Below, piece by piece: positions 1 to 64,000 of a stretch of DNA of 64,000 nt. This DNA is from an uncultured Desulfatitalea sp. (GTDB lineage: Bacteria > Desulfobacterota > Desulfobacteria > Desulfobacterales > Desulfosarcinaceae): NCBI GenBank assembly GCA_937868765.1, contig CALMNL010000005.1, positions 1 to 64,000 on the forward strand. The letters are read 5' to 3'. Both the position numbers and the translations under genes were made by a program. The first letter of the stretch is position 1. Every line of letters begins with the position of its first letter. Under the pieces are notes generated by a model that was not told where the DNA came from, made no database searches, and was given only the letters and a program-made list of their open reading frames with translations.

Positions 1-51
1 ATCGAGATTTCGAAAGCGGCTTAACGGGGTGTACCTTTTTTGTTGACCACA

Positions 52-117
52 TCATTCTTCGGCAAGGTTCAATAATCCAATCTTGTGTTTGATGACGCAT
101 TTGGTACCATTCAGCAT
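52..117 (-). pseudogene. IS481-like transposase, N-terminal remnant
   Basis: An ATG at 117 with an AGGAGG ribosome site opens a 21-codon frame whose product (MLNGTKCVIKHKIG, then LLNLAEE) resembles the start of IS481-family transposases, where the next residues are normally LGNVSKAC. Here the frame ends in TGA immediately after LAEE, and the sequence left of it shows no continuation that I can see. This is a decayed 5' end only. The family call rests on a short motif and is tentative. Confidence 0.5.
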
Positions 118-180
118 GAGGGTTACCTCCTGTGGTTTTGATGTTATTGGTTGGCACCTCCATCAAAACCGGTAACCCTC
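118..180. repeat. Inverted repeat upstream of the IS481-like remnant
   Basis: Outer arms GAGGGTTACC (118-127) and GGTAACCCTC (171-180) and inner arms GGTTTTGATG (134-143) and CATCAAAACC (161-170) form a two-part inverted repeat. It sits directly before the transposase start, so it may be the element's terminal or regulatory region. Confidence 0.55.
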
Positions 181-327
181 ACTTTTTCAAGTGCAGTGTC
201 AGATTAAATCGAAACTAATCCAAATAAATATACAATGCCGTCATAAATAATGCCAATCTGTGGCCCCGCCGGCTCTTCCTATACCGCGGCCAAATTTATT
301 TTCGATTGATTCTTTCTAATCTAAATT

Positions 328-966
328 TCAGGATTGTTGCGCTAAAATACCCCGGTTGAAAATCTCATAAGCAATTGCAATGGTCGATTTCAAATGGTTT
401 TTTTTACCATCTAAAAAATTCTTACTCGTCTCCAATAAGACGATACCGGAAAAAAGAGATCCAAAAATATCTGCTAGTGCGAATGGATTTTTCTTGATCA
501 ACAGGCCGGCATCAACACCCTCCTCGAAAATTTTAGCAATGGCAATGGTTGAGTAACGCGCAAGATTTTTTATCTCATCTAGCAAATCCTCTTGAAGATT
601 TTTTAACGTCTGAATAGACTGCAGATGATACATATTTATGGTAACCATGGGGTCATAATTATATACATCGATCAGTACATTTTTTAGCGCGTCAAGTTGT
701 TGCATCTTACTTAAATTGCCTTGATTAATAATATGAGAGATGCGCATATTAAAATAATGTAGGACTCGCAAGGAAACTGCGGCGTATAACTCTTCCTTGT
801 TATTGAAGTAGAGGTACAACGTACCGAAACCCAGCTCAGCCTCTTTCGCAATATTTTTCATCGTCGCTTTGGTGAAACCTTTTTTATGAAAAACCCTTCT
901 GGCAGCAACGATGATCTGATTTCGCCGTTGTTCCTTTTCTCTTTCTCTGCGATCTTGGATTCCCAT
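328..966 (-). CDS. TetR/AcrR family transcriptional regulator
   Basis: A 212-residue protein with the usual TetR layout: a basic N-terminus, then a helix-turn-helix at about residues 34-60 (MKNIAKEAELGFGTLYLYF), followed by an all-helical ligand domain. Full length for the family. AGGAT lies about 9 bases before the ATG. It is the outermost gene before the acyl-CoA operon at 2273-9603 and is on the same strand, but about 430 bp of degraded sequence lie between it and the next gene. Its target and ligand cannot be deduced. TetR regulators of the FadR type often sit by fatty acid degradation genes, so control of that operon is possible but unproven. Confidence 0.88.
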   Translation of the reverse strand: MGIQDRREREKEQRRNQIIVAARRVFHKKGFTKATMKNIAKEAELGFGTLYLYFNNKEELYAAVSLRVLHYFNMRISHIINQGNLSKMQQLDALKNVLIDVYNYDPMVTINMYHLQSIQTLKNLQEDLLDEIKNLARYSTIAIAKIFEEGVDAGLLIKKNPFALADIFGSLFSGIVLLETSKNFLDGKKNHLKSTIAIAYEIFNRGILAQQS

Positions 967-1401
967 TTTCTATATATCCTAAAAGGCAATCCTACTCTTT
1001 GAATTTACACAATCGAGCAGGCCTTACCAATATCTACTACTGTTAAAGGGGGTTACTTAGTACCATCGAAAAATCGACAGCCTGTTTGATGTAAATGAGA
1101 CCATGTGCTTATAACCACTCGAAATGGCAACCGGCCCAGGCCATTTTGAGTTCTATTTTGGACAGCAGTGTAATCAAGTCTTTGTTAAAATATTCGTAAC
1201 ATGATTCGGTGGTGCTAAAGAGTTGTTAAACTTTATTTCGGAATTGGGAAAATCCCCCTATGCTCGTAGAGTCGGTCATGGCGGCCTCCTTTGATTTAAT
1301 TGAGGCCAATATAGCAACCACTTGTGACAGATACGGTATGACCAATCCAGCTTTTTAATTATTCGGGTTTTGTGGATGAACGCGATTCTTTTTTCCTCAG
1401 T
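967..1401. other. Gene-poor stretch with an orphan gene start
   Basis: No full gene is visible. On the minus strand an ATG at 1279 has a near-perfect AAAGGAGG ribosome site, but the frame ends after 17 codons (stop at 1226-1228; MTDSTSIGGFSQFRNKV). The combination of a good start and an immediate end suggests the 5' tip of a deleted gene. I do not recognise the peptide. Confidence 0.4.
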
Positions 1402-1971
1402 CTATTTTGTAGTTCGGGAAATCATGTCGACCACGGCCTTTCCAATGGACTTAGCCTCGCCAAGGGCCGTGCTCCGCGGCCCTGCGCCCGTCCCCTCTCG
1501 GACCGCTCCTTTCTTTAGACCGTACCCAATGCATCCGCCGACAGTGATCATCTGGTGGACCGCAAACCATGTACACATCAGAGCCAACACTTGTCCGGCA
1601 CCGACCCGTCTTACCGCGACGGCAGCGGCAGCAACCTTCCCGCGCAATTTCCTCTTTTGATAGAGCGCGTAGGTCCGATCCATAATCGCTTTGGCCTGGG
1701 CGCTGACATTGATAAAGTACACCGGCGTACCGAAAATAATCCCATCGGAAGCTTCGAGTCTTTGATAGATTTCCTGCATGTCGTCCTCAATCACACATTG
1801 CCCATCATCGGAGCAACCGTCGCAGGCGTTGCACGGAAGGATCTGCTTGTCGGCCACCCGCACCAATTCGGTTTGGGCCCCCTTATCCCTGGCGGCGGCC
1901 AAAGCCTCCTCGACCAGTATTTCGGTGTTCCCCCCTGTTCGAGGACTGCATACCAGACCTATAATTTTCAT
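1402..1971 (-). CDS. Iron-sulfur flavoprotein / NADPH-dependent FMN reductase family
   Basis: A 189-residue flavodoxin-fold protein. The N-terminus has the FMN phosphate loop SPRTGGNTE (about 9-17), and residues 47-59 carry C-x2-C-x2-C-x5-C, matching the C-x2-C-x2-C-x4-7-C motif of archaeal-type iron-sulfur flavoproteins. GTPVYFINVSAQAKAIMDR fits the FMN isoalloxazine loop. Such proteins move electrons from ferredoxin or NAD(P)H to small acceptors or quinones. AAGGAAAAT precedes the ATG. It lies downstream of the acyl-CoA operon on the same strand, separated by about 300 bp containing a duplicated gene fragment, so co-transcription is uncertain. Confidence 0.85.
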   Translation of the reverse strand: MKIIGLVCSPRTGGNTEILVEEALAAARDKGAQTELVRVADKQILPCNACDGCSDDGQCVIEDDMQEIYQRLEASDGIIFGTPVYFINVSAQAKAIMDRTYALYQKRKLRGKVAAAAVAVRRVGAGQVLALMCTWFAVHQMITVGGCIGYGLKKGAVREGTGAGPRSTALGEAKSIGKAVVDMISRTTK

Positions 1972-2140
1972 CGATATTTTCCTTTTGTGAAAATTAGAAA
2001 TCGTTCAACCGAGATTGGCCACTCTGCCATATTGATCATTGGGCTGTTCTTTAATCTTAAAGTGGGATCTTAATTTTCAAATATCATATCGTTCCACTGC
2101 TGTCCAAAACCTATGAATGGCAGTAGAAGTCTGACAGGTT

Positions 2141-2225
2141 GAAGATTTCTTTGCCACCCGCATCTTTCAGGTTCAGGGCAATGCTCTTTTTCCCACTGTT
2201 AAGCAAACCAAAGAGCGGAAAAGGA
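2141..2225 (-). pseudogene. Duplicated fragment of the CoA-transferase gene
   Basis: These 85 bases repeat positions 9361-9445, inside the CoA-transferase gene, with only three differences that I can count. The frame reads PFPLFGLLNSGKKSIALN as in the parent gene and then runs into unrelated sequence and a stop. It lies just beyond the 3' end of the operon whose first gene is the intact copy. Confidence 0.9.
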
Positions 2226-2272
2226 TCATTTTGTGACGTCAACTCTCCACTTTCTTATTGGTTCTGTTTTGA

Positions 2273-3439
2273 TTACTTGACCAGTATGTGAACCCCTGCG
2301 ACAACAGGGGATGCGATTCCTGATAGGACACCACCGAGCATTTGCGCCATCCCGACTTTCGCTCCTTTAACCTGATTAGGAGCTTCTCCCCAAAGTTGGC
2401 GCGCAATGTCAATCACTACACGGACTCCTGATGCTCCCAGGGGGTGACCCATGGAGAGCAATCCTCCGCTAGGGTTTACCGGGCAGCGCCCACCCATCGC
2501 TACTGCACCGGAACGCGCCAGTGAAACTCCTTCCCCAGCGTCGCAGAGACCAAGCATCTCGTAGGCCGACAACTCCTCCCCTGAGAAGGCATCGTGCATT
2601 TCGACCACATTGATATCCTTTCGGGGGTTTACACCGGCCATTTCACATGCATCTATCACACCCATAATATTGGCCTCCAGCGCCAGAGGGTCGAAGGAGG
2701 AGTCATGCGCGCCGCTGACGGAAATGACCGACCCTCCGATTTTGACCGGCGCACGATGTGCTTTCTTGTTATTTTTTTTGAAATATTCCTCTGAGCAAAG
2801 GATAACAGCAGCGGCTCCATCGCTTTGCGGGCAGCACTGCAACACCGTAATCGGATCGGCAATCATCGGGGATTTCATGATTTCTTGAAAGGAAACTTCC
2901 TTTTTATACTGAGAATACGGATTGGTCATGCCGTTTTTGTGATTTTTGATGGAGGGATAGCAAATATCTTCGAGTGTCGCACCGCGTTCCTGGATCAAGC
3001 GATTGCATAACATAGAAAAAAATGAGGGCATGGTCAGCCCTGATTTTGCGTCCAAGTCGCCTTCGATGCCGATCAATCCTTTGCCAAATTTTTTGTTATA
3101 AGCGGATAGGGACTCGACACCCAAGGCGAGACCCACATCGCAGCCACCTAGGGCGATTTCGCGGAACAGCAGATGTACCGCACTGGAGCCGCTGGCACAG
3201 GCATTTTCAACAGTATACATGGGGATCCGCCCGATACCCAAGCGAATCAGTGATGATTCAACAACCGTCGGCGGACTGTATATGCATCCGCAAAAAGCCG
3301 TTTGAAATTCTTTTGGAGAGATGCCGGCATCTCTGACGGAGGCCAGGGTCGCGGCAGCCGCTAAATCATTAACTGTCATGTCTGCATGCCTGCCAAAAAC
3401 AGTTTGTCCGATTCCAAGAACATATACGCTTCGCATCAT
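2273..3439 (-). CDS. Thiolase family protein (SCP2-type acyl-CoA thiolase)
   Basis: A 388-residue thiolase expected to cleave a 3-ketoacyl-CoA to acetyl-CoA (or another short acyl-CoA) plus a shortened acyl-CoA in the cytoplasm. The nucleophilic Cys is about residue 81 in VENACASGSSA; EMHDAFSGEELSAYE and the C-terminal GHPLGASG supply the conserved His-containing loops. The start overlaps the end of the DUF35 gene by four bases (ATGA), and GGAGGTG lies before it, so the two are translationally coupled. Thiolase-DUF35 pairs of this type form complexes in archaea and bacteria, the zinc ribbon protein acting as acyl carrier or scaffold. Last gene of the operon. Confidence 0.92.
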   Translation of the reverse strand: MMRSVYVLGIGQTVFGRHADMTVNDLAAAATLASVRDAGISPKEFQTAFCGCIYSPPTVVESSLIRLGIGRIPMYTVENACASGSSAVHLLFREIALGGCDVGLALGVESLSAYNKKFGKGLIGIEGDLDAKSGLTMPSFFSMLCNRLIQERGATLEDICYPSIKNHKNGMTNPYSQYKKEVSFQEIMKSPMIADPITVLQCCPQSDGAAAVILCSEEYFKKNNKKAHRAPVKIGGSVISVSGAHDSSFDPLALEANIMGVIDACEMAGVNPRKDINVVEMHDAFSGEELSAYEMLGLCDAGEGVSLARSGAVAMGGRCPVNPSGGLLSMGHPLGASGVRVVIDIARQLWGEAPNQVKGAKVGMAQMLGGVLSGIASPVVAGVHILVK

Positions 3440-3846
3440 TCCGCACCTCCGACATCCGTCTTAATAGGCTCATAGTAATAGCCCATGACCTCTGTTCCAT
3501 CCTTTTCGGTCCAAAGGACGCCTGTTTTCATGGTCATCAGAATGCCGGTTTTGATCTCATCGGGGGCGGCATGAATCTGACCAAATATGCGGGTACCTTC
3601 GGGGAGGTCTATGAAACCCGCGACAATCGGTGGTTTATAGGGTCCGACTGGAACTCTGGTAATTGAAAAAGAAAACAAAGTACCCGTTCGGCTGAGAGAC
3701 ACCATTTCGCCGTTTTCGGATGAACAGAACGGGCAAAGCTCGGTCACGGGAAAAGAAGTTTTTCCGCAGGAACTGCACTTTCGGCCGATCTGTACCCAAC
3801 GACCGTTTCTTTCTTCCATCACGCCAGGGTGAAATATAATGGTCAT
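3436..3846 (-). CDS. DUF35 / Zn-ribbon OB-fold protein
   Basis: A 136-residue partner of the thiolase. The N-terminal part has a rubredoxin-like zinc ribbon, CSSCGKTSFPVTELCPFC (C-x2-C ... C-x2-C), followed by an OB-fold region (GTLFSFSITRVPVGPYKPP). I chose the ATG at 3846 because GGAGG lies at the right distance; an ATG five codons upstream (3861) is possible but its ribosome site is poor. It overlaps the thiolase start by four bases. Such proteins bind CoA-linked intermediates and bring the upstream enzyme and thiolase together. Confidence 0.9.
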   Translation of the reverse strand: MTIIFHPGVMEERNGRWVQIGRKCSSCGKTSFPVTELCPFCSSENGEMVSLSRTGTLFSFSITRVPVGPYKPPIVAGFIDLPEGTRIFGQIHAAPDEIKTGILMTMKTGVLWTEKDGTEVMGYYYEPIKTDVGGAE

Positions 3847-3867
3847 TCGATTCGCCTCCATATTTCA

Positions 3868-4650
3868 TCATTTTCCTTTAAATGCGGCTTGCCTTTTTTC
3901 CACAAAGGCGCTCATTCCTTCTTTTTGATCTTCGGTGGAAAAAAGAATTTCAAAGCAGCGCATTTCATATGAAAGAGCGCTTCTAAGGTCCATATTTATA
4001 CCCTGATTAATTGCTGATTTGAGCATTTTTAGGGCAAAAGCAGGACGCTCAACGAATTTCTGAGCTAATTTTTTTGCTTCCGGAAGCAGTTGCTCAACGG
4101 AGGTGACCTTATTCACCAATCCAATTCGAAAGGCCTCAACAGCATCTATCGGATCGCCGGAATATAGCAGTTCCTTTGCCCGCCCGATTCCCACAAGACG
4201 AGGTAAGCGTTGTGTCCCACCTCCTGCGGGGATCACCCCAATTTTGATTTCCGGCTGGCCGAAGAGGGCGTTTTCGGCGGCAATTCTGATATCGCACGCT
4301 AATGAAAGCTCGCACCCTCCGCCCAAAGCCGGTCCACAGACGGCAGCAATGGTCGGTTTATTTAAATTCTCTATTTTGCTGAACATGACTTCGCTGGTAC
4401 GAAAAAATGCATGAACAGCCACTGGTGAATTCAAGCCTTTGATCTCTTTAATGTCGGCACCGGCCCCAAATAGCCTTTCATTGCCAGTGATGATAACCGC
4501 GCCAATGCTCTCATCCGCGGCAATCACGTCCATGACCTGACCAATTTCATTGATCATTTTTTGATTAAGAGCATTCAACCTGTCCGGCCGGTTAAGTCTT
4601 ATAAAGGCAATATTGTTGACTGTTTCAAACAAAATAGTTTCAAAATTCAT
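3868..4650 (-). CDS. Enoyl-CoA hydratase/isomerase family protein
   Basis: A 260-residue crotonase-fold enzyme of normal length that hydrates a trans-2-enoyl-CoA to 3-hydroxyacyl-CoA. The oxyanion-hole region (GADIKEI; CGPALGGGCELSLACDI) and both Glu-containing segments (GGGCELSLA; GQPEIKIGVIPAGGGTQRL) are intact, so a true hydratase is favoured over a dehalogenase or isomerase relative. ATG 4650 has GAGGTG in front; a GTG three codons upstream is the alternative. It supplies step two of the beta-oxidation-like sequence between the acyl-CoA dehydrogenase and the SDR. Confidence 0.92.
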   Translation of the reverse strand: MNFETILFETVNNIAFIRLNRPDRLNALNQKMINEIGQVMDVIAADESIGAVIITGNERLFGAGADIKEIKGLNSPVAVHAFFRTSEVMFSKIENLNKPTIAAVCGPALGGGCELSLACDIRIAAENALFGQPEIKIGVIPAGGGTQRLPRLVGIGRAKELLYSGDPIDAVEAFRIGLVNKVTSVEQLLPEAKKLAQKFVERPAFALKMLKSAINQGINMDLRSALSYEMRCFEILFSTEDQKEGMSAFVEKRQAAFKGK

Positions 4651-4688
4651 TCTGAACACCTCTCTGTAGAACCGATATGAATGGGAGT

Positions 4689-5456
4689 TTACTTGGCTGC
4701 CATTCGCAATGAACCATCCAACCGGATCGTTTCTCCATTCAACATTGGGTTGTCGACGATGTGCTTAGCTAACAAGGCATATTCTCTTGGTAGGCCTAAC
4801 CGTTTCGGGAAGGGAACCATTCTCCCCAAGGCGGTTCTGACTTCCTGCTTCAAGCCTGCCAGCATGGGGGTGTCGAAAAGGCCGGGGGCAATGGTATTGA
4901 CCCGAATTCCATATTCAGCGAATTCGCGTGCGATCGGCAGGGTCATCCCGACTACGGCGGCCTTTGAAGAACTGTAGGCGGCCTGACCGATCTGCCCATC
5001 AAACGCCGCTGCCGAAGCGGTATTGATGACAACACCTCTTTCGCCGTCCTCTTGGGGTTCGTTCAAGAGCATTTTGGCCGCCGCCCGGGCGACCACGATC
5101 ATTGTCCCCACGAGGTTGATATCGATCACTTTTCTGAAGCTGGAGATTGAGAGCGGACCGTTTTTGCCAATCACTTTGGCCGGTGTTCCGGTGCCGGCAC
5201 AATTGATGGCGATGTGAATCGCACCAAATTTTTCCATCGTGAGATTCAGGGCGTTTTCAACCTCATTTTCGTCCGTAACATCGGTTTTGCAGAAGATGGC
5301 ATCTTTGCCGAGTTCATTTGCCAGCCTGTTCCCGTTATCCTCGGAAAGATCCAGGAGCGCCGCTTTAGAACCGTTTTCCACAAACATCCGTGCGCAAGCC
5401 TCGCCGAGTCCGGATGCGCCCCCCGTGATGACGACCACTTTATTTGCGAGCATCAT
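4689..5456 (-). CDS. SDR family 3-hydroxyacyl-CoA dehydrogenase (type II-like)
   Basis: A 255-residue classical short-chain dehydrogenase with the NAD loop TGGASGLG, the NCAG segment and the catalytic YSSSKAA (Tyr-x3-Lys). It resembles type II (HSD17B10-like) 3-hydroxyacyl-CoA dehydrogenases, including the C-terminal LARMVPFPKRLG type segment (here LGRMVPFPKRLG), and would oxidise a 3-hydroxyacyl-CoA to the ketoacyl-CoA. GGGAGG lies nine bases before ATG 5456. The enzyme fits between hydratase and thiolase in the encoded pathway, so no separate FadB-type dehydrogenase is needed. Confidence 0.92.
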   Translation of the reverse strand: MMLANKVVVITGGASGLGEACARMFVENGSKAALLDLSEDNGNRLANELGKDAIFCKTDVTDENEVENALNLTMEKFGAIHIAINCAGTGTPAKVIGKNGPLSISSFRKVIDINLVGTMIVVARAAAKMLLNEPQEDGERGVVINTASAAAFDGQIGQAAYSSSKAAVVGMTLPIAREFAEYGIRVNTIAPGLFDTPMLAGLKQEVRTALGRMVPFPKRLGLPREYALLAKHIVDNPMLNGETIRLDGSLRMAAK

Positions 5457-5470
5457 TTGCAATTTCCTCC

Positions 5471-6628
5471 CTATTTGTTGTTTTTTCCGGCGAGTATCCT
5501 TCCAATGATCAGGCGCTGGATCTCAGAGGTGCCTTCGACGATCTGAAGGATTTTAACTCCTTTGTAGTAGCGCGAAATCGGATATTCTTCCATCAGGCCA
5601 TTTCCACCGTGAATCTCAAGTGCGTCGCTGGCCACTTTTTCTGCAATTTCCGATGCGAAAAGTTTTGCTGCGGATGCTTCAAAGCCGTATGGTCTGCCCT
5701 GGTCCTTGAGCCATGCGGCTTTAAGGTATTGGTTTCTGGCCAGTTCGATCGACACAGCCATGTCGGCCAGCTTGAACTGGATCGCCTGAAAATCGAAAAT
5801 TGGGCGCCCGAACTGCTTCCTCTCTTGAGCGTATTTTAGAGCTTCATTCAGGCAGGCTTGTGCCACACCCACGGCAATGGCTGCAATGCTGATGCGTCCG
5901 GTCTCCAGAACAGCTAAATGCTGTGCAAACCCCCTTTTGGGATCCCCAAGCAAATTATCTTCCGGCACGCGGCAATCGGACAAAATGACTTCATGAGTAG
6001 CAGAACTGTTCCAGGCCATTTTTCTATATCGTTCCCCCAGGTTAAAACCTGGTGAGTTTTTGGGAACAATGAAAGTCGAAATGGTATCCGCTCTTTCTCC
6101 TTCTTTGACCCGGGCCGCCACGATAATCATGGAAGCATTCTCAAGACCGATATTGGTTATAAACTGTTTTGTGCCATTGAGCACCCATTCACCATTTTTT
6201 AATTCGGCGGTGGCTTGAAGTGCCCCGGCATCGGAGCCCGAGTTCGGTTCCGTTAAACCAAAGGCCCCAATTTCTTTTCCCTGTGCCAAGGGAATTAGCC
6301 ATTGTTGTTTTTGCTTTTCTGTGCCGAAAACCGCAATTTCTTGGGCAACTACGCTTGTCGTGACATCAAGAAGGCCGCCTAAGGCGCCATCAACCCGTGA
6401 AATTTCTTCAATACACAAGTGCATCGAAACCCAATCTCCGCCTGTACCCCCGTAAGCTTCAGGAAACGGAATGCCCATGAAGCCAAGTTTACCCATTTTT
6501 TTGATGATATCGTAGGGGTAGGCGCCTGTTCTATCGATCTCCTCGGCGATGGGGGCGATTTCCTTCTGGGCAAACCGGCGTACTTCCCTACGAATCATCT
6601 CTTGTTCCGTTGTGAAATCGAAATTCAT
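5471..6628 (-). CDS. Acyl-CoA dehydrogenase
   Basis: A 385-residue FAD enzyme, full length. Key segments: FGLTEPNSGSDAGA (FAD/substrate loop), QFGRPIFDFQAIQFKLADM, and IVEGTSEIQRLIIGR near the C-terminus, whose Glu is the catalytic base in the short-chain/butyryl-CoA type. It introduces the double bond in the acyl-CoA made by the ligase or CoA-transferase, with electrons probably leaving through ETF, which is not encoded here. ATG 6628 is chosen for its GAGGAG site; the upstream ATG at 6643 lacks one. The stop lies 14 bases from the SDR start. Confidence 0.94.
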   Translation of the reverse strand: MNFDFTTEQEMIRREVRRFAQKEIAPIAEEIDRTGAYPYDIIKKMGKLGFMGIPFPEAYGGTGGDWVSMHLCIEEISRVDGALGGLLDVTTSVVAQEIAVFGTEKQKQQWLIPLAQGKEIGAFGLTEPNSGSDAGALQATAELKNGEWVLNGTKQFITNIGLENASMIIVAARVKEGERADTISTFIVPKNSPGFNLGERYRKMAWNSSATHEVILSDCRVPEDNLLGDPKRGFAQHLAVLETGRISIAAIAVGVAQACLNEALKYAQERKQFGRPIFDFQAIQFKLADMAVSIELARNQYLKAAWLKDQGRPYGFEASAAKLFASEIAEKVASDALEIHGGNGLMEEYPISRYYKGVKILQIVEGTSEIQRLIIGRILAGKNNK

Positions 6629-6718
6629 TACAGATCTCCTCATAATGGGCCATTTAAAAATTATTTTGCGTTTTGCAAGTAGCTTTTTTTGAATTGAAAA
6701 AAGTTAACGCTTGTAGAC

Positions 6719-8380
6719 TTAATTTATGAAGAAGTCTGCGTGTTGTGAGCGAAGGGTTTTTTTATCCAACTTGCCTACGCTGGTTTTAGGGAGTTGCTTC
6801 ACAAAAACCACCTCGTCCGGAAGCTGCCATTTTGCAAACTGCTCGCCAATAGAATCTAAGATGTCCTGCTTGCTGATTTTGCCCTCAGCATTCTCTCGTA
6901 AAACAACAAAGGCCACAGGGCGTTCCTGCCATTTTGGATGGGCAAGGCCGACGACACAAGCCTCTTTGACACCCACATGACCCATGATAGCGTTTTCAAG
7001 ATCAATGGAGGAAATCCATTCTCCGCCACTTTTGATGACGTCCTTGATCCTGTCTGTGATTTTAACATAACCATATTTGTCGATGGTCCCTGCATCACCG
7101 CTTTTCCAAAAGCCATCCTCAAAACACTCTTCGGTTCGGGGATCATTGTAATAACTGGCCGTTATCCAGGGACCCCTGACAAGCAGTTCTCCAACCGTTT
7201 CTCCGTCGGGCGGGACTTGATTCCCATCTGGGCCAACTATTTTCAGATCAAGTCCCGGAACCAAAAGACCTTGTTTTTTTTGATTGTTCCACTGTTGTTC
7301 CATGGACCAGCCCTTGATTGTCGATTTAAAGGAATTTACCAAAACGAGAGGAGTCGTTTCTGTTGCGCCATAAGCGTGAACAATTTCCGCTTTTCCAAGT
7401 TCCCAGTACCCCCGCATCATCGACAGGGGCGGTTCCGTAGCACCGGAAACCATGCGTAACCCTGTAAAATCAGGTTTTTTGGGTAAGGTGCGAATGTAAT
7501 CAAGCATGGGCAAAAAGATTGCGGGCGCACCACTACTGAACGTCACCTTTTCCGAGATCATCAGGTCCACAAGGATGTCCGTGGTTTCCATAGTGTAGCG
7601 TCCTGGAAAGACTAGTTTTGCCCCGACCATGGGAGCGGATAGCCAGACGCCCCATCCTTGACCATGAAACATCGGAACTATCTGCATGATCGTATCCTTC
7701 AGGCAGAGTCTCTGCGACATTACCATCATCATGGTGTGCAGATAGATGTTTCTGTGAGAATAATAAACACCCTTCGGTTTTCCTGTTGTTCCCGAAGTAT
7801 AGCAGGCACTGTATGCGGATTTTTCATTTACCATGGGCCATTCGAAATTAGAATCTTCCTTTTCCAGAATTCTTTCGTAACTCAAAACGGGATGAAGGTT
7901 GGTTTTAATCTCATCTAAATTTTTTTCAGTAATAACCACAAAGCCCTTTACTGTCGGAATTTTGTCGGAAATGGACTCCATAAGCGGTAAAAGCGAGTCG
8001 CCCACGAACACAAATTTTGCTTCGCTGTGATTGATGACATAAGCCAAATCTACAGGCGAAAGACGCAGGTTCAGTTGGAGCACTACGGCCCCTATCCCTG
8101 AAATCGCGAAATACAGTTCAAAGTGATGATGTGTGTTCCATTCCATCACGCCTATGCGATCCCCCGGTTTTACGCCGAGACGGATAAGTGCATTCGCCAT
8201 TTTCTTTATTCTCTCGTGGGCCTCTTTGTAATTGTAGCGGAAAAGCTTACCGTCTATTTGACGGGAAACCACCTCTACCTCTGGGAAGGTACTTGCCGCA
8301 TATTTTATTATAGTCGAAGTATTGAGCTGGTAATTGTCACCTGACGTTGATGCCATGCCGTTGATGATTGAATAGGTCAT
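6719..8380 (-). CDS. AMP-dependent acyl-CoA synthetase (medium/long-chain type)
   Basis: A 553-residue ANL-superfamily ligase that activates a carboxylic acid to its CoA ester through an acyl-adenylate. Visible motifs: the P-loop YTSGTTGKPKGVYYSHRN, the A5 motif VHAYGATETTPL, the hinge KITDRIKDVIKSGGEWIS and the C-terminal catalytic lysine segment KTSVGKLDKKTLR. The GEWIS hinge is typical of the medium-chain/long-chain FadD-like subgroup (compare AlkK). A strong GGAGG precedes the ATG. With the neighbouring CoA-transferase it gives the operon two ways to load CoA. Substrate chain length or ring structure cannot be read from sequence. Confidence 0.93.
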   Translation of the reverse strand: MTYSIINGMASTSGDNYQLNTSTIIKYAASTFPEVEVVSRQIDGKLFRYNYKEAHERIKKMANALIRLGVKPGDRIGVMEWNTHHHFELYFAISGIGAVVLQLNLRLSPVDLAYVINHSEAKFVFVGDSLLPLMESISDKIPTVKGFVVITEKNLDEIKTNLHPVLSYERILEKEDSNFEWPMVNEKSAYSACYTSGTTGKPKGVYYSHRNIYLHTMMMVMSQRLCLKDTIMQIVPMFHGQGWGVWLSAPMVGAKLVFPGRYTMETTDILVDLMISEKVTFSSGAPAIFLPMLDYIRTLPKKPDFTGLRMVSGATEPPLSMMRGYWELGKAEIVHAYGATETTPLVLVNSFKSTIKGWSMEQQWNNQKKQGLLVPGLDLKIVGPDGNQVPPDGETVGELLVRGPWITASYYNDPRTEECFEDGFWKSGDAGTIDKYGYVKITDRIKDVIKSGGEWISSIDLENAIMGHVGVKEACVVGLAHPKWQERPVAFVVLRENAEGKISKQDILDSIGEQFAKWQLPDEVVFVKQLPKTSVGKLDKKTLRSQHADFFIN

Positions 8381-8481
8381 TTTTTGCCTCCTTTTTAAAG
8401 CTCTGCGTCAATGTTAATAGAAGTTCCCCCATGCGTTAAATGGCCGCTCGTCGTAGAACGGTTCGTCATTTTGAATCAGCT

Positions 8482-9603
8482 TCATATGGCGCCTCGATCC
8501 AATAAATCCTCAATATCTTTCTTGGAGAAACCTATTTCCTTCAGAATTTGTTCATTATGCTGCCCAAGTCCGGGGGGTGGGACATACTCCGCAGACATGG
8601 AATCTGACAGGTGAAACGGAGGTTGCAGTTCCGAGCGGGACTTCTTTATTCCGGAATCCATAACCTCTTCGATCGATAAAATGGGCTCGACGCAGGTGTC
8701 CACGTTCTTGAAAATCAGACACCAATCAAACAATGACCGTTTTCCGATGATTTCAGATATTATTTTAACTACTGGCTCACCTCCGAATTGGCGAGAAACC
8801 AGATCCTCGCGTTCGACCGCAAGGCAAAAATTTTTCCAGAACTTGAACTCAACCGCACCCAAAGTGATGTGTCGACCATCCATGGTTTGATAGATATTGT
8901 AAAACGGTTGGGTGCCGCAAAGGAAGCTGTCTGCCCTATCTGGGCATATCTGCTTCGTTAAATAATTGCACAGTCCCAGTAAGTTCAGTGAAAAGACACT
9001 GTCGAACATTGAAATATCTACGTGTTGCCCGACTCCTGAATATCCGCGCTGAATAACAGCCGACAGGAGTCCGAAAATGCCAAAAAGGCTGCCACCAGCC
9101 AGGTCGGCAATTGGTATGCTGGGAACCAGAGGAACGGCGCCGGCGATAATGGCTGAATGAAAGCAACCGGCTAACGCTTGGTAGTTCAGATCATGCGCAG
9201 CCTTTAACCGGTAAGAACCTTTTTGTCCGAATCCAGAGATCGAGACATAAATAATCCGCGGCTGTATTTTTTTTAGAACATCATAGCCCAACCCCAATTT
9301 TTCCATGATGCCTGGTCGAAAACCTTCGACTAGGATGTCGTAGCGGCCTAAGAGTCTGGTGAAGATTTCTTTGGCACCCGCATCTTTCAGGTTCAGGGTA
9401 ATGCTCTTTTTCCCACTGTTAAGCAAACCAAAGAGCGGAAAGGGATGAAGGGGGTCTGATTCCAAAACGCGAGTGGGATCCGGCGCCTGGGGGTTTTCAA
9501 TCTTAAGGATGTCCGCCCCGAAAGCCGCTAGAAGCCAAGTCAAATATGGCCCAGGAAGATTCATGCTCAAATCCAAAACCTTCAATCCCGATAATGCCCG
9601 CAT
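8482..9603 (-). CDS. CaiB/BaiF family (type III) CoA-transferase
   Basis: A 373-residue family III CoA-transferase, first gene of the operon. It has the N-terminal LSGLKVLDLS and LAAFGADILKIENP segments and the AAHDLNYQALAG segment whose Asp is the expected nucleophile that forms the aspartyl-CoA thioester. It would swap CoA between a donor thioester and the incoming acid. ATG 9603 is preferred because AAGGTGG lies just upstream; a GTG at 9612 is in frame. Part of this gene is copied at 2141-2225. Enzymes of this family act on carnitine, aromatic succinates, bile acids and others, so the substrate is open. Confidence 0.92.
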   Translation of the reverse strand: MRALSGLKVLDLSMNLPGPYLTWLLAAFGADILKIENPQAPDPTRVLESDPLHPFPLFGLLNSGKKSITLNLKDAGAKEIFTRLLGRYDILVEGFRPGIMEKLGLGYDVLKKIQPRIIYVSISGFGQKGSYRLKAAHDLNYQALAGCFHSAIIAGAVPLVPSIPIADLAGGSLFGIFGLLSAVIQRGYSGVGQHVDISMFDSVFSLNLLGLCNYLTKQICPDRADSFLCGTQPFYNIYQTMDGRHITLGAVEFKFWKNFCLAVEREDLVSRQFGGEPVVKIISEIIGKRSLFDWCLIFKNVDTCVEPILSIEEVMDSGIKKSRSELQPPFHLSDSMSAEYVPPPGLGQHNEQILKEIGFSKKDIEDLLDRGAI

Positions 9604-9650
9604 GTTGGCCACCTTGATGTATAATTCTATTTGCGACTATGCTAAACTTT

Positions 9651-9668
9651 AATCAAAAAAGGTGCCAA
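9651..9668 (-). promoter_or_regulatory. Candidate sigma-54 promoter for the acyl-CoA operon
   Basis: On the minus strand the sequence TTGGCACCTTTTTTGATT matches the -24 element fully (TTGGCAC) and has the -12 element as TTGAT, one base off the TTGC core, with correct spacing. It ends about 48 bases before the CoA-transferase start. Confidence 0.6.
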
Positions 9669-9751
9669 CCCGTAAACCTAACGTTTAAGCTATATAAACA
9701 ATTAGATAAAAGATTTTTGGGCATCGATTTTGAATTGAACTCTCTGCTAAA

Positions 9752-9806
9752 CGTCACATATGACAATTTGAAGTTGCCATTCTTGACAAAATCGTCATAT
9801 ATGACA
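9752..9806. promoter_or_regulatory. Paired palindromes, likely enhancer sites for the divergent activator
   Basis: CGTCACATATGACA (9752-9765) and CGTCATATATGACA (9793-9806) are two copies of one dyad, TGTCAT(A/G)TATGACG on either strand, 41 bp apart (about four helical turns). They lie 84-155 bp upstream of the sigma-54 promoter and just before the activator gene, the normal place for an upstream activating sequence and for autoregulation. Confidence 0.65.
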
Positions 9807-9835
9807 TTTCTAAAAGCTAACTATGAGGCATCTCA

Positions 9836-11392
9836 TTGGGCGATTTTTTCCGCGAAGCTACTCTATCAATATGTGGGAGCCTGGATCTCGAAGTATCTCT
9901 ATGGAAATGTTTGTTATGTATACGCAAATACATGCCTGCCGATCTGCTTTCTTTACACCTCTATGAGCATGAAACTGGGATTCTCGAGACGGTTGCTTTT
10001 GCCACTGTCGAAGGCGGGACGAAATGTTCTTTTAAGAATATACTTCCGAACGAGGTGCGCAAAGATATAGAAAGGCGGAGGGCTATCCACGTTTGGATGA
10101 TCGAGCGTCTTGGGGATTACAATGGTACTCGAACAGCAGCACAAAATATCGGTGGCGCCGAAGATATGGCCGGCATCATCATGGATCTTATCTTGGGTAA
10201 AAAGCTCATGGGGGTTTTACTGGTTGCCTGTAATCCCACCAGTAGTTTTCTAAAGGAGCATCTTGATCTCGTCCAGACCTTGAACAAACCTTTTGCTGTT
10301 GCATTGACCAACAGCATGCGACACAGGGAGTTAGAAAAACTCAAAGAATCACTGGAAGATGACAGTCGGTATTTCCAAAATGAGTTGCGGCGGCGTGCCG
10401 GCCAGATAGTAGTGGGGAGTGATTTAGGACTGGGTTCCACAATGAAACTGGTGCGACAGGTGGCACCATTGGACAGCCCTGTGCTTCTGCTGGGGGAAAC
10501 CGGCGTCGGGAAAGAGCTCATTGCAGGTGCCATTCATAATTTTTCCATGCGCAAAAAAGGGCCGATGCTGACCGTCAACTGTGGAGCTATTCCACCTTCC
10601 CTAATGGACAGTGAACTGTTCGGATTTGAGAAGGGCGCTTTTACCGGAGCTATCTCCCAGAAGCGCGGCATGTTTGAGAGGGCCCAGGGCGGGACCATTT
10701 TCCTTGACGAGATCGGCGAGTTGATGCCCGACGCGCAGGTCAGACTTTTAAGGGTTCTGCAACAGAAAGAAATCCAGAGATTGGGTGGCACTGAAAAAAT
10801 AAAATTAGATATCCGGGTAATCGCGGCAACTCACAGGGATTTAAAATTAATGCTTGAAAGTGGAAAGTTCCGCGAAGATCTTTTTTTCCGATTAAACGTT
10901 TTTCCTATATCTATTCCACCCCTTCGAGAACGAAAAGAAGATATCCCCGCCTTGCTGCAACATTTTATCCTTGAAAAATCAAAAGACATGAAGTTTGGTT
11001 ACACACCATATTTGATGCCGGATGAATTAGAGCGCTTGATGGCATACCCCTGGCCGGGAAATGTACGTGAACTCGAGAATGCCGTTGAAAGAGCAATGAT
11101 TTTGGGCATGGGGCAAAAATATCTCTCCTTCAGTGACTTTTTTGCTTCACAATTAAAACCAACGCCAGCTTCAAATAAAAAAAGTGAAAAGCCCGGCGTC
11201 CTGACTCTTGATGCTGCCATTTCAAGACACATCACTTCTGTTTTAGAAGAGACAGGTGGCAAGATACATGGTAAAGGTGGGGCCGCTGAACTCTTATCCG
11301 TCAATCCAAGCACATTACGCCACCGAATTAGAAAACTTGGGATCACGTCCCGCAAAACATTCAAATGTGGCGATAAAGATGCACATGCCTAA
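9836..11392 (+). CDS. Sigma-54-dependent Fis-family activator
   Basis: A 518-residue enhancer-binding protein. The N-terminal 175 residues look like a GAF-type sensor; next come the AAA+ Walker A (GETGVGKE), the sigma-54 contact loop (FEKGAFTGA), Walker B (GTIFLDEIGE) and WPGNVRELENAVERA; the last 50 residues form a Fis-type helix-turn-helix (GAAELLSVNPSTLRHRIRKLG). The frame appears to start at TTG 9836, with GAGG eight bases before; no good ATG precedes the conserved FFREATL segment. It is divergent from the acyl-CoA operon, with a sigma-54 promoter and paired dyads between, so it probably activates that operon in response to a pathway acid or CoA ester. Confidence 0.93.
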   Translation: MGDFFREATLSICGSLDLEVSLWKCLLCIRKYMPADLLSLHLYEHETGILETVAFATVEGGTKCSFKNILPNEVRKDIERRRAIHVWMIERLGDYNGTRTAAQNIGGAEDMAGIIMDLILGKKLMGVLLVACNPTSSFLKEHLDLVQTLNKPFAVALTNSMRHRELEKLKESLEDDSRYFQNELRRRAGQIVVGSDLGLGSTMKLVRQVAPLDSPVLLLGETGVGKELIAGAIHNFSMRKKGPMLTVNCGAIPPSLMDSELFGFEKGAFTGAISQKRGMFERAQGGTIFLDEIGELMPDAQVRLLRVLQQKEIQRLGGTEKIKLDIRVIAATHRDLKLMLESGKFREDLFFRLNVFPISIPPLRERKEDIPALLQHFILEKSKDMKFGYTPYLMPDELERLMAYPWPGNVRELENAVERAMILGMGQKYLSFSDFFASQLKPTPASNKKSEKPGVLTLDAAISRHITSVLEETGGKIHGKGGAAELLSVNPSTLRHRIRKLGITSRKTFKCGDKDAHA

Positions 11393-11719
11393 TTACCTGG
11401 GTTGCAAGTCTTTTTTTTGGATACCAATGGTGGAGGATTGATCCAAAAGAGAATTTGGTATTCCAAACAAAATCTAACTTCAGTAATCAATAAAGTAAAC
11501 GCCTTCAACTGAAATAGATGCTCGTAAAGTGCGCTACAATGCTTTGGATTAAATACCAGTATCAAATCATGCGGGCAGAATTGGGCTCGATTGCTAAAGG
11601 CAATTTCAGGCAAATTGAGAATCGGTTTTATGTGCTCCCTACAGCCTTGTTTGGCTGCATTGTCTCCCCGGACAATTTGTGCGATCATCTTATCGGCCAC
11701 TGTTAGAGGAATTAGGGTT
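11393..11719. other. Intergenic stretch, no gene seen
   Basis: About 330 bp between the activator and the transporter. I see no recognisable gene, clear hairpin terminator or promoter. Base composition changes from AT-rich to GC-rich at its right edge. Confidence 0.5.
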
Positions 11720-12643
11720 ATGCCGATCTGGGGGACCATCGTTCCGATTTTCATCATTGTCCTGCTGGGCTGGGGGGTGCACCGGCGTGGCTTTTTACCT
11801 GACGGGTTCCTGGGGCCGGCCAACCGCCTGGTTTTCTATGTGGGCATCCCGGCCATGATTTTCCAATCCATCTCCAAATCGACCCTGCGCGAGTGGTTCA
11901 GCCCCGGCGTGATTTTCATCACCCTGGCGGCTGCCCTGCTCACCTATGCCACCGCCTGGCTGGCTTGCCGTACCGCACGCATGCCGCAATCCTTGTGTGG
12001 CTCCTTCATCCAGTGCGCGGGCCATGGCAATCTGGGGTACTTCGGCCTGGCGGTGGCCTTCTATTACCTGGGCAGCGCGGGCCTCGTGCATGCCAGTGTC
12101 ATCGCCGGGTTCCTGATGATCCTGCAGAATGTGCTCTCCACCCTGGCGCTGCACTCGTTTTCCATGCAGGGCGCCACCGCACCTGGAGCGCGTCTGATTG
12201 GAGGCAAGGTGCTGGGCAATCCGGTAATTGCGGCTGTGCTGGCGGGGATGGCCTTTTCGATTTTCGCTCTGCCATTGCCGCTGATCGCCGAGCGCAGCCT
12301 GACCATCCTGAGCGGTCTGGCGCTGCCGTTGGCACTGCTGGTGATCGGCGCCACGCTCTCTTTCGAGCGCATCAAAGCCCAAAGTCTGATTGTCATCTGC
12401 GCCTCTGGCCTCAAGCTGCTGGTTCTGCCCGGTATCGGCTGGCTGCTGTTCCGAATTATGGGCATTGCGCCCAGTGAGTTCCTGCCGGCCTTGATTTTGC
12501 TGGCATCGCCGACGGCCACGGTTTCCTTTGTCATGGCCAAGGAGATGCAGGGCGACGGCGATCTGGCGGCGGCCGTGATATCGGCGAGCACCCTAGCTTC
12601 CGCCCTGACGTACATCCTGTGGCTGAAGGTGGCCGCGCTATGA
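11720..12643 (+). CDS. AEC family transporter (auxin efflux carrier-like)
   Basis: A 307-residue membrane protein with about ten hydrophobic segments and the AEC hallmarks: IVLLGWGVHRRGFLP near the N-terminus and CAGHGNLGYFGLAVAFYYLG, LALPLALLVIGATLSF and LPALILLASPTATVSFVMAKEM further on. The family exports or imports small organic anions such as malate or malonate. The ATG at 11720 has AGAGGAATTAGGG before it; the frame stays open upstream but without family similarity. The gene is visibly more GC-rich than both flanks, suggesting separate acquisition. Its substrate and link to the neighbouring clusters are unknown. Confidence 0.88.
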   Translation: MPIWGTIVPIFIIVLLGWGVHRRGFLPDGFLGPANRLVFYVGIPAMIFQSISKSTLREWFSPGVIFITLAAALLTYATAWLACRTARMPQSLCGSFIQCAGHGNLGYFGLAVAFYYLGSAGLVHASVIAGFLMILQNVLSTLALHSFSMQGATAPGARLIGGKVLGNPVIAAVLAGMAFSIFALPLPLIAERSLTILSGLALPLALLVIGATLSFERIKAQSLIVICASGLKLLVLPGIGWLLFRIMGIAPSEFLPALILLASPTATVSFVMAKEMQGDGDLAAAVISASTLASALTYILWLKVAAL

Positions 12644-13071
12644 ACCGCCAATCGACTGGTTTAGGTGCCACGAACATTCGCGCAAAAATGCACTCAAGGA
12701 ATTAAACTAAGCCTCACCAGATAGCGATAGATTTTTCCGTGAGACGTGTTTCGATTTCGATGTTCGATGATGGACCTTTGAAATTCGGAATTGTTCATGT
12801 TTGCACCCCTTATTGGGGTGACGAGGACAAGCCGGGTATTGGTAGTAACGGCAAGAGGCAAGGGCTCACAGAGGCGGTACCATCAAGTTTCAACCCTCGG
12901 TCACTGTTGCGCAGATAATTATCGGTTCCAGGCAAAAACCTCCAAAAAACGATTCATAACCGCGATCGAGCCGAGGCCCTGGGTGATTCCAAAAGCAGCC
13001 CTCGGTTAAGAATAGGCTGCATTGGAGGTATCAAAGTAAAAATGCATTTTGGAATACGCGAAGCATCAGCT
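12644..13071. other. Intergenic stretch with a small hairpin
   Basis: No supported gene. A short dyad, CACCCC-TTATT-GGGGTG, lies at about 12806-12822 without a T-run, so it is not a convincing terminator. GAACATTCGCGCAA near 12672 loosely resembles the recurrent GAACATTCGTGCAA motif found at 29302. Confidence 0.4.
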
Positions 13072-13380
13072 TCAATCGGTGCTCTTCCCTTCCTCATACT
13101 CACGAAAGATTCGATGCCCTTCTTCGATACCTGCAAAAAAGGCGTCGGCCTGGGCCGTGCCTAACTCGAAGGGGTGTTTGATTTCCCGGCCGTCCAACCG
13201 GTATAGGCCCAACCCCAACATTCGTGCTACCAGCCGCCATCCTGAAAATATGATGATATAATTCAATGCGATACAATATTTTAGCAAATATCCGAGATGA
13301 TGCTTGCATGAAATATCCAGACTATGCGGTTCTCTTATTTTCGCTGGTTTGCTTTGAAAATTGATATCGATCAGTTTCAT
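13072..13380 (-). CDS. Uncharacterised 102-residue open frame (possibly chimeric)
   Basis: I do not recognise this product. The first 30 codons (MKLIDINFQSKPAKIREPHS) match, with conservative changes, a second frame at 29338 (MKMIIVKFQSEPAKIRALHC), and about 30 bp upstream of both starts are also alike. The last 45 residues (from MLGLGLYRLDG) are hydrophilic with an acidic/basic C-terminus and have no counterpart at 29338. No good ribosome site is present. It may be a remnant fusion rather than a working gene. Confidence 0.3.
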   Translation of the reverse strand: MKLIDINFQSKPAKIREPHSLDISCKHHLGYLLKYCIALNYIIIFSGWRLVARMLGLGLYRLDGREIKHPFELGTAQADAFFAGIEEGHRIFREYEEGKSTD

Positions 13381-13465
13381 CGGCAGAGCTTTGGCGGTTC
13401 ATTGCACGAATGTTGGGATTACCCCAAAATGGCAGTTGGTGGCATGAATGTTGGGGTTACCCCTA
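13208..13465. repeat. Cluster of three copies of a GCACGAATGTTGGG motif in both orientations
   Basis: Plus strand: GCACGAATGTTGGGATTACCCC (13404-13425, broken here only for description) and GCATGAATGTTGGGGTTACCCC (about 13442-13463). Minus strand: GCACGAATGTTGGGGTTGGG (about 13208-13227). The first of these is also the upstream flank of the element shared with 29296-29420. Confidence 0.6.
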
Positions 13466-13529
13466 TTGGATTCAGTTCGGCAAGCCCAGGCTCGTGCCAA
13501 GCATGATTTCGCTCTTTAGAGAGAACGAT

Positions 13530-16313
13530 TTAACGCATACCTAATTTATTCATTCTTTTATAAAGGCTAGTGCGTTTCATTCCAAGCAATGCGGCGGCGC
13601 CGTCTGCGCCGGCGATCTTGCCCCCCGTTTTTTCAAGCACAAATTGGATATACCGGCGCTGTACCTCCTCCAAACCAGGCACATCTTCAAAAGGGTGGCC
13701 AATAGGCAAAGGATTTTGCATGGATGGCAGGCTCAGTTCAAGTTCGTCGCCACCGGAAAGCAGCACCGACCGTTCGATGGTATTTTCCAGTTCGCGAATG
13801 TTTCCTGGCCAATTGTAAGCTATGAGCGCGGCTTCGCTCTTCGGTGTCAGCTGCAAGGACGGCCTGTTGTGTTTGCCGGTGAAGCGTTCAATGAAATGTC
13901 TGGCCAGCAGCAAGATATCTTCTATCCGTTCCCGCAGGGGTGGAATGATGATCGGAATGACATTCAGACGATAAAAGAGGTCTCCGCGGAAACGCCCTGC
14001 TTTAACTTCTTCTTCAAGGTTTCGGTTCGTAGCGGCGATCAGGCGGAAGTTGGAATCCAGCGTTTTGGTGCCGCCGACACGAATCAAAGTTTTCTCCTGA
14101 ATGGTGCGCAGCAGTTTTACTTGAATGCTCTTGGGGATCTCGCCGACTTCATCGATGAACAATGTACCGTTATCGGCCAGTTCGATCCGGCCCATTTTCT
14201 GCCGATCGGCACCGGTGAAGGCCCCCTTTTCATGTCCGAAAAGTTCACTTTCCACCAACGTTTCAGGGATCGCCGTCGGATCCACCACCACCAGGGGATG
14301 ATTCCGGCGAAGACTGCGGGTGTGAATGCGCCGGGCCAGCAGTTCTTTGCCCACCCCAGTCTCCCCGAGAATCAATACCGTACTGTCTGTGCCAGCAATC
14401 CTGTCCGCCTGCTCCAACGTGCGTTCGAGGGTCGGACTGTGACCAATAATTTCGCGTTGATCAAGTTGCCCAATGCGGCTCATTCTTCCCGAAGTTTGTT
14501 GTTTCAGCCTCTGGGTGAACTGAAGCATGTGAACGACGTATTGAGATAGCGATTGGGCCATTCGGGCCAGTTGACTGATTGTGAACCTGTCGAAACAATC
14601 ATTTACATAGGCATTGTCATGGTAAAGCACCCCGCCGACTTGGTCCTCCACCTGGAAAGGGACGGCCAACATCGCCCGAATATGGCTTGGCAGGGATGAA
14701 CCGCCGGGATTACGGAACACTTGGGGACGTTTCTCCCGGTAGGACTTGAATACGGCGGCCAGATTGGAACGAAACGCTTCGGCGCTGATCTCCGATTGGG
14801 AGAGATTGCATGTAGCGCGTAAGATCGGCTTTTCCTTGGCCTGTTTGCCCCTGAACCAGAAAATGCCTCCACGTTCGGCGCCGAAGAACCGGTTTGTGGC
14901 ACGAACAGTGCGTTGAAGAAGTTCCTCCGGATCATCACTGGGAATGAGGTCCTGGATCATGTTGCTGAACATATCCACGAGTTCTTCCCGGGCTGAATGT
15001 TCCAGTGTGCTGCCGACCGTATCGGCCAGCAGGGGTCGCAAATCATCCGGATAGAACACATCGCTGTATCCTGAAAAGTTTCTGCGCGCCTTTTGCGCCA
15101 ATTGGCGGGCGGTTACAGGGTCGTTCTGACTGAGTTTCAAGCGGGCCATGGCGATACGGGTCTTACCCAACTGCATCGGATCGCCGGACTGCATCAGCAG
15201 TATTTCGCTTTGTTTAAGGTCGGCTTCGATATTCTGATGTGGCACCGTCCCCTTGATTAATGCATCCAATGAGCGCAGCCTCAAGACCACCCCCAGCAGG
15301 TGGATATTGGATTCTGCCATCAGGCGCCGGCATTCATCTTTGAATGTAAGGCCCGGTATCGGATCCAATCCATTACGGTGAAACTCAAAGAGCATTTCAA
15401 GGACAAACGGAGAAGCATACTGCCGAATCAACCCGGCTTTGGCGCCCTCGGCAACAGCCTGAAGCAGCCATTGGCGGGACTCTTCCAGCCGGCCCTCCAT
15501 CATGTGGCGAAAGGCTAGGCCTCCCATGGAAAAGTAAATGCCCAGCATGTTCTGGGTCTGTTTACCTTCCTGGAGTGCACCGGACAAGTGATAGGCCGCC
15601 TCCTTGGTCCTGTTAATCTCGACCAGGAAAATCCCCAGAACAGCCCTGAGGGTGGTTGCCAGTGTGTGGTCCCCACGTTCGATGGCCAGTCGCCTGAAAA
15701 AATCCAGAGTGCCGATGGCTTGATGGTACTGGCCGAGATATGCCGCGCAGTAACTCAGCCACATGGCGCCGGAGTGACCCTGTTCGCTGGATTCAAACCG
15801 CTTGGCCGCCTCCTCGAAATACGGCATGGCCTCGGGATAGCGTCCCTGAATAAATAGATGGAGGCCGATCAATTCTGCAGCGTTGGCGGCAATGTCTTGG
15901 TCGCCCAAGGCCTCCACTTCGGCTTTCCCCAGGGCAAAAGCCACCATGGCTAGATCGCGTTGTTCACCGAAATAGTAGAGTCGTCCCAGGTGCAGGTTGA
16001 TCATGGCTGCCGAGCGCCGGTCCCCGATGCGATCGGCAGCCTCCAAGGCGCTTTTCAGAAATTGAATCAGTGTACCAAACCCCTTGCCCACCACAAAAGA
16101 GGTTTTGGCCAGTTCCAGGCTAGAGCCCACAAACAGGGTATCGCGTTCCGTGGAGGGTGATTGGTTTGTAAGCCATGACAAAACCTGATTCAGGTGCGTC
16201 CAGGCATTTTCATAATCGCCTGTGCGGTGCGCCTTGTCCGCGATGTTGCCATCGAACAGGGTAGCCAGTGAATCTTGTGAAATGCGGTTTTGGTCCATAT
16301 GGATTGCAGCCAT
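13530..16313 (-). CDS. Large sigma-54-dependent regulator with TPR and GAF domains
   Basis: A 927-residue enhancer-binding protein. Residues 1-420 are helical repeats of the TPR/MalT type (for example AAELIGLHLFIQGRYPEAMPYF), about 430-600 form a GAF-like sensor, then comes the AAA+ core with Walker A (GETGVGKE), GHEKGAFTGA, Walker B (GTLFIDEVGE) and WPGNIRELENTIERS, ending in a Fis-type helix-turn-helix (GAAALLGMKRTSLYKRMNKLG). Its GAFTGA loop is intact, so it should activate sigma-54 polymerase. Paired TGTCCCCATGGGGACA palindromes start 56 bases before its start and a sigma-54 promoter pointing the other way lies beyond them, so the thiolase/MFS/ligase cluster is the likely target. Confidence 0.92.
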   Translation of the reverse strand: MAAIHMDQNRISQDSLATLFDGNIADKAHRTGDYENAWTHLNQVLSWLTNQSPSTERDTLFVGSSLELAKTSFVVGKGFGTLIQFLKSALEAADRIGDRRSAAMINLHLGRLYYFGEQRDLAMVAFALGKAEVEALGDQDIAANAAELIGLHLFIQGRYPEAMPYFEEAAKRFESSEQGHSGAMWLSYCAAYLGQYHQAIGTLDFFRRLAIERGDHTLATTLRAVLGIFLVEINRTKEAAYHLSGALQEGKQTQNMLGIYFSMGGLAFRHMMEGRLEESRQWLLQAVAEGAKAGLIRQYASPFVLEMLFEFHRNGLDPIPGLTFKDECRRLMAESNIHLLGVVLRLRSLDALIKGTVPHQNIEADLKQSEILLMQSGDPMQLGKTRIAMARLKLSQNDPVTARQLAQKARRNFSGYSDVFYPDDLRPLLADTVGSTLEHSAREELVDMFSNMIQDLIPSDDPEELLQRTVRATNRFFGAERGGIFWFRGKQAKEKPILRATCNLSQSEISAEAFRSNLAAVFKSYREKRPQVFRNPGGSSLPSHIRAMLAVPFQVEDQVGGVLYHDNAYVNDCFDRFTISQLARMAQSLSQYVVHMLQFTQRLKQQTSGRMSRIGQLDQREIIGHSPTLERTLEQADRIAGTDSTVLILGETGVGKELLARRIHTRSLRRNHPLVVVDPTAIPETLVESELFGHEKGAFTGADRQKMGRIELADNGTLFIDEVGEIPKSIQVKLLRTIQEKTLIRVGGTKTLDSNFRLIAATNRNLEEEVKAGRFRGDLFYRLNVIPIIIPPLRERIEDILLLARHFIERFTGKHNRPSLQLTPKSEAALIAYNWPGNIRELENTIERSVLLSGGDELELSLPSMQNPLPIGHPFEDVPGLEEVQRRYIQFVLEKTGGKIAGADGAAALLGMKRTSLYKRMNKLGMR

Positions 16314-16368
16314 TTTTTAATGAAGTGATTCTTTTTATGCTGCCATCGGCTTTGATGCCCCGTCAAGC

Positions 16369-16409
16369 AAAATGTCCCCATGGGGACATTTTGCCGTCCC
16401 CATGGGGAC
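16369..16409. promoter_or_regulatory. Two adjacent perfect palindromes, likely activator binding sites
   Basis: A 24-bp perfect palindrome at 16369-16392 with core TGTCCCCATGGGGACA is followed by GTCCCCATGGGGAC at 16396-16409, centres 22 bp apart (two helical turns). They lie between the divergent regulator gene (start 16313) and a sigma-54 promoter (16472), where an enhancer is expected. Confidence 0.75.
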
Positions 16410-16470
16410 ACATAAGGCAACATAAGTATTTTTATATGTATAATTTAAGGATGTTATGGATACTCCAAAA

Positions 16471-16487
16471 TTGGCATCCATATTGCT
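16471..16487 (+). promoter_or_regulatory. Sigma-54 promoter
   Basis: TTGGCATCCATATTGCT has the -24 GG and -12 GC with exactly ten bases between, matching TGGCAY-N5-TTGCT. It faces the plus-strand cluster that begins with an acyl-CoA dehydrogenase remnant and the thiolase at 16755, and lies 60-100 bp from the paired palindromes. Confidence 0.75.
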
Positions 16488-16509
16488 GTATAGTCATCAG
16501 AATCCGAAT

Positions 16510-16657
16510 GGAATTCATTAACTTTCAAGACTGCAACGGGCTGACCAAAGAGTAGACCGTTGAGAAGCTGTTCAGGGATGCCAGGGCCATGCTGATCGAA
16601 GACGGGTACAACGACGTGCTGGCCATCGCCGCCGGCCACAAATTGATTCACGCATAG
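16510..16657 (+). pseudogene. Acyl-CoA dehydrogenase, C-terminal remnant
   Basis: The frame reads NFQDCNGLTKE, an in-frame TAG, then TVEKLFRDARAMLIEDG and YNDVLAIAAGHKLIHA before its stop at 16655-16657. The TKE-x2-VEKLFRDAR pattern with a following (E/D)G-x-N(D/E)V segment is the C-terminal end of acyl-CoA dehydrogenases. The start and most of the gene are missing, and the remnant begins only about 25 bp downstream of the sigma-54 promoter. A deletion seems to have removed the gene body while keeping the promoter, leaving the thiolase as the first intact gene. Confidence 0.65.
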
Positions 16658-16754
16658 CCACCGCGCGACTGATCCGCAAGCGGAAAGCGCTGCGGCCCAA
16701 GTCTTTGACGAAAGCTGAAGCGCCAGGTTGTCACTATTCGAAGGAGAGCGACGC

Positions 16755-17993
16755 ATGTCAAACGTATATATCATCGGGCTGGGCATGATTCGGTTCAACA
16801 AATACCCGGACCGGGGCGTAAGGCAGATGGCCCACGAGGCTACCCGCTTGGCTTTGGAGGATGCCGGGCTGGACGCCAAAGCACTCGAAGCCGCTTTTTT
16901 CTCAAACACCTTCTGGGGCATGTTTTCCAACCAGCACTCCATCAAGGGGCAGGTGGTGCTGCGCTCCATGGGGATCGACACCATCCCGGTCACCAACGTG
17001 GAAAATGCCTGCGCCGGCGCCTCCACGGCCCTTCACCTGGCCTACACGGGAATCAAGGCGGGCATGTACGACGTAGCCATTGCCCTGGGATCTGAGAAGA
17101 TAACCAGTGATGACAAGGCCAAGTCCCTGGGCGCTTATGCCGCCTGCATGGATGTGGGCAATTTCGATGCTCACATGAAGATGTTGGTGGAATACAGCAA
17201 AGCCTTTACCCAGGGACTTCCCATCGAGGACAGCGCTCCCGGCGCCGGCCGATCTGTCTTTATGGATGCATATGCAACTTTTGCCCGCTGGCACATGCAG
17301 AAATACGGCTCCACCCAGCGCCAGCTCGCATCGATAGCATCAAAAAACCACTGGCATGGCTCCTTGAACCCCATGGCCCAATACCAGCAGGAGATGACCG
17401 TTGAAGAGGTCCTTGCAGACCACCCGGTCACCTATCCGTTGACCCGATCCATGTGTGCTCCGGTAGGGGACGGGGCCGCCGCCGCTATCATCTGTTCCGA
17501 GAAGTACCTTAAAAAACTCACGGCACCGCGCCCGGTGCGAATCCGTGCCTCGATCATGGGGTCGGGTTCGGATCGTGAATTTGACGGCGTAGACATTGGC
17601 GAACGGCTCGTCAGGCAGGCTTATGAAAAAGCTGGTGTGGGGCCTCAGGACATCAACTTTGCTGAGTTGCATGACGCCACAGCGTATGGAGAACTACACC
17701 AGGTGGAGGCTATGGGGTTCTGTCCCGTGGGTGAAGGCGGGCTGTACGCTGAGTCCGGCGCAACGACCCTGGGCGGCAAACAGCCGGTCAATACTAGTGG
17801 CGGATTGGAGTGCCGCGGCCATCCCATCGGGGCCTCCGGCCTAGCCCAGATCTATGAGCTGGGCGCGCAACTCCGGGGAGACGCAGGACAACGCCAGGTG
17901 GAAAATGCCCGCATCGGCCTTGCAGAAAATGGCGGGGGCAATATCGGCATCGAAGAGGCGTCCATGTGTATCCATATTCTGGAAAAAGCATAA
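16755..17993 (+). CDS. Thiolase family protein (SCP2-type)
   Basis: A 412-residue thiolase-fold enzyme related to the one at 2273-3439. The nucleophilic Cys is about residue 86 in VENACAGASTALH; ELHDATAYGELHQVEAMGF and GHPIGASGLAQIYELG carry the other active-site loops. AAGGAGAG lies before ATG 16755, so this start is preferred over the in-frame ATG at 16728. No DUF35 partner follows, unlike the first cluster; that partner may be encoded elsewhere. It probably cleaves a ketoacyl-CoA made by enzymes outside the window, since the adjacent dehydrogenase is only a remnant. Confidence 0.9.
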   Translation: MSNVYIIGLGMIRFNKYPDRGVRQMAHEATRLALEDAGLDAKALEAAFFSNTFWGMFSNQHSIKGQVVLRSMGIDTIPVTNVENACAGASTALHLAYTGIKAGMYDVAIALGSEKITSDDKAKSLGAYAACMDVGNFDAHMKMLVEYSKAFTQGLPIEDSAPGAGRSVFMDAYATFARWHMQKYGSTQRQLASIASKNHWHGSLNPMAQYQQEMTVEEVLADHPVTYPLTRSMCAPVGDGAAAAIICSEKYLKKLTAPRPVRIRASIMGSGSDREFDGVDIGERLVRQAYEKAGVGPQDINFAELHDATAYGELHQVEAMGFCPVGEGGLYAESGATTLGGKQPVNTSGGLECRGHPIGASGLAQIYELGAQLRGDAGQRQVENARIGLAENGGGNIGIEEASMCIHILEKA

Positions 17994-18227
17994 AATTGCC
18001 TGAGGAGAAAAATTGTTGAAAGACCGGAAACCTGAGGGCCAATCCCAGGGTCGGCTTCAGCCCTAAAGCCTTGCTACTGGACGATTTTGCCATCTCTGCT
18101 CACCAAGAAATCCACTTTGGGGCTGTGATTAAGCAAGTATAGCGGGAATTACTAAGGCTGGTAGTCGAGGTTTCATCAAAGGGCATTGCACAATTCTGGG
18201 CAACAGAAAAGGGAATAAGGAGGGATT

Positions 18228-19520
18228 ATGTTTAAGAATAACTATCGCTGGGAAATGCTGTTTTGGTTGTTTGTTGTCGTCCTGATCTCATACTTTGATC
18301 GTGTGAACTTCTCAGTCAGCGCTCCTCTCATAATGAAGGAGTTCAATTTGGGGGCTGCCCTTATGGGGATGATCATGAGCGCCTTCAACATTGGATACAC
18401 TGTCTTCAACTTTTATGGCGGATTTCTTGCGGAAAAATATTCTGCACGCAAATTCATGACATTTATTCTGTTCCTCTGGTCCGTAATGACCATTTTCACA
18501 GGTTTTGGCTGGTCGTTCATAAGCTTTCTTGTGATCCGGATTATTTTCGGGATGTGCGAGGGGCCCCTGGTCCTTGTTAATACAAAACTGGTCAATCGCT
18601 GGATGCTTCCCAATGAAAGAGCCAGGGCTTCCGGTTTGTGGCTCGCTGCAATGCCTGTCGGTGTCGTGCTTGGCGTACTGCTGAGCGGCTTTATTGTTCA
18701 AAGCTATGGCTGGCGCAGCGTGTTTTATTTATTTGGCGTGGCAGGGGTTATCATGGCTGCAATGAACTGGAAAATCCTGCGTGACCAGCCCAGTGATCAT
18801 CCCTCCATCTCAAAGACGGAACGGGACCTCATACATTCGAGTATTGAACAGTACGAAGGCGTGTCGAAACCGAATACAAAAGGATCCACGCTTATCGAAC
18901 TGTTAAAAAATCCGTCAGTTTGGATTATCAGTCTCGTTTACTTTGCCCTTCTGATGTTCTTATGGGGAAACCTCAATTGGCTTCCCACTTATTTCATGAA
19001 GGCGCGGAGTTCCTCTCTGCTTAAATCCGGCTTGTTCTCGGCAATTCCGTGGATTGGAGCGGCCCTTGGTTCGTTCGTTCTGGGGTGGCTTTCCGACCGC
19101 AGGTTTATCCTAAAGACGCGGGCCGGATGGGTGACGCTATCTCTTATTGCAGTGGTGCCCACGATCGTTTACGCCGTTATCACGCCGGACCTCTATGTGA
19201 GTTTGGCCTGTTTTACGATTGCATCCTTCTTTGGTTTTGGCTCGCTTGGCCTTTTTTATGCCTTGAACATGGAAATGTTTGCAAAGGAAGACGTCGCCAA
19301 GGTCAGCGGCATAATGCTTTCAGCGGGTTCGTTTGCGGGGATAATTGCGCCCTCACTAATGGGTTTCGTTTTGGAAATAACAAACTCGTTTAACAATGCC
19401 TACTATTTCTTCGGCCTGCTATCCTTCCTAGGGGCCTGTTTATCTTTTGTCCTTGTCAAAAAGGAAAATTACGTTCGTGAAAGAAAGCTGCAAGTCAAAA
19501 TGGCTGCAAGCGTGAATTAA
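18228..19520 (+). CDS. MFS transporter (anion:cation symporter type)
   Basis: A 430-residue twelve-helix permease. The first segment ends in SYFDRVNFSVSAP, the signature of the ACS (phthalate/hexuronate/tartrate permease) subfamily, and the conserved loop between helices 2 and 3 reads GGFLAEKYSARKF. GLWLAAMPVGVVLGVLLSGFIV is typical for helix 5. It likely imports an organic acid with protons or sodium. A strong AAGGAGGG ribosome site precedes ATG 18228. Placed between the thiolase and a CoA ligase, it is probably the uptake system for the acid that this cluster degrades. Confidence 0.92.
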   Translation: MFKNNYRWEMLFWLFVVVLISYFDRVNFSVSAPLIMKEFNLGAALMGMIMSAFNIGYTVFNFYGGFLAEKYSARKFMTFILFLWSVMTIFTGFGWSFISFLVIRIIFGMCEGPLVLVNTKLVNRWMLPNERARASGLWLAAMPVGVVLGVLLSGFIVQSYGWRSVFYLFGVAGVIMAAMNWKILRDQPSDHPSISKTERDLIHSSIEQYEGVSKPNTKGSTLIELLKNPSVWIISLVYFALLMFLWGNLNWLPTYFMKARSSSLLKSGLFSAIPWIGAALGSFVLGWLSDRRFILKTRAGWVTLSLIAVVPTIVYAVITPDLYVSLACFTIASFFGFGSLGLFYALNMEMFAKEDVAKVSGIMLSAGSFAGIIAPSLMGFVLEITNSFNNAYYFFGLLSFLGACLSFVLVKKENYVRERKLQVKMAASVN

Positions 19521-19580
19521 ATGGGCTGGCTCTGAATTAATGTAATCAAAACACATCGACCTAAAAGAAAGGAGCAGTTC

Positions 19581-21152
19581 ATGTTAGAGACAAACGTCGG
19601 CGCAATTTTAGACAAGGCGTTCAAGAAGTATAAAGAACAGATCGCTTTCAAGATCGAGGACAAAGAGTATAGCTATGATGAGGTTGGCAAAAGCGTGGAC
19701 AGGCTGGCCCAAGGCTTCATTTCCCTCGGCCTTAAAAAGGGCGATCGCATGGTCATCATGACCGTAAACAGCATTGAATATCTCTATGCAGATTATGCAG
19801 CTGCAAAAGCGGGTCTGGTGATCGTCCCCTTGAACGTTATGCTGACAGAAAAGGACATCGACTATCGCATAAAAGATTCGGAAGCACGGGCCGTGCTGCT
19901 AGACGAATTCTTTTACAAGAAAATCGGACTGTTCTTTAAAAGGTACGATTTTGTGGAGTCCATAATCTGTGTAACAGAAAATCAGGAGATACTGTCCCAG
20001 GGGGTGATCAGCTTTCGAAGTTTGCTGGAGTCGAGCGTGTCAAAGACTTCTTATCCGGAAGTTGTCCAGGACGACCTTAGGGCGATCATGTATACAGGCG
20101 GCACTACCGGAGAACCCAAGGGCGTTATGCATACTCACAAGTCCTACTTGAGCATTGTCTTGAGCGAGATAATCGAGTTCGACATAAGGGAAGGGGAAAC
20201 AATGCTCCAGACTGCTCCTTTGCCCCACGCGGCAGGCTTTCTCATTCCCCCCTGCCTATTAAAAGGAGGTAAGGTTATCGTGACCAACGGGTTTGATCCG
20301 GAAGGGTTCTTCAAGTTGGTCCAACAGGAGAAAGCCACCTGGAGTTTTATGGTACCCACGATGATCTATGCCGTGCTCGACCATCCTAAAAGAGGGCAAT
20401 ACGACATTACGAGCTTGAGGACTATCAGCTATGGCGCCGCCCCAATTTCTCCAAGACGGCTGAAAGAGGCAATGGATATTATGGGGCCGATCTTTCTCCA
20501 AGGGTATTCGCAAATGGAAGTCGCGAACCAAACGGCCGTATTCACCAAGAAGCAGCATGTAGAGGCCGTCGAAAAGGGCAAATTGGACAGATTGAAGTCG
20601 GCGGGCATGCCTATCCTGATGTCTCAATTCAGAATAGTCGATGAGAATGGTCAGGACGCGGAAACCGGAAAGAGCGGGGAAATCATCACCAAGGGTCCCC
20701 ATATGATGAAGGGGTACTGGCGCAAACCAAATGAGACAAACGAAGCCATTGTCAACGGATGGCTTCACACAGGGGACCTAGCCTACCAGGATGAAGATGG
20801 ATACGTTTATCTTGTCGACAGAAAACATGACATGATTATCTCGGGAGGGATGAACGTATACTCAGCAGAAGTAGAGAGTGCCCTGGCCAAGCATCCCGCT
20901 GTTGCAGAAACAATTGTTATCGGCATCCCTGACGAAAAATGGGGGGAATTGGTCCTTGGCATTGTGGTCAAGACTCCCGGGAAGGACACCAGTGAGGCAG
21001 AACTCCTTGAATTCTGCAAAAAGGATCTCTCTGCCTACAAAAGGCCAAAGCGTATCGAATTTCATGATTCCATACCCAGGACAGCTTACGGGAAGATGGA
21101 TAAAAAGATTGTCCGGAAGAAATATTGGGAAAGCCAGGAACGGATGATCTGA
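19581..21152 (+). CDS. AMP-dependent acyl-CoA synthetase
   Basis: A 523-residue ANL-family ligase. Motifs: YTGGTTGEPKGVMHTHKS (P-loop), LQGYSQMEVANQTAVF (A5), YVYLVDRKHDMIISGGMNVYSAEVE (hinge) and IPRTAYGKMDKKIVRKK with the C-terminal catalytic Lys. The hinge GGMNVYSAEVE groups it with FadD13/FadK-like and malonate/benzoate-type ligases, not the medium-chain GEWIS type found at 6719. AAGGAG precedes ATG 19581. It would activate the acid imported by the MFS protein just upstream (60 bp away). Confidence 0.92.
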   Translation: MLETNVGAILDKAFKKYKEQIAFKIEDKEYSYDEVGKSVDRLAQGFISLGLKKGDRMVIMTVNSIEYLYADYAAAKAGLVIVPLNVMLTEKDIDYRIKDSEARAVLLDEFFYKKIGLFFKRYDFVESIICVTENQEILSQGVISFRSLLESSVSKTSYPEVVQDDLRAIMYTGGTTGEPKGVMHTHKSYLSIVLSEIIEFDIREGETMLQTAPLPHAAGFLIPPCLLKGGKVIVTNGFDPEGFFKLVQQEKATWSFMVPTMIYAVLDHPKRGQYDITSLRTISYGAAPISPRRLKEAMDIMGPIFLQGYSQMEVANQTAVFTKKQHVEAVEKGKLDRLKSAGMPILMSQFRIVDENGQDAETGKSGEIITKGPHMMKGYWRKPNETNEAIVNGWLHTGDLAYQDEDGYVYLVDRKHDMIISGGMNVYSAEVESALAKHPAVAETIVIGIPDEKWGELVLGIVVKTPGKDTSEAELLEFCKKDLSAYKRPKRIEFHDSIPRTAYGKMDKKIVRKKYWESQERMI

Positions 21153-21220
21153 AATTTTCAGATTAATCGTATGTATGAACGAGCTGGGTATTTCTCACAA
21201 TCCTAAACAGGGATAACACC

Positions 21221-22105
21221 ATGGGACAAATTGGATTTATCGGCACTGGAATGATGGGAAGCCCCATGGCCTGCAATCTTATCAGGGCCGGGTTTGATGT
21301 CCTGGTGTATGATGCACGGCCGGAATCGACTGAAGAATGCCTATCAATGGGCGCTGGTTTGGCAGAAGCCGCCTCTGAGATGGCCGGCTGCGATGTCGTA
21401 TTCATCATGGTTAACAGCGCCCCACAGGTGGAGGACGTTCTGATCGGCAACCAAGGGATTGTGAAAGGCATGAAAAAGGATCAGAAGTTGACCGCTGTGA
21501 TCATGGCGACAGTATCACCAACGTTTATCAAGAGATTGGCAGTTATCACTCAGCCCATGGGTTTCACGCTCATCGATGCTCCGGTCAGTGGTGCGGTGAT
21601 TCTTGCCCGGAAGGGGTCTCTCTCATTCATGATTGGAGGTGAAAAGACTGTGGTGGATTCCCTTGGCCCTTATTTCGTGGCCATGGGCAGCAACATTTTT
21701 CACCTGGGCCCTTTAGGGTCAGGGTTGGCAGTGAAACTGGTCAATAACATGGTGGGCATCACTAACGCTTACATATTCACGGAAGCGCTCAAGATTGCCA
21801 ATGCAGATAATCTGGACCTGCAAAAAGCTGTTGACGCAATTAATTCCAGCTCCGGAAAAAACTGGGGTTCACAAAACTGGGGCATGTTTGTGGATTTGGT
21901 TGGTGCAGTGCGTGGTGACAGTTCTTTCAAAAATACCTGCATTAAAGATATCAATACGGCCTTAGAGTGGGGGAATGAACTGTTCTTGGACTGCTATAAA
22001 CTGAAAGCTGCGCTCTGCATCGCAGAGGTTGGGATGGATGTCTCTGATGAACTTTACACGAATATGCTTTCTTCAGCCGGTAAGCTGCTAAATCAAAATG
22101 GATAA
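21221..22105 (+). CDS. NAD(P)-dependent beta-hydroxyacid dehydrogenase (3-hydroxyisobutyrate dehydrogenase family)
   Basis: A 294-residue protein with the N-terminal Rossmann loop GQIGFIGTGMMGSPMACNL, the substrate loop DAPVSGAVILARKGSL and the catalytic Lys segment GLAVKLVNNMVG, all as in 3-hydroxyisobutyrate, tartronate semialdehyde and related dehydrogenases. In this cluster it may oxidise a branched or hydroxylated acid before or after CoA activation. It ends the plus-strand operon; IS debris begins about 200 bp later. Confidence 0.88.
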   Translation: MGQIGFIGTGMMGSPMACNLIRAGFDVLVYDARPESTEECLSMGAGLAEAASEMAGCDVVFIMVNSAPQVEDVLIGNQGIVKGMKKDQKLTAVIMATVSPTFIKRLAVITQPMGFTLIDAPVSGAVILARKGSLSFMIGGEKTVVDSLGPYFVAMGSNIFHLGPLGSGLAVKLVNNMVGITNAYIFTEALKIANADNLDLQKAVDAINSSSGKNWGSQNWGMFVDLVGAVRGDSSFKNTCIKDINTALEWGNELFLDCYKLKAALCIAEVGMDVSDELYTNMLSSAGKLLNQNG

Positions 22106-22303
22106 GAAGTCGCGTCAGTAGAGAATGGCATGTTAGTGAAGATCTGCCGTTGTCGAAGTTGGAGCGCTTATTTGAAAACGACGCTATTTACAAGTCCTCT
22201 CAAAATAAACGAAGTAAAATTATCAAGCACCCAAGTTGCACCATTCCAATAAAGTGTGTGATTCGCAGACATCGTTTCAATTATCATTTAATAAATAGGT
22301 GGC

Positions 22304-22519
22304 ATGAATCCAGAGATCAGAATGCGGCTAAAATGGATAAAGCTCTTCGAGTCTTTAGGTGACGCTGGCCTGGTATGTCGAAGATGCGGAATTTCCCGCC
22401 CCACCTTACGAAAACGGCAATCCCGTTACAGATCTGAAGGTATTAAAGGTTTAGAAAGTCGTAGCCGACGTCCAGGGCGTTCACCTAATCGAAAAGTTTC
22501 AAAGAATGAAGAACGGCGG
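22304..22519 (+). pseudogene. Transposase N-terminal fragment with helix-turn-helix
   Basis: The frame MNPEIRMRLKWIKLFES encodes a helix-turn-helix segment (LVCRRCGISRPTLRKRQSRY) followed by GLESRSRRPGRSPNRKV, the usual DNA-binding start of IS481/integrase-core transposases. It breaks off at about 22519, exactly where the IS3-like left end begins, so the IS3 element seems to have inserted into it. Confidence 0.6.
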
Positions 22520-22580
22520 TGGCCCCCAAAATTTGGGCAATATGCTAAGCTCTAAGCCAGCCTAACCGAAAGGAACTGGC

Positions 22581-22862
22581 ATGAGCAAAAAACGTAAAAA
22601 TTACAGCGCTGAGTTTAAGGCAAAAGTAGCTTTGGCCGCAATCAAGAACGAAGCTACCGTCGCCGAGCTGGCACAACGTTTCGAGGTCCATCCAAACATG
22701 ATTTCAACCTGGAAACGTGCATTGATCGATGCTGCCCCAGAAATTTTCGGCCAGCGTCAAAAATCTCAAAAGAAGGCCGCTGCCAATGTTGACGAATTGC
22801 ATCGGCAGATCGGCAAACTCAAGGTGGAAAACGATTTTTTAGCACGCAGGCTCGGCTTTTAG
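22581..22862 (+). CDS. IS3-family transposase OrfA
   Basis: A 93-residue protein with the IS3 OrfA helix-turn-helix (KVALAAIKNEATVAELAQRF followed by VHPNMISTWKR) and the C-terminal leucine-zipper segment (ANVDELHRQIGKLKVENDFLARRL) used for dimerisation with OrfB. GAAAGGAAC precedes the ATG. The 3' end would normally lead to a programmed frameshift into orfB, which here is truncated. Confidence 0.88.
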   Translation: MSKKRKNYSAEFKAKVALAAIKNEATVAELAQRFEVHPNMISTWKRALIDAAPEIFGQRQKSQKKAAANVDELHRQIGKLKVENDFLARRLGF

Positions 22863-23010
22863 ATCGTGAAGAGAAAAAGCAGATGATAGAGCGTTGTGAT
22901 CACAGGCCGAGCATTACGCGGCAATGCCAGTTGCTTGATATCAGTCGCTCGTTAATATACTCCCGACCGCGTCCGATCAAACCGCGGTCGTTGTCAATAA
23001 AGTTGTCGCA
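22862..23010 (+). pseudogene. IS3-family transposase OrfB, N-terminal fragment
   Basis: DREEKKQMIERCDHRPSITR and then QCQLLDISRSLIYSRPRP are typical of the OrfB N-terminus, before the DDE domain. Similarity ends near 23010 and the whole catalytic domain is absent. Confidence 0.75.
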
Positions 23011-23085
23011 TTTTCCTAAAGTAAAGTTCTCCGCTACTGACTGCAATTTTGTTGGTGCCATGTCCGGGGCATCGAGTAGCCTTTG

Positions 23086-23147
23086 CCCCTCTGGCTATCA
23101 AGGGGCGAGATGAACGCTGAGGACGGCGCCCTTGACAACCAGAGGGG
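23086..23147. repeat. Imperfect inverted repeat
   Basis: Two 22-base arms (23086-23107, starting CCCCTCTGGCTATCAAGG, and 23126-23147, its reverse complement with a few mismatches) surround an 18-base loop. It lies between the IS3 fragment and the 3' end of the beta-lactamase-fold gene; there is no T-run, so it may be an element end rather than a terminator. Confidence 0.6.
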
Positions 23148-23308
23148 TTCCGGCTCCGGGTTGGCAAGAGACGATGGAATCATCTCTATTTTTAAATAGC
23201 TCTTTTTATATCAATAAATCAGGCGTAGCATTCACTTTCTCACTGTCTTGATCGGATTCATCGGATTCAGAAATACTTCTTGAAAGTGCGAACGCTAAAG
23301 AGGAACCT

Positions 23309-24619
23309 TTACTGCTTAACCGCCTTGGCAAGGGCGTCCCAGGCTTTAAGCGTGTATGCGTGCGTGAAACCCGCGCCGGCCACCGGATGGGAACTAAGTT
23401 TTACGACAACCATCTGAGCCGCCGGGTTGATGTGGATCATTTGGCCATGAATGCCTGAAGCTTCAAATGCGCCGTCGGCATTATGCAACACCCACCATTG
23501 ACTGCGATAGCTGTAACCCGGACGAAAAGCCATTCCGGATGCTTTGAACTTTTCACGATCGCCGCCATTGCGCAGATCATCTATCACCGCTTGGGCAAAT
23601 ATGCGTTGCCCGTTGAATTCACCACCACTGCGGATCATCTCACCGAACCGTGCAAGATCTCGTGCCGTTGCACATAAACCTGCACCTTGCAGCGGCGTGC
23701 CCACTGAATCGATCATTACGTAGGCATCTTCCTCCATGCCAAGTTTTTGCCAGATCTGTTCTGACATCAAGTCTGCCCAGTGCTTGCCGGTAACTTTTGA
23801 AACTATCCATCCCAGAACCTCTGAATGAACGGTGCGGTAAATGAAGCCTGCACCGTGTTCGCCTTCTTTTTGAAGAGTAGGCAGGAACTCGTAAATGGAT
23901 TTTGGGCCTGCATAGTTGGGAGGTTGGGGAAGCATGCCGGAGGCAAAGGAGTAGCCGAAAATTTCGGTGGTCGGATCGGTGTAAACTTCTCTGAACTTGA
24001 CGGCGCCGGTCATGTCCATCACCTGTCGAACCGTCATGTCCCCCCATGCACTGTTTGCCAGCTCGGGGACATAGCGCGGAACGAGTGCGTTTTCATCAAT
24101 TTTTCCCTCGTGGACGAGTTGGGCAGCCATTAGCCCGGTAAATGACTTGGTAACCGAAAACAAAAGGTGCTGGTTTCTGTCTGCCTCACGGTTCAGGTAT
24201 TGCTCATAAACCAGATTGCCCTTATGCAGAATCACCAGTGCGTCGGTATAAGTATCCTTTTGCCACTTGCCGATGGTGGTCGGCTGTCCCTTGTCGTCTT
24301 GGAAGGCAAACGCGCTAAGGTCAAGCGGTGCAGCCGGCAGTTTGGACACTGGTGCAGTTCCGCGCCGAATATTGCGAGTTGGCACCAGTTCACGCGTGTG
24401 CTGTAGTGTCCATCGCAATTGGGGATACTTGGTTTTGTTCTGGGTATTGATGATTTTGTCACCCACAGGAGGAAAACCGGTCATAAAATTCAGGTCATCC
24501 AGGCGAACGTTTTCGGGTGCAGGCAATTGCGGCTGTTCGGCGTGAATCAGTGAAGTTGTTGAGAGACCGACTGCAACAACAAAAAACATGAGCTTCCAAA
24601 GGGCTTTGACTGAGTGCAT
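23309..24619 (-). CDS. Serine hydrolase of the beta-lactamase (class C/esterase) family
   Basis: A 436-residue exported protein. ATG 24619 is chosen because AGGAGG lies five bases before it and it opens a clean signal peptide (MHSVKALWKLMFFVVAVGLS, cleavage near LIHA). The catalytic SxxK is in LLFSVTKSFTGLMAAQ; a Tyr in FIYRTVHSEVLGWIV fits the second motif. These enzymes are mostly esterases or peptidases (EstB/6-aminohexanoate-dimer hydrolase-like); the GYSYRSQWWV segment favours that group over true AmpC. Flanked by IS debris on both sides. No AmpR-like regulator is adjacent. Confidence 0.88.
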   Translation of the reverse strand: MHSVKALWKLMFFVVAVGLSTTSLIHAEQPQLPAPENVRLDDLNFMTGFPPVGDKIINTQNKTKYPQLRWTLQHTRELVPTRNIRRGTAPVSKLPAAPLDLSAFAFQDDKGQPTTIGKWQKDTYTDALVILHKGNLVYEQYLNREADRNQHLLFSVTKSFTGLMAAQLVHEGKIDENALVPRYVPELANSAWGDMTVRQVMDMTGAVKFREVYTDPTTEIFGYSFASGMLPQPPNYAGPKSIYEFLPTLQKEGEHGAGFIYRTVHSEVLGWIVSKVTGKHWADLMSEQIWQKLGMEEDAYVMIDSVGTPLQGAGLCATARDLARFGEMIRSGGEFNGQRIFAQAVIDDLRNGGDREKFKASGMAFRPGYSYRSQWWVLHNADGAFEASGIHGQMIHINPAAQMVVVKLSSHPVAGAGFTHAYTLKAWDALAKAVKQ

Positions 24620-24841
24620 ACGTCCTCCTGGGGTTGTAGGGACTGTGATGAAATGAATGAAGCTGGATCGTATAGCTCGGATAGCCAAACATTAGCTGTG
24701 GATCGATTTAGCTGTCAACAAAGGAAAGTCGATCAACCGAGCATCTTTTCCGGTTGTGGATGAATATGAAATTTATGCATTAAGACTGAATCGAATAGGG
24801 GCCTGGACTTGAATTTCGGAATGTAATGGAAGCGGGTAGTG

Positions 24842-25390
24842 TCAAATTGATTGTGTGAAATTGTCTTCTGCCAACTTTTTGAACATCGGCAGGTTCTTGG
24901 GAACTTTCCCTATGGGTTTAGGTCTCCAACGCAGTTCCATTTTCAAGCAAACAAAGGTCAGCAAGGTGTAACAGGATTGTTCTCCTGCAACAATTTCCAC
25001 CGGCCTGGTTCTTCGTTTGAACTCTTTATTGATAAGCTCTATGGCGTTGGTAGTGCGCAGGCACACCCATTCTTCCTCTGGGAACTGCAGATACGTCAGA
25101 CATGATTCCAGAGAGGTTTCCAGACACTTTACAGCGGACGGAAGTTCTTTTTCCCATCGGCTTTTAAAAGCATCAAAAAACGATAACGCCTTGGCTTTGG
25201 TGGATGCATAAAAAATGGAACGCACCTCACCAGCTACCATTTTCTTGAGCTTCTTAGGAACCTTGGCCCCTTGGAATTCTTCTTTAAAAACCCTCTCCAG
25301 GCCAGGCAGCCCATCCATGATGCCCAGAGTGATCTTGCTGCCATCAAGACCGCACCCCGGCCCGGTTTCAAGGCCAAAAAGGGGGTTTTA
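24842..25390 (-). pseudogene. IS256-family transposase, C-terminal fragment
   Basis: A frame of about 180 residues with DGSKITLGIMDGLPGLERVF and, further on, CLTYLQFPEEEWVCLRTTNAIELINKEFKRRTRP, the conserved IS256/Mutator C-terminus that includes the final catalytic Glu region. The N-terminal half with the first two catalytic Asp residues is missing, so the element is dead. Confidence 0.85.
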
Positions 25391-25480
25391 GGGATAGCTT
25401 GAAAATGGTAACGCAAACGGTCGTTACCTATCCCTGTATCGGGGACCTGGATTGTTGCAGATTAACCATCGGAAAAAATG

Positions 25481-25508
25481 TTGACAAAGAACCTCCGGTG
25501 AATAAAGT
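25481..25508 (+). promoter_or_regulatory. Sigma-70-type promoter of the TetR/exporter operon
   Basis: TTGACA (25481-25486) is followed after 16 bases by TAAAGT (25503-25508), which keeps four of six -10 bases. The start of a long palindrome overlaps the spacer. Confidence 0.55.
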
Positions 25509-25544
25509 GAGTATGTAATTACTATCTTTATTCGCTGGAGGTTC
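25489..25544. promoter_or_regulatory. 56-bp palindromic operator ahead of the TetR gene
   Basis: GAACCTCC-x-G-x-GAATAAAG at the left is mirrored by CTTTATTC-x-C-x-GGAGGTTC at the right, with further matching bases towards the centre (25516/25517). It covers the promoter's -10 region and the right arm contains the ribosome site GGAGG, two bases from the ATG-proximal end. A TetR dimer pair bound here would block both transcription and translation start of its own operon. Confidence 0.75.
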
Positions 25545-25546
25545 AA

Positions 25547-26155
25547 ATGGTCGCTTCGAGCAAACATCTTCCCGCCGAAGAACGACGGGTGGTAACTGTT
25601 GAAACGGTAGTCGAACTGGCTGGAGAACAAAACCCAAGTGAAATTACCACGGAGGCCATCGCCAAACGCATGGGATTAACTCAGGGGGCACTCTTCCGCC
25701 ACTTTCCCAATAAAGATGCCATCTTGCAGGCTGTTATGGAATGGGTCTCCGAGCGTTTGTTGGCTCGCATCGAAAAGGCAGTACACGCAAAACCATCCCC
25801 GATGGCCGCACTCGAAAGCATGTTTATGGCGCATGTCGACTTTATAACAGAGCATCCCGGTATTCCCCGCATGTTGTTTGGTGAACTGCAACGCTCTGAA
25901 AAAACCGCGCCCAAGCGGATGGCGCAATCGCTCCTCCGCCGTTATGGGGAGTGCCTCGACCGTTTGTTTGAACAGGGAAAAACTTGCGGTGAGCTTGACA
26001 CAAAACTTGATAACGAGGCTGCTGTCACGCTCTTTATCGGCACCATTCAAGGATTGGTCATGCAATCGTTGATAGCTGGAGATGTAAACCATATGCGCCG
26101 TAACGCACCGAAAGTCTTTGCGATCTATCAACGCGGCATCAGGAGTGCATCATGA
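25547..26155 (+). CDS. TetR/AcrR family regulator of the exporter operon
   Basis: A 202-residue TetR protein. The helix-turn-helix (EAIAKRMGLTQGALFRHFPNKDAIL) lies at about residues 36-60, followed by a helical ligand domain with the AefR/TetR_C-like segment EHPGIPRMLFGELQRSEKTAPK. Its stop overlaps the start of the HlyD gene (ATGA), so it is the first gene of a four-gene operon and is probably the autorepressor acting at the palindrome just upstream. Confidence 0.92.
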   Translation: MVASSKHLPAEERRVVTVETVVELAGEQNPSEITTEAIAKRMGLTQGALFRHFPNKDAILQAVMEWVSERLLARIEKAVHAKPSPMAALESMFMAHVDFITEHPGIPRMLFGELQRSEKTAPKRMAQSLLRRYGECLDRLFEQGKTCGELDTKLDNEAAVTLFIGTIQGLVMQSLIAGDVNHMRRNAPKVFAIYQRGIRSAS

Positions 26156-27303
26156 AAAGATTGCCTTTCCAAAAACGTACCCTGGCGCTAATAGCTGTAA
26201 TTGCTCCTCTGCTTGCGCTTTTTGTCTATGTGGCCTTGCGTTCGGGGCCGCTTGCTCCGGTATCAGTTGTATTGGTCACAGTCGAGAATAAGAGCATCTC
26301 ACCGGCGCTATTCGGCATCGGAACCATTGAGGCTCGTTATACCTACAAGATTGGCCCAACGTTTGCGGGGAGGGTCAAGCGTTTGGTCGTACACGTAGGT
26401 GAGCGTGTCAAGGCTGGGCAAGTGCTTGGCGAAATGGACCCGGTGGATCTTGATGAACTTATTAGGGCTCAGGATGCCACCCTGAAACGAGCAAACGCTC
26501 AATTGAGCGAAGCGCAGGCGCGTAAGGATTTTGCGCAGACTCAGATTTTACGTTACGAGCAGTTAGTTAAAGCGCACGCCACCAGTGAAGAAGTAGTATC
26601 CACTAAACAACAAGAGCTGTTGGTTGCACAAGCAGGGCTGACTGCTGCACGGGAGGAGCTATCTCGTGTACGTGCCGAACGAGAAGCGTTAGAGGCGCAG
26701 CGCAGTAATTTGTCTCTGATTGCGCCAGTTCACGGCTTGGTCGTTTCGCGCGATGCCGACCCGGGAACCACAGTGGTCGCTGGTCAGGCTGTCGTGGAGC
26801 TTATCGACCCGAGCACACTGTGGGTCAATGTCCGTTTCGATCAAATTCGTGCGCGAGGTCTCGCCCCCGGTTTATCAGCCCAGGTCGCATTACGTTCCCA
26901 GGCAGGTGAACTGCGGGACGGACGTGTACTAAGAGTCGAACCATTGGCAGACTCAGTAACTGAGGAAACACTGGCCAAGGTTGTCTTCGATGAAATTCCT
27001 GATCCGCTGCCACCCATCGGAGAATTGGCCGAAATCACGATTTCCTTACCGATGCTTGCGGCTACACCGGTTGTCCCCAATGCCGCTATCCATCACATTG
27101 ATGGCAGATTGGGCGTGTGGCAGGTCACCAATAGCGATCTTCGTTTTACACCAGTCTCGCTTGGGATTGCCGATTTGGAGGGTCGTGTGCAAATACGAGA
27201 AGGGCTCAAGGTTGGTGACCAAGCAGTGGCCTACAGCGAAAACGCCCTGAATGAGCATAGTCGGATTCACGTCGTTGACCATATTTTGGGGGTAACCCAA
27301 TGA
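26152..27303 (+). CDS. HlyD/MFP-type periplasmic adaptor
   Basis: A 383-residue membrane fusion protein. One N-terminal membrane segment (TLALIAVIAPLLALFVYVAL), a lipoyl half-motif (GRVKRLVVHVGERVKAGQVLGEMD), a long coiled-coil hairpin rich in Ala/Gln/Glu at about 105-185, the second lipoyl half (LSLIAPVHGLVVSRDADPGTTV) and a beta-barrel. It would link the inner-membrane ABC permease to an outer-membrane channel, which is not encoded here. It overlaps both neighbours by four bases. Confidence 0.92.
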   Translation: MKRLPFQKRTLALIAVIAPLLALFVYVALRSGPLAPVSVVLVTVENKSISPALFGIGTIEARYTYKIGPTFAGRVKRLVVHVGERVKAGQVLGEMDPVDLDELIRAQDATLKRANAQLSEAQARKDFAQTQILRYEQLVKAHATSEEVVSTKQQELLVAQAGLTAAREELSRVRAEREALEAQRSNLSLIAPVHGLVVSRDADPGTTVVAGQAVVELIDPSTLWVNVRFDQIRARGLAPGLSAQVALRSQAGELRDGRVLRVEPLADSVTEETLAKVVFDEIPDPLPPIGELAEITISLPMLAATPVVPNAAIHHIDGRLGVWQVTNSDLRFTPVSLGIADLEGRVQIREGLKVGDQAVAYSENALNEHSRIHVVDHILGVTQ

Positions 27304-28505
27304 TCAGTTTGGCAGGACGCGACATCATGCACTCCTGGGGAAAGTTCGTCTTTACCGGTATGGGTCTTGGTCTGCTCATCGGCATCACGCTGTCTATGGC
27401 GGGGATTTATCGCGGCATGGTGGATGATGCCAAAGTGTTGCTCGACAATAGCGGTGCTGATCTCTGGGTGGTACAGAAGGACACTCTTGGCCCCTACGCT
27501 GAGTCATCAAGTCTTTACGATGATGTCTGGCGTGGGATTCGAGGCATTCTGGGAGTGGAACGGGCTGCGAACATCACTTATCTCACCATGCAGGTGGGCA
27601 AACAAGATGGTGACGTGCGTGCCATGGTTACTGGCGTCACTCCTGGAGAGCCTGGGACACCCGGCTGGCCTCCATATCTCGTCGCGGGTCGCCAGATTAC
27701 TCGGAGCCATTACGAGGCCGTCGCTGATATCGCTTCCGGATTTAAACTTGGTGAACGTATCCAGGTCCGCCGTAACCAGTACACCGTAGTCGGGCTGACC
27801 AGAAGGATGGTCTCTTCCAATGGCGACCCGATGGTGTTCATTCCTCTTAAAGATGCCCAGGAAGCCCAGTTTCTCAAAGATAATGACGCCATCCGAGAGC
27901 AACGTCGACGCACGGCCGAGAACCCTGCCTTCAATCGGCCCGGAGTGCCCGGACTGCTTGATGCGGTTATTGCCTCGCTAAGCACCAACCCCTACGTCAA
28001 TGCAGTTTTGGTGCGGGTTGAAACAGGCCATGACCCGGAAGAAGTTGCTGAGTCGATCCGCCGCTGGAAGCGCTTAACCGTCTACACCCGCAGCCAGATG
28101 GAGGAGATTCTGGTTGGTAAGCTGATCGCCACCTCTGCCAGACAGATCTTCATGTTCCTGGTGATCCTTTCGATGGTCAGCTCCGCCATTGTGGCCTTCA
28201 TCATCTACACCCTGACACTCGGGAAAATTCGTGAAATTGCCGTCTTGAAATTGATCGGCACTAAGAATAGCACCATTGTCGGTTTGATCATGCAACAGTC
28301 CATCGCTTTAGGATTGATCGGCTTTGTGGTGGGTAAGATTTCGGCAACGTTATTGATGGCGCCAATCTTTCCCAAATATGTACTGCTGCAACCACTCGAC
28401 TCCGTTATGGGGTTTATCGCCGTGGTTATGATCTGCGTGCTGTCGAGCATTATCGCCATTCGTGCCGCGCTCAGAGTCGATCCGGCCGAAGCCATAGGGG
28501 GCTGA
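27300..28505 (+). CDS. ABC transporter permease, FtsX/MacB (DevC-like) type
   Basis: A 401-residue permease with one N-terminal membrane segment, a large periplasmic domain (about 40-270) and three C-terminal membrane segments starting near IFMFLVILSMVSSAIVAFIIYTL, followed by KIREIAVLKLIGTKNSTIVGLI, the coupling helix motif of FtsX-type permeases. The final RAALRVDPAEAIGG is also typical. With the adaptor before and ATPase after, it forms a DevBCA/MacAB-like tripartite exporter. Substrate unknown. Confidence 0.93.
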   Translation: MISLAGRDIMHSWGKFVFTGMGLGLLIGITLSMAGIYRGMVDDAKVLLDNSGADLWVVQKDTLGPYAESSSLYDDVWRGIRGILGVERAANITYLTMQVGKQDGDVRAMVTGVTPGEPGTPGWPPYLVAGRQITRSHYEAVADIASGFKLGERIQVRRNQYTVVGLTRRMVSSNGDPMVFIPLKDAQEAQFLKDNDAIREQRRRTAENPAFNRPGVPGLLDAVIASLSTNPYVNAVLVRVETGHDPEEVAESIRRWKRLTVYTRSQMEEILVGKLIATSARQIFMFLVILSMVSSAIVAFIIYTLTLGKIREIAVLKLIGTKNSTIVGLIMQQSIALGLIGFVVGKISATLLMAPIFPKYVLLQPLDSVMGFIAVVMICVLSSIIAIRAALRVDPAEAIGG

Positions 28506-28506
28506 C

Positions 28507-29217
28507 ATGACTGCCAAGGGTATTCGTATCCAGGGGTTAAAAAAACGTTATGGAAGTGGCGATACCGCCGTTGATGCTCTGAAGACGGTAGACATGCACG
28601 TTGCCCCTGGTGAGGTCGTTGGACTGATAGGGCCTTCTGGATCTGGCAAAACCACACTCCTTAAATGTTTGGGAGCGGTGATCGAGCCGACCGCCGGAAA
28701 AATGATACTCGGAGATGACGTCATTTATGATGACGGCTGGAAGGTCAAAGATCTTCGTGCCTTGCGGCGGGACCGGATCGGCTTTGTATTCCAAGCACCT
28801 TATCTGATTCCTTTCCTCGACGTCACCGACAACGTCGCCCTTCTACCCATGCTGGCGGGAAGGCCGAACGCCGAGGCGCGTAAACGGGCAATAGAATTAT
28901 TTAAAGCGCTTGATGTGGAACATCGCGCCAAGGCCATGCCCTCTCAACTCTCTGGTGGAGAACAGCAACGAGTGGCTATTGCTCGTGGCTTGGTCAATCA
29001 TCCCCCGGTAATACTTGCTGATGAACCGACTGCTCCGCTTGATAGCGAGCGCGCACTGGCCGTAGTCCGGATCTTGAACGATATGGCCAAAAAGTTTGAA
29101 ACCGCCATTATTGTCGTCACTCACGATGAAAAGATCATTCCCACCTTCAAGCGCATTTACCATATCCGTGACGGGATAACCTATGAAGAAGAAGGCGAAG
29201 GACGTGGTTTCGAATGA
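28507..29217 (+). CDS. ABC transporter ATP-binding protein
   Basis: A 236-residue ATPase with Walker A GPSGSGKTT, Q-loop region FVFQAPYLIPFLDVTDNV, signature LSGGEQQR, Walker B VILADEPTA and H-loop VVTHDE. The D-loop reads PTAPLDSE where LolD/MacB-type ATPases usually have PT(A/G)NLDS; Pro for Asn is unusual but the Asp is kept. It follows the permease by one base and completes the exporter. Confidence 0.94.
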   Translation: MTAKGIRIQGLKKRYGSGDTAVDALKTVDMHVAPGEVVGLIGPSGSGKTTLLKCLGAVIEPTAGKMILGDDVIYDDGWKVKDLRALRRDRIGFVFQAPYLIPFLDVTDNVALLPMLAGRPNAEARKRAIELFKALDVEHRAKAMPSQLSGGEQQRVAIARGLVNHPPVILADEPTAPLDSERALAVVRILNDMAKKFETAIIVVTHDEKIIPTFKRIYHIRDGITYEEEGEGRGFE

Positions 29218-29295
29218 GGCTAATTCAGAAAGGTATTTAAAATGACAAAAGACTTCTGTCTCAAATATTTTAACCACAAACTGTTCTACAAGGGG

Positions 29296-29420
29296 CAGCC
29301 CGAACATTCGTGCAATGAACTGCAAACTATTTGTAGATGAAAATGATCATTGTCAAGTTTCAGAGTGAACCTGCGAAAATAAGAGCTTTGCATTGTCTGA
29401 ATATTCCATACAATCATCTA
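29296..29420 (+). repeat. Second copy of a roughly 120-bp element shared with 13300-13418
   Basis: CGAACATTCGTGCAATGAA (29301-29319) and the following frame start MKMIIVKFQSEPAKIRALHC correspond, in order, to the minus-strand sequence from 13418 down to 13300. In the MK frame many differences are in third positions or conservative, which suggests a formerly coding 5' gene end. The right part overlaps the 3' end of the gene on the other strand. Confidence 0.6.
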
Positions 29421-30681
29421 TTATCCGGGAAACAAAACCCTCTTCTTGTTCTTCGCCTGCCACCAAATCACGCAAGCGCTGGAGCGCCTCGGGCGAACAG
29501 CCCGCATGCCCGGCGGCTTTCATGGTCCATTGACAGGCCTGCCGGACATCCAGGTTCGTGACTTCGTAGCCATAGCCACGGACAAGCCACCGCAGTGCCG
29601 CCAGGCCGGCCTCCATGGCAAAACGCGGTTGTTTTTCGGCCATCTCCTTGGCGGCCCGGACCAGGGTTCTTGGATCACAGGGGCTTTCATGCGCCAATTC
29701 AATCGCCTGATCATAGAGACCGGCCGATTTGGCCGCGGCAAACCATTTCCCTTCATCCCCGGGGGTGCTATCTGCAAGATACTTCAAAAGATCCTCAGGA
29801 TTTTTGTGCGGATATTTTTTGGCAATGGCATTGAACGTCGCCAGGTATGTGGTTTTCCAATTGGCTTGGATGGCATAGCGGCTAAAGGCTTGCTCGGACA
29901 TGCCGCTTGATAGGAGGATCTCTTCACAGACCTCGCTGATTAAGGCATCGGATTGATTTCGCCCGCGGGAATCCTCAGCGAATTTCAATGCCTCGCCTTT
30001 TTTCCCCATGGCCATCAGCGCTTTTACGCCCCATTGTCGATAATGCCAGAACTTGTAAGGGGCCATTTGCAGCAGCTGCAGGATCTCTTCGTTGCGCCCG
30101 GCTTTGTGCAGCGAACTCAGACAGGCGGCCGTTCCCTTGTAAAATCCGTGCAGCTCCGGGTTCGGCCCCCAGGTCATCCGCACGCCTGCGATGAATTCGT
30201 CTGCCCAGAGTGATGCACATGGGGCCGATGCGCACAAATCCCCCCATTGGTCGGCAAGCAGCTCGATGCAGGGGATATCGTCCGTTTCCACTGCCTGCCA
30301 GAGGCGTTTGAGCCAGCCGTCTCGCAGTTTGTCATCTGCCGGAGCGTTGGCGATAATCATCGTCAGCGTCTGAATGGCATTGTTCACGGCGGTGCCGATG
30401 GCCCCCGATGAGCTGTCCACCTGTCCGATCGCCGGTGAAATCCTTTCAAGAAACAGCACGGCGCCCTCACCGCCCAGAAGCGGGTTCTTTTGGGCCGCTT
30501 TCTTGATTTCGGCCACCGCTTCCTTTATGCGCGCAATCGCCGGTTGTGAGCGCCACCCAAAGGCATGGCGCCTGAACCGGGCACGAAAGGTCCATGTGGC
30601 TTTGTCGCTGGAAGACATAATTTTCAGCGCCTCTTTCTCGGTTCGGTTGAATGGCAACCGCTTAACCGCAATGAAAGACAC
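29353..30681 (-). CDS. Uncharacterised helical-repeat protein
   Basis: A 442-residue protein that I do not recognise. It is helix-rich, with repeated pieces that look like TPR/HEAT units (for example GRNEEILQLLQMAPYKFWHYRQWG; KAGRNEE; SAGLYDQAIELAHE) and no signal peptide or membrane segment, so a cytoplasmic scaffold role is likely. The listed start is a GTG; an ATG 21 codons in (30618, MSSSDKATWTF) is as plausible because neither has a strong ribosome site. The last 24 codons overlap the shared element at 29296-29420 on the opposite strand, so the natural C-terminus may have been replaced. Confidence 0.7.
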   Translation of the reverse strand: MSFIAVKRLPFNRTEKEALKIMSSSDKATWTFRARFRRHAFGWRSQPAIARIKEAVAEIKKAAQKNPLLGGEGAVLFLERISPAIGQVDSSSGAIGTAVNNAIQTLTMIIANAPADDKLRDGWLKRLWQAVETDDIPCIELLADQWGDLCASAPCASLWADEFIAGVRMTWGPNPELHGFYKGTAACLSSLHKAGRNEEILQLLQMAPYKFWHYRQWGVKALMAMGKKGEALKFAEDSRGRNQSDALISEVCEEILLSSGMSEQAFSRYAIQANWKTTYLATFNAIAKKYPHKNPEDLLKYLADSTPGDEGKWFAAAKSAGLYDQAIELAHESPCDPRTLVRAAKEMAEKQPRFAMEAGLAALRWLVRGYGYEVTNLDVRQACQWTMKAAGHAGCSPEALQRLRDLVAGEEQEEGFVSRIIDDCMEYSDNAKLLFSQVHSET

Positions 30682-30967
30682 GGCAACCGGTCGTATCGCT
30701 TCTTATACCATAAACTTTGAAAATACCCTTCCCCTGAAACGATTTATTATGCTCAGAAAAAATGGATTCGCTTACATCGACCTGAGCGTTTGGCTGAGGT
30801 TAGAATAGGAGTAAAGTTTGTCAATGGTATTGAAGAAACCCAGATCGCCGCCAAAATTCTTCGTACACGGACTATTGACCATAACTACTGAATTGCATTA
30901 TGGTTTATCGATGTTCGGTCCAATAAAATTTGAAAGCATGGGGCCAACCACATAATAGAGGGACAAA

Positions 30968-31762
30968 ATGATGCACCCGCTGATTGATGCTAAAATGGTC
31001 GAAACCATTCGGACCCTCGGGCACACCTATGAAAATCTACCCAACCGCGTTGAAACGATGAAAGCGATGAATCTCCCGTTTGATCGCTCGGCGGAAAATG
31101 TGGTCATTATGGGCTGTCAAAATCTCAAGGTGGTTCCCAATGCGGTGGAAAAATTCGCCCGGATATTGGAACGAGGCGGCGTTGATTTCACCTTTTTGTC
31201 CAAGGAATATTGCTGCGGCAATTATCTTTATCGGCCTGCGATCAAGGCAAAAGATGAGACTGCAATGCAAGAGTGCCGCACGCTTTCCAAGGAGTTTGTC
31301 GGCAACAACATCGAACAGGCCAAAAAGTTGGGGGCTACCAGGATCATTCTTTTCTGCTCACCATGCTTTCCGATTTATAAGTTCGCGTTTCCAACGGAAA
31401 CCATCATCTATTTTCCCGAGGTCCTGCTTGAGTCCATCGGCTCTTTAGAATGCAATCAACAAATCGATTACTATGCCGGCTGCTATAAGTTGCACCGTCG
31501 TTTTGCACCTGTTCCCGTGGATTTGAAATCGACAAATCAGGTCTTCGACAAGATCAAAGGGCTTTCTGTAAACAGGATCAGCGCGCCTTCCTGTTGTTTT
31601 ACACCTGTTGGCCTGGCGCATATGCTCGATCACCTTCAAACCGACACCATGGTTCACATCTGCACCGGGTGCTATGCACAGGCTGTTGTCAATATGCCCA
31701 AAGAGCGGCAAGTGAATATTTTGATGCTCCCCGAATTTATTGACAAGATTCAGAGCGTATAA
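30968..31762 (+). CDS. HdrB-like CCG-domain protein
   Basis: A 264-residue soluble protein with two cysteine-rich (CCG-type) modules: KEYCCGNYL ... FCSPCF in the first half and YYAGCYK ... SCCFTPVG ... CTGCYAQAV in the second. This is the arrangement of HdrB, GlpC-like and related subunits that bind noncubane [4Fe-4S] clusters. It has no ferredoxin domain. AGAGGGACAAA precedes the ATG. No Hdr partner is adjacent; the large Hdr operon starts 3 kb away on the other strand, so it may serve another oxidoreductase. Confidence 0.85.
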   Translation: MMHPLIDAKMVETIRTLGHTYENLPNRVETMKAMNLPFDRSAENVVIMGCQNLKVVPNAVEKFARILERGGVDFTFLSKEYCCGNYLYRPAIKAKDETAMQECRTLSKEFVGNNIEQAKKLGATRIILFCSPCFPIYKFAFPTETIIYFPEVLLESIGSLECNQQIDYYAGCYKLHRRFAPVPVDLKSTNQVFDKIKGLSVNRISAPSCCFTPVGLAHMLDHLQTDTMVHICTGCYAQAVVNMPKERQVNILMLPEFIDKIQSV

Positions 31763-32088
31763 TGGCATGCGGTTTTGAAGTACGTATCATTGCCCGATAA
31801 CAAGTATCGCTCCGGGCCTCTGCAGGCAGTAGTAGTTTTCCCTCCCCGCTGCATGAATGACTTATCTGACGATTGACCCATGAACGGTCTCCCACACGTG
31901 GGGGACCGAAAGCGGTACGGCCAGACCCATGACCTGCATTCTTTCCGTTTACAATGTCAGTACACGAATCCTTCTGATTGCTTCTGTCGAAACTTAAAGG
32001 GGATTTCGATCCAGTATCACCTGGCGCTGACCGCAAATCGACCCTGCGTCTAGGGCCTTTTCGGTCGGGCTTCACACCGCCAACCACA
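31763..32088. other. Intergenic stretch with one strong dyad
   Basis: No gene seen. The 24-bp near-palindrome at 31885-31908 has 11-base arms (CGGTCTCCCAC and GTGGGGGACCG, one mismatch) and a two-base centre, more like a protein binding site than a terminator. Confidence 0.45.
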
Positions 32089-32550
32089 TTAGAACAATCT
32101 TGAATCCAGCGGGTTTTCCACCCCCGGGCCAATTTTAAACGACTGGAACTCAGGATGGGCTGGGTTGAAAATGAAGTTGTGCTGCTGAGGCACCACTACG
32201 GAGGGAACTTTCAGGACGGCTCCGGACCGTGTTTCCAGCCAGTGCCTGCCGTGATCCTGGGTGGACTCCGGGTAGGGATAATCTTTCCAATCCGAAGGCA
32301 TTTGCCCAATGGAGAGGCTGGACATATTCGAATCATCGAATTCTATCGGGATGGCTATATAATCGCTGATGATTTCGGTTTCCTCGTAATGAACGAGCAG
32401 TTCCAAAATGGCTAAAGACAAGGTGTCCGAGGTATAAATAGCCGCTAAGCCACGCGGGTTCCAGCGGCCACCGTATTCTTTAGCACCACGTCCGGTAAAG
32501 GCATCCTTTTGGAACTTCTTCTTAGTGATTCGCCATGCCGTAAGAATCAT
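32089..32550 (-). CDS. RES-domain toxin
   Basis: A 153-residue RES family protein: WRITKKKFQKDAFTGRGAKEYGGRWNPRG has the conserved Arg and GGRWN core, and LSLAILELLVHYEE carries the conserved Glu. Characterised members deplete NAD+ by glycohydrolase/phosphorylase activity. It overlaps its antitoxin gene by four bases, with the antitoxin first, the normal order for RES/Xre (Res-Xre, MbcTA-like) pairs. Confidence 0.92.
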   Translation of the reverse strand: MILTAWRITKKKFQKDAFTGRGAKEYGGRWNPRGLAAIYTSDTLSLAILELLVHYEETEIISDYIAIPIEFDDSNMSSLSIGQMPSDWKDYPYPESTQDHGRHWLETRSGAVLKVPSVVVPQQHNFIFNPAHPEFQSFKIGPGVENPLDSRLF

Positions 32551-32945
32551 CCCGGGAACACCCCGTGATCCAGTCGCTCCAAGAGCAGGATCACCTCCTG
32601 GGCGCCGGGTTCGGTGTCAGCATAGTTCAGCGGGGTTACGCCCCCGAAGGCACGAGCTGGTTTTTTAAGCCACCTGGCTGCCTTAGCTTGGGTTCCGAGC
32701 ACATCGAGCGCCTTGTTGTATACCCTGAAAAGTCGCAGTACTCGCTCGGACTCGTCGGTCTTGAAGCGCCCGGCTGCCCGCCTGCGGTTCAAAGTACGCT
32801 GCGGGATCAGCAGGATGTTGGACAGGGCATTTTCCGATACCTCCAGCTCCTGGCGCAGTTCATCGAGCAGGTTGGTTGGCAGACCTTCCTTGAGCAGGTT
32901 TATAACCTGATCTGTCTTTGCGGTTTTTAATTGTGCTGCGTGCAT
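32547..32945 (-). CDS. Xre/MbcA/ParS-type antitoxin (DUF2384)
   Basis: A 132-residue antitoxin. The middle has a Xre-like helix-turn-helix (SENALSNILLIPQRTLNRRRAAGRF) and the C-terminus is the toxin-binding DUF2384 region (ARWLKKPARAFGGVTPLNYAD followed by EVILLLERLDHGVFPG). ATG 32945 is preferred because GGAGGG lies just upstream; the frame stays open to 33032 without a ribosome site. The pair is probably autoregulated. Confidence 0.92.
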   Translation of the reverse strand: MHAAQLKTAKTDQVINLLKEGLPTNLLDELRQELEVSENALSNILLIPQRTLNRRRAAGRFKTDESERVLRLFRVYNKALDVLGTQAKAARWLKKPARAFGGVTPLNYADTEPGAQEVILLLERLDHGVFPG

Positions 32946-33249
32946 AGGGCCCTCCACAAGTTTTACGGCTTTTGGCCTGATTTTAGTGGCCATTTGCCCA
33001 AATGTAAAGGGGTCACCCGAATTCCATCCCATTTTCTTACTGCAATGGCGTTGACTCGAATGCCCTGATCCCTATTTTTCAAGATACTGTCAATTCAGCC
33101 TTTTAGATGCTGCCATTGATAGTGATCCAGGAACCGACATATCAACTGGTTCCTTTTTCTCCTCCAGGGGTCGAGCTGTTCTCAGCTCGGCCCCCTCTTT
33201 ATATAGGGTTCTATCAGAACTCATCCGGCCGCTTGGTTCAAGGACCATT

Positions 33250-33590
33250 CTTTGAGCGGCCCCAGGATTGCCCTCAGGCCGGCCATGTTCATCAGGTGTT
33301 TGGCCACTTTTATTTCATGTTCCGGTTCCATGGGGATCAGAGAGCTCAAGGTATTTCGGCCCCCATTTCTGCGGGGCACGCGGCCGGCCCAAGCTGGGCT
33401 AAGATTTTTGCTTCCATGGTTTTGCAGCGACCGTTGGCCAAAAAGCCGAAGTGCCGAATTTTATGAAATCCATCGGGCAGCAGGTGTGTCAGGAACCTGC
33501 GGGAAACTCCTGGGCCGTTGACGCGGTTGTTTCCCAGCGGCCGTTGTTGCGGTAGTTCTTGAAATTGAAATGGATGAACAGCGGCGATGA
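33250..33590 (-). pseudogene. IS91-family transposase, decayed C-terminal region
   Basis: The minus strand encodes SRRFLTHLLPDGFHKIRHFG and FLANGRCKT, matching the RRFLLHVLP-x-GF-x-RIRHYG-x2-AN segment of IS91-type (HUH) transposases. The N-terminal catalytic part is absent and a frameshift follows near ACPAEMG. It lies directly downstream of the halohydrin-dehalogenase-like gene. The rest of 32946-33662 shows no gene. Confidence 0.7.
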
Positions 33591-33662
33591 CCAAGCATCG
33601 CCCACTGTTCAGTTGACCAGCGGTTTCAAGTGCTGCACGGAAACCTTTAGCGGGAGTGTCCG

Positions 33663-34343
33663 CTATCGGGATACCCAACCACCGCATACCGGGAAAACCT
33701 GACCGACGAAACAGTCGGCGGCGTCGGAGCATAAGTACGCCACGAACGCGGCATCTTCGCTGGCAGAAACGAGTCGGCCGAGGGGCACCTCGCGCTTCAA
33801 CCTGTCCTGGAATTTGGGATTGGCTTGAATCTCTTCCGGAAAGTAGCTCGGATTATCAACGAAATTCTGGGCGATGATGTTCACCTTGATATTGTGCCGG
33901 GCCACTTCGACGCCGAGGGCCTGGACATAGGCGATCTGGGCCCCTCTGGCGGCGCTGTAGGTGGAGGTCAGCCGCATGCCTCTGAGGGCCGAGGCGCTGC
34001 CGATGACGATGATCTTCCCGGATGACCGGGCTATCATTGGCGGTAATACGGCGCGGACGAGGCGTGGCAGCGGGTGGACCAGCGCATTGAAGACATCGTC
34101 CCATTCACGGTCGGTCACTTCGGCGGCCGGCGTCGTCGGCGCCGTGATGGCCAGGTTGGCGATCAGGATATCTACTTTGCCGGCCGCGGCCACGATTCTG
34201 CCCGGCTCGGCCGGTTCGGCCAGGGAGCCCACATGGGCGATGACCTCGGCGCCTTGGGTTTTCAGGGTTTCGCAGATGGCCGGGCCCATGAAGGTGTCCG
34301 ACTGGGTGACCAGAATACGTTTTCCATGAAGACTTGGTTTCAT
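33663..34343 (-). CDS. Halohydrin dehalogenase-like SDR protein
   Basis: A 226-residue SDR-fold protein lacking the glycine-rich NAD(P) loop. Instead it has T-x4-F-x-G (TQSDTFMG, about residues 13-20), where the halide site sits in halohydrin dehalogenases, and S-x12-Y-x3-R (SASALRGMRLTSTYSAAR) in place of the SDR Ser-Tyr-Lys triad. Both are the diagnostic motifs of that family, and IAQNFVDNPSYFPEE and AADCFVGQVFPVCGGW agree with its C-terminal half. Such enzymes convert vicinal haloalcohols to epoxides and reopen epoxides with small anions; they need no NAD. ATG 34343 follows a GGGCGGG site. Short family-typical length. Confidence 0.85.
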   Translation of the reverse strand: MKPSLHGKRILVTQSDTFMGPAICETLKTQGAEVIAHVGSLAEPAEPGRIVAAAGKVDILIANLAITAPTTPAAEVTDREWDDVFNALVHPLPRLVRAVLPPMIARSSGKIIVIGSASALRGMRLTSTYSAARGAQIAYVQALGVEVARHNIKVNIIAQNFVDNPSYFPEEIQANPKFQDRLKREVPLGRLVSASEDAAFVAYLCSDAADCFVGQVFPVCGGWVSR

Positions 34344-34517
34344 CGTCCCGCCCTTTCCAACAGATGTCGGCCTTGTTTGGTTTGTCCGCAAGATATGCGC
34401 TTTGATTTACATATGTCAATGTAATTATGGGGATTTCAGAAGAATGGATGTGTGTCGCCCTTTGGGCGATGCCGGGGAGAGCGGAAAGGTACCGGACGAT
34501 GTCGAGGGCGGTATGGA

Positions 34518-35018
34518 TTATGTTGGGGCGTGTTCCCGCTCCAATACCCGGACGAGGTGGGCGCAGGCCGGCGCCACGGCGTTCTGGAGGACTGTCGAAA
34601 GACCCGGCCGGACCTCTTCGGGGATGGATTCGACTTGGGCCACCACGACGGCGATCTTGATCCCGGCCTGCCGCTCGATTTTGGCCAGCAGGCTGACGGT
34701 GGGGAACTGGTGCAGGGAGAAATCGGACATCTTCTTTTCGGGGATCTGGGTGATGGGAATTTCGAAGATTTCGCCGGGGGAGCGGCCCGGAACGTCCACG
34801 GCATCCACGAGCACAATCAGGCCGGGCTTCTTTTCGCTGAGGGTCAGATCCACCAGGGTGTCGCGGATGCTGGTGCCCATGTCCAGGGCCAGGACATCGT
34901 CGGGCAGCGGGTAGTGTTGGGTCAGGTGGGCGATGACCGCCGGGCCGAAGCCGTCGTCGCCGAACAGAATGTTGCCGCAGCCGAAGACGACTGCCGCATA
35001 GTCGAAAAGATCTTTCAT
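34518..35018 (-). CDS. [NiFe] hydrogenase maturation protease
   Basis: A 166-residue HycI/HoxM-type endopeptidase. VVFGCGNILFGDDGFGPAVIAHL holds the conserved Asp that binds Ni, followed by LALDMGTSIRDTLVDL and LIVLVDAVDVPG with the second Asp. It trims the large subunit's C-terminal tail after Ni insertion. GAGGGG precedes ATG 35018; upstream in-frame starts lack one. It is the last gene of the operon, 78 bp after the large subunit, and its presence supports translation of that subunit through the UGA to the cleavable tail. Confidence 0.92.
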   Translation of the reverse strand: MKDLFDYAAVVFGCGNILFGDDGFGPAVIAHLTQHYPLPDDVLALDMGTSIRDTLVDLTLSEKKPGLIVLVDAVDVPGRSPGEIFEIPITQIPEKKMSDFSLHQFPTVSLLAKIERQAGIKIAVVVAQVESIPEEVRPGLSTVLQNAVAPACAHLVRVLEREHAPT

Positions 35019-35096
35019 CGCATCCCCTCGGGTAAAATTGGGCCACGGAAAGGCGCACAATGGCGGTTCCGTGGCCCGGTCCAAGTGATCTCCATG

Positions 35097-36542
35097 CTAC
35101 GTCTCGTAGTAGTCGACGAGTTCTCCGGTAGCATTCAAAATGGTGATGTCCAGGGCGATACCGCCATCCAGGCGGTGCGTGGCGCAGCTCAGTCAGGGGT
35201 CGTAGGCACGGATCGCCATCTCCACCTTGTTGAGCACCCCCTGGTCGTAGGTGCCGTTCTTGATGAGCTCGGTGGCGGCCTGTTTGACCGAAAGGTTCAT
35301 GGCCGCGTTGTTGTGGGTGGTGCCCACGATAAGGTTGGCTTTGAGGATCAGCCCGTCGGCGTCGGTTTCATAGTCGTGGATCAGGGTGCCGCGCGGGGCT
35401 TCGACGATGCCTACGCCGCGCCCGGCCCTGGGTTTGACCGCCACCCGAACTTCGGTGGAGGTAATTTGCGGATCCTCCAGCAGGGCCACCATGCTCTCCG
35501 CGCACTGCACCAGTTCGATCAGGCGGGCGTAGTGATAGAGCAGCGTCAGGTGGGCCGGACGGCCGAAATGGCTGCGGAACTCTTCCAGCTCGGCCTGGGC
35601 CAGCGGCGTGGCCATCTTGTCGGCCACGTTGATGCGCGCCAGGCAGTTGCTGCGGTAGACCCCGCTGGGATTGGCAAGATCCATGGAGAGTCCGCTGCCC
35701 CAGCGCTTGGCATAGGGAAACTTCTGATAGGACCAGGGCTCCACATGCTCCCCGATGTGGTCGAGGTAGGCGCCGGACGGGAAATCGTCGTAGGAGCCGT
35801 CCGGCTTCATCAGGCGCTGCTTGCCGTCGTAAAAATCCAGGGCGCCGTCGTCGGTCACCGTTCCCAGGTGCCCTACCTTGATGACGCCCAGGGACTTGAT
35901 GGCGTCCAGGTATTTGGCAAAGACGTTCTTTTTGGCGAAATCGATGGTGAACTTGGAGAACTCCAGCAGCTTTTGGGCTTTGCCGAGGATATCTTCGCGC
36001 TCCTTTTCGGTCATCGGCTTGCTGACGCCGCCCGGCATCGAGAAGGTGGGGTGGATGGCGCGTCCGGCGAAATTTTCCAGGATCTGGGCCGTGAGGTGCC
36101 GGAAGTGAACCACCTGCTTGGCGATATCCGGGGCCGCGCCGATGATGCCCACCACGTTGCGGGTGGCGTACTCCGTATCAGGCCCCATGACGAAATCCGG
36201 GGCTGCAAGGAAGTAAAAATTGAGCAGCTTGTCGCCGACATAGGCGATCATCTGCATGAGCCGCCGCAGCTTGACGGCCGCCGGCGGCGGAGTGACGCCC
36301 AGACAGGCATCGCCGGCCTTGCTCGACGCCAGGTGATGGGCCCAGGGGCAGATGCCGCAGATGTGGCAGACGATGCGCGGCATCTCCTCTACGGGCCGCC
36401 CTTCGCAGAATTTTTCAAACCCCCGCAACGCCTGGACATGCATGCGGGTGTCGGCCACGTTGCCGGCATCGTCGAGCTGGATGACCACCTTGGCATGCCC
36501 TTCGATTCGCGTGATCGGTTGAATATTGATGACTTGGCCCAT
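35097..36542 (-). CDS. mvhA: MvhA-type [NiFeSe] hydrogenase large subunit, selenoprotein (UGA at codon 450)
   Basis: A 481-residue large subunit when the TGA at 35193-35195 is read as selenocysteine. The N-terminal Ni ligands are in C62-GIC65-PWAHH. At the C-terminus the frame reads AIRAYDP-Sec-LSCATHR, where the family has DPCxxC; Sec450 takes the place of the first C-terminal Ni-binding Cys. The reading frame then continues for 31 residues ([20 protein letters not shown] and on) to TAG at 35097, the usual tail removed by the protease after His. AAGGAGGTG precedes the ATG. It forms the H2-activating core with MvhG and MvhD. Without Sec the protein would lack half of its Ni site. Confidence 0.93.
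35160..35195 (-). promoter_or_regulatory. Bacterial SECIS-like element of mvhA
   Basis: Sixteen bases after the UGA, ACCGCC-UGGAU-GGCGGU forms a six-pair hairpin with a five-base loop containing GG. The right arm begins 28 bases after the UGA, as in the other three genes of this operon. Confidence 0.8.
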
Positions 36543-36557
36543 GGCTTGACCACCTCC

Positions 36558-37505
36558 TTATCTTCCAGCCGGACGGGCCGGCAGCGGTTTGAGGTTGCCG
36601 TGGGCGCCGGTGTAGCGGTTCATGATGGCGCGGCGGTCCACGACGGTTTTGGGATCGAGGCCGATGGAAGTCATGGCTCCCATCATATCGACCATGGGGC
36701 GGGCGCTCTTGCGGATGGGGCCGAAGCACCCCCGGCAGGGCGTGCGGGCCTGTACGCAGCGCGGCACGCCCGACTTGCCGGCGCATCCGGCCAGGGTGAC
36801 CGGGCCCAGGCAGAGGAAACCCTGCTCGTTGATGCAGCGCATCTTGTCGAGGCCCTCTTCGGGGTTGAAGGCCACATTCTCCAGGCAGCGTTTGACCGGG
36901 CCGCCGGCCGATTTCTTTTCGCGGATCACAGGGCAGGTGTCGCACACGCTGCGTTCGGGCAGGGACCAGGCGGTGCCGCCCCGCAGCAGAGCGGTAATGG
37001 CATCGGCGATCCAGTCCGGGTGGGGCGGGCAGCCGGGGATGGTGATGTCCACTTTCACCACCTCGTCGAGCGCCTTGCAGCTTTCCAGCCACGGGGGGAC
37101 GTTTTCGTGCTTGGGATCGGGGGCCGCATCGGTGGACGGCGACCCGCGAAATACCTTTTCGAAGACTTCGTCGCGGGTGAACATGTTGGCCTGGGAAGGA
37201 ATGCCGCCATAGGCCGCACAGCTTCCCAGGGCAATCAGGATCTTGGTCTTCTTGCGCATCTCCTCCAGGACATGTTTGTGTTCTTCGTTGCGCACGCTTC
37301 CCGATACGATGCCTACGACCGCCTCGGGAATTTCCATGGAAGCGCCCTTGCCCAGCGGTCCGAAGTACTTGTGATCGATCAGGACCGGGATGTGGACGAA
37401 GCTGAGCTGGGGCAGCAGCTCCAGCAGGGCGCCTCCAGTGTTGAGAATGGAAATCTCGCAACCGGAACAGGCGTTCAACCACTCTTCTGCTACGGTAGCC
37501 GGCAT
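36558..37505 (-). CDS. mvhG: MvhG-type hydrogenase small subunit
   Basis: A 315-residue small subunit with the proximal-cluster motif EEWLNACSGCEISILN at the N-terminus, GSCAAYGGIPSQANMF, ITIPGCPPHPDWIADAI and a Cys-rich C-terminal region (CLGPVTLAGCAGKSGVPRCVQ; TPCRGCFGP) for three [4Fe-4S] clusters. No twin-arginine signal is present, so the enzyme is cytoplasmic, as in F420-non-reducing (Mvh) hydrogenases. GGGAGGAG precedes the ATG, and the gene ends 15 bp before mvhA. It passes electrons from the Ni-Fe site to MvhD. Confidence 0.95.
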   Translation of the reverse strand: MPATVAEEWLNACSGCEISILNTGGALLELLPQLSFVHIPVLIDHKYFGPLGKGASMEIPEAVVGIVSGSVRNEEHKHVLEEMRKKTKILIALGSCAAYGGIPSQANMFTRDEVFEKVFRGSPSTDAAPDPKHENVPPWLESCKALDEVVKVDITIPGCPPHPDWIADAITALLRGGTAWSLPERSVCDTCPVIREKKSAGGPVKRCLENVAFNPEEGLDKMRCINEQGFLCLGPVTLAGCAGKSGVPRCVQARTPCRGCFGPIRKSARPMVDMMGAMTSIGLDPKTVVDRRAIMNRYTGAHGNLKPLPARPAGR

Positions 37506-37637
37506 ATTCTCCTCCCTTCAATAAGAATTGTGTCTGGCCGCCTTATACTGGCTGGCCGGGTGAACTGTTTCTCACCTCCTTTATATGGACTTGCAAACGC
37601 TATGGCTGTTCGTGCGAAAGGCAGATTCGCGGTGCCG

Positions 37638-37835
37638 TTACGAGCTCGCAGTCTGCACGGCGGCGCGCCGGCGCGAGTAGACCAGGAATTGGCCGTTGTC
37701 CTGGGAGAGCTGTACTTCGAATCCATTCTGACGATAGGCCTCCATGGTCTGCCGGGCCTGCGCTTCGGTGTCATAGGGCGCGCCGTCCCACACGAATTTT
37801 TTTCCTTCGATTTTTTTCGAAAGCGGTATGGACAT
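37638..37835 (-). CDS. Small uncharacterised protein inside the hydrogenase operon
   Basis: A 65-residue protein (MSIPLSKKIEGKKFVWDGAP, then a YDTEAQARQTMEAYRQNGF helix-strand part). I do not recognise the family. GGAAGGAAAG precedes the ATG, which lies 17 bp after the end of mvhD, so it is very likely translated with the operon. The alternating strand-helix-strand pattern suggests a small alpha/beta fold. No Cys, so no cluster ligand; an assembly or regulatory role is a guess. Confidence 0.7.
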   Translation of the reverse strand: MSIPLSKKIEGKKFVWDGAPYDTEAQARQTMEAYRQNGFEVQLSQDNGQFLVYSRRRAAVQTASS

Positions 37836-37852
37836 GAGGGCTTTCCTTCCTG

Positions 37853-38272
37853 CTAGCCGCGGTTGTTATAGGAACTGGGGCCCAGATCCCGCAGGGTGTC
37901 GGTCATCTGGGTGATCACATCGGCGAACTTCTGGGCTTCCGACGAGGCGATCCATTCGATACGGAACCGCTCCGGTTCAAGGCCGAAATCCTCCAGCATC
38001 AGATCGATGCCCTCGCCTCTGGATTTGGCTCTCACATTACCTTCCAGGTAATGGCAGTCGCCCAGATGTCAGCCGCAGACCAGTACGCCGTCGGCCCCCT
38101 TGGTCAGGGCATCGATGACCAGGTTGGGGTGGATCATGCCCGAGCACATGGTGCGGATGATGCGGGCATTGGACGGATACTGGATGCGCGCCACGCCGGC
38201 CAGGTCCGCGCCGGCGTAGGAACACCAGTTGCAGCAGAACGCGAGAATCAAAGGCTCGAATTGTTCGCTCAT
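37853..38272 (-). CDS. mvhD: MvhD/HdrA-linking iron-sulfur subunit, selenoprotein (UGA at codon 68)
   Basis: A 139-residue protein if the TGA at 38069-38071 is Sec. The first part reads [20 protein letters not shown] and on to GADGVLVCG, then Sec68[11 protein letters not shown] and a C-terminal half typical of MvhD ([20 protein letters not shown]). The family has GCHPGDCHY here, so Sec replaces a Cys that binds the [2Fe-2S] cluster. Stopping at UGA would give a 67-residue fragment without this motif, and the rest has no own start with a ribosome site. MvhD carries electrons from the hydrogenase to HdrA. MvhD/VhuD selenoproteins are known in methanogens. Confidence 0.93.
38035..38071 (-). promoter_or_regulatory. 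Bacterial SECIS-like element of mvhD
   Basis: Fifteen bases after the UGA, CAUUACC-UGGAA-GGUAAUG forms a perfect seven-pair hairpin with a five-base GG-containing loop, almost the same loop as in mvhA. Confidence 0.85.
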
Positions 38273-38318
38273 CTTTTACCCCCGTTTCGCTCTATCCACG
38301 ATGTCAATGGCCTGGTGC

Positions 38319-41300
38319 CTAAATCAGCCCCAGGGCAGCTTCGACCTGGGCGCCCAGCTGCGCCATGGTGAAACCCCGCACGACGATGCCCTGCTTGGGG
38401 CAGGTGGCCATGCAGCTGCCGCACCCCTTGCAGCGCACTTCGTCTACTTCCACCGTCTTTTTGACTTCTCCGCCCTTCATGTACTCCACCAGGGAAAGGG
38501 CCTGGTACGGGCAGGGTTCGATGCAGAAGGCGCACCCGTCGCAGTTCTCGTCCACGGGACTCGAAATGGTCGATTCCATTTGCAGCATCTCTTTGGACAG
38601 GATGGTGGCGGCCCGGGAAGCGGCGGCATGGCCTTCGGCGATGGACTCTTCGATGGGCTTGGGGTAATGGCACAGACCGGCCATGAAGATGCCGTCGGTG
38701 GCTGAATCCAGGGGCCGGATCTTGGCGTGCACTTCGGAGAAGAACCCTTCGGCGTTCAGGGCCACTTTGTAAGTCTGCGACAGCGCGCTGTTGTCGTTGG
38801 GCACGATGGCCGTGGCCAGGGCCAGCACGTCGGCCAGGATCGACACCGGTTGCTGCAGGATGTGGTCCTTGACGGTGATCTTCACCCGGCCGTCGGCCTC
38901 CTCCACCTGGGGCAGATGGTCCAGGGTGTAGCGGATGAAGATGACCCCCTTTTCCCTGGCTTTGGCGTACAGGCTTTCTCTCTCCCCATAGGTGCGCATG
39001 TCGCGGTAGAGGATGAATACTTCCTTCTGCGGATCGAGGGCCTTGAGCTTCAGGGCGTTTTCCACCGAGTGGCTGCAGCAGATCTTGTTGCAGTAAGGCC
39101 GTTCCGGTACCCGGGAGCCCACGCACTGGATGAAGACGACGGTTTTTGCCTTCTGGATGCGTTGGCTTTTCCCGGCGATTTCGACATCCATGTCCAGCAG
39201 GTTCATCACATTGGGGTTCTGCCCCAGCAGGTAGAGGCCCTCCGGCTGGAAGGCCCGGGCGCCGGTGGCCAGCACGGCCACGCCGTGCTCGATCTTTTGG
39301 CCGTCGGATAGGGTCGATACGAAATTGCCCACGAAGCCCGAGGCCTCCTTCACGGTGGCGCCCAAGTGGAGGGCGATCTTGTCGTTGGCCTGGACTTTGC
39401 GGATCACCTCTTCCACGAAAGGCCGAATGGGTTCACCCTTCCAGGTTTTGTCCAGTTTGAGGGCCTGGCCGCCCAATGCCTCCTTCTGCTCGACCAGGTC
39501 GACCCCGAACCCCTGATCGGCAATGGCCAGGGCGCTCACCATGCCGGCGACGCCACCGCCCACCACCAGGGCCCTGCCGGTGACCTTGGCGGTGATGTAC
39601 TCCAGGGGGTCGAGCAGGCGGGCCTTGGCCACCGCTATGTTGACCAGGTCCTTGCACTTCTGGGTGGCCTTTTCAGGTTCGTGCAGGTGGCACCAGGTGC
39701 AGTGATTGCGGATGTTGGCCATCTCGAAGAGGTATTTGTTGAGGCCCGCGTTGCGCAGCATCTCCTGGAAGATGGCCTGGTGGGTGGAGGGGCTGCAGGA
39801 GGCGACCACGATGCGGTTGAGCCGGTGCTCCTTGATCTGCGCGATAATGTCCTGCTGGGAATCCTGGGAGCAGGAGAAGAGGTGGTCCTTGGCGTAGGCC
39901 ACGTCGTGAAGGCCCTTGGCATATTCCACAATGGCGGGCACGTCGGCCACCCCACCGATGTTGATGCCGCAGTTGCAGACGAAAACGCCGACCCGCACCG
40001 GTTCGTCGGCCACGCTGATTTCCTGCGGGAAGGTCTTCTGTTTCCAAAGGGTGCCGCGGCCGGCGGCGATGGCCCCGGTGGCGGCCGAAGCGGCGGCGCT
40101 GGCTTCGGCCACGGTCTGGGGGATGTCCTTGGGCCCGGTAAGTACGCCGCAGGCATACACGCCGGGGCGTGAGGTGGAGACGGGGCGCAGGCAATCGGCT
40201 TCCAGGAAGCGGTTGGGCCCCAGTTGCACCCCCAGGCGGGCCGCCAGGTCCACGGTCTTGTGGGGAATCTCGACGCCGATGGAGAGCACCACCAGATCGA
40301 AGGTGTCGGATTGGGCATGGCCGTTTTCCAGCACATAGCGGATCCTCAGGTCGCCCGTGCCGCTCACCGGTTCGATGGTGTGCACCCGGGAGCGGATCAG
40401 CCGGCCGCCCTGCTGCTTGGCCCGTTCATAGTACTTTTCGAAGTCTTTGCGATGGGTCCGCATGTCCATGAGGAAAACGGTGGTGGAAAGGTCGCTGCCC
40501 AGATGCTCCCGGGCGATGATGGTCTGCTTGAGCGCGGCCATGCAACAGACGGTGGAGCAGTAGGGATTGGCGCCTTCGCGGTGGCTGCGCGATCCCACGC
40601 ACTGCACCCAGGCGATCTTCTTGGGATCTTTGCCGTCCGACCGCCGCTGGATATGGCCTTTGAAGGGCCCGCTGGGGCTGAGCATGCGCTCGAACTCCAG
40701 GTTGGTCATGACGTTGGGGTGCTTGCCGTACAGGTAGCGTTCCGTGTGGCTGGGGTTGAAGGCCTGCAGGCCGGTGGCCAGGATCACGGAGCCCACCTCG
40801 AGTTCGATGGTTTCGTCCTGCTGCTGGTGATCGATGGCACCGGCGGGGCAGACTTGGGCGCAGATCTGGCATCCGCCGGTCTTGAAGTGGGCGCAAGCGC
40901 TGCGGTCGATAGCCGGCGTCTTGGGCACCGCCTGGGCATAGGGGATGTAAATCGGTTTTCTTCCTGCCAGACCCACATCGTATTCCGACGGGATGGGGCG
41001 GAAGTCGTGCCTGGAAATGTCTTCCAGCTTGATGTGGCCGGTGGGGCAGATGGCCACGCAGGCGCCGCAGGTGATGCAATCCTCGGCCTTCATCTGGAAG
41101 GGGGTATCCACCTTGATATCGATGCCGCGCCCGGTCAGGGCGATGGCGCTGTTGCCGATGCGTTCGCAGATCCGGGTGCAGAGCCCACACAGGATGCAGT
41201 CGTCGTTGGCGGTGGTGAACCGCGGCGCTGTGATCCCATACGTCTGGGCCAGCTCCTGGACGAAGGGGGCCTCGGGGCACCGGCTCAGCAGCAGCTCGAC

Positions 41301-41564
41301 GATCAGTTTGCGGATCTGGCGCAGGGCCTCGGTATCGGTCTGGATCCGCATGCCTTCCCAGATGGGATAGTTGCAGGCGGTGACCAGCCGGGTGCGGCGG
41401 CCGTCGAAGAGCTCCACCAGGCAGAGACGGCAGAGCCCGGCCGGCTCCAGAATCGGGTGGTGGCAGAGGGTGGGGATCTCGATGCCGTTCCTGCGGGCGA
41501 CCTGGAGCAGATATTCCCCTTTTTCGCCCTGGACCTCTTTATCGTTGATTTTAAAAGCTACCAT
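38319..41564 (-). CDS. NuoG-type ferredoxin domains fused to partial HdrA plus a second HdrA module
   Basis: A 1081-residue protein. Residues 1-80: [2Fe-2S] domain (CHHPILEPAGLCRLC). About 135-190: two [4Fe-4S] sets (CILCGLCTRIC; CITCGACVAICP). From about 205, KPIYIPYAQAVPKTPAIDRS and CQICAQVCPAGAID continue as the C-terminal part of HdrA, without the preceding Rossmann start, to about 510. A second, complete HdrA-like unit follows: VFVCNCGINIGG, ALVVGGGVAGMVSALAIAD (FAD loop), CVGSRVPERPYCNKICC, and two C-terminal ferredoxin motifs (CDGCAFCIEPCP; CKGCGSCMATCP). The missing HdrA N-terminus is encoded separately at 43992-44378. It would be the hub between NuoEF, MvhD and the HdrD-like subunit. 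Confidence 0.93.
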   Translation of the reverse strand: MVAFKINDKEVQGEKGEYLLQVARRNGIEIPTLCHHPILEPAGLCRLCLVELFDGRRTRLVTACNYPIWEGMRIQTDTEALRQIRKLIVELLLSRCPEAPFVQELAQTYGITAPRFTTANDDCILCGLCTRICERIGNSAIALTGRGIDIKVDTPFQMKAEDCITCGACVAICPTGHIKLEDISRHDFRPIPSEYDVGLAGRKPIYIPYAQAVPKTPAIDRSACAHFKTGGCQICAQVCPAGAIDHQQQDETIELEVGSVILATGLQAFNPSHTERYLYGKHPNVMTNLEFERMLSPSGPFKGHIQRRSDGKDPKKIAWVQCVGSRSHREGANPYCSTVCCMAALKQTIIAREHLGSDLSTTVFLMDMRTHRKDFEKYYERAKQQGGRLIRSRVHTIEPVSGTGDLRIRYVLENGHAQSDTFDLVVLSIGVEIPHKTVDLAARLGVQLGPNRFLEADCLRPVSTSRPGVYACGVLTGPKDIPQTVAEASAAASAATGAIAAGRGTLWKQKTFPQEISVADEPVRVGVFVCNCGINIGGVADVPAIVEYAKGLHDVAYAKDHLFSCSQDSQQDIIAQIKEHRLNRIVVASCSPSTHQAIFQEMLRNAGLNKYLFEMANIRNHCTWCHLHEPEKATQKCKDLVNIAVAKARLLDPLEYITAKVTGRALVVGGGVAGMVSALAIADQGFGVDLVEQKEALGGQALKLDKTWKGEPIRPFVEEVIRKVQANDKIALHLGATVKEASGFVGNFVSTLSDGQKIEHGVAVLATGARAFQPEGLYLLGQNPNVMNLLDMDVEIAGKSQRIQKAKTVVFIQCVGSRVPERPYCNKICCSHSVENALKLKALDPQKEVFILYRDMRTYGERESLYAKAREKGVIFIRYTLDHLPQVEEADGRVKITVKDHILQQPVSILADVLALATAIVPNDNSALSQTYKVALNAEGFFSEVHAKIRPLDSATDGIFMAGLCHYPKPIEESIAEGHAAASRAATILSKEMLQMESTISSPVDENCDGCAFCIEPCPYQALSLVEYMKGGEVKKTVEVDEVRCKGCGSCMATCPKQGIVVRGFTMAQLGAQVEAALGLI

Positions 41565-41578
41565 AGCGTTATCCTCTT

Positions 41579-43432
41579 CTATCGGATGACGACCGCGTCG
41601 AACTTGCAGGCCTCATAGCAGATGCCGCACTTGATGCACTTGTCCTGATCGACTGCATGGGACTCTTTTTTCTTGCCTGCGACGGCCTCCTGGGGGCATT
41701 TCAGAAAACACAGGTGGCAGCCGTTGCAATTCTCCGCATCGATCTCGTAGTGGAAGAGCGGTTTGCAGACGCCGGCAGGACACTTCTTTTCCCGGATATG
41801 CGCCTCGTATTCCTCACGGAAGTAGTGCAGGGTGGTGAGCACCGGGTTGGGGGCCGAGGTCCCCAGGCCGCATAGCGACGCATTTTTCACCATATCTGCC
41901 AGTTCCTGGAGCAGCGCGAGGTCATTTTCTTTTCCTTCGCCCTGGCAGATGTGACCGAGAATATCGGCCATCTGCTTGATGCCCTCGCGGCAGGGAATGC
42001 ACTGTCCGCAGGATTCTTCCTTGAGGAATTCCACGAAGTAGCGGGCCAGATCGACCATGCAGGTATCCTGATCCATGACGATCATGCCGCCTGACCCCAT
42101 CATGGAACCCACTTTGGCCAGTTCATCGAAATCCACCGGCAGGTCGAGGAAGCGTTCGGGGATGCAGCCGCCCGAGGGGCCACCGGTCTGCACGGCCTTG
42201 AACTTCTTCTTCCTGGGGATGCCGCCGCCGATGTCGAAGACGATCTGGCGCAGGGTCGTGCCCATGGGCACTTCCACCAGCCCGGTATTGACCACCTTGC
42301 CCACCAGTGAAAAGATCTTGGTGCCTTTGCTGTGCTCCGTACCGATGCTGCTGTACCAGTCGGCCCCTTTGGTGATGATCATTGGCACGTTGGCGTAGGT
42401 TTCCACGTTGTTCAAATTGGAAGGGTTGTTGCGAAAGCCCTTTTCCACGGTGTGGACATACTTGGCCCGCGGGCGGCCCGGCTTGCCCTCCAGGGAGGCC
42501 ATCAGGGCCGTGGATTCGCCGCATACGAAGGCACCGCCGCCCCGACTGATCTTGATGTCGAACGCCAGCCCGGAGCCCAGGATGTTCTCGCCCAGCAGCC
42601 CACACTTTCGGCACTTGTCCAGGGCGATGGTCAGGTTGGCCACTGCCAGGGGGTACTCATGGCGCACATAGACGTACCCTTCCTTGCTGCCGATGGCCTG
42701 GGCCGCGATGATCATGCCTTCGATCACCGAGTGGGGGTTGCCCTCCAGCAAACTGCGGTCCATGTAGGCGCCCGGGTCGCCCTCGTCGGCATTGCAGATC
42801 ACATAGCGGTCGGCATCGTGTTGGGCGCAGGTTGCCCATTTGATGCCGGTGGGGAAGCCGCCGCCGCCCCGGCCGCGCAGGCCCGATTTCTTGATTTCGT
42901 CGATGATCCCGGCCGGCTCCATTTCGAACAGCGCTTTTTCCAGGGCCTGGTAACCGCCCACGGCCAGGTAGTGATCGAGGCTGGTGGGGTCGATCAAGCC
43001 ATTGTTGGCGAAGATGATCCGCTGTTGGCGCTTGTAGAAAGGGATCTCGTCCTCCTTGACGATTTTCTGTTTGGAGGTCGGGTCCTTGAAGATCAGCTTC
43101 TGGACCAGTTCCCCCTTGACCAGGGTCTGCTCCACGATCTCGGCCACATGCGCTTCCTTGACCTGGGAATAAAAAATGCCCTCGGGATGGATGACCATGA
43201 TGGGGCCTTTTTCGCAAAAGCCATGGCAGCCGGTGAGGCGGACCTCGGTCTTCTCCTGAAGGCCGAATTTTCTCAGTTCGCCCGTCAATGCCCGATGCAC
43301 GTTGGCAGTGCCATAGGCGCCGCATCCCGACCCGGAGCACAGGGAGATAAGGCGCTTGCCGCCCTTGTTGTGCCGGGCACTTAGGGTGGCGCGATAGACT
43401 TGCAGTGCTTCTTGATTCGCGAATGTCACCAT
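41579..43432 (-). CDS. NuoF-type NAD(H)-binding flavoprotein subunit
   Basis: A 617-residue NuoF/HydB-like protein. An N-terminal thioredoxin-like part (CSGSGCGAYGTANV ... TGCHGFCEKGP) is followed by the FMN/NADH core (GLRGRGGGGFPTGIKW; CNADEGDPGAYMDRSLLEGNPH), the N3 cluster motif SCGQCIPCREG and a C-terminal pair of ferredoxin motifs (CNGCHLCFLKCP; CIKCGICYEAC). ATG 43432 is chosen since similarity begins at VTFANQEAL and GGAGGG lies upstream. It exchanges electrons between NAD(H) and the NuoG-HdrA fusion 14 bp downstream. Confidence 0.94.
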   Translation of the reverse strand: MVTFANQEALQVYRATLSARHNKGGKRLISLCSGSGCGAYGTANVHRALTGELRKFGLQEKTEVRLTGCHGFCEKGPIMVIHPEGIFYSQVKEAHVAEIVEQTLVKGELVQKLIFKDPTSKQKIVKEDEIPFYKRQQRIIFANNGLIDPTSLDHYLAVGGYQALEKALFEMEPAGIIDEIKKSGLRGRGGGGFPTGIKWATCAQHDADRYVICNADEGDPGAYMDRSLLEGNPHSVIEGMIIAAQAIGSKEGYVYVRHEYPLAVANLTIALDKCRKCGLLGENILGSGLAFDIKISRGGGAFVCGESTALMASLEGKPGRPRAKYVHTVEKGFRNNPSNLNNVETYANVPMIITKGADWYSSIGTEHSKGTKIFSLVGKVVNTGLVEVPMGTTLRQIVFDIGGGIPRKKKFKAVQTGGPSGGCIPERFLDLPVDFDELAKVGSMMGSGGMIVMDQDTCMVDLARYFVEFLKEESCGQCIPCREGIKQMADILGHICQGEGKENDLALLQELADMVKNASLCGLGTSAPNPVLTTLHYFREEYEAHIREKKCPAGVCKPLFHYEIDAENCNGCHLCFLKCPQEAVAGKKKESHAVDQDKCIKCGICYEACKFDAVVIR

Positions 43433-43464
43433 GACCGAATATCGCCCTCCGTATATCGCTGCCC

Positions 43465-43947
43465 TCAAGAGGCCTTCTGTTTGTATTCGTCCATGATTTT
43501 CAGGACCGCCGAGCGGTCTACGCCGCCATGGGTGTCCTTGTTGACCGTGATGACCGGGCCGGATGCGCAGCAGCCGACGCAACGCACCGCTTCCAGGGTG
43601 AACAATCCGTCGGCGCTGGTCTGGCCTTCGTGGATATTGAGTTTCTCTTGCAGCGCTTCGGCGATCCGCTCGGCACCGCGCACATGACACGCCGTTCCCG
43701 TGCAGACGCTGACGATGAACTTGCCGCGGGGTTCGAGGCTGATGGTTTTGTAAAAGGTGGCGACGCTGTACACCAGGCTGTTGCGGACGCCCAGTTTTTC
43801 GCAGAGCAGCGGGATCACCTCCTGGGGAACGTAATTGTAAATGTTGCTGATGTCCTGCATGATCATCAGCAGCGCTTCGGGATCGGTTTGGTACTTGTCG
43901 ATGATCCCGCTCACCTTGGGCCAATCGATTGCGTTGGTTGTCGTCAT
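43465..43947 (-). CDS. NuoE-type [2Fe-2S] subunit
   Basis: A 160-residue thioredoxin-fold subunit with the four cluster ligands in SVCTGTACHVRGA and AVRCVGCCASGPV. The N-terminal helical part (IDKYQTDPEALLMIMQDISNIYNYVPQEVI) is family-typical. It pairs with NuoF in NADH dehydrogenases, bifurcating hydrogenases and FloxEF-like modules. The ATG at 43947 lacks a strong ribosome site; translation may be coupled to the HdrA N-terminal gene that ends 44 bp upstream. Confidence 0.93.
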   Translation of the reverse strand: MTTTNAIDWPKVSGIIDKYQTDPEALLMIMQDISNIYNYVPQEVIPLLCEKLGVRNSLVYSVATFYKTISLEPRGKFIVSVCTGTACHVRGAERIAEALQEKLNIHEGQTSADGLFTLEAVRCVGCCASGPVITVNKDTHGGVDRSAVLKIMDEYKQKAS

Positions 43948-43991
43948 GGGTTGATTTCGCCCCTGTTCGTTTTTGGATGCGCCGTTCACTG

Positions 43992-44378
43992 TCACGCCGG
44001 CACCGGTTGATAGATCACCGGGCAACTTTCCACACAGGTGCCGCAACCGGTGCAGCGAAGAGGATCGACGCTGCGCGCCCGTTTGCGCACCTTGACCTTG
44101 AAATGCCCCTGGGACCCTTCGAGGGACTCGATATCCGCGTAGGTGATGACCTGGATGTTCAAATGCTGGCCGACCTCGACCAGTTTGGGCGAGATGATTC
44201 ACATGGCGCAGTCGTTGGTGGGAAAGGTCTTGTCGATCTGCGCCATTTTGCCCCCGATGGAGGGGCTCTCTTCCACCAGGTAGACGAAGTAGCCGGAGTT
44301 GGCCATGTCCAGCGCCGCCTGCATGCCGGCGATGCCGCCGCCGACCACCAGCACGGAGCCAATGGGTTGTGCCTTCAT
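43992..44378 (-). CDS. hdrA: Stand-alone HdrA N-terminal module, selenoprotein (UGA at codon 60)
   Basis: A 128-residue protein if the TGA at 44199-44201 is Sec. It reads [20 protein letters not shown] (FAD-binding loop), [19 protein letters not shown], then CAM-Sec60[12 protein letters not shown], exactly where HdrA has the conserved CAMC(I/S)(L/I)(S/T)PK Cys; methanogen HdrA selenoproteins carry Sec at this place. It goes on to [13 protein letters not shown] and ends 8 residues later. GGAGG precedes the ATG. This is the part of HdrA missing from the first HdrA unit of the 1081-residue fusion, so the two polypeptides probably make one HdrA. Confidence 0.9.
44166..44201 (-). promoter_or_regulatory. 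Bacterial SECIS-like element of the hdrA N-terminal gene
   Basis: Fifteen bases after the UGA, CUGGUC-GAGGUC-GGCCAG forms a hairpin. The loop carries AGGUC, like the well-studied E. coli fdhF element. Confidence 0.8.
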
Positions 44379-44393
44379 TCGACGTGCCTCCTT

Positions 44394-45698
44394 CTATAGT
44401 CCGACTTCTTTGAGCTCGGGCCCGAGATAGGTCCGCTCGTTTTCTCCCAGGCAGCCCAGGGAGAGGCAGATCAGGGTCCACAGATGCACCGTGTGGACGC
44501 CGGTTTTGTAATGCTCGGAAAGATCATGAATCTGGGAATGACAGTTATGGCAGGGCGCGACGCAGTAGGTGGCGCCGGTGGCCTGGATCTGCTCCATCTT
44601 CAATTTGCCGTATTCCCGGCGTTCGCTGACGAAGCCCGATTGCAGGGAGCCCCCACCGCCGCCGCAGCAGTAATTGTTCGAGCGGTTGGGATGCATCTCG
44701 ACGAAGTTCTCTTCGCCCACCACTTTTTTGAGGACATAGCGCATCTCTTCGGCGATGGGGTCGCCGTAGGATTTGCGCACGGTCTGGCAGGGGTCGTGGA
44801 GGGTGAACTTGAGCTTGAGGTCTTTGTTCCAGTCGGCGCTGACCTTCAGATCGCCGTTGCGGATCCATTTGGCGTAGTAGTTGAAAATGCTGTCCACCTG
44901 GAAGTTGTGGGGGATCTTGAATCTTTGCAGTCCGGACCGGACTGCGAACAGTTCGTGCCCTCACTCGGTGTTGAGCCACACCTGGCAGCCGAGGTCGTCC
45001 ACCGCCCTGGCCTTGGTGCGGACGATGCGCTCCCAGTTCTGCTCGTCGGCGATGAACATGCAGTAATTTTCACCGGCCCAGCCTTTGGAGCCGTAGGTCC
45101 AGTCCGCACCGGCCCGGTGCAGAATCTTCCACAGCGGCACCATTTCATCCGGCTCGGTGACCGGTTCCCTGGAATTCTGATTCACGAACAGGATCGCCTC
45201 CCGTTTGTCGATGGGCGCTTGCATCTCCTTGAACTCGGGCTGGGTCTCGCGGACCTCGGCCAGCACGTCTTCCACCACGAAGCGAAAGTCCTCTTCCGAA
45301 GCGCCCATGGCGCTGCAGGTGTCGTGTTTGAGCGCCAGGTCGCAGGATGCGAGGATTCCCTTGGGCCTTTTTTCCCTCGGCACCTGCTGGCGTCCGTAAA
45401 AGACGAGCTGGGGGATGTTGATCTTCATGGGGCAGGCATGCAGGCAGCGCTGGCACATGCTGCAGAACCAGACCCACGGCGAGGCGGCGATGGCCTCCTC
45501 CATGCCCAGCAGCGCCATGCGCAGAAATTTGCGGGGGTCCATATCCCCGATGCCGCTGGCCGGGCAACCCGATGAACAGGAGCCGCAGGTCAGGCAGAGG
45601 TTCAGGTTGCCGCCGTCCGGCAGCATGTCTGCAACCCTCTGTTTCAAGCTCAATTTTTTGTCGATGCCGGAGATGACGACCGCCCCTGACGGATCCAT
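44394..45698 (-). CDS. HdrD/DsrK-like iron-sulfur protein, selenoprotein (UGA at codon 246)
   Basis: A 434-residue protein if the TGA at 44961-44963 is Sec. N-terminal half: two [4Fe-4S] motifs (CLTCGSCSSGCP; CSMCQRCLHACP). The middle reads VWLNTE-Sec246-GHELFAVR, where DsrK/HmeD/TmcB/HdrD-type proteins have ECGHA. C-terminal half: HDPCQTVRKSYGD, NNYCCGGGGGS and CVAPCHNCHSQ, the CCG cluster ligands. AAAGGAG precedes ATG 45698, the first gene of the operon. It is the candidate site for disulfide (or other high-potential acceptor) reduction, the counterpart of HdrBC, in one chain. Confidence 0.9.
44927..44963 (-). promoter_or_regulatory. Bacterial SECIS-like element of the HdrD/DsrK-like gene
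   Basis: Fifteen bases after the UGA, GCAGUCC-GGUCC-GGACUGC forms a perfect seven-pair hairpin with a GGUC-containing loop; same spacing and size as in mvhD. Confidence 0.85.
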
Positions 45699-46391
45699 GC
45701 CTGCGCTCCTTTCTACGGGGTTGGAATCACCCCCGCGGTTCTTGGACGGATCTTTGGCTCTAAACCAGGGAAAGGTTTCTAAAATGCACGGTATATTTGA
45801 ATTTGTCTTAAAATTAAGATTAGTTGCTTCGAGCTCCCGGCGTTCCGGCATCCGTGCGGACCAGTAGCATGGAACCGGCATCGACTTCCTGAAGAAGCGG
45901 CGGGTGCCCTATCTTCTGCCTTAGATCGGGTATCGATGGACCAGCGGAACACGGACATACAGCGGTCAACGGGGATCGCTGTTGATCGGCACAAGGAAAA
46001 TTGCGAACAGGCGCTCTCGCACCGTCAGGTCGTCAGGGCAGTTGGTAGCTTTTTTGGAGAAGGATCGCGGCCACGGCGGCGCTGCAAGATCATAAAATGA
46101 ATGGAATTCAGTAAATTAATTTGCTTTATAATAAACAAATCCGAACATGTCAACCAAAATTTTTACGCTGCTGTTCTCCTGCGTGCCGGAAGCGGATTGC
46201 ATCGGCACAAGTCTTTCCTTCAAGTCATCAACCCATGGGCTCGGGCTCGCTGGCGATCCGTTGCGCCCGGTTGCTTCCCGAGGGCCGGGAGCATTGAAGC
46301 GCTTGCTTTGGGGCGGTGGCTACGTTAATAGGGGGGACCGGTGCGAATCGAATTCCCTGGCAGCGGCAACCGACACGACAAAGATAAAACG
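45699..46391. other. Intergenic region between the divergent Hdr operon and aro genes
   Basis: About 640-690 bp with no supported gene. An AT-rich patch at 45779-45830 may hold the Hdr-operon promoter (no clear -35/-10 or -24/-12 seen). On the plus strand TATAAT at 46127-46132 in an AT-rich segment is a possible -10 for aroA, with only a weak -35 and a leader of over 200 bases. Confidence 0.4.
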
Positions 46392-47660
46392 ATGATCGCA
46401 ATAGAAGCCCAACCCATCAAACGAGTGGTTTCGGTACAGGTGCCGGGCTCCAAGAGCTACACCCACCGCCTGCTGATCGCGGCGGCCCTGTCCAATGGCG
46501 TCTGCCGCATCGGCAACCCGCTGCGCAGCGAGGACACCCTGCTGACCCTGGCGGCCCTGCGCTGCATGGGCATTGCCGCCGACGAACCGTCCGGGGCCGT
46601 TCTGATTCGGGGCGCCGGCGGCGTCCTGGCGCCCTGGGCCGAGCCCATCGACCTGGGCAATTCGGGCACCTCCATGCGGCTGCTCGCCGGACTGGCCATT
46701 CTGGGAACGGGAGACTATTGTTTCACCGGATCGGCGCGCATGCAGGAGCGGCCCATGGCCGCGCTGCTGGACAGCCTCCGGCTGCTGGGCATCGAGGCGC
46801 GCGCGGTGCGCGGCAACGGCTGCCCGCCCATCGTGATCCCCGGCGGCCATCCCGGGAGCCGGCGCACCCGCATCGACTGCGGCACCAGCAGCCAATACCT
46901 TTCGGCCCTGCTGCTGGCCGCGCCCTGCCTGGCCCACGGTCTGGAAATCGAGGTGAGCAACGGGCCGGTGTCGCGCCCCTACATCGACATGACCGTGGAT
47001 ATTATGCGCCTGTTCGGCATCGAGCTGACCCGCGACGGGTACACCCATTTCGAGGTGCCCGGCGGCCAGGTTTACCGGGCCGGCGACCACGACGTGGAAC
47101 CGGATGCCTCCCAGGCCGGCTACTTCTGGGCCGCGGGCGCCATCACCGGCAGCCGGGTCAAGGTCCTGGGGATCCGTCGGGACTCGAGCCAGGGGGATGT
47201 GGCCCTGGCCGAGGTGTTCGGTCAGATGGGCTGCCGGGTGGAGCACGAATCCGACGGCATCGCCGTCACCGGCGGCGACCTTGCGGCCATCGACGTGGAC
47301 ATGGGCCACATGCCCGACATGGTGCCCACCCTGGCCGTGGTCGCGGCTTTTGCCCGGGGCACCACCGTGATCCGCAACGTGGCCCATCTGCGGGCCAAGG
47401 AGAGCGACCGGCTGGCCGCGGTCTCCCAGGAACTGGCCAGGATGGGCATCCGGACCGCGGTCGGCGCCGACGAACTGCGCATCACCGGCGGAATCCCCCG
47501 GGGGGCCGCCATCGAGACCTACAACGACCACCGCATCGCCATGTGCTTCGCCGTGGCCGGTCTCAAGGCGCCGGGAACTCAAATCCTGGACGAAGGGTGC
47601 GTCAGAAAATCCTTCCCCAACTATTGGGAAGTATTTCAGACGCTCTACGAAAGGAAATAA
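46392..47660 (+). CDS. aroA: 3-phosphoshikimate 1-carboxyvinyltransferase (EPSP synthase)
   Basis: A 422-residue enzyme that joins shikimate-3-phosphate and PEP. Signatures: [17 protein letters not shown] at the N-terminus (Lys of the PEP site), [14 protein letters not shown], and [19 protein letters not shown] near the C-terminus; the MQERPM segment is also present. The start could be GTG 46341, which has a GGGGGG site, but homology begins near ATG 46392 ([12 protein letters not shown]). It is followed by aroC after 1 bp, beginning a four-gene aromatic amino acid operon. Confidence 0.95.
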
Positions 47661-47661
47661 C

Positions 47662-48762
47662 ATGTCCAGCACCTTCGGCACGCTTTTTCGCGTCTCGACC
47701 TTCGGCGAGTCCCACTGCAAAGGCGTGGGCGCCGTGGTGGACGGCTGTCCGCCCAATCTTGAACTGAGCGAGGCCGACATCCAGCGCCAGCTCGACCGCC
47801 GGCGGCCGGGCCAGAGCAAGATGACCACCGACCGAAAGGAGGCAGACCAGGTGACGATCCTCTCGGGGGTGGAGAACGGCCGCACCCTGGGCACGCCCAT
47901 CGGGCTCTTCGTACCCAACCGCGACCAGCGTCCCGGCGACTATGCCAGCATGTCCCGGACCCCGCGGCCCTCCCATGCCGACTACACCTACCAGATGAAG
48001 TTCGGCATCCGGGCCGCAAGTGGGGGCGGCCGCTCCAGCGCCCGGGAGACCATCGGCCGGGTGGCGGCCGGCGCCATTGCCGAGAAGGTTCTGGCCGAGC
48101 GTTACGGCGTGCAGATCGTGGCCTGGGTCAGCGCGGTGCACGAGGTGCCGGCCATGGCCGTGGAGATGGAGACCATCACCCGGGAGACCGTGGACCAGAG
48201 CGCCGTGCGCTGCCCGGACCCCATTGCCGCCGGCCGTATGATGACGGCCATCCAGGCGGCCCGGGATGCCAAGGATTCCCTGGGCGGCGTGGTCGCCTGT
48301 GTCTGCCGCAACGTGCCGGTGGGGCTGGGCGAACCGGTCTTCGACAAGCTCGAAGCGCTGCTGGCCCACGCCATGCTCTCGATACCGGCCACCAAGGGGT
48401 TCGAGATCGGCTCGGGTTTCGGCGGCACGCTGCTCAAAGGCTCCCAGCACAACGATCCCTTCGTGCAGAAGGGCGACCGCCTGGGCACCCGCACCAATAA
48501 CAGCGGCGGCATCCAGGGGGGCATCTCCAACGGCGAAAGCATCAATTTCCGGGTGGCCTTCAAGCCGCCGGCCACCATCGGCCAGGCGCAGGCCACGGTG
48601 GATTTCGACGGCCGTGACACGGTGCTGGAGGCCAAGGGCCGCCACGATCCCTGCGTGGTGCCCCGGGCCGTGCCCATCGTCGAGTCCATGGCGGCCCTGG
48701 TGCTGATGGATTGCGTGCTGCGCCAGGCGATGCGCTGCACCGGGAGCCTGCGGCCATGCTGA
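47662..48762 (+). CDS. aroC: Chorismate synthase
   Basis: A 366-residue enzyme converting EPSP to chorismate with reduced FMN. Signatures: [41 protein letters not shown], and [15 protein letters not shown] at the C-terminal end. AAAGGAAA precedes the ATG. No flavin reductase domain is fused. Its last bases overlap the aminotransferase start by 7 bp. Confidence 0.96.
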
Positions 48763-49904
48763 AGGACGAACCCCACTTTTCCAGGCGGCTTGCGGCCGTC
48801 AGCGAATCCAAGACCACGCGCATTTTCACCCTGGCCCAGGAGCTGCGGCGCCAGGGCCGGGAGATCATCAGCCTGGCCGTGGGCGAACCCGATTTCGACA
48901 CTCCCGCCCCGGTGATCGCCGCCACCCAAAAGGCCCTCGCCGAGCAGCACACGCGCTACGGGCCGGTGCCCGGCGAGCCGGCGCTGCGCGAACGGCTGGC
49001 CCAGGCCTTCGACGGCTGCACGGCCGACCACATCCTGGTGACCAACGGCGCCAAGCAGGCTCTCTACTCCCTTTTTCAGGTGCTGTGCGACCCGGGCGAC
49101 GAGGTGATCCTGCCCAAGCCCTGCTGGGTGAGTTTCACCGAGCAGATCGCACTGGCCGGCGGCCGGCCGGTGCTGGTCGAGACGGCGGATGACTTCCAGC
49201 TCGATGCGGCGCGCATTCGGCGGGCCATCACCGCGCGCACCCGGGCCGTTTTGATCAATTCGCCCAACAACCCCACCGGCGCGGTCTATGCGCCCGAAGC
49301 GGTTGCGGCCGTGGCGCGCCTGGCCGCCGAGCGGGGCCTCTACCTGATCTCCGACGAGGCTTACCATGCCTACACCTTCGACAGCCGGTCCCATGTGGCG
49401 GCGGCCACCGTGAGCCCGGACCCGGCGCGGGTGGTCACCGTACGCAGCTTTTCCAAGCACTACAACATGACCGGCTTCCGGCTGGGTTACGTGGCCGCGG
49501 ACAAAGCCATCATCCAGGCCCTGGCCCGGCTCCAGAGCCACACCACCGGCAATGCCTGCACCTTCGCCCAGCACGGCGCCCTGGCGGCCCTCTCCATGGA
49601 CCAGGCGGTGGTGGCCGAGCGCTGCGCCAAACTGCAGCGGCGGCGGGACCTGGCGCTGGCCCGCACCCGGGAGCTCTTTCCCTGCGCACCGGGGCAGGGG
49701 GCCTTTTATCTTTTCCCCGACGTGCGCAGCCGGCTGCGGCCCGGCGAGACCAGCGCGGACCTGGCCGCCCGGCTGCTGGACCAGGCCGGCGTGGCCCTGG
49801 TGCCCGGCGAGGCTTTCCACGGGCCGGGCCATATCCGTATCTCCTTCGGTATCGGCCCCGAGATGCTGGCCCGCGCCTTCGACAAAATCAGAGAGGTGTT
49901 ATGA
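48756..49904 (+). CDS. PLP-dependent aminotransferase (class I/II)
   Basis: A 382-residue fold-type I aminotransferase: [23 protein letters not shown] and the PLP Lys in [16 protein letters not shown], with a C-terminal HIRISFGIG Arg segment for the substrate carboxylate. In the aro-tyr context it likely transaminates prephenate, phenylpyruvate or 4-hydroxyphenylpyruvate, but aspartate is possible. The ATG at 48756 sits inside the end of aroC and the 3' end overlaps the next gene (ATGA). Confidence 0.9.
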
Positions 49905-50635
49905 TCGGATTGATCGGCTACGGCCGCTTCGGACGTCTCACCGTGCGCCACATGTCTCCGGAATTCAAGGTGGTGGTGCACACCCGGGCAGTGGACAAAG
50001 ACGCGGACATCAACGATGCCGGCGGCCGCCTGGTCTCCCTGGAAGAGGCTTGCGCCCAGAAGATCGTCATCCTTTGCGTGCCCATCTCGGCCATGCCGGC
50101 CACCCTGGAGCGCATCGCGCCGTTGCTGGCACCCAGGACCATCGTGGCCGACGTCTGCTCGGTCAAGGAAATGCCGGCCCGGTGGATGCAGTCCCTGCTG
50201 CCCGAACACGTGGAGATCCTGGCCACCCATCCCATGTTCGGGCCGGACAGCGCGGGCAAGAGCCCCGCGGGCCACAAGATCGTCTTGTGCCCCGTGCGCA
50301 TCGCCCCCCACCGCTACAAACGCATCCGGCAATGGCTGGCAGAAAAACAGTTGGTGGTCATCGAAACCACGCCGACCCAGCACGACCGGAAAATCGCCGT
50401 CACCCTCTCGCTGACCCACTTCATCGGCCGCAGCCTGTCACAGTTCGGTGCGGCACCCCTGGACATCGACACCGAAGGCTACCGGCGGTTGCTGCACATC
50501 CTGGGGGTGGTCAACAACGACACCTGGCAGCTGTTCGAAGACATGCATCGCTTCAACCCCTATGCCCGTGAAAAGCGTCAGGCCTTCATGGACGCCATGG
50601 CGCGCATCGATGCGCAGCTCAGGGCCATCGAATAG
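49901..50635 (+). CDS. tyrA: Prephenate/arogenate dehydrogenase
   Basis: A 244-residue NAD(P)-dependent dehydrogenase: [13 protein letters not shown] Rossmann loop, DVCSVKEMPARWM and ATHPMFGPDSAG, which match TyrA and especially plant-like arogenate dehydrogenases; KIAVTLSLTHFIGRSL contains the catalytic-region His. It oxidatively decarboxylates prephenate or arogenate toward tyrosine. It lacks chorismate mutase and ACT domains and is shorter than many TyrA proteins, so feedback control must differ. Last gene of the operon. Confidence 0.9.
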   Translation: MIGLIGYGRFGRLTVRHMSPEFKVVVHTRAVDKDADINDAGGRLVSLEEACAQKIVILCVPISAMPATLERIAPLLAPRTIVADVCSVKEMPARWMQSLLPEHVEILATHPMFGPDSAGKSPAGHKIVLCPVRIAPHRYKRIRQWLAEKQLVVIETTPTQHDRKIAVTLSLTHFIGRSLSQFGAAPLDIDTEGYRRLLHILGVVNNDTWQLFEDMHRFNPYAREKRQAFMDAMARIDAQLRAIE

Positions 50636-51005
50636 GGGTAATCGACTCACAGCAATTCTCGGTGAACCGCCACAGTGGGTTCAGGGCATGGTGCGGGGCA
50701 CCATTGGCCATATCTTTTTAGTGCCGCTGGGGTGCAGCGGAGGATAAGCGGCCTGGACTGTCTGAGCGCAGCGAGTTTCCAGGCCGCCCGGAGCGCACCC
50801 GTAGCGGCACTTGAAAAGTGTGGCCGGTGACACGGACCATGACCTGAACGCACTGTGCAAGCATTGGCCCCGAATGAAGGCTGTTCAGCCAGAGTCCCTG
50901 ATCGGCCCACCGAGTGCTGGACGGGTTGTTTCTGCGCCGCTGTGCATTACGTTCGCTCTGACCACGCGAGCCCCTGGCAGCGTGCAGCTTGTTGCAGGAG
51001 TGAAT
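50636..51005. other. Intergenic region holding a long imperfect inverted repeat
   Basis: No gene. From 50671 (CACAGTG) to 50857 (CACTGTG) the sequence folds on itself: outer arms pair over about 80 bases with mismatches, and inner arms GCGGCCTGGA (50748-50757) and TCCAGGCCGC (50778-50787) are perfect. It resembles a transcribed hairpin or a miniature element, and lies between tyrA and clpS. Confidence 0.65.
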
Positions 51006-51329
51006 ATGAGCAATAACCCGACAGATCCCGGCGTCATCACCACCGTCCAGGAACGCGACCAGACCCGCGTCCAGCAGCCGCCCATGTACCGCGTGTTGCT
51101 GCACAACGACGACTTCACCACCAAGGAGTTCGTGGTGCAGGTGCTGGTGGCGGTCTTCCACAAAGGCCTGGCCGAGGCCACGGCCCTGATGTGGCAGGTG
51201 CACCGCCAGGGCATGGGCGTGGCCGGCATCTTCACCCGGGAAGTGGCTGAAACCAAAGTCGCTACCGTTACCGCCCTGGCCCGGGAAGCCGAATTTCCCC
51301 TGCGGGTGACCATGGAACCCGAGCCCTGA
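51006..51329 (+). CDS. clpS: ATP-dependent Clp protease adaptor ClpS
   Basis: A 107-residue adaptor with YRVLLHNDDFTTKEFVVQVLVAVF and the MWQVHRQGMGVAGIFTREVAETKV region, the N-degron binding core of ClpS; the Asn-Asp-Asp residues are kept. It delivers N-end-rule substrates to ClpAP. GCAGGAG precedes ATG 51006. Unusually, clpA does not follow; it is expected elsewhere. Confidence 0.95.
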   Translation: MSNNPTDPGVITTVQERDQTRVQQPPMYRVLLHNDDFTTKEFVVQVLVAVFHKGLAEATALMWQVHRQGMGVAGIFTREVAETKVATVTALAREAEFPLRVTMEPEP

Positions 51330-51530
51330 TTGTCTGAACGGCTTTTGTTAAGATTTGGTAAAGCTGATTGACACCGTCGAATCCACGCTTAAACCTTTTT
51401 GCTAATCCAAATACGGCCGACTTGGTCAGAGGTCGCCGCGGTCGCGACCATGGATGGATGTTCGCTTTCGACCGCAATGTTTGCCAAACGACGCATCCCC
51501 TTCCCATAAGGGAAGGGCAAGGAGGTTACC

Positions 51531-51989
51531 ATGAAAAATTACGCATACATAATCCTGACAGCCATCGCGCTGGCGGTCTTCGCCGCCAGCCCGGCGCTGG
51601 CCGATTCATCGGCCAAGGCCGACATGGCCAGCAAACTCATCGGCGCCCAGGCCACCAGCACCGGCGGTGAATATTTGGGCACTGTCAATGATGTGATCAT
51701 CGGATCGGGCGGCGTGCCGAGTTATCTGGTCGTTTCCAAGACCGACCAGGCGAGATTCGCGGCGCTTCCCTTCGAAGTCGTCAACCCGCAGCTCAAATCG
51801 AATGGGGAGGTGGTGCTCGCCATTTCAAGAGACCAATTCGATACGGTACCCACCTATTCCAGCAATGACCTGAAAAATCTGTCGAAGGAGAACGATATGG
51901 CCCGCGGGTATCGCTCCGCTGATGCCATGGGAGATTCCTTCTTTCAAAATATCAATGGTATCTCAAGCGCCAATCCATATACTTTCTGA
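51531..51989 (+). CDS. Exported PRC-barrel domain protein
   Basis: A 152-residue protein with a signal peptide (KNYAYIILTAIALAVFAASP, cleavage after ALA) and a PRC-barrel fold (KLIGAQATSTGGEYLGTVND then DVIIGSGGVPSYLVVSK). AAGGAGGT precedes the ATG. Periplasmic PRC-barrel proteins are common in Desulfobacterota and proteobacteria; their role (binding or stress adaptor) is not established. Confidence 0.85.
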   Translation: MKNYAYIILTAIALAVFAASPALADSSAKADMASKLIGAQATSTGGEYLGTVNDVIIGSGGVPSYLVVSKTDQARFAALPFEVVNPQLKSNGEVVLAISRDQFDTVPTYSSNDLKNLSKENDMARGYRSADAMGDSFFQNINGISSANPYTF

Positions 51990-52045
51990 ACCTGTGACCC
52001 AGAATTGCGTCTGAATCCGTAAGGCATTGATCTTTTCATAACCTT

Positions 52046-52076
52046 GGGGCCGGCAGGCCATGGGTCTGCCGGCCCC
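52046..52076. terminator. GC-rich hairpin between convergent genes
   Basis: GGGGCCGGCAG and CTGCCGGCCCC form a perfect 11-pair stem with a 9-base loop between the 3' ends of the PRC-barrel gene and the FemAB-like gene. No T-run follows on either strand, so its use as a bidirectional terminator is inferred from place and stem strength. Confidence 0.5.
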
Positions 52077-52083
52077 TGCCCAT

Positions 52084-53247
52084 TCAGCTTCTGGCGGCGA
52101 AAGGCAATTGAAGGTTCATGGCCGCGATGTTGGCCAGTTCCACCTCGTTGATGCTGCCGATGAACCGCTGGAAGAGCAGTCGAAGGTTGGGTTCGTAAAA
52201 ACGGTGCAGGCTGGTGTTGGCCACTGCTTCGAAGCCGCGGTAGAGTTTGTGGGCCGAGCCGGCCCCGGGATCGAACGAGCGGATGCCGCGGTCGATGGCC
52301 CACTGGATCGGTTCGTAGAAGCACATGCTGAAGTGCAGATCCTTGATGGTTTCGGCGCTGCCCCAATAGCGGCCGATGAGCTGATTGCCTTTGTGCATCA
52401 ACAGGGAAAGGGCTACGGGGCGATCACCCGCCTCGGGCTTGCAGGCCGCCATGAGCAGCAACCGGTGACGGTAGCGGTTGAAAATGCCCCGGAAGAACTC
52501 TCCATTGAGATAGCGTGCGGCCCAGGGGCCGTATTGGGCATTGGTGTTCAGGTAGTAATCGAACATGGTGTCGGCCCAGGCCGGGTCGATGCGGTCGCCG
52601 CTCAGGGCCTGAAACACGAGACCGGCCTGGCGGATGCGGCTGCGCTCCCGTCTGATGTTGCGGCGCTGGATCGATTTGAATGGCCGCAGGTAGTCGTCGA
52701 AGCTGCGGCAACCGTGGTTTCGCCATAGAAAGCTCTGGTGGTGCCAGGCCAGAAAGTCGCGGTCGCTCAAAGTGGCGCGCCATTGCGGATCCACGAAAAG
52801 CAGGTGCAGCCCGGCGATGCCCCGGGACGTGCAATAGGTGTCGATGGCCTGCAGCATCTCTTCCTGAACGTCGGCGCCCTCGGGGCCTTCGTCGATCAGA
52901 AAGCGGTAGCCCACGGCCGGCGTGGCCGGGCTCATGCCCACCATCTTGGGATAGTAGGCGATGCCGGCCTGGGCGGCCCAGCGGGCCCACCACTGGTCGA
53001 AGACGAACTCCCCCTGGCTGTGCTGCTTGAGGTAAAGCGGGACGCCCCCTACCAGCCGTTCACCGCGCCAGGCGGTGAGATGGCGGGGGTGCCAGCCGTT
53101 GGCGGGCGCGATGCTGCCCGAGGCCTCCAGCTCGTGCAGCCACGTCCACTCCAGCAAAGGCGTCTCCAGCGGCTCGGCCAGGCGGTCCCAGGCCGCCTTG
53201 GGAATTTCGGCCATGGCGTGATGCCAGCGGATCTTCACGGCTTCCAT
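52084..53247 (-). CDS. GNAT/FemAB-like protein (DUF482, 'peptidogalycan biosynthesis' family)
   Basis: A 387-residue protein of the DUF482 family: WTWLHELEASGSIAPANGWHPRH at the start, FKSIQRRNIRRERSRI in the middle, and GRYWGSAETIKDLHFSMCFYEPIQWAIDRG plus FDPGAGSAHKLYRGFEAV at the end. The tandem GNAT fold resembles Fem aminoacyltransferases, but no substrate is proven. ATG 53247 fits the homology start; the frame stays open upstream to 53403 without similarity. Confidence 0.88.
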   Translation of the reverse strand: MEAVKIRWHHAMAEIPKAAWDRLAEPLETPLLEWTWLHELEASGSIAPANGWHPRHLTAWRGERLVGGVPLYLKQHSQGEFVFDQWWARWAAQAGIAYYPKMVGMSPATPAVGYRFLIDEGPEGADVQEEMLQAIDTYCTSRGIAGLHLLFVDPQWRATLSDRDFLAWHHQSFLWRNHGCRSFDDYLRPFKSIQRRNIRRERSRIRQAGLVFQALSGDRIDPAWADTMFDYYLNTNAQYGPWAARYLNGEFFRGIFNRYRHRLLLMAACKPEAGDRPVALSLLMHKGNQLIGRYWGSAETIKDLHFSMCFYEPIQWAIDRGIRSFDPGAGSAHKLYRGFEAVANTSLHRFYEPNLRLLFQRFIGSINEVELANIAAMNLQLPFAARS

Positions 53248-53329
53248 GATTCGCTTCCGACTTGTCTTCCGACCCCCCTCGTTCGCGTCCGGCAGATTGT
53301 AAGACGGGGCCCGCCGCTTGTCATCCGGC

Positions 53330-54151
53330 CTACAATCCGTCACACAGCACGCAGTACTGCTCGGGGTCCTCGTCACGGACGAGTTTGTGCACCACGATCT
53401 CACCGGGCCGGTCGAGGCTCTGGAGGTAGCCGAGCAGCAATCGCAGCAGCTGCAGCTGGCGGAAGCGCTGGTGGGGAAATGCGAAGGGGTGCCCCAGGGG
53501 GAAACCGGTGTAGACCGCGCGCGGCGGTTTGACCTTGCGGCTGATGCCCTGGGAGAGGGTCACCGAGATCGTGGGGATGCCGGAAGCTTCGATCACCCGC
53601 TGGACCAGTCCCACGGACTGATTGCACAGCCCTCAGGCCGGGGTGAGGATCACGGCGTCCACCCGGTCCTGCTTGAGAAAACGTGCCACCTGGGGGGCGG
53701 TGACCTGCATCAGGGTGTGGATGTGGGGCGGAAGGATGTGCCCCATGAAGCTGTAGTGGTGGGCGGCCACCGAACCGATCTCGCCCAGGTCGGCCAGCTC
53801 CCGCAGTCGCTCCAGGGGCAAGACCACATTGAGGTCCTGGTCGGCGTCGGTGTGGTCGTAGTAGTTGTGGGTGATGGCCCAGTCGCCGGGGCGTGCGCCG
53901 GAGGGGATCGGCCGGAAAGCCGGATCGCCGGCCGGATCGCGCATGTTGAAAGGCCGATCGCTTTTCAAATGCACGCCGGCGGTGGTGACCAGCGCCACCC
54001 GGCTGCGGGCGGCCGGTCCGGCATAGGGCGTCCAGGGGGCATCTGCGAACGCCACGAACTGATGGTGACGCACCCAGCGCCGGAACAGAAGCGGAAAGCG
54101 GGTGAACAGCCTGGCCAGAAACTGGTCTTTGATGGTTTTGAGGTCGGGCAT
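53330..54151 (-). CDS. GrdB/PrdB-family reductase-like selenoprotein (UGA at codon 173)
   Basis: A 273-residue protein if the TGA at 53633-53635 is Sec. The first part (RRWVRHHQFVAF; KSDRPFNMRDPAGDPAFRPI; THNYYDHTDADQDLNVVLPL; VAAHHYSFMGH) and the part after UGA (GLVQRVIEASGIPTISVTLS) belong to one glycine/sarcosine/betaine/proline reductase B-type family; the joint reads AVILTPA-Sec173-GLCNQSV, giving Sec-x2-Cys, the redox motif of these reductases. Substrate unknown; no GrdA, GrdC or PrdA partner is adjacent. It ends 82 bp before the FemAB-like gene. Confidence 0.85.
53606..53635 (-). promoter_or_regulatory. Possible SECIS element of the GrdB/PrdB-like gene
   Basis: Twelve bases after the UGA, CAGUCC-GUG-GGACUG can form a hairpin. 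Spacing is shorter and the loop smaller than in the Hdr-Mvh genes, so this is the weakest of the five. Confidence 0.5.
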
Positions 54152-54474
54152 GGCGTTCTCTTCAACCTGGTTTCAGCGGATGCTAATTCTTCGACGTCGT
54201 TCCTGCCGCCTGGTATCCATAATCTGCTTCGCCACCGGCACCCTGCAGCTCCCGCAAACTTAGCCCGGGATTTTGCGGCCGCGCAACTGAAATTTAATTT
54301 GCCTGGCCGTCTGGGCGCCACTGTTCTTTTGATATGCGGGGGCTGTCGTGCTATCTTTCTCTATCGTAAAGCCACGAGATGATCGCAGCCCGGCACCCGC
54401 GCTTCTTCTTTCCGGCTTCCGCTCGAGGCGCAGCTCCATGGTCGATGCATTAAAATGAGCTTTGAGGCCCAACC
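54152..54474. other. Divergent intergenic region
   Basis: About 320 bp between the GrdB/PrdB-like gene and the Nramp transporter. No gene, no clear promoter and no recognised metal riboswitch seen. Confidence 0.4.
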
Positions 54475-55776
54475 ATGACGACCCCAGAAAGCAAAATGGT
54501 TCCGGACGACCACGCGACCCTGACCGCCGCCGAACAGGTGCTATCCGGCAGCGGCCCCAAGCGCGGCCTGGCGCGGCTGTGGCCTTTTCTGGGGCCGGCC
54601 TTTATCGCCAGCATCGCCTATGTGGACCCGGGCAACTTCGCCACCAACATCCAGGGGGGCGCCCAGTTCGGTTACCGCCTGCTGTGGGTGGTGGTGGCCA
54701 GCAATCTGATGGCCATGCTGATCCAGACCCTGTCGGCCAAGCTGGGCATCGCCACGGGCTGCAACCTGGCCGAGCTGTGCCGCCTGAACTATCCGCGGCC
54801 CCTGGTGTGGCTCATGTGGGTCCTGATGGAGCTGGTGGCCATGGCCACCGACCTGGCCGAGTTCCTCGGTGCGGCCATCGGATTCAACTTGTTGCTGGGC
54901 ATGCCCCTGGGGCCGGCCGGCGTTTTGACCGCCGTGGTCACCTTTCTGATCCTCATGCTGCAAAACCGCGGGTTTCGTCCCCTGGAGGCGGTCATCACCG
55001 CCATGCTGGGGTTCATCGCCCTCTGTTATGTGGTCGAAACGATCCTGGACCGTCCCGATTGGGGGCAGGTCTTCTACCATGCGACGGTTCCCAGCTTCGC
55101 CGGCGCCGAAAGCGTGCTGCTGGCCGCCGGCATCCTGGGGGCCACGGTGATGCCCCACGTGATCTTTCTGCACTCCTCGCTCACCCAGGGCCGCATCGTG
55201 GTCAAGGACCCGGTCCAGCGCCGGCGCCTGTTCCATTTCGAAATCGCCGATGTCACCATCGCCATGGGCGTGGCCGGTTTCGTCAACGCCGCCATGCTGA
55301 TCATGGCCGCGGCCACTTTCCACAAGTCCGGGCTGGTGCATGTGGCCTCGATCGAAGAGGCCCACCAGACCCTGGAACCCCTGCTGGGCGGCGCGGCCCG
55401 CTGGATCTTCGCCCTCTCGCTGCTGGCCGCGGGCCTGGCGTCGACCACGGTGGGCACCATGGCCGGGCAGGTGGTGATGCAGGGGTTTCTCCAGCGCCAT
55501 CTGCCGATCTGGCTGCGGCGGCTGGCCACCATTCTGCCGTCGCTGGCGGTAATCTTCATGGGATTGGACCCCACCCGCACCCTGGTGATCAGCCAGGTGG
55601 TGCTCAGCTTCGGGCTGCCGTTCGCCGTCATCCCCCTGATCCATTTTTCCAGTCGCCGCGATCTGATGCAGGACCTGGTCAACCGGCCGTTCACCACGGC
55701 GGTGGCCTGGGGGGTCGCCGCGCTGATCGTTCTGTTGAACCTCTATCTGCTGTACCAGACGCTATGGGGAGGTTAA
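54475..55776 (+). CDS. mntH: Nramp family divalent metal transporter
   Basis: A 433-residue permease with about eleven membrane segments. The metal site is in VDPGNFATNIQGG (helix 1, DPGN) and MPHVIFLHSSL (helix 6, MPH), both intact, favouring Mn2+/Fe2+ uptake with protons. GAGG precedes the ATG. A universal stress protein gene follows after 2 bp, so they form one operon. Confidence 0.92.
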   Translation: MTTPESKMVPDDHATLTAAEQVLSGSGPKRGLARLWPFLGPAFIASIAYVDPGNFATNIQGGAQFGYRLLWVVVASNLMAMLIQTLSAKLGIATGCNLAELCRLNYPRPLVWLMWVLMELVAMATDLAEFLGAAIGFNLLLGMPLGPAGVLTAVVTFLILMLQNRGFRPLEAVITAMLGFIALCYVVETILDRPDWGQVFYHATVPSFAGAESVLLAAGILGATVMPHVIFLHSSLTQGRIVVKDPVQRRRLFHFEIADVTIAMGVAGFVNAAMLIMAAATFHKSGLVHVASIEEAHQTLEPLLGGAARWIFALSLLAAGLASTTVGTMAGQVVMQGFLQRHLPIWLRRLATILPSLAVIFMGLDPTRTLVISQVVLSFGLPFAVIPLIHFSSRRDLMQDLVNRPFTTAVAWGVAALIVLLNLYLLYQTLWGG

Positions 55777-55778
55777 AG

Positions 55779-56675
55779 ATGTTCAAACACCTGCTCGTGC
55801 CCCTGGACGGATCGACCCTGGCCGAAGCGGTGCTGCCCGCGGCCGCCTGCTTGGCCCAGGCGCTCAAGGCCCGGGTGACCCTGCTGCACGTCATCGAAGT
55901 GGATGCACCACCCGCGGTCCACGGCGAACGGCACCTCACCGCAGCGGCCGAAGCCGCGGACTACCTGGAGGCGGTCGGCCGGCGGTTTTTCGGCGCCGAC
56001 ATCGACCTGGAACACCACGTGCACACCGCGGCCATGAAAGACGTGGCCCGGGGCATCGTGCTCCACGAAGCCGAGCTGGCTCACGACCTGGTGATCATGG
56101 GCACCCACGGCCGCGGCGGGTTGCGCGACCTGCTGTTCGGTCGCATCGCCCAGCAGGTGGTGGCCGCGGGCAGCTTGCCGGTGCTGCTGATCCGGCCACA
56201 GGCGCCCGCCACCCAGGGAACCTTTTTGTGCCGCCGGATTCTGGCACCCACCGATGGCGACCCCGCCCACGCCCCGGGCCTCCAGTTGGCCTTCGAACTG
56301 GCCCAGGCCATGGGGGCGCGCCTGGATCTGCTGGGGGTGGTGCCGACCTTGAACCGGCTCACCGGCCGCATCGCCACCACCAGCCGCTTCGCCCCCGGCA
56401 CCAGTCAGGCCATGCTGGAGATGGCCGAGGCGGATCTGGGCCGTTTTCTGCAAAGCCGGATCGTGGATTTCAAAAAGGCCGGCGTGACCGCCGGGGCCCG
56501 CCTGGAGCGGGGCGATCCGGCCCAGGTCATTGCCGCCTCCGCCGAAACCCAGAACGCCGACCTCATCGTCCTGGGGACCCATGGAAAGTCCGGTGCCGCC
56601 GCCTTCTGGACCCAGAGCATCAGCCCCAAGGTGATGGCGCAGACCATGAGGCCCCTGTTGCTGGTGCCGGTTTAA
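55779..56675 (+). CDS. Tandem universal stress protein
   Basis: A 298-residue protein with two UspA domains. Each starts LVPLDGSTLAEAVLPAA / RRILAPTDGDPAHAPGL and ends with a nucleotide loop: VIMGTHGRGGLRDLLFGRIAQQV and IVLGTHGKSGAAAFWTQSISPKV (G-x2-G-x9-G(S/T)-like, better kept in the first). Cytoplasmic, likely ATP-binding. GGAGG lies before the ATG within the end of the Nramp gene. Confidence 0.9.
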   Translation: MFKHLLVPLDGSTLAEAVLPAAACLAQALKARVTLLHVIEVDAPPAVHGERHLTAAAEAADYLEAVGRRFFGADIDLEHHVHTAAMKDVARGIVLHEAELAHDLVIMGTHGRGGLRDLLFGRIAQQVVAAGSLPVLLIRPQAPATQGTFLCRRILAPTDGDPAHAPGLQLAFELAQAMGARLDLLGVVPTLNRLTGRIATTSRFAPGTSQAMLEMAEADLGRFLQSRIVDFKKAGVTAGARLERGDPAQVIAASAETQNADLIVLGTHGKSGAAAFWTQSISPKVMAQTMRPLLLVPV

Positions 56676-56706
56676 CAATGTGGTGTGAGGGGTACGGAGC
56701 CGCGAA

Positions 56707-57297
56707 ATGACCCTGGAGAGTTTCTTAGCCACCTATGGCTATCCGGCCATCTGGATCGGCACCTTCCTGGAGGGAGAGACCATCCTGGTGCTGGGCGGTC
56801 TGGCCGCCCACCAGGGGTATCTGCGCCTCAGCATGGTCATCCTCTCGGCCTTTGCCGGCAGCCTGATGGGCGATCAACTCTTCTTCTTCCTGGGGCGGCG
56901 CCACAGCGAGTATGTCCTGAAGAAGCTTCCCGGCTGGCGTTCGCGAATCGCCCGAGCCCATCAGCTGGTGGGACGCCATGAAAGGACCACCATTGTGCTG
57001 TTTCGGTTTTTTTACGGACTGCGCACCATCACGCCGTTCGTGATGGGTATGAGCAGTGTCCGCGTCGGACGCTTCGTTGTATTCAATGCCCTGGGGGCGC
57101 TGCTGTGGGCGGCCGTGCTGGGTACCGCCGGCTATCTGTTCGGGCAGGCGGCGCAAGCCTTTCTGGGCGAAATCAAACGGTTCGAAAAATGGCTGTTGGC
57201 CGGCGTCCTGGGCGTCGGGGTGTTGATATGGCTTGTTCGCCAGTGGCGCCGACGTCGGCGGCCACCGATGGCGGGGCCCCCTTTTCCCGGTAAGTAG
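56707..57297 (+). CDS. DedA family membrane protein
   Basis: A 196-residue DedA/VTT-domain protein: YPAIWIGTFLEGETILVLGG, AGSLMGDQLFFFLGRRHSEY, and FRFFYGLRTITPFVMGMSSV with the re-entrant loop Arg/Gly residues. DedA proteins act as lipid scramblases or flippases (undecaprenyl phosphate, phosphatidylethanolamine) and support the proton motive force. The next gene, mprF, also handles membrane lipids. Confidence 0.9.
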   Translation: MTLESFLATYGYPAIWIGTFLEGETILVLGGLAAHQGYLRLSMVILSAFAGSLMGDQLFFFLGRRHSEYVLKKLPGWRSRIARAHQLVGRHERTTIVLFRFFYGLRTITPFVMGMSSVRVGRFVVFNALGALLWAAVLGTAGYLFGQAAQAFLGEIKRFEKWLLAGVLGVGVLIWLVRQWRRRRRPPMAGPPFPGK

Positions 57298-57336
57298 CGC
57301 AGCGCCGAAGATCGATGATGGCAAGGGATTTGTCTT

Positions 57337-59889
57337 ATGATGTCCAAGTTCAAACGCTTCATGCCGCTCCTGATGCTCACGCTCTTTCTGCTGGCGCTCT
57401 GGAGTGTCTACCGCCAGCTGCATGGTTATCGCTGGCATGACCTGCTGGCCCAGATGCGCCAGATACCCAGCGGCCAGGTGGGTACGGCGCTGCTGCTGAC
57501 CCTGGCCAGCTACCTGGTGATGACCGCTTACGACTTTCTGGCCCTGAAGTACATCCGCCACCCGCTGCCCTATGCCAAGACGGCGCTGGCCTCGGGCCTG
57601 GGGTATGCCTTCAGCAACAATGTCGGCTTTTCCATGCTGGCCGGGGCCTCGGTCCGCTACCGCATCTATTCGGCCTGGGGTCTGTCGGCCGTGGAGATCA
57701 CCCAGGTGGTGCTCTTCTGCAGCCTCAGCCTCTGGCTGGGGTTTGTGGCCCTGAGCGGATTCGTCTTCCTCTTCGAGCCCCTGGTCCTGCCCCAGGGATT
57801 GCACCTGCCCTTCGCCACGCTGCGGCCCCTGGGCGTGATCTTGCTGCTCGGGCTCCTGGGCTATGCAGGGCTGACCCTATTCTTCCACAGGGCTGTGGCC
57901 GTCAAGGGGTGGCGCTTTTCCCTGCCGCCGTGGCCGGTAGCGGCGGGACAGCTGATGGTGGCGGCTGTGGACTGGTTGCTGGCCGGCCTGGTGCTATACG
58001 CCCTCTGGCCCCAGACGGCCGCGCTCTCCCTGGGGCACTTCCTGGCGATCTTCCTCATCGCCCAGCTCGGCGGCCTGATCAGCCAGGTGCCGGGCGGCTT
58101 GGGCGTCTTCGAATCGGTGGTGCTGCTGCTGGCGCCGGCGCAGATCCCCGTTCCGCAATTGCTGGGCGCGCTGGTCGTCTACCGCGGCGTTTACTACCTG
58201 CTGCCCTTGCTGCTGGCCACGGTGGTGCTGGGCATCGAAGAACTCCTGCGCCGCCAGACCATCTATGCCCGGGCCAGGGCGGTGGCCGAACGGTTGTGGG
58301 CCGGCCTGTTCGTTCCCATCCTGAGCCTGATGGTCTTCTTTACCGGCGCCATCCTGCTTTTCTCCGGGGCGATGCCGCCCGCGGCCGGGCGCCTGCTTTA
58401 CCTCGACAAGGTGGTCCCCCTGCACCTGATGGAGCTTTCGCATTTTTTGGGGAGCCTGACCGGCATGGCCCTGCTGCTGCTGGCCCGCGGCCTGCAGCGC
58501 CGTCTCAATGCGGCCTATGTGCTGACGCTGGTGCTGCTGGGGCTGGGTATTGTCGTTTCCCTGCTCAAAGGCCTCGATTACGAAGAGGCCTCCATCCTCT
58601 CCCTGGTCCTGCTGGTCCTGCTGACCGGTCGGCCGCTTTTCTTCCGGCAGTCGTCGCTTTTCTCCGAACGGCTCAACGCCGGCTGGATCGCGGCCATCGC
58701 CACCATGACCCTGTCGGCCATCTGGCTGGGTTTTTTCGCCTACCGGCACGTGGCCTATGCCCACGAGCTGTGGTGGCAGTTCAGCCTCAAGGGGGAAGCG
58801 CCGCGCTTCATGCGGGCCAGCGTCGGCGCCGTGGCCGTGGCCTTGGCTTTTGCCCTGGCGCGCCTGCTGCGGCCGGCGCCGCCGGGGCCCCATACCCCCG
58901 ACCCCGAGGAGATGGAGACCGTCCGGACCATCGTGAATCGATCGACCAACGCCTCGGCCCAGCTGGCCCTCCTGGGGGACAAGCGGTTCCTGATCAATGC
59001 CGCGAACACGGCCTTCATCATGTACGGCGTGTCGGGCCAGTCGTGGATCAGCATGGGCGACCCCATCGGCCCCGAGGCCGAATGGCCCGAATTGATCTGG
59101 CAGTTCCAGCGCAACGCCCAGAAGTACGCCGACCGCACCGTTTTCTACGAGGTGGCCCACCACCACCTGCACATGTACCTGGATGCCGGCCTGGTGGCGC
59201 TCAAGCTGGGCGAAGAGGCGCGCGTGCCGCTGGCCGATTTCAGCCTGGAAGGCAGCGGGCGCAAGAACCTGCGCTACATCCAGCGCAAATTGAGCAAACA
59301 GGGCTGCACCTTCGAAATGGTGCCGGCCGCTGAGGTAGCGGCGCACATGGACAGCCTGCAGACGATCTCCGACCGCTGGCTGGCCGAGAAGAACACCCGG
59401 GAAAAGGGCTTTTCCCTGGGCTTTTTCGATGCCGCCTACCTGTGCCGGACGCCGGTGGCGCTGGTGCATCTGGAAGGCCGGCCCGTGGCCTTCACCAATG
59501 TATGGCAAAGCGCCGGCCAGGAGGAGCTGACGGTGGACCTGATGCGCCATCTGCCCGAGGCGCCCAACGGCGTGATGGAGTACCTCTTCCTCGAGATGAT
59601 GCTCTGGGGTCGGGCCCAGGGCTATCGCTGGTTCAACCTGGGCATGGCGCCCCTGAGCGGCATGGCCGACCGGGAGGCCGCGCCCCTGTGGCACAAGCTG
59701 GGCCACTGGGTGGCGCGCCACGGCGCCTACTTTTACAATTTCCAGGGGTTGCGCCAGTATAAGGAGAAATTCGACCCGGTCTGGAGCCCCAAATACCTGG
59801 CCTGCCCGGGAGGCCTGGGGCTGCCCTCCATCCTGGCCGACATCGGCACCCTGGTGTCCGGGGGGCTCAAAGGCATCATATTCAAATAA
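57337..59889 (+). CDS. mprF: Bifunctional lysylphosphatidylglycerol synthase/flippase
   Basis: An 850-residue MprF. The first 520 residues have about 13-14 membrane segments (flippase; NNVGFSMLAGASVRYRIYSAWGLS and QLGGLISQVPGGLGVFESVVLLL are family blocks). The C-terminal soluble domain (WISMGDPIGPEAEWPELIWQ ; WLAEKNTREKGFSLGFFD; FTNVWQSAGQEELTVDLMRH) transfers an aminoacyl group from tRNA to phosphatidylglycerol. Lys is the usual residue, Ala is possible. It lowers membrane negative charge and gives resistance to cationic peptides. The start follows AAGGGA. AcvB-like hydrolase follows after 10 bp. Confidence 0.95.
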   Translation: MMSKFKRFMPLLMLTLFLLALWSVYRQLHGYRWHDLLAQMRQIPSGQVGTALLLTLASYLVMTAYDFLALKYIRHPLPYAKTALASGLGYAFSNNVGFSMLAGASVRYRIYSAWGLSAVEITQVVLFCSLSLWLGFVALSGFVFLFEPLVLPQGLHLPFATLRPLGVILLLGLLGYAGLTLFFHRAVAVKGWRFSLPPWPVAAGQLMVAAVDWLLAGLVLYALWPQTAALSLGHFLAIFLIAQLGGLISQVPGGLGVFESVVLLLAPAQIPVPQLLGALVVYRGVYYLLPLLLATVVLGIEELLRRQTIYARARAVAERLWAGLFVPILSLMVFFTGAILLFSGAMPPAAGRLLYLDKVVPLHLMELSHFLGSLTGMALLLLARGLQRRLNAAYVLTLVLLGLGIVVSLLKGLDYEEASILSLVLLVLLTGRPLFFRQSSLFSERLNAGWIAAIATMTLSAIWLGFFAYRHVAYAHELWWQFSLKGEAPRFMRASVGAVAVALAFALARLLRPAPPGPHTPDPEEMETVRTIVNRSTNASAQLALLGDKRFLINAANTAFIMYGVSGQSWISMGDPIGPEAEWPELIWQFQRNAQKYADRTVFYEVAHHHLHMYLDAGLVALKLGEEARVPLADFSLEGSGRKNLRYIQRKLSKQGCTFEMVPAAEVAAHMDSLQTISDRWLAEKNTREKGFSLGFFDAAYLCRTPVALVHLEGRPVAFTNVWQSAGQEELTVDLMRHLPEAPNGVMEYLFLEMMLWGRAQGYRWFNLGMAPLSGMADREAAPLWHKLGHWVARHGAYFYNFQGLRQYKEKFDPVWSPKYLACPGGLGLPSILADIGTLVSGGLKGIIFK

Positions 59890-59899
59890 GGAGAAGGGA

Positions 59900-61315
59900 A
59901 TGCTTATGAAGATCCGTGCGGTGCTGGTGGCCTTGCTGATCGTCTGGGGGGCGGCCCAAGCGCCGGCCGCCGCATTGAATGAAAGCACCCTTTCGTTCGG
60001 CCGTTTCGGCCAGGTGCACCTGTACCGTCCGGGCGCCCATCCGTCCCACGTGGTCTTGTTCGTATCCGGCGACGGCGGCTGGAACCTGGGGGTCGTGGAC
60101 ATGGCCCGCGAGCTGGCCGGCCTGGATGCCCTGGTGGTGGGCATCGATATCATCCATTACCTCAAGGCCCTCAACGCCCAGGGCGAAGGGTGTCTCTATC
60201 CGGCCGCCGATTTCGAATCTTTGAGCAAGTACGTTCAGAAACGCCTCGACTACGCCGATTATATCCAACCCCTGCTGGCCGGCTATTCGTCGGGTGCGAC
60301 CCTGGTCTATGCGCTGCTGGCCCAGGCGCCGGTCAATACCTTCAGGGGCGGCATCAGCCTCGGCTTTTGCCCCGACCTGCCCCTGGCCCGGCCGCCCTGC
60401 AAGGCCGGCCAGCTCGACTGGACCAGGGACGCGCACAAGGAGATCTACTATTTCCTGCCGGTCAAGCGACTGGAAAATCCCTGGGTGGCCCTTCAAGGCG
60501 AGATCGACCAGGTGTGCGACCCGGCCAAGACCCGCGCGTTCGTCAGCCAGGTGGACGGCGCCGAACTCGTCATGCTGCCCAGGGTGGGACATGGTTTTTC
60601 GGTGCCCGCCAACTGGCTGCCGCAGTTCAAACAACACTTCGCACGCCTGACGGCCGGGCCGAAGCAAGCGAAGAAGTCCCAGCGCCTGGATCTGCCGGTG
60701 GTCGAAGTGCCGGCCGGCACGCCGGCGAAACCTGAAATGGCCGTGCTCGTCACCGGCGACGGCGGCTGGGCCGGCATCGACCGCGAGATCGCCGGGGCCC
60801 TGGCGGCCCAGGGCGTGGGCGTGGTGGCCCTCGACTCCCTGAAGTACTTCTGGACTGCGCGCACGCCGGACATCGCCGCCCGGGACATGGCCCGGCTGCT
60901 CGAATACTATCTGGATGCCTGGCACAAAGAAAAGGCGGCACTTGTCGGCTACTCCCTGGGTGCCGATGTCCTGCCGTTCATGGCCGCCCGCCTGCCGGCC
61001 GACCTCCGCCGCCGGGTGGCGCTCGTCGCCCTGCTGGCGCCGAGCCGGCGGACCGCGTTCGAGTTCCATCTGAGCGACTGGCTGGGCGGGGGCCAAGATC
61101 CCGACCCGTATCCCACCGGGCCGGAAGTGAACAAGCTCATCGAAATGCCGCTGCTCTGCTTTTATGGCAAGCAGGAGAGCGACAGCTTGTGCCGCGACCC
61201 GCTGCCACCCAAGGCCGACGTCATCCCCATGGCCGGCGCCCACCACCTGGGCGGCGATTATGCCGCCATCGCCGGACGGATTCTGCGAGCCTTGGAAAAC
61301 CCCCTGAAGGAGTAA
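59900..61315 (+). CDS. AcvB/VirJ-type lysylphosphatidylglycerol hydrolase
   Basis: A 471-residue periplasmic protein: signal peptide (IRAVLVALLIVWGAAQAPA), then two alpha/beta-hydrolase-like halves. Each opens with a (V/L)-x-G-DGGW block (FVSGDGGWNLGVVDMA; LVTGDGGWAGIDREIA) and holds GYSSGATLVYALL or GYSLGADVLPFM as the nucleophile elbow, the second being the VirJ-like catalytic unit. AcvB of Agrobacterium and Rhizobium hydrolyses lysylphosphatidylglycerol. GGAGAAGGG precedes the ATG, and mprF ends 10 bp upstream, so maker and remover of the lipid are in one operon. Confidence 0.9.
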   Translation: MLMKIRAVLVALLIVWGAAQAPAAALNESTLSFGRFGQVHLYRPGAHPSHVVLFVSGDGGWNLGVVDMARELAGLDALVVGIDIIHYLKALNAQGEGCLYPAADFESLSKYVQKRLDYADYIQPLLAGYSSGATLVYALLAQAPVNTFRGGISLGFCPDLPLARPPCKAGQLDWTRDAHKEIYYFLPVKRLENPWVALQGEIDQVCDPAKTRAFVSQVDGAELVMLPRVGHGFSVPANWLPQFKQHFARLTAGPKQAKKSQRLDLPVVEVPAGTPAKPEMAVLVTGDGGWAGIDREIAGALAAQGVGVVALDSLKYFWTARTPDIAARDMARLLEYYLDAWHKEKAALVGYSLGADVLPFMAARLPADLRRRVALVALLAPSRRTAFEFHLSDWLGGGQDPDPYPTGPEVNKLIEMPLLCFYGKQESDSLCRDPLPPKADVIPMAGAHHLGGDYAAIAGRILRALENPLKE

Positions 61316-61326
61316 AAAGGAAAGAA

Positions 61327-62043
61327 ATGGCCTCCTCATCCCATCTGCCCCAACATGCCGACGCCTGTAAAATCTGCGGCCAGACCAAACCCGCCCCCGT
61401 ACCGGCAGCCTTGCTGCGGCCGGCCATCATGGCCGAGATCCAGAAAAGCCACCCCGACTTCACGGTGGAAGACCGGATCTGCCAGAACGACCTGAACCAA
61501 TTCCGATTCCAGTATGTCCAGGGGTTGATGGCCGCCGAACGCGGCGAGCTGACGGCGTTGGACAAAGATGTGCTGCAAAGTCTCCAGCAGCAGGAGTTGC
61601 TGACCAGCAACATCAATCTGGAGTTCCAGAAAAAGCTGACCTTCGGCGAAGCGCTGTCCGACAAGCTGGCTGACTTCGGCGGCAGCTGGGGGTTCATCCT
61701 TCTTTTCAGCGGTATCCTGATCGTCTGGATCGTGATCAATTCCATCGCCCTGCTCAGAAAACCCTTTGATCCTTATCCGTTTATCCTGCTAAATCTGATT
61801 CTGTCCTGCCTGGCCGCATTTCAGGCGCCGGTGATCATGATGAGCCAGAACCGCCAAGAGGCCAAGGACCGCCTGCGCGCGGAGAACGACTACCGCGTCA
61901 ACCTGAAGGCCGAGCTGGAGATCCGCCACCTGCACGAGAAGATCGACCACCTCCTGTCGCGGCAGTGGGAGCGGCTGGTGGAGATCCAGCAGGTGCAGCT
62001 CGAACTGATGGGCGAGTTGGCGGCATTCAAACGCAAAACCTGA
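61327..62043 (+). CDS. DUF1003 membrane protein with N-terminal zinc ribbon-like motif
   Basis: A 238-residue protein. CKICGQTKP near residue 15 resembles half a zinc site; LADFGGSWGFILLFSGILIVWIVINS and PFILLNLILSCLAAFQAPVIMMSQNRQEAKDR are the two DUF1003 membrane segments with the conserved N-x2-Q-x2-KD(R) end, and a long coiled coil follows. Function unknown; often found near stress genes. AAAGGAAAG precedes the ATG. Confidence 0.85.
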   Translation: MASSSHLPQHADACKICGQTKPAPVPAALLRPAIMAEIQKSHPDFTVEDRICQNDLNQFRFQYVQGLMAAERGELTALDKDVLQSLQQQELLTSNINLEFQKKLTFGEALSDKLADFGGSWGFILLFSGILIVWIVINSIALLRKPFDPYPFILLNLILSCLAAFQAPVIMMSQNRQEAKDRLRAENDYRVNLKAELEIRHLHEKIDHLLSRQWERLVEIQQVQLELMGELAAFKRKT

Positions 62044-62081
62044 TGACCGGTGCCTGCGCAGGCATCGAAAGGAGTAAAAAT

Positions 62082-62978
62082 ATGGAATCAAGGCGCACCT
62101 ACAATCCCAAACACATCTTGTGTCCCGTGGATATGAGCCCGCTTTCGGATCTGGCGCTGAAATACGCCGACCTTGGCGCCCATATGTTCGGTGCGAAGTT
62201 GACGGTTCTGCATGCCATGCCCACCGATTACCCTCGCTATTTGTCCAAGGATTTGACCCAGCGGCTGCTCAATGAGTTGGCGCATGCCAAGAGCGGCGTC
62301 CAGAAGCAGGTGGCGGTTCATGTCCGCGAAGTGCTCGGTGAGGCCGTTGAACAATTGCCTGTTAATTACAAGGTTACGGACATGGTGCCGGCGCAGGCCA
62401 TCCTGCAGACAGCGGATCAGGAGAAGGCCGATCTGATCGTCATGGGCACCCATGGTCTGGACGGCCTGAAGCATTGGGTGCTTGGGTCGGTGGCCGAGAA
62501 GGTCATGCACCTGTCCAAGGTGCCGATCTTCACCGTACGCCAGAAAATAGACGGCTTTATCCACACGGACCAGCCGGAATCCCGCCCGCAGATAGAGCAC
62601 ATTTTGTGCCCGTGCAACCTGAGCGCTTCGGCCGCCGAGGCGCTGCATATCGCCGCTTCTCTGGCCGAGCGGCTGGGGGCGCGCTTGAGCGTCCTGTTCA
62701 GCGTTGAAAACGGCGCTTCGGGTGAAGTCGATCGCCTGGACGCATGGGTCCGCGGCACGCTCCAAACCCGATCGGCCGTGGAGCTCATTGTTAAAAAAGG
62801 AGATGCAAGCGATCAAATCATCGCCACCGCCCAGGCGCGGCAGACCGATTTGATCGTCATCGGCCTCTGCCATCGCCCCATGGCATCGGGAACGGTGGTC
62901 GGCCGCACCAGCGAACGGGTCGCGCGTTACGCACCGGCGCCGGTGCTCGCCGTGCCTTATTTTGTCGAATCCGTTTAA
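62082..62978 (+). CDS. Tandem universal stress protein
   Basis: A 298-residue protein with two UspA domains. The first opens with HILCPVDMSPLSDLALKYA and has an intact nucleotide loop (VMGTHGLDGLKHWVLGSVAEKV). The second opens HILCPCNLSASAAEAL and ends VIGLCHRPMASGTVVGRTSERV, a looser loop. It is a second member of the family in the window (compare 55779-56675). AAAGGAG lies before ATG 62082. Confidence 0.9.
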   Translation: MESRRTYNPKHILCPVDMSPLSDLALKYADLGAHMFGAKLTVLHAMPTDYPRYLSKDLTQRLLNELAHAKSGVQKQVAVHVREVLGEAVEQLPVNYKVTDMVPAQAILQTADQEKADLIVMGTHGLDGLKHWVLGSVAEKVMHLSKVPIFTVRQKIDGFIHTDQPESRPQIEHILCPCNLSASAAEALHIAASLAERLGARLSVLFSVENGASGEVDRLDAWVRGTLQTRSAVELIVKKGDASDQIIATAQARQTDLIVIGLCHRPMASGTVVGRTSERVARYAPAPVLAVPYFVESV

Positions 62979-63040
62979 CAGGACAGGGGCTCCGGTCGAA
63001 ACCGCAGGGGGTGTCGCCCCGAGCCGCGAAAAGACGCGCC

Positions 63041-63718
63041 ATGAATTGGAAATGGGGAACCGATTTGCTGCCGGTGTTCAGCAGCGGCCTGCTGGAATCA
63101 CTGTTCGCCGCGGCCACCTTCATGCTGCTGATTGTCTACCATTGGATTCTGATCCGCCGGGTGCGGCGCCGTCCGCTGAGCACGGCGGTGGGCATCACCA
63201 ACCACGTGCGCGTCCAGTGGGTGCGCAGTGTAATGGACAGCAAATGCGAACTGCTGGCCGTGCAAACTTTGCGCAACGGTCTGATGGCGGCCAACTTTCT
63301 GGCCTCGACGGCCATATTGATCAGCCTGGGCCTGCTGAGCGTGGCTTTCAAGCCCGGCCTGTTCCAGGAGATCTCCCATGCCTTGAACCTGGCCGGCGCA
63401 CGCAGCGAAATTCTGTGGATGTTCAAGCTCATGCTGCTGGTGGTGCTCTTCTTCTTCGCCTTCTTCAATTTCACGCTCACCATCCGTTATTACAACCACG
63501 CAGGTTTCATGATCAACATCCTGGAAGCCCACGATCCCACGGTGACCCCCGAAGGGGTGGCCGAAGTGCTCAATCAAGGGGCGCTGCACTACACCCTGGG
63601 CATGCGCGGCTTCTACCTGGCCGTGCCCGTGGGGTTGTGGCTCTTCGGCCCGGTGTGGATGCTGGCCGGCGCCATCGTCTTGGTATGGGTCTTGAACAAG
63701 CTGGACCGCACGGCCTGA
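63041..63718 (+). CDS. DUF599 family membrane protein
   Basis: A 225-residue integral membrane protein with about four hydrophobic segments and the DUF599 blocks VRSVMDSKCELLAVQTLRNGLMAANFLAS and KLMLLVVLFFFAFFNFTLTIRYYNHAGFMIN. Function unknown. ATG 63041 is used; a GTG at 63011 is in frame but its ribosome site is too close. Confidence 0.85.
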   Translation: MNWKWGTDLLPVFSSGLLESLFAAATFMLLIVYHWILIRRVRRRPLSTAVGITNHVRVQWVRSVMDSKCELLAVQTLRNGLMAANFLASTAILISLGLLSVAFKPGLFQEISHALNLAGARSEILWMFKLMLLVVLFFFAFFNFTLTIRYYNHAGFMINILEAHDPTVTPEGVAEVLNQGALHYTLGMRGFYLAVPVGLWLFGPVWMLAGAIVLVWVLNKLDRTA

Positions 63719-63754
63719 CATGCTTCGACGCAGGCTGCCATGCCGCCTCATCCC

Positions 63755-64000
63755 TCAGTGCGCCCGCGCCTTTTCGTAATATGCAAGGGCTTCGGGCAAA
63801 TGCTGCTGGATCTCCTTGATGCGGGTTGTCGGCGCCGGGTGGGTGGAAAGCAACTCCGGCGGGCGGGCGCCCTTTTCGCCGCTGTTCATCCGTTCCCAGA
63901 AGGGCACGGCCTCCCTGGGATCGTAACCGGCCATGGCCATCAACACGAGGCCGATGCGGTCGGCTTCGCTCTCCTGGATCCGGCTGAAAGGCAGGAGCAC
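63755..64000 (-). CDS. M48 family metallopeptidase, C-terminal part (cut by window edge)
   Basis: The last 81 codons of an M48 peptidase. FSRIQESEADRIGLVLMAMAGYDPREAVPFWERM contains the ExxAD segment with the third zinc ligand (Glu), and LLSTHPAPTTRIKEIQQHLPEA is the usual C-terminal block of YggG/LoiP/BepA-type proteases. The HEXXH motif and any lipoprotein signal would lie beyond 64000. Confidence 0.9.
   Translation of the reverse strand: MLLPFSRIQESEADRIGLVLMAMAGYDPREAVPFWERMNSGEKGARPPELLSTHPAPTTRIKEIQQHLPEALAYYEKARAH

Follow-up and report, generated by a model that had tools for sequence, protein, structure and literature searches.

The locus analysed here raises the question of why a bacterium should encode, as a gene of its own, only the front part of HdrA. 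In the window, i.e. the whole 64,000-nucleotide stretch of DNA under study, the gene for this protein (HdrA-N; coordinates are given in Table 1) starts with ATG at 44378, immediately downstream of an AAGGAGG Shine-Dalgarno sequence that bears out the good ribosome site proposed in the preliminary description. It carries an in-frame TGA at codon 60 (44201-44199) and ends with TGA at 43994-43992; reading the internal TGA as selenocysteine (Sec) gives a product of 128 residues. Residues 8-122 match the NCBIfam HdrA2 profile at 2.6e-47 and the best solved HdrA chain is matched at 6.6e-46, and the homology of this predicted protein to HdrA is far above chance. The C-terminus lies nine residues past the CxxCxxCxxxC motif (Cys109-Cys119). 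In an alignment of 33 of the 37 homologues, the three glycines of the GxGxxG start of the TrxR-like FAD domain (G13, G15, and G18) and all six Cys/Sec positions are invariant (33/33). Both the frame and the HdrA2 match agree with the earlier view of a separate gene that encodes the FAD start, the NDCAM-Sec segment and the first ferredoxin motif and then stops. Similarly, the suggestion that Sec is placed as in methanogen HdrA is supported by a gap-free alignment of residue 60 with C197 of Methanothermococcus HdrA (5odc_A). A CxxU motif is given for HdrA in a selenoproteome review (PMC13188914).

Table 1. Predicted features of the split hdrA locus and its operon (window coordinates)
Feature	Coordinates	Strand	Family match
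HdrD/HmcF/TmcB-like selenoprotein (Sec307), upstream, start codon uncertain	44394..45881	-	
HdrA-N, 128-aa selenoprotein: FAD Rossmann start, NDCAM-Sec60, CxxCxxCxxxC half-ferredoxin	43992..44378	-	
Sec codon UGA, codon 60 of HdrA-N	44199..44201	-	
Bacterial SECIS-like stem-loop 3' of the UGA, AGGU loop	44166..44183	-	
HdrA inserted ferredoxin, first half (Cys109, 112, 115, 119)	44022..44054	-	
NuoE (BfuC-type), 160 aa	43465..43947	-	
NuoF (BfuB/HydB-type), 617 aa, N-terminal 2Fe-2S and C-terminal 4Fe-4S regions	41579..43432	-	
NuoG-N::HdrA-C::HdrA fusion, 1081 aa, complement of HdrA-N	38319..41564	-	
NuoG/BfuA-type N-terminal domain of the 1081-aa protein, ~residues 1-185	41010..41564	-	
HdrA-C piece of the 1081-aa protein, ~residues 191-505, with E292, K346 and the second half-ferredoxin	40050..40994	-	
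Second HdrA unit of the 1081-aa protein, ~residues 522-1081, own Rossmann start	38319..40001	-	
MvhD selenoprotein (Sec68)	37853..38272	-	PF02662 FlpD, 3.1e-52
MvhG/VhuG hydrogenase small subunit	36558..37505	-	
MvhA/VhuA [NiFeSe] hydrogenase large subunit (Sec450, DPULSCATH)	35097..36542	-	
Hydrogenase maturation protease HycI	34518..35018	-	PF01750, 2.2e-16

The UGA of HdrA-N is very likely decoded as Sec, since the codons at the candidate stem-loop are constrained and both selB and a tRNA-Sec gene (72.4 bits) are present in this genome. The AGGU loop occupies nucleotides 23-26 past the UGA, and the same 16 bases are found at the stem-loop in all 16 Sec homologues compared, the window included, and in none of three Cys homologues. 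At the codon level, codons 66-70 (5/5) are identical across 21/21 Sec homologues. This test covers 21 of the 26 Sec loci: L130, L134, L137, and L143 were omitted as short or close to loci used, and L226 is a near copy of L224. In the same homologues, none of the 41 invariant residues outside codons 61-76 keeps a single codon, and four other invariant residues within codons 61-76 are likewise not codon-invariant; all five codons 66-70 together occur in none of 11 Cys homologues. Position 60 of HdrA-N is filled by Cys in some homologues. Reading of the UGA as a true stop, yielding a 59-residue peptide, is ruled out by the codon constraint together with these Cys homologues.

A short HdrA-N followed by NuoE was observed in at least 17 genomes among 60 relatives, the source included. 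Twenty stretches were fetched by a high-scoring HdrA-N (L130-L145, n = 16, and L146-L149, n = 4). In the former sixteen, HdrA-N is followed by NuoE (16/16), NuoF (15/16), a whole NuoG::HdrA protein (13/16), and then an MvhD match (12/16), the missing genes falling at contig ends. In the wider set of 41 stretches, chosen by a high-scoring HdrA-N or a NuoG::HdrA junction, HdrA-N precedes NuoE in 38. The search for short HdrA proteins beside NuoE that had been suggested for this locus thereby returned 25 separate HdrA-N genes (126-138 residues; 23 Sec and 2 Cys; window included), and 13 loci have an in-frame HdrA-N::NuoE fusion (288-306 residues; 3 Sec and 10 Cys). The remaining three stretches (L211, L225, and L227) have no HdrA-N adjoining the junction. 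In the fused forms, both joints are in frame.

The NuoG::HdrA junction itself (E <= 1e-60) was detected in 20 of 395 genomes of the phylum, and 19 of these 20 also have HdrA-N followed by NuoE. In 17 of them the pair adjoins the junction locus, and in G095 and G444 it lies elsewhere; in the twentieth (G353) the contig begins inside nuoF. In G095 (L224/L225), HdrA-N-NuoE lies about 22 kb from NuoF-NuoG::HdrA-C, and in G444 (L226/L227) the two parts are on different contigs, both parts being retained in either genome. The block is also carried by a contig titled Spirochaetia (L086). A peptide-pattern search of genome contigs returned mostly uncut HdrA and HdrL.

The sole point in favor of a sequencing error, a frameshift, or a decaying gene is that the length of this gene falls far below that of hdrA, and we find the explanation hardly credible. 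When the HdrA-N frame is extended to 43468, seven more TGA and one other stop are encountered and no HdrA appears, and a six-frame search of the window detected no HdrA piece between HdrA-N and the gene for the 1081-residue protein, the next piece beginning only at 40994. Many genomes assembled independently of one another show the same break, NuoE and, contig permitting, NuoF lying between the parts, and both the protein and the SECIS-like element are conserved. Since the break recurs at 38 loci, and in view of the downstream reading and the six-frame search, we rule out a frameshift or assembly error that would join this gene to a longer HdrA, a doubt attached to it from the outset.

The remainder of HdrA is found in the 1081-residue protein encoded downstream of NuoF. 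HdrA-N covers positions 141-256 of the HdrA2 profile, and the first HdrA stretch of the 1081-residue protein, which lacks a Rossmann start, covers 257-564. The break, at profile position 256/257, separates the first half of the HdrA inserted ferredoxin from the second, with Cys109, 112, 115, and 119 on HdrA-N and Cys224, 232, 235, and 239 on the longer chain; in the second HdrA unit of that chain (residues 522-1081) the inserted ferredoxin was not matched. E356 and K409 of Methanothermococcus thermolithotrophicus HdrA, residues near flavin N5, correspond to E292 and K346 of the 1081-residue protein, which are invariant in all 32 aligned homologues (of 34). At the NCBIfam HdrA2 cut-off of 1100 bits, neither protein passes alone (161.4 bits for HdrA-N and 738.3 for the 1081-residue protein), and a one-chain HdrA comprising the FAD domain and the inserted ferredoxin is absent from this locus, its chain being split. 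As judged from these predicted proteins, HdrA is divided here into two complementary halves, and the division recurs across genomes. The tie to NuoE, NuoF, and the 1081-residue protein suggested in the preliminary description is upheld, as the two HdrA halves are complementary and NuoE and NuoF are encoded between them. Its proposal of a free-standing module is not, because the longer protein resumes HdrA at profile position 257.

The split form is an exception within its own genome. Ten HdrA-N matches were found there at E < 1e-20, of which nine are paired in frame with HdrA-C in one chain and only the 128-residue protein has its HdrA-C in another gene; second HdrA units do not enter into this pairing count. 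For a weaker HdrA-N hit (C7:400519, 9.4e-14), no HdrA-C was detected at 1e-25. In predicted single-chain structures, built on shallow alignments of 33 and 32 rows, the least certain regions are residues 52-60 and 124-128 of HdrA-N and 190-244 of the partner, which also has shorter low-confidence stretches at 297-299, 945-956, and the C-terminus. The low pLDDT of these regions is a weak argument for reassembly of the chains.

A different possibility is that the 128-residue protein acts as an independent electron-transfer adaptor with its own flavin and an Fe-S cluster, docking on HdrD, MvhD, or NuoEF. It would fit the separate gene with its own ribosome site, and also the existence of Cys-type short copies near HdrD and MvhD. 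Six short HdrA-N copies without NuoE were found outside the 41-stretch set (L146-L149, L067, and L115). Those of L146-L149 are of the Cys type, have 132-144 residues, and stand beside HdrD and one or two MvhD with no adjoining HdrA-C, the L149 contig ending 0.6 kb downstream of the short gene. With no HdrA-C beside it, this third kind of short HdrA-N may conceivably have a stand-alone role. The L115 copy looks damaged, and in L148 a 935-residue molybdopterin oxidoreductase with a NuoG-like N-terminus is encoded near the short HdrA-N. For the protein in the window, however, we consider an adaptor unlikely: the second halves of its FAD domain and of its ferredoxin are absent and are supplied by the 1081-residue protein, HdrA-N and NuoE of the NADH module form a single chain at 13 of 38 loci, and the predicted isolated fold has low confidence at the Sec loop.

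It is also conceivable that HdrA-N joins the complex without completing a FAD site, so that the first HdrA unit of the partner would be a non-flavin Fe-S wire and HdrA-N a Sec relay between HdrD and MvhD. Both HdrD and MvhD are encoded in the same operon, and the second HdrA unit of the 1081-residue protein has its own Rossmann start, so the complex could bifurcate there. Nevertheless, the conservation of the GxGxxG glycines (33/33) and of E292 and K346 (32/32) is not expected of a non-flavin wire, and we regard such a relay as quite improbable.

The proteins encoded between the two HdrA halves point to an NADH module of the bifurcating type. NuoF aligns over residues 28-614 to HydB (7q4v_B) and over residues 22-614 to 8a6t_B, described as 'electron bifurcating hydrogenase HydB'. 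In contrast, complex I chains such as 2fug_1 align to residues 135-550 only, and a complex I-type NuoEF instead of a bifurcating one is ruled out by the HydB match beyond this core. The nearest solved chain to the NuoG domain (residues 19-182) is 9mqx_A of an electron-bifurcating tungsten aldehyde oxidoreductase (7.3e-42), and C34, C45, C48, C64, and eight more Cys are invariant (32/32), in keeping with a BfuA homologue of the type that binds 2Fe-2S and 4Fe-4S clusters. Since NuoF matches HydB outside the complex I core and 9mqx_A is nearest to the NuoG domain, the predicted NuoE-NuoF-NuoG-N module looks like a Bfu core, which handles NAD(H) and ferredoxin together (PMC9304861).

The gene order HdrA-N, NuoE, NuoF, NuoG::HdrA-C is the one expected if a nuoEFG cassette had been dropped into hdrA. 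We favor, with a probability of roughly 80%, the reading that the 128-residue protein is the front of a split HdrA, that a bifurcating-type NADH module (nuoE, nuoF, and the N-terminus of nuoG, corresponding to BfuC, BfuB, and BfuA) lies inside hdrA, and that the chains reassemble. Reassembly of one HdrA from the two chains is what we infer from the complementarity of their sequences. The separated parts in G095 and G444 and the six short copies without NuoE count against this reading. Apart from this, NuoE and NuoF (41579-43947) are 44% and 64% identical to those of a genome of the same genus (G001, L131), and HdrA-N, NuoG::HdrA, MvhD, and MvhG are 86-93% identical to their counterparts there. 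With another genome (G032, L139), the identities of NuoE and NuoF are 69% and 77%. To judge by these comparisons, NuoE and NuoF look as if they had been displaced in place.

The region of HdrA that is cut here is known to accept another insertion. In type III HdrA (HdrL), a GltD domain is inserted in the loop of the inserted ferredoxin (PMC12054007), and this NAD(P)H module was proposed to replace ferredoxin by NAD(H) (PMC2702500, PMC12054007). GltD-type family matches were obtained for all seven inserts tested, those of six uncut HdrL proteins and that of L067; in the trees, the HdrL label denotes an in-frame gap of more than 900 bases, with GltD confirmed in these seven inserts. L067 (7965-12423) is a split HdrL, in which the gene for a 135-residue HdrA-N precedes one for a GltD::HdrA-C protein of 1339 residues. 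The present locus has in common with HdrL an NAD(P)H module in the inserted-ferredoxin region, the rest of HdrA being kept. However, HdrL is one chain with one GltD, whereas here the module is NuoE-NuoF-NuoG and HdrA is cut in two, about 30 residues before the GltD joint of HdrL. The type III arrangement, with GltD in one chain, was not found here, as NuoE, NuoF, and NuoG-N are encoded between the two parts of HdrA.

That all split forms go back to one origin was rejected with a tree of the combined N and C parts (121 rows, 29 of them split; AU p 0.00138), a quick tree with several long branches and of pieces that may have recombined. In another quick tree of the HdrA core, the GltD-type L152 and L153 fall inside the main split clade, of 22 rows with 20 split ones (support 97); once six long rows had been removed, this clade was absent from the supported sets listed for the row of the window. 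These sequence data would fit a socket in HdrA where NAD(P)H modules have been exchanged repeatedly.

Four predicted selenoproteins are encoded in one operon (35097-45881), namely HdrD-like (Sec307), HdrA-N (Sec60), MvhD (Sec68), and MvhA (Sec450). The motifs of Group 3c MvhA are L1 ICGxCxxxH and L2 AYDPCxxCATH (PMC6085437), and both are recognized in the MvhA of the window as ICGICPWAH and AYDPULSCATH, with Sec as the first Cys of L2. Among the 16 stretches of close relatives, HdrD is located upstream in two (L130 and L131) and MvhG/MvhA downstream in one (L131), the L130 contig ending earlier; of the 22 more distant stretches L206-L227, six have MvhD, MvhG, and MvhA downstream (L206, L207, L210, L211, L214, and L217). 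L139 and L143 have no hydrogenase and have instead a DsrC gene (PF04358; L139:512-829 and L143:16988-17305) some kb past MvhD, with 4Fe-4S proteins between.

Several other genes of the window were noted. A 65-residue ORF between MvhD and MvhG (37638-37835, minus strand) has no Pfam match at 1e-5. The minus-strand gene at 32089-32550 encodes a RES-domain protein (PF08808, 9.8e-28), which may be the toxin in a toxin-antitoxin pair formed with the adjoining ORF. On the other side, a set of aromatic amino-acid genes, comprising aroA, aroC, an aminotransferase gene, and a prephenate dehydrogenase-like gene, is divergently oriented (46341-50635, plus strand).

If the two chains reassemble, the binding site for FAD would comprise the Rossmann start of HdrA-N together with E292, K346, and the remainder of the 1081-residue chain. 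Because the break falls in the inserted-ferredoxin loop that bears GltD in HdrL, the bifurcating FAD and probably two ferredoxin 4Fe-4S clusters would form across the interface of the chains. Classical 2[4Fe-4S] ferredoxins bind each cluster through three Cys of one half and a fourth Cys of the other, and on this pattern both clusters would have ligands on both chains. The Bfu module, through the NuoG domain, may exchange electrons with HdrA via the rebuilt ferredoxin, at the place where NADH use has been proposed for type III HdrA. Hydrogen would enter via MvhAGD, and the high-potential branch might leave via the Sec-containing HdrD, with DsrC trisulfide or some other disulfide as a possible acceptor. 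The low-potential branch may run to or from NAD(H) and ferredoxin via NuoEF; this reaction, with its substrates, is suggested by analogy with known family members. The fuller model is accordingly tentative, and we would put it somewhat below even odds: FAD and both 4Fe-4S clusters would be built across two chains, the loop would be a socket that has repeatedly taken up NAD(P)H modules, either GltD within a single chain or NuoEFG/Bfu with the chain cut, and two bifurcating engines coupled in series would connect H2, NAD(H)/ferredoxin, and a disulfide.

Several known systems share parts of this arrangement. The methanogen HdrABC-MvhAGD complex has in common with it the FAD residues of HdrA, the Sec/Cys position, and the MvhAGD hydrogenase. 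However, HdrA of that complex is a single chain, an NADH module is lacking, and HdrBC stands in place of HdrD. The Flx proteins are different NAD(P)H subunits, and their HdrA is uncut. FlxABCD-HdrABC links HdrA to NADH in sulfate reducers (cited in PMC10553843 and PMC12054007). The Bam-Bfu complex of class II benzoyl-CoA reductase shares an HdrA-type module and the BfuBC core, made up of NuoE and of a NuoF with additional Fe-S regions, and its BfuA (BamI) is listed as a separate subunit (PMC9304861). Here, BfuA is fused to the back half of the split HdrA, and a hydrogenase takes the place of benzoyl-CoA reductase.

The closest precedent is the glpC-hdrA-frhD-frhG-frhA selenoprotein operon of Syntrophobacter fumaroxidans and Desulfotalea psychrophila (Zhang 2006, PMC1794560), which has the same set of Sec genes, GlpC/HdrD, HdrA, FrhD/MvhD, and FrhA/MvhA. 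An interrupted hdrA with an 'unknown' insert (hdrA_N-unknown-hdrA_C) was already remarked there; in the passages concerned, the insert is not named NuoEFG and no 128-residue HdrA-N gene is mentioned, so that it may be either HdrL or the present arrangement (PMC1794560). By gene content, the four-selenoprotein set of the window is the 2006 operon with NuoEFG inside hdrA. Among the genes named for the Hdr loci of Desulfobacterium autotrophicum HRM2 is MvhD, and NuoE/NuoF do not occur in the text (PMC2702500). A supplement is cited for HdrABC-MvhD and NuoEFG of Desulfatiglandales in the main text of PMC13343851, and the relevant lines of PMC6129605 note only NuoEFG in D. anilini; either source may contain a description of the split. 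Thus, the individual parts, namely Sec-containing HdrA, the operon, HdrL, and Bfu, are already known and the 2006 remark comes close; a description of the NuoEFG split with its small Sec half was not found in the accessible portions of the literature searched (HdrA with Nuo, Bam, HdrL, Bfu, and selenoproteins).

The proposed reading explains an odd short selenoprotein as half of a split enzyme. A survey of HdrA excluded proteins under 300 residues (PMC12054007); by such an exclusion, or when UGA is read as a stop, one half of an enzyme of this kind would be missed, which calls for caution in annotation with respect to size filters and UGA-as-stop. The locus also poses a test case, a flavin bifurcation site whose FAD fold and ferredoxin would be shared between two chains. 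Finally, a single loop of HdrA emerges as a likely exchange site for NAD(P)H modules, which may bear on how electron-bifurcating complexes are assembled.
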